NCBI GenBank assembly: GCA_031265365.1
Contig: JAISCS010000201.1
Coordinates: forward strand, 1 to 39,866
From: Verrucomicrobiales bacterium
Lineage (GTDB): Bacteria > Verrucomicrobiota > Verrucomicrobiia > Methylacidiphilales > JAAUTS01
Reading direction: 5' to 3'
DNA length: 39,866 nucleotides
In this document: positions 1-39,866 of the stretch, one piece after another
Layout of the letters: each line of letters opens with the position of its first letter
Position numbering within the stretch: the stretch's first letter is position 1
Translations under genes and position numbers: made by a program
The notes under the pieces: generated by a model
What the model was told of the DNA's origin: nothing
Databases searched by the model: none
What the model saw: the letters and a program-made list of their open reading frames with translations, nothing else

Positions 1-244
1 TCGCCCACACCCGGTCACTGATATCGTGTCGATGATAGTCTGCTCTCATCCATTCAGCTTAGTCCCGCTGGCTTCCAATGTACAGATTATTCGCCGATCT
101 CATGACTACACTGTCTAGCCTGAAAACCACAATCAATTATCAATCAGTGGGTTATTTTTTTAATAATTAGGGACAGGTTAAATATAGTTGTCAAAAATTT
201 GACGTGCCTATTTGTGGTTATTCGTGGTTAAATGGAAAATCCAC

Positions 245-1135
245 ATGAATCAGCAATTTGAAAATACGACGATTGACTATTTGCAAACGCTCAAGGATTT
301 AGGGGTGCAAAAGGTCGAGGTCAGCGCTGAGACTATGCAGACACTCAAAACGCGCAACCAACAGGTCTCGCGTCCGGTAAAAGCTCCTGCCGAAGCTGTC
401 AGCGCCAACGCCGATGATGCCTCTAAAATTCCGGTTAGCCGCCCTGCGGTCGGGATGCCTCACGCGGAAATGGGGCTTTTCGAGGAAAAATCTCTCAACC
501 TTGGCTCTGCGGAAAAAGCTGCTGAGTTGGAAAAACTCGCCGCTGAAATCAACGCTAACCGTGAGTATCGCGCTATGTTCAAATATGCCAAAAACATGGT
601 TTTTGGCGTCGGTACGCCGGACGCGCAAATCATGTTCATCGGCGAGGCACCGGGCGCTGACGAAGACGCGCAAGGCGAGCCGTTCGTGGGACGCGCTGGC
701 CAGTTGCTGACCAAGATGATTCAGGCCATGGGTTTGCAACGCGCGAATGTTTACATCGGCAACATCCTCAAGTACCGCCCTGATATGCCGCCGGGCAGCT
801 ACGGTAATCGCAAGCCGACCTTGGAGGAAATCACCATCAGCCGCCCGTACATTTGCCGGCAGGTGCGCGTCATCCAGCCGAAAGTTTTGGTCGCGCTGGG
901 CAACACGGCGGTCGAGGGTTTGTTCAAAACCGGTCACGCGGCCATCACGCAACGGCGCGGACGCTGGACGGAATTTCTGGGCATCCCGCTGATGCCGACT
1001 TATCATCCGGCATACTTGTTACGCAACCAGTCGAATAGCGAAAAGCGCAAGGTGTGGGAAGATTTGTTGCAAGTGATGGAGCGCGTCGGCTTGCCCATCA
1101 GTGAGAAGCAGCGGCGGTATTTTTTGATGAAATAA
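245..1135 (+). CDS. Uracil-DNA glycosylase superfamily protein (family 4-like)
   Basis: Motifs [24 protein letters not shown] and [15 protein letters not shown] at 245 preferred over the upstream ORF start at 212. Confidence 0.85.
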
Positions 1136-1148
1136 AACAAACTTGCAC

Positions 1149-1466
1149 ATGGACGCGGCTATCATCATTTTTTGCAGTGTGCCCGACACTGACAGTGGCC
1201 GCCGGCTGGCTGACATATTACTGGCGGAAAAAGCAGTGGCGTGTGTGTCAATCTCAGCGGGCGTGGAATCGCATTACGTTTGGCGGGGGAAACGAGAAGT
1301 TGCCAGTGAACGGTTGTTGCTTATCAAGACACTAGCTGATAAATATGTGGCGGTTGAAAAATTGATTTTACAAAATCACCCTTACGAGTGTCCCGAAATT
1401 ATCGCCGTCAGCGCGGAAAAAATTTCGCCGTCATACTCGGCGTGGTTGTGTGAGAATTGTCCGTAA
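1149..1466 (+). CDS. cutA: Divalent cation tolerance protein CutA
   Basis: CutA-like sequence: VACVSI...ESHYVWRGK...LLIKT...HPYECPEIIAV. Confidence 0.88.
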   Translation: MDAAIIIFCSVPDTDSGRRLADILLAEKAVACVSISAGVESHYVWRGKREVASERLLLIKTLADKYVAVEKLILQNHPYECPEIIAVSAEKISPSYSAWLCENCP

Positions 1467-2471
1467 TCAACCGAAAACCCGTCGGCGCAAACCGCGCATG
1501 GTGGCCAGCTCCAACCCACTGACGGTGACGGGGAGCGCGTGGGGAATGGCATGCTCGCGTCTGCCGGTGCGCTGATGATAACGCTCCAGTTGTCGGGTGA
1601 CAAACGCCTTGCCGCCCAATACCGCACCGTCCGTGAAGTATCTGACCCGACAACGCAATAATTCCGTCACTGGCAGCGAGCCTTGTTCCTTGATGACTCG
1701 TTCCACTTGCGCCGCGGTCAGCGTGACGGCGTTGGATTTGGCCTTGGCACCGGTGTTGTAAAGCATTTGTCGGTAGGATTTGTGCGCCGTGCCCCAGTCT
1801 GTTTGTTCCAGCGTGATGGCCAGCGACTGACGCAGTTTCTTGTTGCCGGCCACCGCCTCGGCGTAACCGCAGAAGCGATAATCCTTGGGGTCTGCGACCA
1901 AGCCTGCCCGCACCGGATTGAGGTCAATGTAAGCGGCCACGGCTCGCAACACCGGCCCGTTTTCCACCAACACGCTTTTGAACCGCTCCGACCAGAGGGT
2001 GCCGTAGCGTTGGTGCGCGTGGTTGAACCAAACCGAGAACCGTTGCTTGAGTAATTTCATGAACTGGGAGACATCGCCCATCAATGCGAATTGCCGTTGG
2101 CGCCAAGCGCGCATATCGTCATCCCCAGCGACCAGTTTTTTTTCCAGCACATCCAGCTTGGCGACTTGGTATTTGGTGGGTTGGGGATGGAGGAGTTTAT
2201 ATCGCCGCAGCAATTCGTTGTCACTGACAGCGACAGCTCGCGGCACTAACACCAGAATATGAAAATGATTGGAAAGAACGGCATAGGTGAGAATTTGCAC
2301 GCCGCAAAATTCAGCGATTTGCCACATTTGGCGGCGAAACATCTCGCGGGCGGTTTCATCAAACAAGCGCTCACCGTTCACCGTTCTAGAAATGCAATGA
2401 TATACCGCTAATCCCTCTTGAGGTGTTATCTTAATCCGCGACGTTCTCATACCAGAAAAATTTACAGCCAT
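1467..2471 (-). mobile_element. REP-associated tyrosine transposase (RAYT / Y1_Tnp superfamily)
   Basis: HUH motif NHFHILVLVPR and the motif AYIDLNPVRAGLV containing the likely catalytic Tyr; long C-terminal extension; intact ORF. Confidence 0.9.
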
Positions 2472-2533
2472 AAAATATGATTGTCAAATTTTTTTAACCT
2501 GTCCCTAATTTTTTAATTTTTATTAAAAAAATA

Positions 2534-2577
2534 TTGACGCTATATGGGAATACTTTATTGTTGAGATTAGGTCTCAA
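2534..2577 (+). promoter_or_regulatory. Putative promoter (TTGACG-N16-TATTGT) overlapping operator-like inverted repeat TTGAGA-TTAGG-TCTCAA
   Basis: -35-like 2534-2539, -10-like 2556-2561, inverted repeat 2561-2577, directly upstream of the feoA ATG at 2585. Confidence 0.5.
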
Positions 2578-2584
2578 TATTGGC

Positions 2585-2899
2585 ATGCAAACTTTGCTCA
2601 GTTCTGTTCGTTGTGGCACCAAAGGCGTCGTCACCGCCTTGGACGACTTTTTGCCCGCTACCAAACGGTTGCGGCGACTGGGCATCCATGAGGGAATGCC
2701 GGTGGAGGTGTTGCATGGCGACGACCCGATGATGATTTTGTGCCATCGCTCGAAAATTGCCGTCAGCCGCGATAGCCTCGATGCCGTCACTATCAGTGTT
2801 AAAAAGCACTCTTGCGAGGAGTGTTATTTTCCTGCCGCGTTTTTCAACTTGTTCCGCTTCAAAACCAAACTGGATTCGGGTTCTGCCGATAAAATATAA
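2585..2899 (+). CDS. feoA: FeoA-domain protein with C-terminal CxxC (HSCEECYF) tail
   Basis: FeoA-like: RLRRLGIHEGMPVEVLHGDDPMMILCHRSKIAVSRD; followed by iron-uptake genes. Confidence 0.72.
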   Translation: MQTLLSSVRCGTKGVVTALDDFLPATKRLRRLGIHEGMPVEVLHGDDPMMILCHRSKIAVSRDSLDAVTISVKKHSCEECYFPAAFFNLFRFKTKLDSGSADKI

Positions 2900-2938
2900 A
2901 TCGTGAATCAAAACCAAAAGCAAGGACTAAAATTTTTT

Positions 2939-2969
2939 ATTATTGAGATTGACGCTCAGTCTCAATAAT
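2939..2969. promoter_or_regulatory. Operator-like inverted repeat ATTATTGAGA-N11-TCTCAATAAT upstream of porin
   Basis: Perfect 10-bp arms; shares TTGAGA/TCTCAA half sites with the box at 2561-2577. Confidence 0.5.
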
Positions 2970-3057
2970 GTAGTTTTCCATTCTTATCGCGGTCAGCGGG
3001 TGCTGGCGGTGGCAAATGGATAATCCAAAAAAACAGAAAGAAAAAAGAGAGAATAAA

Positions 3058-4245
3058 ATGAAAGAACAATGGACAAAAATTATCGGCGGCGCGCTGGGCA
3101 GCGCGTTGTTGGTTTCGACTGGCCTCGCTGACGGTGGCGCTCCGGCGCCCTCGGCGAAGGATTTGTCGAAGGCGGTCGAAAAAGTAAATTACGTCGAAAC
3201 TGATACGGCGGGCGTCAAGCTCTCCGGTTATGTGGATGTCGGTTACATTTACAATTTCATCGGCAAAGGCAGCTATGCCATGTCGCGCGGCTACAATGCG
3301 TCGGACAGCCACAGCGGCGGTGACTTCAATGTCAACGCGGTCAAATTCACGCTGGAAAAATCGCTGACGGAGAAAAACGAATGGCAGGCGGGTTTCCGCG
3401 TGGACACGTTCGTCGGCAAGGACTGGGCGGAGTTCGTGCCCGGCGCCGGCAGTGACGCGAGCACGCTGTTCCTGCAACAGGCCTACGTGGAATTCCGCGT
3501 GCCGGTGGGGAACGGGTTGGATGTGCAATTCGGCAAAATGGGTTCCATCCTCGGCTTCGAGGCGGACGAGCGGCCGGCGAATTTGAACATCACGCAAGGG
3601 CTGAACGCGACCATTGACCCCGGTCCGTCGCCCGGTGTGCTGGCGACTTACCACGTCACCGACAGCGTTGACGTCATGCTCGGTGTCAACAACGGCGGCG
3701 GCTTGGACAACAATCCGGGCTTGGACACGAGTGGCGACGGCTACGGGTTCACCGGCGGCGTGAATTTTCACCACGACAATTTTGAAACACAACTCACCGG
3801 CTGCATTGAGCCGTGGGGCAACGAGGCTTACACGAGCGACAACGTCACCGTGTACGGCGTGAATTGGTGGACGACTTGGTCGCCAAAATTCGCCGCTGAC
3901 CATCTGCTGCTGGCGTTCAACGCGTCGTATTGGTACGCGAAAAATCTCGACCCGTCGGTGACGGATTATCCGGGCAGCTTCGCCACGGCGGCGCTGTACG
4001 CGAAGTACCAGTTCACCGACTTGTTCAGCCTCGCGGGACGCGGCGAGTACGTGAACGCCAACGACGGTGAAACGAATAATTACTGGTCGTTCACGCTGAC
4101 GGCGGGCTTCAACGTCGCGGAGAATTTGCTCCTGCGCGCGGAGTACCGTTACGACACGGGCAAAGACGTGGTGTACAATTATGACACCGAAACCGGCAAC
4201 CACAGCGGGCACACAGTGGCGCTGGAGGCGGTGTACACTTTTTGA
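3058..4245 (+). CDS. Outer-membrane beta-barrel porin (OmpL/BBP2-like), iron-locus associated
   Basis: Signal peptide, GVKLSGYVDVGYIYNF start of barrel, terminal VALEAVYTF; paralogous to 12010-13356. Confidence 0.75.
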   Translation: MKEQWTKIIGGALGSALLVSTGLADGGAPAPSAKDLSKAVEKVNYVETDTAGVKLSGYVDVGYIYNFIGKGSYAMSRGYNASDSHSGGDFNVNAVKFTLEKSLTEKNEWQAGFRVDTFVGKDWAEFVPGAGSDASTLFLQQAYVEFRVPVGNGLDVQFGKMGSILGFEADERPANLNITQGLNATIDPGPSPGVLATYHVTDSVDVMLGVNNGGGLDNNPGLDTSGDGYGFTGGVNFHHDNFETQLTGCIEPWGNEAYTSDNVTVYGVNWWTTWSPKFAADHLLLAFNASYWYAKNLDPSVTDYPGSFATAALYAKYQFTDLFSLAGRGEYVNANDGETNNYWSFTLTAGFNVAENLLLRAEYRYDTGKDVVYNYDTETGNHSGHTVALEAVYTF

Positions 4246-4270
4246 TGTGTCGCGCAACAGTCGGCGGGTT

Positions 4271-4305
4271 GCGCGGGTTCTTGCCTGATTGGCGAGAACT
4301 CGCGC
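4271..4305 (+). other. Intercistronic RNA hairpin GCGCGGGTTCTTGCC-tgatt-GGCGAGAACTCGCGC
   Basis: 15-bp stem that closes completely in + strand RNA if two G.U pairs are allowed; no U-tract. Confidence 0.55.
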
Positions 4306-4342
4306 GGCCCGCGGGCTGAATTCACCAACGAAAAATAATCCT

Positions 4343-6268
4343 ATGAGGTCATGGCGCATTTCCATCTTAGCTTGGCTCATCGGCTGCGGCGCGGCTTGGG
4401 GGCAGGGGGATTATCAGGCGTTCGTGGATGAGATTAAAAACCGGCTCGACCATACGACACGGTTGTACGCTGACGGTGACTCGGCCGGGGCGCGGGAGAT
4501 GGTGCAGTCGGCGTATTTCGAGGTGTTCGAAAATTTGGAGGGGCCGATTCGTATCAATATTTCCGCGAAACAAAGTTATGCGATGGAGGCGATGTTCGGC
4601 GAAATCCGCCGGTTGATTGGCGCGGGGGTCAAGCTCGAGGTGGTGCAAGGGAAAACCGATTGGCTCAAGGCGCAGCTCGACGCGGCGCTGCCGGTGTTGC
4701 GCGACGGGCATCAGCTCCGGGCGGAGAGTCGCGACGTGACGGTGGCCGCTGACGGTGACATCATTGAGGCGTGGCGCGAGTGTCTGCGCGGCTTGGAGAA
4801 CGATTTGGCGGCGGCGGTGACGGCGTACCAGGACGGCGAGTTCAAGGCGGCGCGGTTGAAAATCGAGCGGACGTGGTTCGCCAATTTCAAAAATTCCGAG
4901 CTGGAAATCAGCGTGCGGTTGCACCGGTCGCGCGCGGCGGCGGCGGAGATTAACCAGCGTTTTTCCAGATTGTTGAAACTCGCCGCTGACGGTGACGCGG
5001 GCATCACGACGGTTGGTTATGAAATCACGCGGTTGTTGGACGACCTCGCGGAGTTGCTGCCGGGGCTGCCGGCGGCGCGTGAGGAGGTGACGGTCAGCGA
5101 CGCGGACGCCGGCGCGGCATCGTCAGCGGACTGGCGCGCGGTCGGCGCGCAACTCAACGCCGCCTTCGCCGGCGCGATTGAGCAGTATCAGCGCGGCGAC
5201 GCGAAGGGCGCGGCGGCGGCGGTGCAGGACGCTTACTTTGACCTGTTCGAGGCGTCGGGGATGGAGAGCAAAATCGGTGCGCGCGACGCGGCGTTCAAGA
5301 CGCGGCTGGAAAATTACTTCACCCGCACGGTGGCGCTGATGAAGGCGGGGCGGCCGGCGGCGGAGTTGCGCGAGCAGGCGGCGGCATTGTCAGCGGACCT
5401 CGCGGCGGCGGCGGCGCTGCTCGGCGGGCGCGGCGCGGGCGGGGCGGCGGGGATGTTCATCTACAGCCTGACCATCATTTTGCGCGAGGGCCTGGAGGCG
5501 CTGCTCATCATCGCGGCCATCGTGGCGTATTTGGTGAAGAACGGGCACACGGCCAAGCTCGCCCTGGTGCGCAACGCGGTGCTGTGGGCGCTGGCGCTGA
5601 GCGTGGCGACGGCGCTGGGGTTTCATCTGCTGTTCGTCAACGCGGGGCAATACCGCGAGGTGTTCGAGGGCGTGACGATGCTGGTCGCGGTGACGGTGCT
5701 GTTCTCGATGAGCTACTGGCTGTTGTCCAAAGTCGAGGCGCGGCGGTGGCGGGCGTATTTGGAAAAGAAAGTCTCGCTGGCGCTGACCAAGGGGTCGCTC
5801 GCCGGGCTGTGGCTGACGTGTTTCCTGGCGGTGTACCGCGAGGGCGCCGAGACGGTGCTGTTTTATTACGCGCTGGCGGGCGACGCGCGCGGCGCGGCGG
5901 ACTACGGGTACCTGGCCGCGGGCCTGGCGACGGGCGGCGCCGCGCTGGCGGCGGTGTATTTCATCATGCGGCTGACGGTGACGCGCCTGCCGCTGAAGCC
6001 GTTCTTCCTGTGCACCGGCGGCTTCATGTACGCGATGGCGCTGGTGTACGCGGGCAAGGGCGTGCGCGAGTTGATTGAGGGCAAAGTGTTCCAGCCGACC
6101 GCCGCGCCGTTCGCCCCCGAAGTTGACTGGCTGGGCCTCTACCCGTACTGGGAGACGCTCACGCCGCAACTCATCCTGATTTTGGCCGCTTTGGTAGCGC
6201 TCTGGCACTTGTGCCGCGGCGCGGCGGCCATTAAAACAAACCAGAAAATAGAAATAAAACACACATGA
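4343..6268 (+). CDS. FTR1 family iron permease with long periplasmic N-terminal domain
   Basis: Two REGxE motifs: ILREGLEALLII and YREGAETVLFYY. Confidence 0.9.
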   Translation: MRSWRISILAWLIGCGAAWGQGDYQAFVDEIKNRLDHTTRLYADGDSAGAREMVQSAYFEVFENLEGPIRINISAKQSYAMEAMFGEIRRLIGAGVKLEVVQGKTDWLKAQLDAALPVLRDGHQLRAESRDVTVAADGDIIEAWRECLRGLENDLAAAVTAYQDGEFKAARLKIERTWFANFKNSELEISVRLHRSRAAAAEINQRFSRLLKLAADGDAGITTVGYEITRLLDDLAELLPGLPAAREEVTVSDADAGAASSADWRAVGAQLNAAFAGAIEQYQRGDAKGAAAAVQDAYFDLFEASGMESKIGARDAAFKTRLENYFTRTVALMKAGRPAAELREQAAALSADLAAAAALLGGRGAGGAAGMFIYSLTIILREGLEALLIIAAIVAYLVKNGHTAKLALVRNAVLWALALSVATALGFHLLFVNAGQYREVFEGVTMLVAVTVLFSMSYWLLSKVEARRWRAYLEKKVSLALTKGSLAGLWLTCFLAVYREGAETVLFYYALAGDARGAADYGYLAAGLATGGAALAAVYFIMRLTVTRLPLKPFFLCTGGFMYAMALVYAGKGVRELIEGKVFQPTAAPFAPEVDWLGLYPYWETLTPQLILILAALVALWHLCRGAAAIKTNQKIEIKHT

Positions 6269-6786
6269 ATAAACTAATAATCGCCGCCGCGGCCGGATTG
6301 CTCGCGGCCGGCATCACCGTCAACGCCTTTGAGGAAGTCCCCATCGGCGAGGCGCAGACGGCCAACGAAATGGAAATCGCCGCCGTCTATCTGCAACCGA
6401 TTGACATGGAACCAGCCGGCATGGGCCTGTCCGCCGCGAAGTCGGACATCCACCTGGAGGCTGACATCCACGCCGTCGAGGGCAACAAAAACGGCTTCGG
6501 CGCCGGCGAATGGATACCGTACCTGACCATCAACTACACGTTGGTCAACAAGGACACGGGCAAGGAGCAAAAGGGCGCCTTCATGCCGATGGTCGCCGCC
6601 GACGGCCCCCACTACGGCGCGAACATCAAGATGCCCGGCACCGGCAACTACAAGCTCACCTACAGCATCGAGCCGCCGTCCAAGGCCGGCCTCCACCGCC
6701 ACACCGACAAGGAAACCGGCGTCGGCAAATGGTGGAAGCCGTTCGACGTGAGCTATGAGTTCAAGTACACCGGGTTGAAAAAATAG
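6265..6786 (+). CDS. Periplasmic iron-binding protein, P19/Tp34 family
   Basis: MxxxEIAAVYLQPIDMEP...DIHLEADIHAVEGNKNGFGAGEWIPYLTINY...MPMVAADGPHYGANIKMPGTGNYKL; ATGA overlap with FTR1. Confidence 0.9.
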   Translation: MNKLIIAAAAGLLAAGITVNAFEEVPIGEAQTANEMEIAAVYLQPIDMEPAGMGLSAAKSDIHLEADIHAVEGNKNGFGAGEWIPYLTINYTLVNKDTGKEQKGAFMPMVAADGPHYGANIKMPGTGNYKLTYSIEPPSKAGLHRHTDKETGVGKWWKPFDVSYEFKYTGLKK

Positions 6787-6802
6787 CCCCGCGCTGTTTT
6801 TC

Positions 6803-6878
6803 AATCCGCAGATGACGCAGATTTTCGCCGATTAACTTTTCCAAAAAAATCCGCGTCTATCTGCGTAATCTGCGGATA
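6803..6878. repeat. Intergenic palindromic element AATCCGCAGATgACGCAGAT...ATCTGCGTAATCTGCGGATT type
   Basis: About 30-nt imperfect inverted arms read from sequence. Confidence 0.8.
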
Positions 6879-6892
6879 AAAAAACGCCGACC

Positions 6893-8569
6893 ATGAGCTA
6901 CTTCTTCGCCACGATTCTCGACCTGTTCCTGCCAGTCGCATTGCTGGCCGGGGTGGACCGGGCGCGCGGCGGCGGGGCGGCGCCGTCCGCGCGGGCGACG
7001 GCGCTGACCCTCGGCGCGGCCTTCGCGGCGGGGCTGGCGCTGGCGTGGCGGTTCGACAACACCGTCGCCGCCGTGCTGTGGTGGTCGGGGCTGGGGCGGA
7101 CGCTGGCCGTGGCGGCGCTGCTGGTGACGCAAGGCACCCACGCCCGCCGCGCCGGCCTCGCGCTGGTCGCGCTGACCGTCACCGGCGCCGCCTTCACCTG
7201 GGGGCGCGACCCCAACCTGCGCCTGCTCGCGGTCACCCACGTCATGAACACCGCGCTGCTGCTCAACCTCGCCGCCATCGCCGCCGCCCTCGCGCTGCTG
7301 GCGACCCTCGCCGGCCAATGCCGGCGGCTGGTCCAACTATGCCCCGCCGCGCGCTGGCCGCTGGCGGCGACCCTCGGCGCGCTGGTGCTGCTGCCGGCGG
7401 CGGGCGACGGATTGCTCGCGGCGATGAAGCTGGATTTTTTGGAACTAACCGCCCGCCGGCTGACCCTGGTCGCGCTGGCGACGAATTTCCCGTGGGCGCG
7501 CACGGCCCTGGCGCTGGGCGCGGTGGCGGCGGCGGTGACGCTGGCGGCGTGGCGCCGCCTCCGCCCGCTCAAACAAGCCGTCGCCCGCGCCGCCGCCGCC
7601 GGTGACGCGCTGGAACGCCGGCGCCGGCTGGCGGAATGGCGCGGCGCGCGCCGCTGGACGGCGGCGTCACTGGCGGCGCTGGCGCTGGCGGCGGCGGCCG
7701 GCGGGTACTGGCACGGCATCGCCGCGCGACCGCTGGCGTTGTCCCGCGCGCAACGGGTCCAGTTGAACGCCGACGGCGAGGTGCGCCTGCCCGGCGCGCT
7801 GACGACGCTGGCCGACGGCCGGCTGCACCGCTTCGAGTGGGTCGCCGACGACGGCAAAATCGTGCGCTTCTTCGTCATCAACCGCTTCGCCGGCACCGCC
7901 AGCCCGACGGTGGTGTTCGACGCCTGCATGTTGTGCGGCGACCTCGGCTACGCGCAGGAGGACGGGCAAGTGGTGTGCATCGCGTGCGGCGTGCGGATTC
8001 ATCCGCCGAGCGTCGGCAATGCCGGGGGCTGCAACCCGATTCCGTTGAACGCGTGGGGAGTGGAGGATGGCGACATCGTCATCCCGCAGGCGGCGCTGGA
8101 TGAGGGGGCGAGGTATTTCACTACGTATGAGAAGGATGGGCGGGTGACGGGGAGCGGGGGGCCTGGGAACGCGGGGGCAAGCCAACGACTTAATTGCTTA
8201 AGCAATCGGCTTAATTGCTTAAGCAACCGGCTTGATTGCTTAAGCAACCGGCCTGATTGCTTAAGCCTGAAGCTCGCGGACTTAAGCCCGCAACAGCCCC
8301 GAACGCTGAACTACCCCGTCGCTTCGCGCCACCCCTTCACGGAAGGGGAATTAGCTCGCGCAAGGGGCATAAGCGATGAGGTTGGTCTCCGCGTTAGCGA
8401 TTCCCCTTCCGTGAAGGGGTGTCCGCGCAGCGGACGGGGTAGTTCAGCGTTAATTTGGAATTTCGATTTTGAGATTTGGGATTTATTTGGAGTTTGGAAT
8501 TTGGAATTTGGAATTTCCCCCACCAGCCCGCCCGGCGCCCAACCGCAAAAGAAAGCGCCGCCATGCTGA
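6893..8569 (+). CDS. DUF2318 membrane/Fe-S-type protein of the FTR1-P19 locus, with anomalous C-terminal tail (about 140 aa)
   Basis: VVFDACMLCGDLGYAQEDGQVVCIACGVRIHPPSVGNAGGCNPIP motif; locus order as in Campylobacter P19 system (Cj1658-1663). Confidence 0.85.
   Translation: MSYFFATILDLFLPVALLAGVDRARGGGAAPSARATALTLGAAFAAGLALAWRFDNTVAAVLWWSGLGRTLAVAALLVTQGTHARRAGLALVALTVTGAAFTWGRDPNLRLLAVTHVMNTALLLNLAAIAAALALLATLAGQCRRLVQLCPAARWPLAATLGALVLLPAAGDGLLAAMKLDFLELTARRLTLVALATNFPWARTALALGAVAAAVTLAAWRRLRPLKQAVARAAAAGDALERRRRLAEWRGARRWTAASLAALALAAAAGGYWHGIAARPLALSRAQRVQLNADGEVRLPGALTTLADGRLHRFEWVADDGKIVRFFVINRFAGTASPTVVFDACMLCGDLGYAQEDGQVVCIACGVRIHPPSVGNAGGCNPIPLNAWGVEDGDIVIPQAALDEGARYFTTYEKDGRVTGSGGPGNAGASQRLNCLSNRLNCLSNRLDCLSNRPDCLSLKLADLSPQQPRTLNYPVASRHPFTEGELARARGISDEVGLRVSDSPSVKGCPRSGRGSSALIWNFDFEIWDLFGVWNLEFGISPTSPPGAQPQKKAPPC
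8189..8267 (+). repeat. 21-bp tandem repeat CTTAATTGCTTAAGCAAYCGG (about 3.8 copies), in frame inside the DUF2318 ORF
   Basis: Units 8189-8209, 8210-8230, 8231-8251, partial 8252-8267; each contains a palindrome around TTGCTTAAGCAA. Confidence 0.9.
8302..8451. repeat. REP-like long palindrome, CCCCTTCACGGAAGGGGAAT family, inside the DUF2318 ORF
   Basis: AACGCTGAACTACCCCGTC...CACCCCTTCACGGAAGGGGAATTAG...GATTCCCCTTCCGTGAAGGGGTG...GACGGGGTAGTTCAGCGTT. Confidence 0.88.
8454..8516. repeat. Short-period element (TTTGGAATTTGGAATTTGGAATTT)
   Basis: Direct read; 8-nt period. Confidence 0.75.
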
Positions 8570-9786
8570 CCCAAATGATTTTCCACTCCTGGCACCGCAA
8601 CCCGCGCCGCACCGCGCTGACGGTAACCACCGTCTTCCTCGCCACCGCCCTCATCTCCGCCCTGCTCGCCATCACCGTCAGCGTCGGCGACCAGATGGCG
8701 CGCGAGTTGAAATCCTACGGCGCCAACATCCTGCTGGAACCCGCCGTGGACGGCGATTACCTCGACACCCAAGACTTGCCGCGCATCAAGGAAATCTTCT
8801 GGCGCCACAACATCCTCGGCTTTGCCCCCCTGCTGGCCGGCACCGTCACCGCCGACGACGGCGGCGAGGTGGCCATCCTCGGCACGTTCTTCGACCAGCC
8901 GCTGCCGGTGGAGGGCGAGGACGATTTCCACACCGGCCAAAAAATCATCGCCCCCTATTGGCGGATTGACGGCGCGTGGCCCGACGACGCGCGCCCCGAG
9001 GCGCTGGCCGGCGCGCGCCTGGCGGAGCGACGGGGCTGGCGCGTCGGGCAGACGCTGACGCTGGCCGGCGCGCGGCCCGTCGTCCTCAGCGGCATCCTGG
9101 AGAGCGGCGGCGAGGAGGACGAGTTGCTGGTCGTGCCGCTGGCGCTGGCGCAGGAGTTGCTGGGGCGGCCGGGCCGGGCGGACGCGGCGCGGGTGTCGGC
9201 GCTGACGGTGCCGGAGAACCGCCTGTCCGCCAAGGCCCGCGCCAACCGCGACGCGCTGACGGCGGAGGAGTATGACGTGTGGTATTGCACCGCCTACGTG
9301 TCGTCCATCGCGCACCAGCTTGAGGAGGCGCTGCCCGGCGCGCGCGCGCGGCCGGTGTGGCAGGTCGCGGCGTCGGAGGGCGTGATTGTCGGCAAGGTGC
9401 AACTGCTGTTGCTGGTGGCGACGCTGGCGGCGCTGCTGGCGGCGGCGATGGGCGTGGCCGCGCTGACCGCCGGCGCCATCCTGGAGCGCGCGGCGGAAAT
9501 CGCCTTGCTGAAGGCGCTGGCCGCGCGCCCGCGCCACATCGCGCTGTTGTTCCACGCGGAAGTCACCGTCAGCGCCCTGCTCGGCGGCGCGCTCGGCTGC
9601 GGCGCGGGCTGGCTGCTGGCGCGGCATTTGGGGCAAACTTTGTTCGGCGCGCCGCTGGCGATGGCGTGGATAACGGTGCCCGGCGTGCTGGCGCTGGCGG
9701 TGGCGATTGCCCTGCTCGGCGCGTGGCTGCCGGTGAGGCAAATCGCGGCGCTCGCGCCGGCGGAGGTGTTGCATGGCCGGCGCTGA
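8563..9786 (+). CDS. ABC transporter permease (FtsX/MacB type)
   Basis: N-terminal and C-terminal TM blocks with large periplasmic domain; start overlaps the DUF2318 stop. Confidence 0.85.
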   Translation: MLTQMIFHSWHRNPRRTALTVTTVFLATALISALLAITVSVGDQMARELKSYGANILLEPAVDGDYLDTQDLPRIKEIFWRHNILGFAPLLAGTVTADDGGEVAILGTFFDQPLPVEGEDDFHTGQKIIAPYWRIDGAWPDDARPEALAGARLAERRGWRVGQTLTLAGARPVVLSGILESGGEEDELLVVPLALAQELLGRPGRADAARVSALTVPENRLSAKARANRDALTAEEYDVWYCTAYVSSIAHQLEEALPGARARPVWQVAASEGVIVGKVQLLLLVATLAALLAAAMGVAALTAGAILERAAEIALLKALAARPRHIALLFHAEVTVSALLGGALGCGAGWLLARHLGQTLFGAPLAMAWITVPGVLALAVAIALLGAWLPVRQIAALAPAEVLHGRR

Positions 9787-10918
9787 CCCCATGTTCCGGC
9801 GGCTGGTGTGGCGCGCGCTGCGGTGGCGGCGCGGGCGCGCGGCGGTCGTGTTCGCGGCGCTGACGGTGGGCGCGGCGATTGTCTGCGCGCTGGCGGCGGT
9901 GTATTTCGACATCCACGCCGGCATGAGCCGCGAGCTGCGGACCTTCGGCGCGAACTTTTACCTCGGCCCCGCCGGCGCGGGCGGCGCGACGTGGGCGGAG
10001 GCGGATTTTAACCACCTCATCGCCGGCGCCCCGCCGGGCCTGGTCGTCGCCGCCAGCCCGTGCCTGCTCGGCACCGCGCAAGTCGGCGCGCGCCGCGTCG
10101 CGCTGGCCGGCGTGAGCTTCGAGGGCCTGCGCCCGCTGGCCGCGTACTGGCAGGTGCGCGGGGCGTGGGTCGCCGCTGATTTTGACGACCGCAACGCCAT
10201 GCTCGGCGCGCGCTTGGCGGAGGAACTGGAGCGCGGCGTCGGCGACGAACTCACGCTGACCAACGACTTGGCGGATGACGCGGCCAAGCCCCTCCGCGTC
10301 AAAGGCGTGGTCGAGACCGGCGACGCCAACGACCGGCGGCTCATCGTCAGCCTCGCCCTCGCGCAAGAGTGGCTCGGCCAGCCCGGCCGCCTCAGCCACG
10401 CCCTGCTGCGCGTGGACGGCCCGCCGGAGCGCGTCGCGGCGTGGGCGGCGGACGTGCGCCAGCGCTACCCCGCGCTCGACGCCAAGCCCATCCTCCGCAT
10501 CGCCGCCGCCGAGGGGTTGGTGTTGGACAAAATCAAGGGCCTGATGGGGCTGGTCGCGCTGGTCATCCTCGCGCTGGCGACGCTGTGCGTGAACACCGCC
10601 CTGACCGCCAGCGTCAGCGCGCGCGCCGTCGAGTTCGCCCTGCAACAAGCCCTCGGCGCCCGCCGCCGCGCCATCGTCGCCCAAATCCTCGCCGAGACCC
10701 TGCTCACCGCCGCCGCCGCCGCCGCCGCCGGGCTGGCGTTGGGCTGGGTGCTCGCGCAACTCATCGGCCGCGCCGTCTTCGCCGCCGCGATAACCTTCCG
10801 CGCCCCGGTGCTGCCGCTGACCGTCACCCTGGCCCTGGCGGCGGCGCTGCTCGCCGTCATCCTGCCCATCCGCCGCGCCCTGCAAACCGAGCCGGCGCGG
10901 ATTTTGAAAGGGGAATGA
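9773..10918 (+). CDS. ABC transporter permease (FtsX/MacB type)
   Basis: Same architecture as preceding gene; ends RRALQTEPARILKGE. Confidence 0.85.
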   Translation: MAGADPMFRRLVWRALRWRRGRAAVVFAALTVGAAIVCALAAVYFDIHAGMSRELRTFGANFYLGPAGAGGATWAEADFNHLIAGAPPGLVVAASPCLLGTAQVGARRVALAGVSFEGLRPLAAYWQVRGAWVAADFDDRNAMLGARLAEELERGVGDELTLTNDLADDAAKPLRVKGVVETGDANDRRLIVSLALAQEWLGQPGRLSHALLRVDGPPERVAAWAADVRQRYPALDAKPILRIAAAEGLVLDKIKGLMGLVALVILALATLCVNTALTASVSARAVEFALQQALGARRRAIVAQILAETLLTAAAAAAAGLALGWVLAQLIGRAVFAAAITFRAPVLPLTVTLALAAALLAVILPIRRALQTEPARILKGE

Positions 10919-10929
10919 AGATGAGGACG

Positions 10930-11034
10930 TTTTTTGGTTTTCTGGTTTTTTGGTTTTCTAGTTTGGCGCGATACCGCGTAACCCAAAAACCAAGAAACTA
11001 AAAAACCAGAAAACCAAAAAACCAAAAAACTAAA
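10930..11034. repeat. Intergenic inverted element GGTTTTCTGGTTTTTTGGTTTTC...GAAACTAAAAAACCAGAAAACC
   Basis: Low-complexity inverted arms around GGCGCGATACCGCGTAACCC. Confidence 0.8.
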
Positions 11035-11037
11035 CCC

Positions 11038-11688
11038 ATGAACATCATCGAAACCCACAACCTAACCAAATCCTTCGGCTCCGTCATCGCCGTCAACGAC
11101 CTCACCATCAGCGTCCGGCGCGGCGAGTTCGTCGCCTTCATGGGCGCCAGCGGCTCCGGCAAAACCACCTTGCTCAACATCCTCGCCTGCCTCGACACCT
11201 TCACCAGCGGCGAGGTGTTCATCGACGGCCACAACCTCGCCGCCCTCGACGAGGAAGGCCGCCGCGTCCTGCGCGCCAACAAAATCGGCCTGGTGTTCCA
11301 ACAATTCCACCTCATCCCCTACCTCACCGCGCTGGAAAACGTCATGCTCGCCCAACACTTCCACAGCGTCACCGACGAGCCGGCCGCGCGGCAAATCCTC
11401 GGCGACGTCGGCCTGGCCCACCGCCTGCACCACCGCCCCGGCGCCCTCTCCGGCGGCGAGCAACAGCGCGTCTGCATCGCCCGCGCCCTGGTCAACGAAC
11501 CGCCCATCCTGTTCGCCGACGAACCCACCGGCAACCTCGACGAGGAAAACGAGTGCAACATCCTGGCCTTGCTGCAAGACCTGCACCGGCGCGGCCGCAC
11601 CGTCGTCCTCGTCACCCACAACCCCGACCTCGCCGCCCGCGCCGACCGCATCATCCGCCTGCACCACGGGAAAGTTTTTGAACCATGA
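11038..11688 (+). CDS. ABC transporter ATP-binding protein (MacB/LolD type)
   Basis: Walker A GASGSGKTT, signature LSGGEQQR, Walker B ILFADEPTGNLD. Confidence 0.93.
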   Translation: MNIIETHNLTKSFGSVIAVNDLTISVRRGEFVAFMGASGSGKTTLLNILACLDTFTSGEVFIDGHNLAALDEEGRRVLRANKIGLVFQQFHLIPYLTALENVMLAQHFHSVTDEPAARQILGDVGLAHRLHHRPGALSGGEQQRVCIARALVNEPPILFADEPTGNLDEENECNILALLQDLHRRGRTVVLVTHNPDLAARADRIIRLHHGKVFEP

Positions 11689-11693
11689 ACTCC

Positions 11694-11996
11694 AGCCACG
11701 AAGACGCCAAGCCGCGAAGGTTAAAAATATTTATGCACACCTCAATCATGAAACCGCTAACCTTAATCCTAACCCTCCTCACCGCCCTGCCGCTGACCGT
11801 CACGGCGCGGGATTGCTGCGCCAATTCCCCGTCCGCAGGGGGCTGGCGGCGGAAGTCGGCGGAGAATTTCACCGTTAAAAAGCCCGCCCCCAGCGACCCG
11901 GGTATCTCCCGTAGCGGCCCAAGACACACTCAAAACGCCCGCCCTCGCCCATCAACCATCAAAAAACACTTCGCGCCTTAGCGTCTTCGTGGCCTG
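11694..11996. repeat. Inverted pair of AGCCACGAAGACGCCAAGCCGCGAAGG-type elements flanking the porin fragment
   Basis: Arms 11694-11720 and 11968-11996 (reverse complement AGGCCACGAAGACGCTAAGGCGCGAAGTG). Confidence 0.75.
11733..11981 (+). pseudogene. Truncated duplicate of the 5' end of the downstream porin gene
   Basis: MKPLTLILTLLTALPLTVTARDCC vs MKPLTLILTLLPALPLTVTAHDCC 277 bp downstream; no barrel follows. Confidence 0.6.
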
Positions 11997-12009
11997 AGTT
12001 AAAAAAATT

Positions 12010-13356
12010 ATGCACCCCGCAATCATGAAACCACTAACCCTAATCCTAACCCTCCTCCCCGCCCTGCCGCTGACCGTGACGGCGCACGATTGTTGTGAAA
12101 ATACCGCGCCACCCCCTCTCTGCGAGAGGGGAATTAGCTCGCACAGGAGCAGTGTCCATGCGGATTGCCCCAGCGTCAGCAATTCCCTGGGAACGCGGGG
12201 CTCCCGCCCCGACTGCTGCGCCCTCGACCACGTGCCGTCCCCCGTCGCCACCGCCCCCGCCGGCGTCAAACTCAGCGGCTACGCCGACCTCGCCTACCTC
12301 TACAACCTCGGCACCCCCTCGGCGGCGCAAGGTTACGCCACCGACCGCCGCCCGCGCGGCAACTTCAACGTCAACCAACTCCAACTCGCCCTCGCCAAGC
12401 CGCTGACCGACGCAAACCAATGGCAAGCCGGCTTCGCCGCCGCCGTCCTGCTCGGCGAGGACTTCGCCGCCATGAGCGGGCGCGACCGCGGCGCCAGCTC
12501 GCTCTACCTCCAGCACGCGCACCTTGACCTCCGCGTCCCCCTCGGCCGCGGCCTCGACGTGCAACTCGGCAAACTCTGCTCCGTCATGGGCTACGAAAGC
12601 GACGAGCGCCCCGCCAACCTCAACATCACCAAAGGCGCCAGCACGCTGTTCGACCCGTGCTCCGCCACCGGCGCGTTCCTCAGCTACCCCGTCACCGACT
12701 GGCTGACCGCGCAAGCCGGCGTCCACAACGGCAGCGGCGCCGACGGCAACCCCGGCTTCGACACCAGCGGCGACGCCTACGCCTTCCTCGCCAGCCTGCG
12801 CCTGCACAACCGCGCCCACACCCTCGCCACGCAACTCACCGTCCAATACGCCCCCTGGGGCGAGGCATGCCCACACCACGCCAACCACGCCAGCGCCATG
12901 TGCGCCCCCGACAACACCAACGTCATCGGCCTCAACTGGTGGCTCAACTGGCTCCCCGCCCGCGCCGACAGCAAACTCCTGCTGGCGCTCAACACCTCGC
13001 TATGGAGCTGGGACAACACCATGGTCATGCCCATGCCGATGCCCGCGACCACCGCCACCTACAGCGCCCTCGCCGCCTACGCCAAATACCAATGCACCCC
13101 ATGCCTCAGCCTCGCCGCCCGCGCCGAATACGTCCACACCCACAACGGCGAATACAACGCGGCGCGCGGCACCTCCTACTTCTGGAACAATGGCCGGCGC
13201 GACGACGACCTCTACACCCTGACCCTGACCGCCGCCCTCAACCTGGCGGAAGACCTACTCCTCCGCACCGAATACCGCCTAGACACCGGCGCCCGCGTCG
13301 CCACCACCCAAGACCTCGCCCACCTGCTAGCCCTCGAGGCGGTGTACAGTTTTTGA
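12010..13356 (+). CDS. Outer-membrane beta-barrel porin, paralog of 3058-4245, with REP-like in-frame insertion near N-terminus
   Basis: GVKLSGYADLAYLYNL, FNVNQLQLALAKPLTDANQWQAGF, YESDERPANLNITKG, LALEAVYSF shared with first porin. Confidence 0.75.
   Translation: MHPAIMKPLTLILTLLPALPLTVTAHDCCENTAPPPLCERGISSHRSSVHADCPSVSNSLGTRGSRPDCCALDHVPSPVATAPAGVKLSGYADLAYLYNLGTPSAAQGYATDRRPRGNFNVNQLQLALAKPLTDANQWQAGFAAAVLLGEDFAAMSGRDRGASSLYLQHAHLDLRVPLGRGLDVQLGKLCSVMGYESDERPANLNITKGASTLFDPCSATGAFLSYPVTDWLTAQAGVHNGSGADGNPGFDTSGDAYAFLASLRLHNRAHTLATQLTVQYAPWGEACPHHANHASAMCAPDNTNVIGLNWWLNWLPARADSKLLLALNTSLWSWDNTMVMPMPMPATTATYSALAAYAKYQCTPCLSLAARAEYVHTHNGEYNAARGTSYFWNNGRRDDDLYTLTLTAALNLAEDLLLRTEYRLDTGARVATTQDLAHLLALEAVYSF
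12108..12210. repeat. Degenerate REP-like element inside the porin ORF
   Basis: GCCACCCCCTCTCTGCGAGAGGGGAATTAGCTCGC...CAGCGTCAGCAATTCCCTGGGAACGCGGGGCTCCCGCCCC; resembles 8302-8451 and 13384-13537. Confidence 0.7.
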
Positions 13357-13383
13357 GTCAGACGTTCGCCGGAATAAACCCTA

Positions 13384-13537
13384 AACGCTGAAACACCCCG
13401 TCGGCTCGCGCCGCCACCCCTCTTCGAGAGGGGAATTAACGCTTACAGGGAACAGGGTCGATGAGGTTTGTTTCGGCGTAAGCAATTCCCCTCTCGAAGA
13501 GGGGTGGCGGCGCGAGCCGACGGGGTGTTTTAGCGTT
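13384..13537. repeat. REP-like long palindrome (CACCCCTCTTCGAGAGGGGAATTA variant)
   Basis: AACGCTGAAACACCCCGTCGGCTCGCGCCGCCACCCC...GGGGTGGCGGCGCGAGCCGACGGGGTGTTTTAGCGTT. Confidence 0.9.
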
Positions 13538-13571
13538 ATAGATAACAATTCCTCATAACATAGGCCGACCC

Positions 13572-13616
13572 GTCATCCTGGGCGCAGCGCCGCAGGTGCG
13601 TAGTCGAAGGAGCGGT
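13572..13616. repeat. GTCATCCTGAGCG...GTCGAAGGAGCGG family element (half copy)
   Basis: CGTCATCCTGGGCGCAGCGCCGCAGGTGCGTAGTCGAAGGAGCGG. Confidence 0.7.
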
Positions 13617-13706
13617 TGGGGCAAGGTCAGCGGATTAGTCGCTCGCCCCAAGCCATGGTGAAAAAAATGGACAGGAAATTAAAAAAACCTAGTTTGAGAC
13701 TAAATC

Positions 13707-13934
13707 ATGAAACACCTCAACGAACTCGCCATCGGCGACCGGGCCGGGATTATCGCCGTCAACGCCGGCGGTGGCCGCGCGCCGCGCTTGCTGGCGTTGG
13801 GCCTGTTGCCGGGCGTGACGGTGGAAGTCGCCGGCGTCGCGCCCTTCGGCGACCCGCTGACGGTGAAGGTGCGCGGGCGCCCCGTGAGCTTGCGGCGCGC
13901 GGATGCGGCGTTGGTGACGGTGGAACAATTATGA
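13707..13934 (+). CDS. feoA: FeoA
   Basis: LNELAIGDRAGIIAVNAGGGRAPRLLALGLLPGVTVEVAGVAPFGDPLTVKVRGRPVSLRRADA; ATGA overlap with feoB; TTGAGACTAAA just upstream. Confidence 0.85.
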   Translation: MKHLNELAIGDRAGIIAVNAGGGRAPRLLALGLLPGVTVEVAGVAPFGDPLTVKVRGRPVSLRRADAALVTVEQL

Positions 13935-16126
13935 CGCCCCACCCGCTTATCGCCATCATCGGCAACCCGAACACCGGCAAGTCCACCATCTTTAACAAGC
14001 TCACCGGCAGCCGGCAGCGCGTCGGTAATTATCCGGGCGTCACGGTCGAGAAGAAAACCGGCCGCCTCACCATCGGCGGGCGCGCGGCGGTGTTGTTCGA
14101 TTTGCCCGGCGCTTACAGCCTCGCCGCCGCGTCGCCGGACGAGCGCGTCGCCGTGGATGTGTTGACGGGACATTCCGATTGCCCGCGGCCCGACCTCGTG
14201 ATTTGCGTCGCCGACGCCGCCAATCTGCAACGCAACCTCTTCCTCGCCATGCAAATCGCCGACTTCGGCCTGCCGATGGTGCTGGCGCTGAACATGACCG
14301 ACGAGGCGGCGAAGCTCGGCATCACTGTCAGCGCTGAAAAACTTTCCGCCAAACTCGGCCTCCCCGTCGTGCCGATGGTCGCGGTGAAAGGCCGGGGCCT
14401 CGACGAACTCAAGGCCGCCATCGCCGTCGCGCTGGAGCAACCGGCGCCGCCGCTGACGATGGCGTGGCCGCCCGCCGTGGACGAGGCGCTGGGGATAATT
14501 GAACATGGATTATCGAATATTGATAATTTGGAAAAAACCGCCGACGCCGCGGGCCAAACAACTAATCCATCATCAATAATCCATCATCAATTAACCCGCC
14601 CCGAACTGCGCCGCGTGTTATTCGACGCCGATTCCGCGCTGCCCGACCGCGCCGGCGTCCGCAAAGACCGCCTCGCCCCGCTGCTGGTGACGGCGCGTGA
14701 ACGTTTGTTCCAAGCCGGCATGAATCCGCTGGCGGCGGAGGCGCTCATCGTATACCAACACCTCGGCGCGTTGCTCGCTGATGTTGAAACACACACCGCC
14801 ACGGGCCGCGCGCCATTTTCCGATCAGCTCGACCGCGTGCTCACCCACCGCGTCTGGGGCCTCGTGATTTTCCTCGGCGTGATGTGCGTCGTCTTCCAAT
14901 CCATTTACGCGTGGGCGGCGCCGCTGATGGACGCGATTGAACGCCTGGTCGGCGCCGTGCAGGAACCGGTCGGCGCGTGGCTGGCCGGCTCGCCCGCGTT
15001 GCAAAGTTTGCTCACGGACGGGGTCATCGCCGGCGTCGGCAGCGTGCTCGTGTTTTTGCCGCAAATCCTCATTTTGTTTTTCTTCATCGCGCTGCTGGAG
15101 GACTCCGGATACATGGCGCGCGCGGCGTTCTTGATGGACAAGCTCTTCAGCTGGTGCGGGCTGAACGGCAAGAGCTTCGTGCCCATGCTCAGCGGCTTCG
15201 CGTGCGGCATCCCGGCGGTGCTGGCCGCGCGCACCATCGAGGACCCCAAGTCGCGGCTGGCCACCATCCTCATCGCGCCGCTGATGAGCTGCTCCGCGCG
15301 GCTGCCGGTGTACGTCATCATGATTGGCGCGTTCATCGAGCCGGTGTACGGCGCGCGCTGGGCCGGCTTCGCGCTGTTCGCCATGCACCTGCTGGGGCTG
15401 GCGCTGGCGCTGCCGCTGGCGTGGCTGTTCACCAGGTTTTTGCTGCGCGGCCAGTCGCAGCCGTTCCTGCTGGAGCTGCCGCCGTACCGTTGGCCCGCGC
15501 CGCTGAACGTGCTGTGGCGCATGTGGGAGCGCGGCGGGCAATTTGTCAAGCGCGCCGGCACCATCATCTTCGCCGTGTCCATCATCATCTGGGCGCTGTG
15601 TTATTTCCCGCGACCCGCCGAGGTTGAGGAACAGGCGCGCGGCCAATTTCACGTCGCCGCCGACCCCGGCCTGCAACACGCCATTGACAGCGCGTATCTT
15701 GAGCAAAGCTACCTCGGTCGCGCCGGCAAATTCATCCAGCCGGTGTTCGCCCCCGCCGGCTTTGATTGGAAAATCACCGTCGGCGTGCTGGCCAGCTTCC
15801 CCGCGCGCGAAGTCATCGTCAGCACGCTGGGCATCATCTATAATCTCGGCGCTGACGTTGACGAGGAAAGCGAGCCGCTGCGCGAAAAAATGGCGACGGA
15901 ACAATGGACCACCGGCGCGCTGGCGGGCACGCCGGTGTTTAACGTCCCCGTGGCGCTGGCGGTGATGGTCTTCTTCGCCCTGTGCCTGCAATGCGGCGCG
16001 GCGGTGGCCGTCATCATCCGCGAGGTCGGCTTGAAATGGGGCGTGTTCAGTTTCTGTTACCTGACCGCGCTGGCGTGGGCGGGCGCGGTGCTGTGCTACC
16101 AAATCGGCATGAGGATTTTCGCATGA
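13931..16126 (+). CDS. feoB: Ferrous iron transporter FeoB
   Basis: GNPNTGKSTIFNKLTG, VGNYPGVTVEKK, LPGAYSL, multiple Gate-domain TMs. Confidence 0.95.
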   Translation: MTPHPLIAIIGNPNTGKSTIFNKLTGSRQRVGNYPGVTVEKKTGRLTIGGRAAVLFDLPGAYSLAAASPDERVAVDVLTGHSDCPRPDLVICVADAANLQRNLFLAMQIADFGLPMVLALNMTDEAAKLGITVSAEKLSAKLGLPVVPMVAVKGRGLDELKAAIAVALEQPAPPLTMAWPPAVDEALGIIEHGLSNIDNLEKTADAAGQTTNPSSIIHHQLTRPELRRVLFDADSALPDRAGVRKDRLAPLLVTARERLFQAGMNPLAAEALIVYQHLGALLADVETHTATGRAPFSDQLDRVLTHRVWGLVIFLGVMCVVFQSIYAWAAPLMDAIERLVGAVQEPVGAWLAGSPALQSLLTDGVIAGVGSVLVFLPQILILFFFIALLEDSGYMARAAFLMDKLFSWCGLNGKSFVPMLSGFACGIPAVLAARTIEDPKSRLATILIAPLMSCSARLPVYVIMIGAFIEPVYGARWAGFALFAMHLLGLALALPLAWLFTRFLLRGQSQPFLLELPPYRWPAPLNVLWRMWERGGQFVKRAGTIIFAVSIIIWALCYFPRPAEVEEQARGQFHVAADPGLQHAIDSAYLEQSYLGRAGKFIQPVFAPAGFDWKITVGVLASFPAREVIVSTLGIIYNLGADVDEESEPLREKMATEQWTTGALAGTPVFNVPVALAVMVFFALCLQCGAAVAVIIREVGLKWGVFSFCYLTALAWAGAVLCYQIGMRIFA
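14494..14594. repeat. Palindromic element GATAATTGAACATGGATTATCGAATATTGATAATTT...AACTAATCCATCATCAATAATCCATCATCAATTAA inside feoB
   Basis: Inverted arms of about 33 nt, imperfect, AT-rich against a GC-rich gene. Confidence 0.7.
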
Positions 16127-16293
16127 GTGGCTGGCTCGACATCGTCATTGTCAGCGTCCTGGTCATCTGGGCGCTCGTCTATGTCACGCTGAGCGTGCTC
16201 AAAAAATTCAAACGCCCCGCCTGCGGCGAGGACTGCGCCTGCGCCGCGAAGAAATTGCGCCCGCCACGCAAGAAATTTTGGTTCCGCCGCTGA
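16123..16293 (+). CDS. Small single-TM FeoB-associated Cys-containing protein
   Basis: MSGWLDIVIVSVLVIWALVYVTLSVLKKFKRPACGEDCACAAKK; ATGA overlap with feoB. Confidence 0.65.
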   Translation: MSGWLDIVIVSVLVIWALVYVTLSVLKKFKRPACGEDCACAAKKLRPPRKKFWFRR

Positions 16294-16399
16294 CGTTCAT
16301 TTACGCCAGCCATTCCCTTCTCCTCGCGGAGGGAAATGACCGCGCTACGTTCAACCCAAATTTGTTTTTCTTCCGCGCGTTCCGTGGTTTAATGAACCG

Positions 16400-17092
16400 G
16401 TGATTGAGTTGGTCGTGGCTCGTTATCGGGAAGATTTGGCGTGGACGCGAAACGTGCCCGCCGGGGTGCGCGTAACCGTTTACAACAAAGGCGGGCCGCT
16501 GCCGCTGACCGCCACGCCGCTGCCGAATATCGGGCGCGAGGCACACACATACTTGCAACACATCGTCAGCCGCTACGATTCACTCGCGCCGCTGACGGTG
16601 TTCGCGCAAGGCCGGCCATTCGACCACGCGCCGGATTTGCACCGCGTTCTGCGCGCCGCCGCTGACGGTGCCCTCACCGTCAGCGATTTCAAATGGCTCG
16701 GCTTCCTCGTGGACACGGATGACCGGCGTGGCCGGCGGCTGTTCGTGCCGTGGAGCAAAAATGTGACGCGCGAGGAATTGCCGCTGGACGAGTTTTACGA
16801 AAAATTATTCGGCCAGCCGTCGCCGGAAACTTTCCGCTTCCACGGCGGCGCGCAATTCATCGTCAGCGCCGGTTGCGCGCGGCGGCGCCCGCTGGAATTT
16901 TACCAACGCGCGCTGGCGCTGACCGTCAGCGAGCCATTGGCGGCGCATTGCCTGGAGCGCGTCTGGGACCAAATATTCAACGTCAGCGGCGTGAGCGAGG
17001 AATTGATGCAGGGCCGCGAAACGGTGTATTTGAAAAAAATCAAAGGCAGGAAAGCCGCGGGCGACCCCTCTGATAAATTACTCAATGATTGA
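16400..17092 (+). CDS. DUF3431 domain-containing protein (GTG start)
   Basis: IELVVARYREDLAWTRNVP...LPNIGREAHTYLQHIVSRYDSLAPLTVFAQG. Confidence 0.7.
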   Translation: MIELVVARYREDLAWTRNVPAGVRVTVYNKGGPLPLTATPLPNIGREAHTYLQHIVSRYDSLAPLTVFAQGRPFDHAPDLHRVLRAAADGALTVSDFKWLGFLVDTDDRRGRRLFVPWSKNVTREELPLDEFYEKLFGQPSPETFRFHGGAQFIVSAGCARRRPLEFYQRALALTVSEPLAAHCLERVWDQIFNVSGVSEELMQGRETVYLKKIKGRKAAGDPSDKLLND

Positions 17093-17120
17093 GTAATTTT
17101 GCCCAGCGATTGGGCATTTT
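17075..17120 (+). terminator. Two consecutive hairpins: AAATTACTCAAT-G-ATTGAGTAATTT and GCCCA-GCGAT-TGGGC followed by ATTTTG
   Basis: Perfect 12-bp arms overlapping the DUF3431 stop codon, then 5-bp stem with T-run. Confidence 0.7.
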
Positions 17121-17195
17121 GTTGATTCCATGGAATATATAACGAAGAACCATATTCATGTTCATTCGGGTTCATTCGTGGTAGGGTTTGGGCTT

Positions 17196-17789
17196 ATGTT
17201 TAGCGGTATTATTGAGGAGACGGGGGTGTTGAAAAACATCGAGCGGGGCGCGGGGGCGGTGACGCGGTTCACCGTCGGCGCGGAGGCAACGGCGGCGGGG
17301 GTGCGCGTGGGCGACAGTGTGGCGAATAACGGTTGTTGTTTGACGGTGACCGGCGGCGGCGGCGGCGAGTTGCGCTTCGATTTGCTGGAGGAAACGTTGC
17401 GCGCCACCAACCTCGGCGCGCTGCGGGTCGGCGCGCTCGTCAATCTGGAACGCTCGTTGCGCGTGGGCGACCGCATCGGCGGGCATTTTGTCACGGGGCA
17501 CGTGGACGGCACGGCGCGCGTCACCAAGTGGGAAAAAGCCGGCGCTGATTATGAGTTGGAAGTCGAGGTGCCCGCCGGCCTTGGCAAATACCTCGTGCCG
17601 AAGGGCTGCATCGCCCTGGACGGCATCAGTCTCACCGTCGGCGGCGTCAGCGGCGACCGGTTCAACGTGTGGATTATCCCGCACACGCTGGCGGTGACGG
17701 CGTTGCGCGACCGCAAGGTGGGTGACCGGCTGAATATTGAGTTCGATATGCTGGCGAAGTATACGGAGAGGTTGTTGAAGGGGAGTTGA
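17196..17789 (+). CDS. ribE: Riboflavin synthase
   Basis: MFSGIIEETGVL, NNGCCLTV, GHFVTGHVDGTA, GISLTVGGV. Confidence 0.94.
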   Translation: MFSGIIEETGVLKNIERGAGAVTRFTVGAEATAAGVRVGDSVANNGCCLTVTGGGGGELRFDLLEETLRATNLGALRVGALVNLERSLRVGDRIGGHFVTGHVDGTARVTKWEKAGADYELEVEVPAGLGKYLVPKGCIALDGISLTVGGVSGDRFNVWIIPHTLAVTALRDRKVGDRLNIEFDMLAKYTERLLKGS

Positions 17790-18162
17790 CGCAGAGACGC
17801 GAAGGACGCAAAGGTTCGCAAAGGATTTCTTTTGAGTTTTGTGGTTCGGAGTTGTCGGTTGGCTTGCCCGGAGGCTTTTTTGGGTCAGACTAAACGTCGG
17901 TTGGCTTGCCGGAGGCTTTTTTAGGACAGACTAAGTGTCGGGTGGCTTGCCGGAGGCTTTTTTAGGCCAGACTAAGTGTCGGTTGGCTTGCCGGAGGCTT
18001 TTTTAGGCCAGACTAAGTGTCGGTTGGCTTGCCGGTGCTTTGTTCATACCAGCTTAAACATCGGAAAGTTTGGCTTTGGCGGAGCCTGATTCTACTGATT
18101 ACTGTGCTGAACCCAAAAAATCTTTGCGAATCTTGGTTTCTTTGCGTCTTTGCGTCAAAAAA
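17788..18162. repeat. Inverted pair of GACGCAGAGACGCGAAGGACGCAAAGG / CTTTGCGTCTTTGCGTC elements flanking a tandem array
   Basis: Arms 17788-17830 and 18114-18162. Confidence 0.75.
17854..18060 (+). repeat. 41-bp tandem repeat, about 5 copies: GTCGGTTGGCTTGCCGGAGGCTTTTTTAGGCCAGACTAAGT
   Basis: GTCGG starts at 17854, 17896, 17937, 17978, 18019. Confidence 0.92.
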
Positions 18163-18202
18163 TCTCTCGCACAGACGCGGCGCGCTTGCTAATCTTGCCG
18201 CC

Positions 18203-18913
18203 ATGTTGGCGACTTTGGGGCAATTACTTATCTTGCAGGAGCGCGATGTGCGGTTGCGGCGCGCGCAAATCGAACTGAACCACCTTCCCGTCGAGGAACA
18301 ACAAATCGCCGCGCGACTGGCGACGCAGAGCGCGGAGTTTGAGCAGTTGAAGCAGCGGGCGCGGCACATCGAGAGCGAGCGCAAGCAGCTTGAATTACAG
18401 GTCGCCGACAAGGAGACGGCGATTCGCAAGTTCCAAACCCACCAGGCGCAGACCAAGAAGAACGACGAGTATCAGGCGATGGGGCATGAGATTGAGCGGG
18501 CGCGGAAGGATATTGACGGGTTGGAGGAGCGGGAGTTGGTCTTGATGGACCAGTATGATGAGGCGCAGAAGGCGGTGCAGACGGAGAGTTTGAAGGTGAA
18601 GGAATACGAGCGGGTCGCCGCCAATCAACAGGTGGAGTTGAAGAGGAAAAAGGCGGTGTTGGAGGAGCAGACGGGGGCGCTGGCGGTGGCCGTCGCGGAG
18701 TTGCAACAGCAAATCCCGTCCGCCGAGTTGTCCACCTACCGCCGCATCCTGCAAAGCAAGGGCGACCTCGCCATCGTGCCCATCATCCACGGCAACACCT
18801 GCAACGGCTGCCACATGAAAATCACGCAAGCCACAGTCAGCGCCGCCCGGGCCGGCAACAAAATCACCCACTGCGACGACTGCGGGCGCATCGTTTATTG
18901 GCCGCAGCCGTGA
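18203..18913 (+). CDS. Coiled-coil protein with C4-type zinc ribbon
   Basis: GNTCNGCHMKI...ITHCDDCGRIVYW after long coiled coil. Confidence 0.82.
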   Translation: MLATLGQLLILQERDVRLRRAQIELNHLPVEEQQIAARLATQSAEFEQLKQRARHIESERKQLELQVADKETAIRKFQTHQAQTKKNDEYQAMGHEIERARKDIDGLEERELVLMDQYDEAQKAVQTESLKVKEYERVAANQQVELKRKKAVLEEQTGALAVAVAELQQQIPSAELSTYRRILQSKGDLAIVPIIHGNTCNGCHMKITQATVSAARAGNKITHCDDCGRIVYWPQP

Positions 18914-18987
18914 GTATCAATTCCCCTTCACGGAAGGGGAATTTTGTTTTGCTTCCCGCGCCAAAGTCACTAGCATGGGCCTCGCTT

Positions 18988-20298
18988 ATGCCAGTCATTA
19001 ACCAAACCACGATTGAACACGAGGCCTCGCTGGTGGGGACCTCCCTGCACACGGGTAACAAGGTCAACCTCACCATCAAGCCCGCTGACGCTGGCACGGG
19101 TTATGTGTTCAAACGCATGGATTTGCCCGACGCGCCCGCCATCGGCGCCGGCGTGGAGTTGGTCAGGCAGGTGGAGCGCTCCACCACCATCAGCGAGGGG
19201 GCGGTCAAGATTCATACCATCGAGCATTTGCTTTCGGCGTTGCGCGGGCTGGGGATTGACAATGTGTTGATTGAGATGGACTCGAACGAGCCGCCCATCG
19301 GCGACGGCAGCGCGGATTTGTTCGTGCAGCTTATCGCGCAGGCGGGGCGCAAGGAGTTGGCGGCGACGCGCACGTATTTCGAGTTGCGCGAGCCGGTGTA
19401 TGTGTATGGCAAGGACGATTCTTACATGGTCGCGCTGCCGCACGACAGCTTCAAGGTCACCTGCACCAACGCCAATCACACCGGCTTGCACACGCAGTAT
19501 TTCAGTTACACGCTGGCGGCGGACACTTACGCGGCGGAGATTTCCAAGGCGCGCACGTTCGTGTTTTACGAGGAGGTGCGGCCGCTGTTGGAGAAGGGGC
19601 TGATCAAGGGCGGCAGCCTCGAAAACGCCGTGGTCATCAAGGGCGAGAGTTTGCTCAGCAAGGAGGCGATGCGTTATCCCGACGAATTTGTGCGCCATAA
19701 GATTCTCGACATCATCGGCGACCTCGCGCTGTTCCCGGTGCACCTCAAGGCGCACATCATCGCCGCCAAGCCGAGCCACGGGTTGAACGTGGAGTTGACC
19801 AAGGCCATCGCCAAGGAGTACAAGCGGTACCTCAGCCAGTTGATGCCCGTCGAATACATCCCCGTCGGCGAGGGGGCGCTGGACACGCGGGAGGTGATGC
19901 GCATCCTGCCGCACCGGTTCCCGTTCCTGATGGTGGACCGCATCCTGAAATTCGAGGGCGAGACGCGCGCGACGGGCTGCAAGAACATCACCATCAACGA
20001 GCCGTATTTCCAGGGGCATTTTCCGAACCATCCGGTGATGCCCGGCGTGTTGCAAATCGAGGCGATGGCGCAGGTGGCGAGCATCCTGATGTTGCGCCGC
20101 GCGGAGAACGTGGGGCGCATCGGTTTCTTCATGAGCGCGGACAAGGTGAAATTCCGCAAGCCGGTGATGCCGGGCGACACGCTGATTATCCAGGCCGAGT
20201 TGACCAAATCACGCGGCAAAATCGGCAAGGCGGTCGGGCAATGCACCGTGAACGGCGAGGTCGTCTCCGAGTGCGAGCTAAGTTTCGTGGTGCAATAA
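18988..20298 (+). CDS. lpxC-fabZ: Bifunctional LpxC / FabZ fusion
   Basis: LpxC N-terminal half (TIEHLLSALRGLGIDN, SNEPPIGDGSA) and FabZ C-terminal half (LPHRFPFLMVDRI, PYFQGHFPNHPVMPGVL). Confidence 0.94.
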   Translation: MPVINQTTIEHEASLVGTSLHTGNKVNLTIKPADAGTGYVFKRMDLPDAPAIGAGVELVRQVERSTTISEGAVKIHTIEHLLSALRGLGIDNVLIEMDSNEPPIGDGSADLFVQLIAQAGRKELAATRTYFELREPVYVYGKDDSYMVALPHDSFKVTCTNANHTGLHTQYFSYTLAADTYAAEISKARTFVFYEEVRPLLEKGLIKGGSLENAVVIKGESLLSKEAMRYPDEFVRHKILDIIGDLALFPVHLKAHIIAAKPSHGLNVELTKAIAKEYKRYLSQLMPVEYIPVGEGALDTREVMRILPHRFPFLMVDRILKFEGETRATGCKNITINEPYFQGHFPNHPVMPGVLQIEAMAQVASILMLRRAENVGRIGFFMSADKVKFRKPVMPGDTLIIQAELTKSRGKIGKAVGQCTVNGEVVSECELSFVVQ

Positions 20299-20334
20299 AG
20301 CTATGAGCCATGAGTTTTGAACTTTGAGATAAAT

Positions 20335-21102
20335 ATGATTCATTCCACCGCTATCATCTCCCCGCAGGCCGAAATCGGCGCTGACGTTGACATCGGGCCG
20401 TATTGCGTCATCGGCGACCATGTGCGGCTCGGCGACCGCTGCCGCCTCATGAGCCACGTCAACATCGAGGGCCACACCGTCATCGGCAGCGGCAACCTGT
20501 TCCACCCGTTCAGCACCATCGGCGGCAAGACGCAGGACATGAAATACCAGGGCGAGCCGACGTGGCTCGAACTGGGCGACAACAACGAGTTCCGCGAGTT
20601 CACCAGCGTCAACCGCGGCACCGGCGCGGGCGAGAAGACCGTCATCGGCAGCGGCAACTTGTTCCTCACCTACAGCCACATCGCGCACAACTGCGTTGTC
20701 GGCAACCATTGCATCTTCTCCAACAACGGCACGCTGGCCGGGCACGTCACCGTCGAGGATTACGTCATTATCAGCGGCCTGTCCGCCGTGCATCAATTTT
20801 GCCGCGTCGGCCAGCACGCCATGATTGGCGGTTGCACGAAGATTGTGCAGGACGTGCCGCCGTATTTCATCGCCGACGGCAACCCCGCCACCGTCCGCGC
20901 GGTGAACAGCGTGGGGCTGCAACGGCGCGGCTTCACCGAAGAGCAAATCTCCGTCATCCGCCGCGCCCGCCGCTCATTGTACGATGAAAACCTCAACACC
21001 ACGCAGGCGCTGACGTTGCTGGATGAAGAACTCGGCGCGCACCCCGAAGTGCAAGTCCTCATCACCTTCGTCCGCAACAGCCAGCGCGGCATCATCCGCT
21101 AA
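20335..21102 (+). CDS. lpxA: UDP-N-acetylglucosamine O-acyltransferase LpxA
   Basis: Left-handed beta-helix hexapeptides; AHNCVVGNHCIFSNNGTLAGHV; ISGLSAVHQFCRVG. Confidence 0.94.
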   Translation: MIHSTAIISPQAEIGADVDIGPYCVIGDHVRLGDRCRLMSHVNIEGHTVIGSGNLFHPFSTIGGKTQDMKYQGEPTWLELGDNNEFREFTSVNRGTGAGEKTVIGSGNLFLTYSHIAHNCVVGNHCIFSNNGTLAGHVTVEDYVIISGLSAVHQFCRVGQHAMIGGCTKIVQDVPPYFIADGNPATVRAVNSVGLQRRGFTEEQISVIRRARRSLYDENLNTTQALTLLDEELGAHPEVQVLITFVRNSQRGIIR

Positions 21103-21130
21103 TGGTCGGGGAACGCGCGCGATTAACGTA

Positions 21131-21208
21131 GCACAGGCAATCCTGCCTGTGTATTGGCACCAACGACCCCGCCGCTGCCGATGAAAACACAGGCAGGATT
21201 GCCTGTGC
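21131..21208. repeat. Inverted repeat with 22-bp exact arms GCACAGGCAATCCTGCCTGTGT / ACACAGGCAGGATTGCCTGTGC
   Basis: Arms 21131-21152 and 21187-21208; each arm also nearly self-complementary. Confidence 0.9.
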
Positions 21209-21224
21209 CATGTTGATTGAAGCG

Positions 21225-21545
21225 TCACGAATAAGCGATATCCTTGCCCGGCTCCATCTCGAAATTCAGCGCGGTCTCCCGCTCGACGAATCGTTCGAGA
21301 ATCTGGTGCCGGAACTTGATATACACCGCCTCATCCTCGGCGACGCGGAGTTTCGCCAGGCTCTCCGTGTCGAACGCGAAAAAGACTTGGTAACCGTCAG
21401 CGGCGGCGTCGATGCGTTTGCCGACGCGCAGGTTCATGATTTCGGAAATCTTCAGCAGCCGGATGCGTGTCTCGACCATCAGGTTTTCCACTTGCTCAGG
21501 CTGGACGCCGGCCTTCAGTCCCAAAAAATGAATGTGTTGCACCAT
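21225..21545 (-). CDS. Dabb (stress-responsive A/B barrel) family protein
   Basis: MVQHIHFLGLKAG...YQVFFAFDTESLAKLRVAEDEAVYIKFRHQIL. Confidence 0.75.
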   Translation of the reverse strand: MVQHIHFLGLKAGVQPEQVENLMVETRIRLLKISEIMNLRVGKRIDAAADGYQVFFAFDTESLAKLRVAEDEAVYIKFRHQILERFVERETALNFEMEPGKDIAYS

Positions 21546-21676
21546 AAATTATTCCGCTGCCAGACAACTATCATCCGCGATGAGGGGGCGGGCTGTCAAG
21601 CCGCTTGCGCCGGCAAAAAACGCCGCTGACGGTGGAATGTGCTGGACTTTGCGCGCGATTCGGCTTAAATACCATG

Positions 21677-22195
21677 ATGTTATCCGACGTATTTGGAAGA
21701 AAAAACAATGAGTCTGCCGAACCGCAGGAGAAAAAAAACGAATCGAAAAACGCCGCGTTTATGGAATCAAACCGCAAATCATCGTCCGTCGCCGTCATTT
21801 CCGAGGATGTGGAATTCAAGGGCGTGCTGAGCTTCACCAACCAACTGGAAATCCACGGTCGCTTCGAGGGCGAAATCCAAACCGTCGGCCCGCTGCTCAT
21901 CGGCGAGAGCGCCGTCGTCAAAGCCTCGGTCAAGTCCGAGTCCAAGGTGGTCATTCGCGGCAAGGTGCAGGGCAACATCCACGCCAAGGACAAGGTCGAG
22001 GTGCTTGGCAACGCGCAACTGTACGGCGACGTCCGCGCGCCGAAGTTCAGCCTGGCGGAAACGGCGGTCTTCGTCGGCAAGAGCGACACGTTGGGCGGCA
22101 AGGCGCCGGCTAACGATTTCGCCAACATTTTCTCCCGCTTGGACAAAGTCGCCAAATCCGCCTCGACCACACCGCCGACGTCCGCGACGAAGTAA
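21677..22195 (+). CDS. Bactofilin (polymer-forming cytoskeletal protein)
   Basis: VEFKGVLSFTNQLEIHGRFEGEIQT...LLIGESAVVKASVKSESKVVIRGKVQGNI. Confidence 0.87.
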   Translation: MLSDVFGRKNNESAEPQEKKNESKNAAFMESNRKSSSVAVISEDVEFKGVLSFTNQLEIHGRFEGEIQTVGPLLIGESAVVKASVKSESKVVIRGKVQGNIHAKDKVEVLGNAQLYGDVRAPKFSLAETAVFVGKSDTLGGKAPANDFANIFSRLDKVAKSASTTPPTSATK

Positions 22196-22201
22196 TTATA
22201 A

Positions 22202-22260
22202 CTCGCGCCAAGCCGCCAAGACGCAAAGTTAACCTAAAAAACTTAGCGGCTTGGCGCGAG
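22202..22260. repeat. Hairpin element CTCGCGCCAAGCCGCCAAG...CTTAGCGGCTTGGCGCGAG
   Basis: 19-nt arms with one mismatch between convergent genes. Confidence 0.85.
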
Positions 22261-22271
22261 ATTCCCAAAAG

Positions 22272-22883
22272 TTATTTCACCGCCGCGTAATTCTGGCCGA
22301 TAACGTCCCAGTTAAGGACCTGCCAAATCGCCTTGAGATAATCGGGCCGGCGGTTCTGATATTTCAAATAATACGCGTGCTCCCAGACATCCACGCCGAA
22401 CAGCGGCGTGCCGCCGTCCATCAACGGGCTGTCCTGATTGGCGGTGCTGGTGACCGCCAGCTTGCCGTCCCGGCCGACCATCAGCCACGCCCAGCCGCTG
22501 CCGAAGCGGGCGGCCCCGGCTTGCTCCACCGCGGTTTTCAGCGCGTCGAAATCGCCGAAGGTTGACTGAATGTCAGCGGCCAGCCCGCCGGTTGGGACCT
22601 TCGCGCCGCCGGGCGTCAGTGTCCGCCAAAACAAACTGTGGTTGGCATGACCGCCGCCGTTGTTCCGCACCGCCGCGCGGATGGCCTCGGGGACGGCGTC
22701 GAGGTTGGCAATCAACTCCTCGACGGGTTGGGCCGCGAGAGCCGGCTGGGTCCCCAGCGTCTTGTTCAGATTGTTAACGTAAGCAGCGTGATGCTTGTCG
22801 TGATGGATTTCCATCGTCAGCGCGTCGAGATGCGGCTCAAGCGCGCCAAAGGCATAGCCGAGGGGAAGTAATATATAAGCCAT
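22272..22883 (-). CDS. Superoxide dismutase (Fe/Mn family)
   Basis: [48 protein letters not shown]. Confidence 0.94.
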
Positions 22884-22995
22884 AATTTTTCTTTGATTGA
22901 TAACCTTCATTAACCTAACACAATTCAGCGCCAGCGCCAGCTTTTTTTAATTTGGCAAGGCGCGGGTTCTTGAATTAAGATACCCACTGTAAATT

Positions 22996-23334
22996 ATGAT
23001 TCGCTCATTGTTGAAATCCAAAATTCACCGTTGCGTGGTGACCGCGGCCAACGTCAATTACGAGGGCAGCATCACCATCGCCGAGGACTTGATGCAAGCG
23101 GTTGACTTGTGGGAAGGCGAGAAAGTGCTCGTCTCATCCGTCACCAGCGGCTCGCGCCTCGAAACCTACGTGCAGAAAGGCACGGCGGGCAGCGGCGCCA
23201 TCATCATCAACGGCGGCGCGGCCAACCTGATTCACCAGGGCGAAATCCTCTCCATCATGTGCTTCACGCAATCGGCGACCCCCATCGTCCCCAAGCGCAT
23301 CCTGTGCGACCGTCACAACAACATCATCCGCTGA
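22996..23334 (+). CDS. panD: Aspartate 1-decarboxylase
   Basis: MIRSLLKSKIHRCVVTAANVNYEGSITI with G-S cleavage site. Confidence 0.95.
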   Translation: MIRSLLKSKIHRCVVTAANVNYEGSITIAEDLMQAVDLWEGEKVLVSSVTSGSRLETYVQKGTAGSGAIIINGGAANLIHQGEILSIMCFTQSATPIVPKRILCDRHNNIIR

Positions 23335-23352
23335 CGCTCATCCCTCGAAGTT

Positions 23353-23452
23353 ATTTTGACGCAAAGAACGCAAAGTCTCGCCAAGTTTTTTTGAAAAGGC
23401 ACCCTAAAAAATCTTTGCGAAACTTTGTCCCTTCGCGTCTTTGCGTCAAAAT
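23353..23452. repeat. Inverted element TTATTTTGACGCAAAGAACGCAAAG...CTTCGCGTCTTTGCGTCAAAATTT
   Basis: Arms read directly; right arm supplies the stop codon of the minus-strand gene. Confidence 0.85.
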
Positions 23453-25692
23453 TTTTTCCCCGGCGGCAGCGGCACTGGCGGATAAGTCACGGACAGCGCC
23501 TTGGCGCGCCATGCCGCCGCGCCGTACACGCCGGCGCGCGTGTAATCAAACGGCTTGAAGCCGAGCTTCAACGCCGGCGAATCGGGCCGCAGCCGGAAGT
23601 CGCGCGCGGCGGCGTCCACGAACAGCGGGTCGGCGATGACGCTGCCGCTGTCGCGCCCCTGCCCGACCCACGGCGGTTGTTGACCGTCAGCGGGCGCGGG
23701 GTTGAGCGCGCGCAGCGGCAGCGCTTGCCACTCGGCGAACGGTTTGTTGATGAACTTGACCGGCTGGCCGCCGGCGTTCCAGTAACAATTATCCCGCATG
23801 ATTTCGCGCCCGTTGCCCCAGTCGCCGGCCAGCAGCGGGCTGGCGTTGTCCCACCACACGATGTTTTTTTCAAACGTGAAGGATAAATGATTTTCCGACC
23901 TGGTGAATTGCAACTGCTGCTCGCGCGCGGCGGCGAAAATGTTGTTCCGCAACACATTCTCGCGCCCGTAATGCTGGTGAAAGCCGCCGCTCTTGGTGTC
24001 GTACACGAGGTTGTTCTCGAACACAATGCCCGCGCTGCCCTCGTCCGGGTAAATGCCCCAGCCGCCGTAGGCGTAACTGTGGATGTCGAAAAACACGTTG
24101 TCATGCACCGTCGTGCCCGGCTGCGGGCCGAGCGTGTAAATGCCGCCCATGTCGCTGAGCAAGCCCTTGCCGAGATGATGCACGCGGTTGAACGCGACCT
24201 CGTTCCGCTGGCAGCGGCTCGCCGCGTAACCCCAGCGCCAGCCGACGCTGATGCCGGTGTAATACCAGTCGGCGATTTCATTGTGCGTGATTTTGTTGTC
24301 CGGGCTGGCGCCAATCCACACGCCGACCGCGCACGGGAAAATGTGCCCGCCGCCGCGGATGATGTTGTTGTCAACGACCACGCCGCCGGTGAGCATCCAA
24401 TCCTCCGGCGCCTCCGTCTCGCCGATACGCACTCCGCCCGCGCCGAGGTCTTCCAGCAAGCACTCGCTGACCGTGACCTCGCGGCAAGCGCGCCGCGCCC
24501 ACACGGCGTAAGTGCCGATGTGCCGCACCACGCAATCGCTGACGGTGACGCCGCGCGCCCCGTTGAACTCAATCACCGCGCCAATCGGCGCCGCCGCCTG
24601 CGCCGGCTCGAACCCTTGCGGCGGCGTGAGCCATTGCGCGTGCTCGAACGTCAAACCCTTAAACGTAATATGTTCCGCAAACCGCCCCGCCGTCGGGTCG
24701 CCGCCGATGGCGATGAATTTCCCCGCCACCGGCGCGACAACCTCGGCGCTAACCATGTCCTCGTCCGGCAACGGCAGGTAGGACAGCGTCCCGTCACGCG
24801 CCAAAAACCACTCGCCCGGCGCGTCCAGAAACTGCCGCGCGTTTTCAAGAATAAATGGCGTGTCCTTTTTCCACGGACTCCACGGCCACATCATCTCGCC
24901 CTCGGTTATCACCGCGTGGCGCTGACGGTCGACGGTGACGAAGCGGCGCGTCACGTCCCAGTTGTGATATACCACCAAGTTCACATCGCGCAGTTCATCG
25001 TCAGCGAGGCCGTCCAGCGCGGCGAAATCCGCGTCGCGCAACAACGCCGTGCGCCGCCCGCGCCGGTCACGGTCGGCGGTGCCGGCGATTTTTTCCTCCG
25101 CCACGTCGCGCAAGTGAAACCAAAACTCATTCGGCGTCCGCGCGCGCGTGGCCCGTCGGCCATTGACCCACAGTTGCTCGAAATACCACTTGCCCGCCGC
25201 GACCTCTGGCACCTTTATCCACCAGACCCCGTCAGCGCCTCGCTGCCATTTGCTGACAGGGATGTCCTCGCCAAGCCTGTCCCTGTACACTTCGCCGGCA
25301 GTGACGAGTTTGTTGCCGATGAGCTTGCCGCCGCTGAAGACGGGACGCGCCCCCGCCGCCGCCTCGTAAGAAACATTGCCGTCAGCCTCGCCCAACTCAA
25401 GCGGCTCGGTCATGCGATAATACCCGTCCGCCACCACCACCCGCGCCATCTCCGAGCGCGCCAACCGGCTCTCCGCCCGCGCCTGACGAATCGCATCCCG
25501 CGCGCCGGTCAGCGAGGCAAGCGGTCCATCCCCATCCTTGGAACCAGACCGCGCCATCGTGCCGCTCCAACTGTCATACCCATCCGGCGCGATGAAGAAA
25601 TCCATCCCTGCCGCCGTTGACCATCCCAGCGTCAGCGCCAGCCACACCCCACCGCTGACGGTGAGCCGACGAAAGATTTTCACGCGCGACAT
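23446..25692 (-). CDS. Secreted right-handed parallel beta-helix protein (GH141-like)
   Basis: [15 protein letters not shown]...[16 protein letters not shown]; repeated NNII/NNLVYDT beta-helix coils. Confidence 0.8.
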
Positions 25693-25850
25693 GGCCATCA
25701 CTATAACATTGGGCATGGCCCAAGCGACAGGACAAAATTCCCGGTAGCGCTTCAGTTTGCGGAAATTAACGCAACGGCGCAAAGACGCAAATATTATTGG
25801 TTCTATCCCGTGAACAGAGGAATGGCAGTGGCGTGAGGTAAGCGCAGTAT

Positions 25851-25971
25851 AATTCCCCTTCCGTGAAGGGGTGGCGCGGAGCGACGGGGTAGTTCAGCGT
25901 TTGGGGCGAGGTCCCGGTTAACGCTGAACTACCCCGTCCGCTCCGCGGCCACCCCTTCACGGAAGGGGAAT
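25851..25971. repeat. REP-like palindromic pair, CCCCTTCCGTGAAGGGGTGGCGCGGAGCGACGGGGTAGTTCAGCGTT family
   Basis: Two inverted units separated by TGGGGCGAGGTCCCGG. Confidence 0.9.
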
Positions 25972-26010
25972 GCGCTGGCGCAGAAGGCCGGGGTGGTGAG
26001 GGGAGGCGGC

Positions 26011-26040
26011 GTCAGCGCTGCCACTGCTAACAGTGAGGAA
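26011..26040. repeat. 30-bp dispersed module GTCAGCGCTGCCACTGCTAACAGTGAGGAA
   Basis: Further copies at 28890-28919 and, inverted, about 39583-39613. Confidence 0.8.
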
Positions 26041-26133
26041 CCATATTTTTATTTTTAGCATGACCCGACGCGGGCAACCACCAAGCATTTTGCACTTGGT
26101 GTTTTGACTTGCATGACGTATCTTCCAACCGCC

Positions 26134-26358
26134 ATGAAAAAGATGAACCTCACCGCGGTATTGGAACGGGAAAACGACGGCTTTGTCTCGCTCTGCCCTG
26201 AACTGGATGTTGCCAGCCAAGGAAACACGGTCAAGGAAGCCGTCACTAACCTGCGCGAAGCCGTCGGCCTCTTTTTGGAAACTGCCGATACTGCTGAGAT
26301 TGAGGAACGGTACAAGGGCGAGGTTTTCGTCACCCACTTCGAGGCAGTCTATGCCTAA
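26134..26358 (+). CDS. hicB: HicB family antitoxin
   Basis: LTAVLERENDGFVSLCPELDVASQGNTVKEAVTNLREAVGLFLETA. Confidence 0.78.
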   Translation: MKKMNLTAVLERENDGFVSLCPELDVASQGNTVKEAVTNLREAVGLFLETADTAEIEERYKGEVFVTHFEAVYA

Positions 26359-26551
26359 ATTGGGAATTTTCTCCGGACGGGAAATCTGCCGGATTTTGGC
26401 AGAGCCACATGGTAATGCAATCATGTGGAATAGGCCACGTCATGCTGAGCGAAGTTGCATAGCAACGCAGTCGAAGCATCGGGTTGCTCGGGCGAACGGC
26501 GTTGACCGTAGCGCTGGTGTGCGGTGGGACCAACCGATTCCTCGACTGTAA
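26351..26551 (+). pseudogene. hicA: Truncated HicA-like toxin remnant fused to a palindromic element
   Basis: MPKLGIFSGREICRILAE matches the HicA N-terminus, starts inside hicB stop (ATGCCTAA); rest is repeat-derived. Confidence 0.6.
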
Positions 26552-26583
26552 CAACTACGTTATTGCGCTCGGAATGACGGGGC
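26436..26583. repeat. GTCATgCTGAGCG...CGCTCGGAATGACGGG family palindromic element
   Basis: Inverted arms around 26436 and 26583; related to 13572-13616 and 28690-28863. Confidence 0.78.
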
Positions 26584-26718
26584 ATGCTTACTGACGGCAT
26601 GATTATTTCACCGATAACGGCGAGGAACCTAAAAACGAATAGCATAAGAGGAATTAAATCACTCGCATTTTAGCATTGTCCTTTCGCGGCTTGGATTTTA
26701 GACTGCCCGCCTTCAATT

Positions 26719-28506
26719 ATGCGCGTGGTGTTTGTTTGTACCGGAAACGTTTGCCGCAGCCCGATGGCGGAGGCGTTGTTCCGTGACTTGACCAAGGCGG
26801 CGGGTGGGTTCACCTCGGCGTCGGCGGGTATCGGCGCCGCTGACGGGCAGCCGCCCAGCACGCATTCCGTCGCGGCGATGCGCGAGCTGGGCATTGACAT
26901 CAGCGGACAGCGCAGCCGGATGATTACGCCGGAGTTGGTCGCTGACGCTGACTTGATTGTGGCGATGACGTTCGGGCACCATGATGTGTTGCAAATGTTG
27001 TTCCCGGAGGCGGCGGACAAAATGTTTCTGTTGCGCGAGTTCGAGGAGGCCGCTGATGGTGAGTTGGAAATTGACGACCCCATCGGGCTGTCGCTGGAAA
27101 CGTACCGCGTCTGCCGCGACCAAATCCGCGCGGCGGTTCAGGCGCTGGCGGCGGCGTTGCTGGAGCCGGGCCGACCCGCTGACGGTGCCCCTTTCCGCGA
27201 TGACGCCAATCGCGCGCGCCGCCGCCGGACCATTGAAAAAATCAAATCGAAAATCAACATGAGCACCTCAAATCCCAACCTGCAACACGCCGACCCTGAG
27301 ATTTTCCGCGCCATCAGCGGGGAAAAGGAGCGGCAATTCAACAACATCGAACTCATCGCGTCGGAGAATTTCACCAGCCGCGCGGTGATGGAGGCCCAGG
27401 GTTCCTGCCTGACCAACAAATACGCGGAGGGTTATCCGGGCCGGCGCTGGTACGGCGGTTGCGAGTTCGTGGACGTGGTGGAGCAACTGGCGATTGACCG
27501 CGCGAAGGCGGTGTTTGGCGCGGAACACGCCAATGTGCAACCGCACTCCGGCTCGCAGGCGAACACGGCGGTGTATTTCTCCGTGCTGCAAGTCGGCGAC
27601 CGCATTCTGACGATGGATTTGGCGCACGGCGGGCATTTGACGCACGGGCACAGGATGAATTTTTCCGGCAAGTTGTTCGAGGTGCGGCATTACGGCGTCA
27701 GCCCCGCAACCGAGGCGATTGATTATGACGAGTTGCGGAAAGCGGCGGAGGAATTTCGCCCGAAAATGATTACCGTCGGCGCGTCGGCATACTCGCGGAT
27801 TATTGATTTCAAGCGGATGGGCGAGATTGCGCGGTTGGTGGGCGCGTATTTGTTCGCGGACATCGCGCACATCGCGGGCCTGGTCGCCGCCGGTGAGCAT
27901 CCGTCGCCGGTGGAGCACGCGGATTTTGTGACGACGACGACGCACAAGACCTTGCGCGGGCCGCGCGGCGGGTTGATTTTGTGCCGCGCGAAATACGCGA
28001 AGGAAATTGACGCGACAGTGTTCCCCGGCTTCCAAGGCGGGCCGCTGATGCACGTCATCGCGGCGAAGGCGGTGTGCTTGGGCGAGGCATTGCGGCCGGA
28101 GTTCAAGACCTACCAGCAACAAGTCCGGCGCAACGCCAAGGCGTTGTGCGAGGGCATGAAGAAGAACGGCTACCGCATCGTCAGCGGCGCGACGGAAAAC
28201 CACGTCATGCTGGTTGACGTGCAGCCGCAGGGGTTGACCGGCAAGGAAGTGCAAGAGGCGCTGGACCAGGCGGGCGTCACGGTGAACAAAAACGCCATTC
28301 CGTTTGACCGGCAGTCGCCGTTCAAGGCGGGCGGCGTGCGGCTCGGTACGCCGGCGGTGACCACGCGCGGGATGAAGGAGGACGAGATGTTTGACATCGC
28401 CAACTTCATTCACGAGGGCATTCAACAGCGCGGCGACGCGGCGGCACTGTCAGCGTTGCGGAAGAAGGTGCACGCCTTCACCGCGAATTATCCCCTGCCG
28501 GGGTAA
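26719..28506 (+). CDS. glyA: Low-molecular-weight protein tyrosine phosphatase fused in frame to serine hydroxymethyltransferase
   Basis: [16 protein letters not shown] (LMW-PTP P-loop) then [38 protein letters not shown] (SHMT); no stop between; internal ATG 27259. Confidence 0.88.
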
Positions 28507-28515
28507 CCATTCCCC

Positions 28516-28672
28516 AATTCCCCTTCCGTGAAGGGGTGGCCGCGTAGCGGACGGGGTAGTTCAGCGTTCGGCGTATGGAGCGCGGACATCCCGTCCGCTG
28601 CGGACAAGATGTCCGCGCTCCATACACTAAAACCCTCGGCCCTAGCGCCCACCTCTTCACGGAAGGGGAATT
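28516..28672. repeat. REP-like palindrome of the CCCCTTCCGTGAAGGGG family containing a nested element
   Basis: AATTCCCCTTCCGTGAAGGGGTGG...CCACCTCTTCACGGAAGGGGAATT. Confidence 0.85.
28573..28625. repeat. Nested palindrome GTATGGAGCGCGGACATC...GATGTCCGCGCTCCATAC
   Basis: 18-bp exact arms inside the 28516-28672 element. Confidence 0.88.
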
Positions 28673-28689
28673 ATAGTAGTTCCTCATAC

Positions 28690-28863
28690 CATTGGCCGAG
28701 TACCACGTCATCCTGAGCGCAGCCCTGAAGGGGCGCAGTCGAAGGAGCGGCCCAGCACGGACCAACAGGCTGATGACAACTAATCCGCTGACGTTCACCA
28801 CACCGCTCCTTCGACTACGCACCTACGGCGCTACGCTCAGGATGACGCGGTACTCGGCCAATG
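28690..28863. repeat. Full inverted copy of the GTCATCCTGAGCG...GTCGAAGGAGCGG family
   Basis: CATTGGCCGAGTACCACGTCATCCTGAGCG...CGCTCAGGATGACGCGGTACTCGGCCAATG. Confidence 0.9.
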
Positions 28864-28967
28864 GCGTAATGAAATGCTATAGTTCCGGCGTCAGCGCTGC
28901 CACTGCCAACAGCGAGGAATCATTTTTTACTGGCAAAAATTTTTGTCCGTGCTAATAGTAAGACGTT

Positions 28968-29522
28968 ATGTGGAAGCTGATTAGAAACCTCATCATTGCC
29001 GCCACGTTGATTGGCATCGGCTGTTGTCTGCTTAATCTTTACCATTTGCCGCCGGAGGTGACGGACGCGGAGGAGACGCTCAAGAATTTGCTGGTCAAGA
29101 TGGCCGGCGGTTTGTTCATCGCCGGCGGCGCGGCGGTGCTGTTGTGGCCGGTGGCCGGCGTGGTCGGGTCTTATTTCGAGTCGCTGTTCTGGGCCAAGGG
29201 CGGCAATGTTGACGCGCCGCCAATGTACAAACTCGCGGCCTGGCTGGTTGAGCAGGGGCGCTACGGCGAATCGCTGGCGGAGTACCAGAAAATCACCAAG
29301 CACGACAAGCGGGCGACGCTGGCTTACGAGGGGCAGTTGTTCGTCATGGTGCAGGCGATGGGCATGGGCGGCACACCCGCCGTGCAAAAGCTGCTGGCGG
29401 CGGCGCGCAAAAACGTGACGCCGGAGGAGTTGCCGCATCTGGATTGGTTTTATGAGCAACTGCTGGCCGGCAATCCTGAGGTGTGCGCCCGCCCGCCGCA
29501 CGTCGAGGAAATCATCGAGTAA
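28968..29522 (+). CDS. Small membrane protein with TPR-like C-terminus, function unknown
   Basis: Two predicted N-terminal TM segments; KLAAWLVEQGRYGESLAEYQKITK. Confidence 0.6.
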   Translation: MWKLIRNLIIAATLIGIGCCLLNLYHLPPEVTDAEETLKNLLVKMAGGLFIAGGAAVLLWPVAGVVGSYFESLFWAKGGNVDAPPMYKLAAWLVEQGRYGESLAEYQKITKHDKRATLAYEGQLFVMVQAMGMGGTPAVQKLLAAARKNVTPEELPHLDWFYEQLLAGNPEVCARPPHVEEIIE

Positions 29523-29604
29523 CGCCGCTGACGGTGCCGGTCAGCGCCGGCGGGTGCATTTTCAACTTTGCATTTTTCACTTGGCACTTTAATCTTTCCA
29601 CCCT

Positions 29605-30822
29605 ATGCGAATCCGTGCTTTTCAGGGGCTGCGGCCCGAACCCGCGCAAGCCGCGCAAGTGGCGTGTGTGCCATACGATGTCATCAACAGCGAAGAGGCG
29701 GCGCAACTGGCCGCGGGGAACCCGCTCAGCCTGTTGCACGTCATCCGGCCGGAGATTGATTTGCCCGCCGGCACTGACCCGCACGCCGACGCGGTGTACG
29801 CGAAGGCGGTGGAAAATTTCCAGGCGTTCCAAGCCAACGGCACCCTGCGGCGCGAGAGCGGGCCGGTGATTTTCTTGTACAAACTCCGCATGGGTAATCA
29901 CGAACAAACCGGCGTGACGGCGGTGTTTCACACGGACGATTACAACAACGATGTCATCAAGAAGCACGAGAAGACGCGCCGGGACAAGGAGGACGACCGC
30001 GCGCGCATCACGCACGAGTTGAGCGCGAACCCGGAGCCGGTGTTTTTGACGTACCGGGACGCGCCGGAGATTGACGCGCTGGTCGCCGCGACCGTCAGCG
30101 GCGCGCCGTTGTACGATTTCACCGCGCCCGACGGCGTGCAACACACGGTCTGGCGCGTCGCCGACGGTGACGCCTTCGTCAGCGCGTTCGCCAAGGTGCC
30201 GCGCGGCTACGTCGCCGACGGTCACCACCGCAGCGCCAGCGCCGCGCGCGTGGGCCGCGAGCGCCGTGCCGCCAACCCGGCGCACACCGGCGGCGAGGAT
30301 TACAACTGGTTCCTCGCCACGATTTTCCCCGCCTCGCAATTGCGTGTGCTGCCGTACCACCGCGTCGTCGCCGACCTGAACGGGCTGACCGCCGGCGGCT
30401 TCCTGGAAAAAGTCCGCGCCATCTTCACCGTCAGCGAGAACGCCGCGCCCTCACCGTCAGCGCCGACGAACGTCAGCATGTATCTCGGCGGCAAGTGGTA
30501 CAATTTGCACTGGCCGACTGACGCCGCCGCCGACCCCGTGGCGCGCCTCGACGTCAGCGTGCTACAGGAAAAACTACTCGCGCCGGTGCTGGGCATTGAC
30601 GACCCGCGCACCAGCCGGCGCATCGACTTTGTCGGCGGCATCCGCGGCACGGCGGAGCTGGAGCGGCGCGTGAACAGCGGCGGCGCGGCGGTGGCGTTCT
30701 CGCTGTATCCCGTCACCGTGCAACAACTGATGGCCATCGCCGACGCCGGCCAAATCATGCCGCCGAAGAGCACCTGGTTCGAGCCGAAGCTGCGGTCGGG
30801 TTTGTTCATCCACACGTTTTGA
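29605..30822 (+). CDS. DUF1015 family protein
   Basis: FQGLRPEPAQAAQVACVPYDVINSEEA...VADGHHRSASA...RVLPYHRVV. Confidence 0.86.
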   Translation: MRIRAFQGLRPEPAQAAQVACVPYDVINSEEAAQLAAGNPLSLLHVIRPEIDLPAGTDPHADAVYAKAVENFQAFQANGTLRRESGPVIFLYKLRMGNHEQTGVTAVFHTDDYNNDVIKKHEKTRRDKEDDRARITHELSANPEPVFLTYRDAPEIDALVAATVSGAPLYDFTAPDGVQHTVWRVADGDAFVSAFAKVPRGYVADGHHRSASAARVGRERRAANPAHTGGEDYNWFLATIFPASQLRVLPYHRVVADLNGLTAGGFLEKVRAIFTVSENAAPSPSAPTNVSMYLGGKWYNLHWPTDAAADPVARLDVSVLQEKLLAPVLGIDDPRTSRRIDFVGGIRGTAELERRVNSGGAAVAFSLYPVTVQQLMAIADAGQIMPPKSTWFEPKLRSGLFIHTF

Positions 30823-30996
30823 CATAAACAGAACCCCGACCTCGAAGACCCGAAGTTATTGGCAAATATTTCCTCGTGTCTTCGCGGCTTCGTGACCGGA
30901 GTTTGTTAAATTCAGATTCTTCCACTGAATCAGGTAAACTTTAATATTTTGGAGTGTCCAATGGGTTTGCATTCTTTTAATGTGGATGGATAATTC

Positions 30997-31965
30997 ATGA
31001 AACGGCCGACGCTTGGCGATATTTTGTGGCGGGTGACCCTTAAGGTACTGAGGGCGATTGGTGTTTTTTTCAAACACCGCCCCAGTCTCGCGGTGTCTTT
31101 GGCGCTGCATGTTGGATTATTAGTTTTACTTGGTTATTGCATAACATTGTCCGCCCCTCAAAATGCGCCTCGGTATTTTAGTCCTGCCATTGACGAAATG
31201 CGGGTTTTGGATGAGACCGAGCCTTTGTTACCGGTGATTGACGACGCTGACGGTGACACGCATGAAGCGGCTGACAGGGGAGTAGAACCCGTTTTGCTCG
31301 ACGCTACCACACAATTCAATTCGTTGTCGAATATTGTTGCCGTGGCAGGGATTAACACGCCGGCGATTTTGCCGTTTGGCGCGGGAGACGGTTCAGTACA
31401 GGGAATCGGCGGAACGCGGAGTGGCACAGGCCGAACCATTAAGAACAAAGGCATGGGAAAATTGTTCGGCTTGGAGGTGGGCAACGCGGGGTTGGTGGTG
31501 TTGCTGGATAATTCCGACAGCATGAAAACGGTGGCGGCGCAGGTGCGGAAACTAGTCGAACGAGAGTTTCCAACGGCGCTGTGCATGGAGTTGAGCGGCG
31601 CGTTGTTTTGCGATGAGAAAAATCTGGACAAACTTGGCAGAAGCAAAAAAATCGGCGAGCCGTTGCTCGGTTATTATCGGTCGGGTTTGGCAAAATCCGT
31701 CATTTCGCTGACCGTGAATCATCTGCAAACTTGTCAAACCGCACCGGAGTCGGTTTATATGATGAGTGATTTTGAAGATTATGTGGATTTTCCATCGGTG
31801 AACGAGTTTGGCGCTTTGCTGGCGGAGAAGAAGGTCAAATTTTTTGCACACAGTGTAGGGCAGCGACCACCGTCAGCGATTACCCGATTGTGCCAACAAA
31901 CGGGCGGGGCGGTATTGCTGTTGCCGCCGGAGAAATTACCGGAAGTGACCGATGAAAAAGAGTAG
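30997..31965 (+). CDS. Membrane-anchored vWA-like protein
   Basis: VVLLDNSDSM (MIDAS-like DxSxS variant), single N-terminal TM. Confidence 0.68.
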   Translation: MKRPTLGDILWRVTLKVLRAIGVFFKHRPSLAVSLALHVGLLVLLGYCITLSAPQNAPRYFSPAIDEMRVLDETEPLLPVIDDADGDTHEAADRGVEPVLLDATTQFNSLSNIVAVAGINTPAILPFGAGDGSVQGIGGTRSGTGRTIKNKGMGKLFGLEVGNAGLVVLLDNSDSMKTVAAQVRKLVEREFPTALCMELSGALFCDEKNLDKLGRSKKIGEPLLGYYRSGLAKSVISLTVNHLQTCQTAPESVYMMSDFEDYVDFPSVNEFGALLAEKKVKFFAHSVGQRPPSAITRLCQQTGGAVLLLPPEKLPEVTDEKE

Positions 31966-32422
31966 TGTCATGAAAGATTTGCTGGGAGCCGTGGCGTTGT
32001 TTTTAATGTGCGCGGCGGCGGGCTGGGGTATCTTCAAGTTCCATTGCTGGCGCGGGCATAATCCATTCACACAGCTTGAATTTAAACTGCCGGACAGGCC
32101 GGAAATTCGCGTGATTGATTATGACGAGGCGAAACGTCTGGTCAATCACGTTGATATTTTGGTGTTGGATGCCCGCGCATCCTTATTTTACGAGAGCGGG
32201 CATTTGCCGGGAGCGATTTCCTTGCCGCGTGGGACAGTGGAAACCGACCCGTCCGGCGTCGTCGAATGGTTGCGCGGAAAAAACAAAAAAGCGTTTTTGG
32301 TTTATTGCTCGGACGCGCAATGCGAGGACAGCAAACGGGTGGCGCTCCTGCTTAATCAACAGGGCTTGACGCCACTCCTGATTTACACAGGCGGCTGGGC
32401 GGAGTGGAACGGGAGACGCTGA
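31952..32422 (+). CDS. Membrane-anchored rhodanese-like protein
   Basis: ILVLDARASLFYESGHLPGAISLP...FLVYCSDAQCEDSKR...YTGGWAEW. Confidence 0.85.
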   Translation: MKKSSVMKDLLGAVALFLMCAAAGWGIFKFHCWRGHNPFTQLEFKLPDRPEIRVIDYDEAKRLVNHVDILVLDARASLFYESGHLPGAISLPRGTVETDPSGVVEWLRGKNKKAFLVYCSDAQCEDSKRVALLLNQQGLTPLLIYTGGWAEWNGRR

Positions 32423-32424
32423 CA

Positions 32425-32835
32425 ATGAGCAAGGCGACATTAATATTGCGGTGGGTTTTGGGATTGGTGTTTGTGTACGCGGGAGTGATGAAAATCATGG
32501 CTCCGACGGACTTTGTCGCGAGTTTACAAACGTTCCGATTTATTCCCGTGTGGTTGATTAAGCTGGCGGTGATGACTTTTCCGATGTTTGAATTGGTCAC
32601 AGGAATTTTGCTGTGTTTGCGAATTTGGTTCAAACCGGCGTTGTGCGCGGTGAACGGGATGTGCCTGTTGTTCTTGGCGGCGCTGACGGTGGCATTGATA
32701 CGGGGCGAACCGGTGGATTGCGGCTGTTTCGGCGCGGGGCAAATATCCATCGCTCATGTCTGGCTGGCGCTGGGGCGGGATGTGCTGTTATTGGCGGCTG
32801 GTTTGTTTTTATATATCAGGGCGCTTCGGCGTTGA
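32425..32835 (+). CDS. MauE/DoxX family membrane protein
   Basis: Four-TM protein with VDCGCFG motif. Confidence 0.8.
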   Translation: MSKATLILRWVLGLVFVYAGVMKIMAPTDFVASLQTFRFIPVWLIKLAVMTFPMFELVTGILLCLRIWFKPALCAVNGMCLLFLAALTVALIRGEPVDCGCFGAGQISIAHVWLALGRDVLLLAAGLFLYIRALRR

Positions 32836-34300
32836 GGACATAGTCAGCGAGGTCGTCCATGATGGCTTGCCACTCGGACGCGGTGAAGTAATGGGAGTAA
32901 TCGGGCAGAAGTCGCCATTGCACGGGGAGATTTAATCGTTCCGCCTCCGCTTTGAGTTTCAGCCCTTCTTGATAAGACACCAGAAAATTATATTGCCCGT
33001 GGATGAAATACAGCGGGCAGGTAATCTTGGCCAAATTTTTGCGCGGGGATTCGTCTTCCTCCGGCCACTCGTAAGCGCTGCCGAGTAAAATAATACCGGC
33101 GAGCCGGTCGGTTTTGCCCGCCGCCGCCAACGCTGACCGTGTGCCAGAATTCACACCGAACACGAAAATGGGCGTGTGGTCGGGAAAAGCGACACGCGCT
33201 TTTTCAATCAGGCGGGAAATTTGCGCGGCGGAATTGGCGTTGTTGTCCGTGGCGTTGACAGCCAAGGCGGCGATGCCGTGACTGGCCAAATAACGCAATG
33301 TGTCGCGACCGAGTTTCTGGATATTTTCCCCCTTGTCCATCGAATACACCACCGCCGCCCTGACCGGCGCGCGATTGGGCGCGACCAATACCGCCTGATT
33401 ATCATCAAAAAACGCGACTCGTGCCGGCAATTGCCTCGCAAAGAAACAGCCCGCCGCATAAATCCCGCCGCACACCAACAGCGCCCCCGCCGAAACCCAC
33501 AACCCAATTTTAAAAAAAGCTCCGCGTCTCCGCGTCTCTGCGCGAGATATTAAAAATTGTCCAAACGCCACCGCCAGTATCAGCGGCGACACCCAAGCGA
33601 TTTCCAGCAACGTCAGCGTGTACGTGAATTGCCCCGCGATTTGAAAACAAACCTGCGCCGCCGCCAGACACGCCGCCAGCAAACTTTGTCCTCTGACCGC
33701 CAGCCAAGAGGAACAAACGATGCTGCTCCAAATAATGAGCAAATAAAGCCACAAAACCGGCAAACCCAGTTCGGCGGCGAGGCAGAGATAGTTGTTGAGC
33801 GCGCCGGGATATTTGGCGGTTAATTTCGACGGCTGGTGCCAAGTCCAGTAATAATCGCTGAACTTTTGCCAACCAATGCCGCCGATTGGCTGCTGGGAAA
33901 TAACCGCCGTCGCTCCCTTATAAACAATCAGCCGATTATGCACGGAACCTTCCGCAAAGTCACCACTGGACAAAACCCGTTCTGTGCCGGAGGGCAACAA
34001 TAATAAATTGAATGCGAAGGCCAGCATCATCCAGATTACCGGCCATCGGTAACCGCGGATGATGACCAGTAAAAAAATCAGGCTGGCACCATAGGCCACC
34101 CACGCGCCACGGGAATAAGTATGGGCCAGTAAATTCGATAAATACCAAACACTGACGATGGCGATAAGTTTTGGCGACCAGTGCAACTTCTTGTTAAAAA
34201 ACAACGCCGAGCACAGTAACGCCACCCCCAGCAACACCGCGCAGGTATTGGGCGAATCCCAAAAACCTTGGAAACGGACGTGCGTATGGTAAAAAAACAC
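32816..34300 (-). CDS. O-antigen ligase/Wzy-like membrane protein fused to an alpha/beta-hydrolase-like C-terminal domain
   Basis: FWDSPNTCAVLLGVALL, TYSRGAWVAYGASLIFL then IFVFGVNSGTRSALAAAG...CPLYFIHGQYNFLV...DYSHYF. Confidence 0.68.
   Translation of the reverse strand: MFFYHTHVRFQGFWDSPNTCAVLLGVALLCSALFFNKKLHWSPKLIAIVSVWYLSNLLAHTYSRGAWVAYGASLIFLLVIIRGYRWPVIWMMLAFAFNLLLLPSGTERVLSSGDFAEGSVHNRLIVYKGATAVISQQPIGGIGWQKFSDYYWTWHQPSKLTAKYPGALNNYLCLAAELGLPVLWLYLLIIWSSIVCSSWLAVRGQSLLAACLAAAQVCFQIAGQFTYTLTLLEIAWVSPLILAVAFGQFLISRAETRRRGAFFKIGLWVSAGALLVCGGIYAAGCFFARQLPARVAFFDDNQAVLVAPNRAPVRAAVVYSMDKGENIQKLGRDTLRYLASHGIAALAVNATDNNANSAAQISRLIEKARVAFPDHTPIFVFGVNSGTRSALAAAGKTDRLAGIILLGSAYEWPEEDESPRKNLAKITCPLYFIHGQYNFLVSYQEGLKLKAEAERLNLPVQWRLLPDYSHYFTASEWQAIMDDLADYVLNAEAP
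33510..33552. repeat. CTCCGCGTCTCCGCGTCTCTGCGCGAGA-type element inside the Wzy-like ORF
   Basis: Encodes LISRAETRRRGAFFKI in frame. Confidence 0.7.
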
Positions 34301-34397
34301 GAAAGGATTATAGCTATAAATTTTTTGTGATTCTAGTATTTTTCTTTTATTTCATGGTTGACACAGATTAAAAAGTTGGCATTTTTCTTTTATTCAG

Positions 34398-35429
34398 ATG
34401 CAAATCGCGCGTTCAAAAATCGGTTGGGTGGCCGTGGCAATAATTGCCATTGGCGTGGTTGCGTGGAGTATTGGCGCGCGATTTTTTGGCGAGTCGCTAA
34501 AAATAACTCCTAATAGTTTGGAGTTGGGGAACGTGTGGGATGGACAGACCGTTAAAAAATCCGTGGTGCTTAAAAACACCTCATGGAAAACTCTCAAGAT
34601 TGAGGATGTCAAATCGGATTGCGGTTGCACGGTGCCAAGTTTGCCGGAGACGGAATTGAAGCCCGGCCAGTCCATGCCGATGTTGGTCGAGTTCAACGCG
34701 CCGGTTATTTTTCAGCAACAAAATAGTGCTAAAAATGTCGCACTCAAGGTTTCGGGGAAAAATTACATGTTGCCGGTGAAAGCGGTGGTTCGCCCGAGAG
34801 TAGAGGTTTCGCAAGTGATTTTTGACTTAGGTGAATTGGATAAGGCGGAGGAAAAAACAATCTCAACGATTTTCATCAACCGACAGAATGAATCATGGAC
34901 TCCGAAGATAGCATCCAAACCGGCGGGAGTGGAGGTTGAGTTAAAATCCTTGGGAGAAAACCAATTTGAGCTTGGTGCTAAGATAGGTAAACTGGCGTTG
35001 CTGGATGGCGCATGGTCGGAAGAAGCGGTTACCGTGGATTTGGGACATGAGCATGAAATTTCCGTTTTGTTAAGCGGCAGTCGCAAATCCGACATTGTGA
35101 TAGAGCCGCCGGTGATTAATTTCGGCATGGTGCAACCAAATCAAAGAAAACAAGTTTCCGTTTCTATTAGCCACAAAATGCTAGGCAAAAAATTTAAAGT
35201 CAAGGAAATGTATATTGCTTCATCATCATTCAAAGTTAAAACTGAACTGAATCAGATGGCTCCGGGGCAATATATTTTGGAGGCAAATTGGGTGGGAGAC
35301 AAAATAGCGGAGGGAGAAGTTCAAAAAATGACTTTGCTATTCGCTACTAATGATATAGAACAAAATCAAATTTTCGTAACAGTTTTAGGTATGGTGCCTA
35401 AAAACAGTACGGAATGTTGCAATAAATAA
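34398..35429 (+). CDS. DUF1573 domain protein, membrane anchored
   Basis: LGNVWDGQTVKKSVVLKNTSWKTLKIEDVKSDCGCTVPSLPETELKPGQS. Confidence 0.82.
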   Translation: MQIARSKIGWVAVAIIAIGVVAWSIGARFFGESLKITPNSLELGNVWDGQTVKKSVVLKNTSWKTLKIEDVKSDCGCTVPSLPETELKPGQSMPMLVEFNAPVIFQQQNSAKNVALKVSGKNYMLPVKAVVRPRVEVSQVIFDLGELDKAEEKTISTIFINRQNESWTPKIASKPAGVEVELKSLGENQFELGAKIGKLALLDGAWSEEAVTVDLGHEHEISVLLSGSRKSDIVIEPPVINFGMVQPNQRKQVSVSISHKMLGKKFKVKEMYIASSSFKVKTELNQMAPGQYILEANWVGDKIAEGEVQKMTLLFATNDIEQNQIFVTVLGMVPKNSTECCNK

Positions 35430-35454
35430 TAAACAGAGAGATAAGGGTAATAAT

Positions 35455-35793
35455 ATGAAAAAAATAATACTAATGTCGTTCGCGATTATTTCTGGTGCGT
35501 GTGCATACGCAGATACTTGTTATACAACATATTTTGCTGCATATCAATTCCAAGCTCCTATACAAGGAGAGCCTTGTCATTTTTTATATATGTGGCAGCA
35601 TGGGCGTTGTGGTGCGGTTGCTAATGAGGGTGCGTATTGCAGTATAATTCAAGATAATAGTCTTATGAATGAATATGTAATATTTAATCAAAATAGCAAC
35701 GGAGATTGCTTGGATGATATATTATATATTTTTGAATCAAGCGCAGGATCAATAAATGTGCCCCAATTAGTGGGTGGTTGTAAAGAGCCATAA
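35455..35793 (+). CDS. Small secreted Cys-rich protein of unknown function
   Basis: Signal peptide MKKIILMSFAIISGACAYA; six Cys in mature part. Confidence 0.6.
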   Translation: MKKIILMSFAIISGACAYADTCYTTYFAAYQFQAPIQGEPCHFLYMWQHGRCGAVANEGAYCSIIQDNSLMNEYVIFNQNSNGDCLDDILYIFESSAGSINVPQLVGGCKEP

Positions 35794-35824
35794 TGTTATT
35801 TATAAACATAAAAACAATATAATC

Positions 35825-36868
35825 ATGAAACACTATTTGTTATATGTAATAATAATTTTTATTTCTGCCAATAATTTATTTTCCGATATTAATATTGGAC
35901 AAACACTTCTAAATAATGATAAAATTATTTCATCTGGCGAATTTTCTGTTACTAGAAATATAAAAATTGAGCCAACCATAACCACAGAGTCCGAATTGGT
36001 CGAATTCCAAAGTGAATTAAGAAAACGGCTTAATAAAACTGTTTCTAGCGCAATATCTAAAACATCAAATGAAAACAAAAAAAATACAGAATTAGCAATT
36101 AAAGAAATGGCTAAAACTAGGGCAATGGAGTTGAAAAATGGGGTTGATAATACTGCTAATTTTACCATTAAATTTTCAGGTACGGATAATGTAAAAATTA
36201 TTTCCCACAGTAATAAAAGCCGATACGACAACTTTTATTATCGTTCATCGGGCATAACATATCAATATAAACCTGATAATAATATTATTATAATTTCTCA
36301 AGAAAAGAAATGGGGGAATATTGGAGGACCAATATACGAAAATTGGCGTTTTGCAGGGCGTGGAATATTAAATCATTTAGAAGATTTTAATTCAAAAATT
36401 AGTGTTTTAACAGAAACTGATAATGAATTATTGATTGGTTTTTTTTCAAAAAAACATAAGGATAATATCACCTTCTCTTTAAGAAAGGATTTAGGCTATT
36501 TATGGGATAAATATATTATTGAAGAAGAGAAAATGTTTTTTAAAAAAGAAGGCCAATTTTGTGATTTCCAGTATATTTCAGGAATTTTATTTCCAACTAA
36601 GTATATAGAAACAGAAACTAGAAACAAAAAACTTCGGTACACAATAACTGACACCTTAAAAGATATAATATTAAATAAAAATTATGAAATAACGGAATTT
36701 ATTCCACGAGGGTTTCCAATATGTAATGTTCAGGACAATCGCTTTTCCCCTCCATTTTTTTATTTAGCAAAAGGTAGTCTGCCTAGTGAAGAAGAATTAA
36801 TAAAAATGCGCACCAATGAAACTTATTTACAGAATTATAATGATTTGATAAGAAAATTAGCAAGATAA
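35825..36868 (+). CDS. Secreted protein of unknown function, AT-rich orphan
   Basis: Signal peptide MKHYLLYVIIIFISANNLFS; Lys/Asn/Ile-rich. Confidence 0.62.
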   Translation: MKHYLLYVIIIFISANNLFSDINIGQTLLNNDKIISSGEFSVTRNIKIEPTITTESELVEFQSELRKRLNKTVSSAISKTSNENKKNTELAIKEMAKTRAMELKNGVDNTANFTIKFSGTDNVKIISHSNKSRYDNFYYRSSGITYQYKPDNNIIIISQEKKWGNIGGPIYENWRFAGRGILNHLEDFNSKISVLTETDNELLIGFFSKKHKDNITFSLRKDLGYLWDKYIIEEEKMFFKKEGQFCDFQYISGILFPTKYIETETRNKKLRYTITDTLKDIILNKNYEITEFIPRGFPICNVQDNRFSPPFFYLAKGSLPSEEELIKMRTNETYLQNYNDLIRKLAR

Positions 36869-36880
36869 ATTAATGAATCA

Positions 36881-38059
36881 TTACCAATTTTCAAAATATT
36901 TTCTAAAAATATTTTCTTTCCATTCAAAGTTTTTTGGCCGATCTTTAGAAAATTTTAAGAATTGTTTTTTTTGTTTAAATGAAAAAATATACCATGCAGG
37001 TATCTGTCTATCTCTGTGGTTGTTGTCTATATTATATTTAGCGTCTACCAGCTTATAGCCCCACATTGTTTTTCTGTAGCCAAACGTAATTAAATATAAT
37101 TGGAATCCGAAGCCATAATCCAAATTTCGAGGTAAATCATTCATCAAATCCTTCCCATTGATTACCAGAAATCGAGTGTTGCCAATAATACAAAAATTAA
37201 CATCGAAATTCGGAGTTAATGGATCAGGGCAAAACCAAATTGGAAAAGTCTCAGTATAACGCGGTGTAATGTTTTGAGGAGTCTTTGCATTAGAGACAAC
37301 AGCAGAAAAGTTTTTGCCAAATTGTTTTTGTAACCATGTCAGGTGGTTACTGTCAGCGGGAGCACTAGGTACCCATGGTTTCCAATCTTCTTTTGAACGA
37401 TATTCCAACCATATCTTACCGCCTTTTTCATTAGCAATCGCCGGAGCCATGACAATGCGGGAAGCTATGCCAACAGAACGCAAAGCAGCCACACCCAGAA
37501 TAGCAAGGTCTATTTCCGTACCCGCTTTCCCTTTTAACGTGGTCAACGGGTCAAGGTCACCTTTAGTGCCGATGGGATAGGTGTTTCCTTCATCTTCCAA
37601 TCGCACTTCTTTTCGCAGCCATTGAAACACGATATTGGCTGTTTGGTCAATGTCAGCGGCATCCTTGACCAAGGGATTTAATATTTCATGCAAAACCTGT
37701 CGCCAGTTTGAATGCGCGGTGCGTTCGTAGCGAATGCGTAAAGCAAGCAAGTACTCTTGATAGGCTTGGTACGGAATGAACGAGTAATATTTGTTTTTGA
37801 CACTTTGCGAGAGTTGTATGTGTTTAATCACCACATCCGGCGGAATGTTCAATTTGTCGGTGCGGCTGAAAGTCCGTACCAGATAAGCGGCGTCACGATT
37901 GAAATTGTCATCCGGCTCGGCTTGGCCAAGATATTTTTTCAGTTCATCCACGTACTGCTCCGCTTCGGTTGAGGCGTAACCGTCGGTGAATTGGCTATGC
38001 GCGATTTGCGGTATCATGGGCAGCGTGATTAACACAAGGTACTGTAAGATATGTTTCAT
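36881..38059 (-). CDS. Transglutaminase-like superfamily protein with degenerate catalytic triad
   Basis: GKAGTEIDLAILGVAALRSVGIASRIVMAP aligns to the neighbour's GKCFEMNLLMIALLRSIGVPARFVVIP. Confidence 0.68.
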   Translation of the reverse strand: MKHILQYLVLITLPMIPQIAHSQFTDGYASTEAEQYVDELKKYLGQAEPDDNFNRDAAYLVRTFSRTDKLNIPPDVVIKHIQLSQSVKNKYYSFIPYQAYQEYLLALRIRYERTAHSNWRQVLHEILNPLVKDAADIDQTANIVFQWLRKEVRLEDEGNTYPIGTKGDLDPLTTLKGKAGTEIDLAILGVAALRSVGIASRIVMAPAIANEKGGKIWLEYRSKEDWKPWVPSAPADSNHLTWLQKQFGKNFSAVVSNAKTPQNITPRYTETFPIWFCPDPLTPNFDVNFCIIGNTRFLVINGKDLMNDLPRNLDYGFGFQLYLITFGYRKTMWGYKLVDAKYNIDNNHRDRQIPAWYIFSFKQKKQFLKFSKDRPKNFEWKENIFRKYFENW

Positions 38060-38061
38060 TT

Positions 38062-39522
38062 TTACTTGGTTTTCTGTGGAAACTGGAAAATATTTTCCGC
38101 TACTTGTTCGTGCAAATAAAGCTCGGTTTCCCGTCCGGCGATAACTTTTACCGTGTCCCATACCAGTTTCCCGTCAACTGCCGCGCTGACCAAATAGGGG
38201 TAAACCTTGGTGTTGTCCGCCAGTTCAAACACGACTTCCCCTGACCGCTGGGCGGAGTATTGTTGCGCTACCGTGCGCCAAGTGCCGTAATTGAAGGTGT
38301 AAACGGTGTAGCAGATGGGTTTGACCGTGCTGCCGGCGGCGGTGACCTTCAGCAAAGCCGGTTTGGTATACGAGGCAGTGATGTTCTCCATGAGTTCCCA
38401 TCTTTCCCGTCCGTGCAAATCCCGCTCCGTGGGAAAGCCAGGCAGGGCGTACACCACGGAATAAGACTGGCTGTTGGCCATCAGCCAGTCGGGGTTTGCC
38501 CCGGCGTCCAGATGCCCCCATTTGGCGTTCTGACTGTCCCAGTATTCCACCCATGAATGGTACAAATCCGTTTGGCCCGTCCAGTAGGGAATGACCACGA
38601 AGCGTGCCGGCACGCCGATGGAGCGCAACAGGGCAATCATCAGCAGGTTCATCTCGAAGCATTTGCCCTCTTTCGTTTTCAACAACTGGCGCGGGGCCAT
38701 GTCGCGGTATTCGCCGGAGCCGGGGGTGAATTTCATGAACGCCGTCCCGCCGGTGTTGCCTTTGTACAACCACTTATGGGCAATCAAGGCGGCTTCCTTG
38801 GTGTCGGTGCAGTTAGCGACCAGCGGGGCGAGGGTTTCGTAAAACTCCTTGCGCCAGTCGTCCAAGTCCTCGTCCGTGATACGGTAAGGCAAGACGTATT
38901 CCATCCATAATTTTTCGTCAAGTTCCTTGCCATTGCCCCAAACCGTTTCTTTTTTGACTTTCAGGTAGTAATTGACCGTGTTGAGCAAATGTTCGGCGGT
39001 GATGTTGACCAAGTCGTAGGGCGGCGCGGAAGTAATCAATAATTTCATTTCCGGCGTGTTTGACTGCGCCAACGCCTGTTCCAACTCAGGCCGGTTTTCC
39101 CCCGCGCGTATCAAGGCTTTTTCCAAGGGAGACACCGCGACGGTTGGGGAAGCAACAGGCTGGGAAGATGCACTGACGCTTGGCACGGGGGATGGCGTCG
39201 ACTGGGCGGTTGTTCCGGTCGCTGACGGTGACACATTCCGGTAGTTTTTCCATGTGCCGCGCGCGGGTTCCTTGGGCGGCGCGGGTTTCAGCAAAGGGTC
39301 GTCCGGGAAAAATTCCCTCAGACTATCCTCCGCCAGCAATGTTTTCGGGATGCGCGTGGAGCCGCCGGAAACAGCCAGCCTTAAATAATCGCCGTCAACT
39401 TCGACTTGCAAGCCTTCCAGCGCGGTGCCGTTTTTCAAATGCACCACTTTGGCATAAACCGGGTAAAACAGAGTTTGGCAAACGATTAGCAGGCTAACCG
39501 CGATTAACTTGCGGACAGGCAT
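38062..39522 (-). CDS. Secreted transglutaminase-like protein (intact Cys-His-Asp)
   Basis: EGKCFEMNLLMIALLRSIGVPARFVV...LYHSWVEYWDSQNAKWGHLDAGAN. Confidence 0.82.
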   Translation of the reverse strand: MPVRKLIAVSLLIVCQTLFYPVYAKVVHLKNGTALEGLQVEVDGDYLRLAVSGGSTRIPKTLLAEDSLREFFPDDPLLKPAPPKEPARGTWKNYRNVSPSATGTTAQSTPSPVPSVSASSQPVASPTVAVSPLEKALIRAGENRPELEQALAQSNTPEMKLLITSAPPYDLVNITAEHLLNTVNYYLKVKKETVWGNGKELDEKLWMEYVLPYRITDEDLDDWRKEFYETLAPLVANCTDTKEAALIAHKWLYKGNTGGTAFMKFTPGSGEYRDMAPRQLLKTKEGKCFEMNLLMIALLRSIGVPARFVVIPYWTGQTDLYHSWVEYWDSQNAKWGHLDAGANPDWLMANSQSYSVVYALPGFPTERDLHGRERWELMENITASYTKPALLKVTAAGSTVKPICYTVYTFNYGTWRTVAQQYSAQRSGEVVFELADNTKVYPYLVSAAVDGKLVWDTVKVIAGRETELYLHEQVAENIFQFPQKTK

Positions 39523-39582
39523 TTGTTTATGTTTAAGATAAAAAAACAGGTCAGATTGGTCAAGCAATATCATGATTTCTGG

Positions 39583-39755
39583 TTCCTCGCCGTTAGCAGT
39601 GGCAGCGTTGACGCTGGGACCAACGCCGCCGACCACACTCCCCGCGCTTATTCATTCCCCGTCCGTGAAGGGGTGGCGCGGAGCGCCGGGGTAGTTCAGC
39701 GTTTGGTGCTCTTCCCCTTGGACCGCTAAACTACCCCGTCGCTCCGCGCCACCCC
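39583..39755. repeat. Composite: 30-bp module (inverted) plus REP-like CCCCGTCCGTGAAGGGG palindromic pair
   Basis: TTCCTCGCCGTTAGCAGTGGCAGCGTTGACGC...GGGGTGGCGCGGAGCGCCGGGGTAGTTCAGCG...ACTACCCCGTCGCTCCGCGCCACCCC. Confidence 0.85.
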
Positions 39756-39816
39756 TTGTCTGTTTGGAATAGTGTATCATCGTTTTTAATGGCCACTGGA
39801 GTGGTCGTTAACCAAG

Positions 39817-39846
39817 GAGCCCGTGCGACGGCCGTCGCACGGGCTC
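39817..39846. repeat. Perfect 30-bp palindrome GAGCCCGTGCGACGGCCGTCGCACGGGCTC
   Basis: Self-reverse-complementary along its full length; 20 bp from window end. Confidence 0.95.
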
Positions 39847-39866
39847 GGCGGCGGTGAGTGCGCGCA

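Follow-up and report, generated by a model that had tools for sequence, protein, structure and literature searches.

The window, the whole 39,866-nucleotide stretch of DNA that we analysed from a Verrucomicrobiales bacterium, contains an iron-uptake cluster at positions 2534-16126. The cluster includes two BBP2-family porin genes and FeoB, together with a FeoA-like protein recognised by eye, an Ftr1/EfeU-like permease, an FtrD-like protein, two FtsX-like permeases and an ABC ATPase. A possible P19/Tp34-like protein was also noted by eye, for which NCBIfam gave no match. The ORF of the FtrD-like membrane protein (6893-8569) continues past its domain through a short tandem repeat (SNRLNCL...), a palindromic element and an AATTTGG-type repeat, which gives the impression of a lost stop codon. 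The second porin of the cluster and its ortholog are unusually rich in cysteine.

This second porin is encoded on the plus strand at 12010..13356 by an ORF of 448 codons with possible starts at 12010 and 12025 and without a single stop or frameshift. A Pfam search assigned residues 86-430 to BBP2 (PF07642, 6e-37). The signal peptide MKPLTLILTLLPALPLTVTA and the first mature residue occupy 12025..12087, the cleavage site being judged by eye, and an alignment of 12 porins places the conserved barrel, from GVKLSGYAD to the C-terminal phenylalanine, at 12262..13353. Between the signal peptide and the start of the barrel, GVKLSGYADLAYLYN, the translated ORF reads HDCCENTAPPPLCERGISSHRSSVHADCPSVSNSLGTRGSRPDCCALDHVPSPVATAPA, and the residues encoded by an insert in this region include GISSHR and SSVHADCPSVSNSLGTR.

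It had been predicted from the sequence that repeat DNA lies in frame in this porin ORF. We found that the segment is present and open, repeat DNA of about 108 bp lying after the signal peptide and before the barrel. Using bases 12080-12240 as a DNA query against the bacterium's own genome (2.76 Mb in 213 contigs, 78% complete) we obtained 51 further matches with E values from 8e-16 to 7e-4, so the repeat in the porin is not a chance resemblance. The matches form two sets, most of them covering bases 12104-12187 and a separate set covering 12185-12219 only. This indicates that the insert is made of two fused pieces. The first (12104..12187) is a fragment of a palindromic family, A, consisting of the inner hairpin CTCTCTGCGAGAGGGG and the loop with the outer arms missing, and is 84% identical to a hand-made family consensus over its best 76 bases. 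The second (12185..12211) is a half-unit of an unrelated REP family, B, with the sequence CCCTGGGAACGCGGGGCTCCCGCCCCG, and is identical at 27 of 27 bases to other B units of the genome. The original prediction had set the limits at 12108-12210 and called the segment a degenerate copy of the elements at 8302-8451 and 13384-13537. It had captured the repeat part and the right family, of which the insert carries a fragment, but the true limits are 12104 and 12211 and the fragment is fused to half a REP unit.

Family A consists of palindromic elements of about 150 bp whose ends read AACGCTGAAACACCCCGTC (or ..GAACTACCCC..) and whose interior holds a hairpin, CCCCTCTWCGAGAGGGG (or CCCCTTCCGTGAAGGGG), and a loop of about 60 bases. 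Two full-length copies were recognised on the plus strand of the window. One lies just 3' of the porin gene (13384..13537); the other is of the CCCCTTCCGTGAAGGGG subtype and is the element read through by the FtrD-like ORF (8302..8451). The end motif occurs 809 times in the genome and the reversed control pattern 0 times. A full copy folds as one hairpin at -82 kcal/mol (z = -20), and among 17 copies we counted nine pairs with pairing-preserving changes on both sides, mostly reflecting exchange between two subtypes. Terminal inverted repeats, as expected of MITEs, are present; a non-systematic look by eye at the flanks of copies revealed no consistent target-site duplication. Throughout the genome A ends often occur as divergent pairs with 18 bp of similar sequence between them (e.g. 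C1:5644-5699), and what is actually repeated may extend beyond the 150-bp palindrome. No Rfam family matched the window at gathering score, the A end motif was not found in viral contigs, and the genome of a sister species in the same genus, G004, gave no A match by DNA at E 0.001.

Repeat B (CCCTGGGAACGCGGGGCTCCCGCCCCGC) is represented by 13 units in the genome, often arranged as inverted pairs. Read directly, a unit is CCCTGGGAAC followed by the hairpin GCGGGGC-TCCC-GCCCCGC. Four units surround a Y1 transposase gene on contig C14, lying on both sides of it, and its product is a predicted RAYT-type transposase that matches NCBIfam NF047646 (REP_Tyr_transpos) at 4e-20, below the model's cut-off. 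The ends of this gene (L091:1087-1845) overlap B repeats, and a B unit supplies its final codons (RGGSPAFPGR). On contigs C40, C84 and C167 inverted B pairs adjoin or sit between A sequences; thus A and B meet outside the porin too. Flanking sequence of up to 1.5 kb, retrieved for seven Y1 transposase genes, contained no A copies, the exception being a 74-codon Y1 fragment on C147 with an A copy about 0.7 kb away. The window itself encodes a RAYT-like Y1 transposase of 334 residues (1467-2471, minus strand) with no A or B repeats near it, and the genome has several paralogs of comparable length that also lack such repeats nearby.

The paralogous porin at 3058-4245 had been cited as lacking the insert, and it does, but the two porins share only about 45% identity. 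More can be learned from the syntenic ortholog in G004, which at 66% identity is the nearest relative of the porin. At both loci the upstream genes encode an FtsX-like permease and an ABC ATPase, and FeoB lies downstream. In the ortholog the signal peptide carries ALPLMLTA at the same place and is followed by APNDGLERAVAQVDRVATSAIKLSGYAD, with no repeat. The insert is also missing from the ten other porins in the alignment of 12, all from the genus and family, and the proposed check against porin orthologs thus supports an insertion. A scan of genome contigs with the porin found no relative.

The insert is bracketed by an imperfect 12-bp direct repeat, which we recognised by sequence comparison. 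Its left half, GATTGTTGTGAA (Asp-Cys-Cys-Glu), lies at 12088..12099 and its right half, GACTGCTGCGCC (Asp-Cys-Cys-Ala), at 12211..12222, 123 nt (41 codons) further on; the halves agree at 7 of 12 bases and stand in the same reading phase. With one DCC removed, 24 residues separate the signal peptide from KLSG, compared with 25 in the ortholog. This suggests that the insertion event may have duplicated a DCC target; the imperfect repeat could also be unrelated to the insertion. Upstream, at 11719..11831 on the plus strand, lies a partial tandem copy of the porin 5' end (leader, signal peptide and DCCA) that is 86% identical and without the insert. This copy reads RDCCA before it passes into an A-like arm, a weak A-family match at 11820..11876. 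Since the 5'-end copy also meets an A-like arm, the spot has undergone repeated rearrangement around A elements.

In-frame residence in proteins is a habit of family A only in part. On both strands phase 0 of the A consensus is free of stops, and phase 0 is the phase read in the porin. Among 35 two-ended elements 46% (plus) and 40% (minus) are open in phase 0, compared with 21% per frame in shuffled sequence. The lengths of these elements leave remainders of 0, 1 and 2 on division by three in 13, 8 and 14 cases, a spread over all residues that is expected of DNA mostly outside genes. A frame bias of the repeat family, which a survey of overlapping ORFs was to have exposed, is therefore not obvious by copy length. 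We inspected 68 A-family stretches in this genome, a few of them short hairpin-only matches, and found that the porin is the only internal case between conserved parts of a protein. The others are intergenic, upstream of starts, or N- or C-terminal extensions by read-through. Further internal insertions were considered on C84, C113, C130, C176, C203, C74, C49 and in the sister genomes G002/G003 and rejected; any Pfam domains detected were confined to one side of the copy, so the long frames through these copies represent upstream or terminal read-through. The idea of one conserved insertion shared by the prepilin-like frames (C84, G002 C202, G003 C114) was dropped because their downstream proteins differ. 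These very long frames of about 1600 codons with a prepilin-like start (L160, L161 and L162, respectively) are open through upstream A elements, and no obvious start codon separates the A element from the prepilin motif.

Another internal case comes from G002 and G003, Verrucomicrobiales MAGs of the same genus (Gx481_bin192, Gx485_bin111). The gene encodes a DMSP-lyase-like cupin (PF16867, 2e-25) on the minus strand, at L176:1450-2367 in G002 and at L103:916-1845 in G003; L196:2599-3516 and L197:2587-3516 are the same gene. Tandem A elements lie in frame near the N-terminus, between MSAQVxDLLQQLRALWVARAA and EAATALARWPLT, and the ATG, with GGAGG upstream, precedes them. The two inserts, of 115 and 119 residues, are unlike in structure and both keep the frame. 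Joining the flanks of the insert extended the alignment with PDB 5cu1, a DMSP lyase, as far as the N-terminus. A scan of genome contigs with the protein returned the two sister genomes and one Oxalobacter MAG, and neither the Oxalobacter homolog nor the 5cu1 homolog has such an insert. Between G002 and G003 the shared A copy gave pN 0.05 and pS 0.12 (54 codons) and the C-terminal domain 0.03 and 0.15, numbers that are too small to separate neutral from selected change. AlphaFold2 models, each made with few sequences as input, were too poor for use for this protein (mean pLDDT 30) and for the porin (mean pLDDT 31).

We consider it likely that the porin acquired a near-neutral, in-frame insertion of A and B in a tolerant periplasmic tail. 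A high-copy, non-autonomous element A and a REP unit B, presumably mobilised as single-stranded DNA by Y1 transposases, would have left fragments in the gene, and the landing site would have been the short periplasmic tail from the signal peptide to the first barrel strand. A would be read in its own open phase, and the net gain in length is divisible by three, the Asp-Cys-Cys codons standing 123 nt apart, so that export and folding would be expected to persist. The predicted protein would then carry about 41 extra residues near its mature N-terminus while still being exported and folding, and the insert would persist through the tolerance of the tail rather than through a job of its own.

The codon-position G+C of the insert, 0.54/0.70/0.73, differs from the 0.66/0.50/0.91 of the barrel and counts against this reading. 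An intact frame alone does not prove selection, since chance would make about 1/7 of random insertions both open and in frame (0.42 open by shuffling x 1/3). The porin might instead be a pseudogene in the making, inactivated by a recent composite insertion that left the frame intact by chance. We regard this as unlikely, though it is the alternative that survives best. The unmutated B part would fit a recent event, and the 5' end of the gene has been rearranged, as the partial tandem copy attests. The intact barrel tells against inactivation. Of 80 columns that do not vary among the 11 other porins, 73 are unchanged here, the C-terminal phenylalanine being one of them; the seven altered columns could be counted as early decay, but most of the alterations are conservative. 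The 448-codon frame has remained clear of stops and frameshifts, and where the signal peptide and its upstream copy differ, 5 of the 8 codons are changed silently. The main reading is also favoured by dN 0.26 and dS 1.00 over 377 codons aligned with the G004 ortholog, a sign of long-term purifying selection acting on the barrel, although these values would mostly reflect the period that preceded the insertion.

Near-neutral insertion also seems to us a much better account than use of the new tail. The first 85 residues of the porin contain six cysteines vs none or one in each of the eleven other porins. From this cysteine count it is possible that a Cys-rich periplasmic tail, with its duplicated Asp-Cys-Cys, binds metal or forms disulfides in the iron-uptake cluster, although we give this only a slim chance. 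If true, it would be a protein innovation from two mobile repeats.

Two other readings would remove the insert from the protein or from the genome. Translation could start downstream, for instance at an in-frame GTG at 12232 just after the insert, which would make the insert 5' untranslated sequence; many N-terminal REPs are annotation artefacts of the start site, as Di Nocera et al. 2013 (PMC3733652) caution. However, the porin would then lose its signal peptide, and the frame before the insert encodes a good one, like the ALPLMLTA of the ortholog, so we judge a downstream start very improbable. Still less credible is a misassembly at a high-copy repeat, conceivable in an assembly so fragmented and with hundreds of A copies, which we rejected because the ABC transporter genes upstream and the porin and FeoB downstream are arranged as in G004 and because a near-duplicate of the signal-peptide side lies 279 bp upstream within this contig.

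In-frame insertion of palindromic repeats is best known from Rickettsia conorii, where Rickettsia palindromic elements (RPEs) of about 150 bp lie in frame inside genes and nearly half are in ORFs (review PMC10969869); we compared our data with the RPE work of Ogata et al. 2000 and 2002 via the reviews PMC10969869 and PMC3733652. The parallel with RPEs drawn in the original prediction holds for the event and not for the family. Like RPEs, A is a palindromic repeat of about 100-150 bp in many copies with a stop-free phase, and it lies in frame in conserved proteins, the porin and the DMSP-lyase-like protein, whose homologs are free of it. In contrast to RPEs, only 1 of the 68 A stretches here is internal, the phylum is another one, and the porin insert fuses two repeat families; A is set beside RPEs by description and not by sequence.

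A comparable case is that of Opitutus terrae, a verrucomicrobium. Intragenic GTAG- and CGTC-tagged REPs occur in many species, and among the genomes studied O. terrae has the most intragenic GTAG repeats (Di Nocera et al. 2013, PMC3733652). There too, REP units and dimers lie in frame inside genes of a member of the Verrucomicrobiota. A differs from them in its length of about 150 bp, its long arms and its loop of about 60 bases. In A and B alike the GTAG tag is missing from its expected place, a B unit read directly having no unpaired GTAG or CGTC tag at the hairpin end, and the porin insert joins two families. With REP/REPIN systems B shares the inverted pairs and the position on both sides of a RAYT-type gene; it differs in being rare here, and its porin copy is a single half-unit fused to A. 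Within the flanks retrieved for the seven Y1 transposase genes, copies of A do not flank a RAYT gene.

This kind of event is thus already known, even in the phylum Verrucomicrobiota. As far as we have searched, what is new is the A family itself, the joining of two kinds of repeat in one insert, and the identity of both host genes. The porin provides an ortholog-controlled example, outside the Rickettsiales, of palindromic repeat DNA becoming protein sequence, at an N-terminal periplasmic tail where tolerance makes sense. With its porin case and the independent DMSP-lyase-like case in two sister species, this genus could help to estimate what share of in-frame repeat insertions is merely tolerated and what share is retained.
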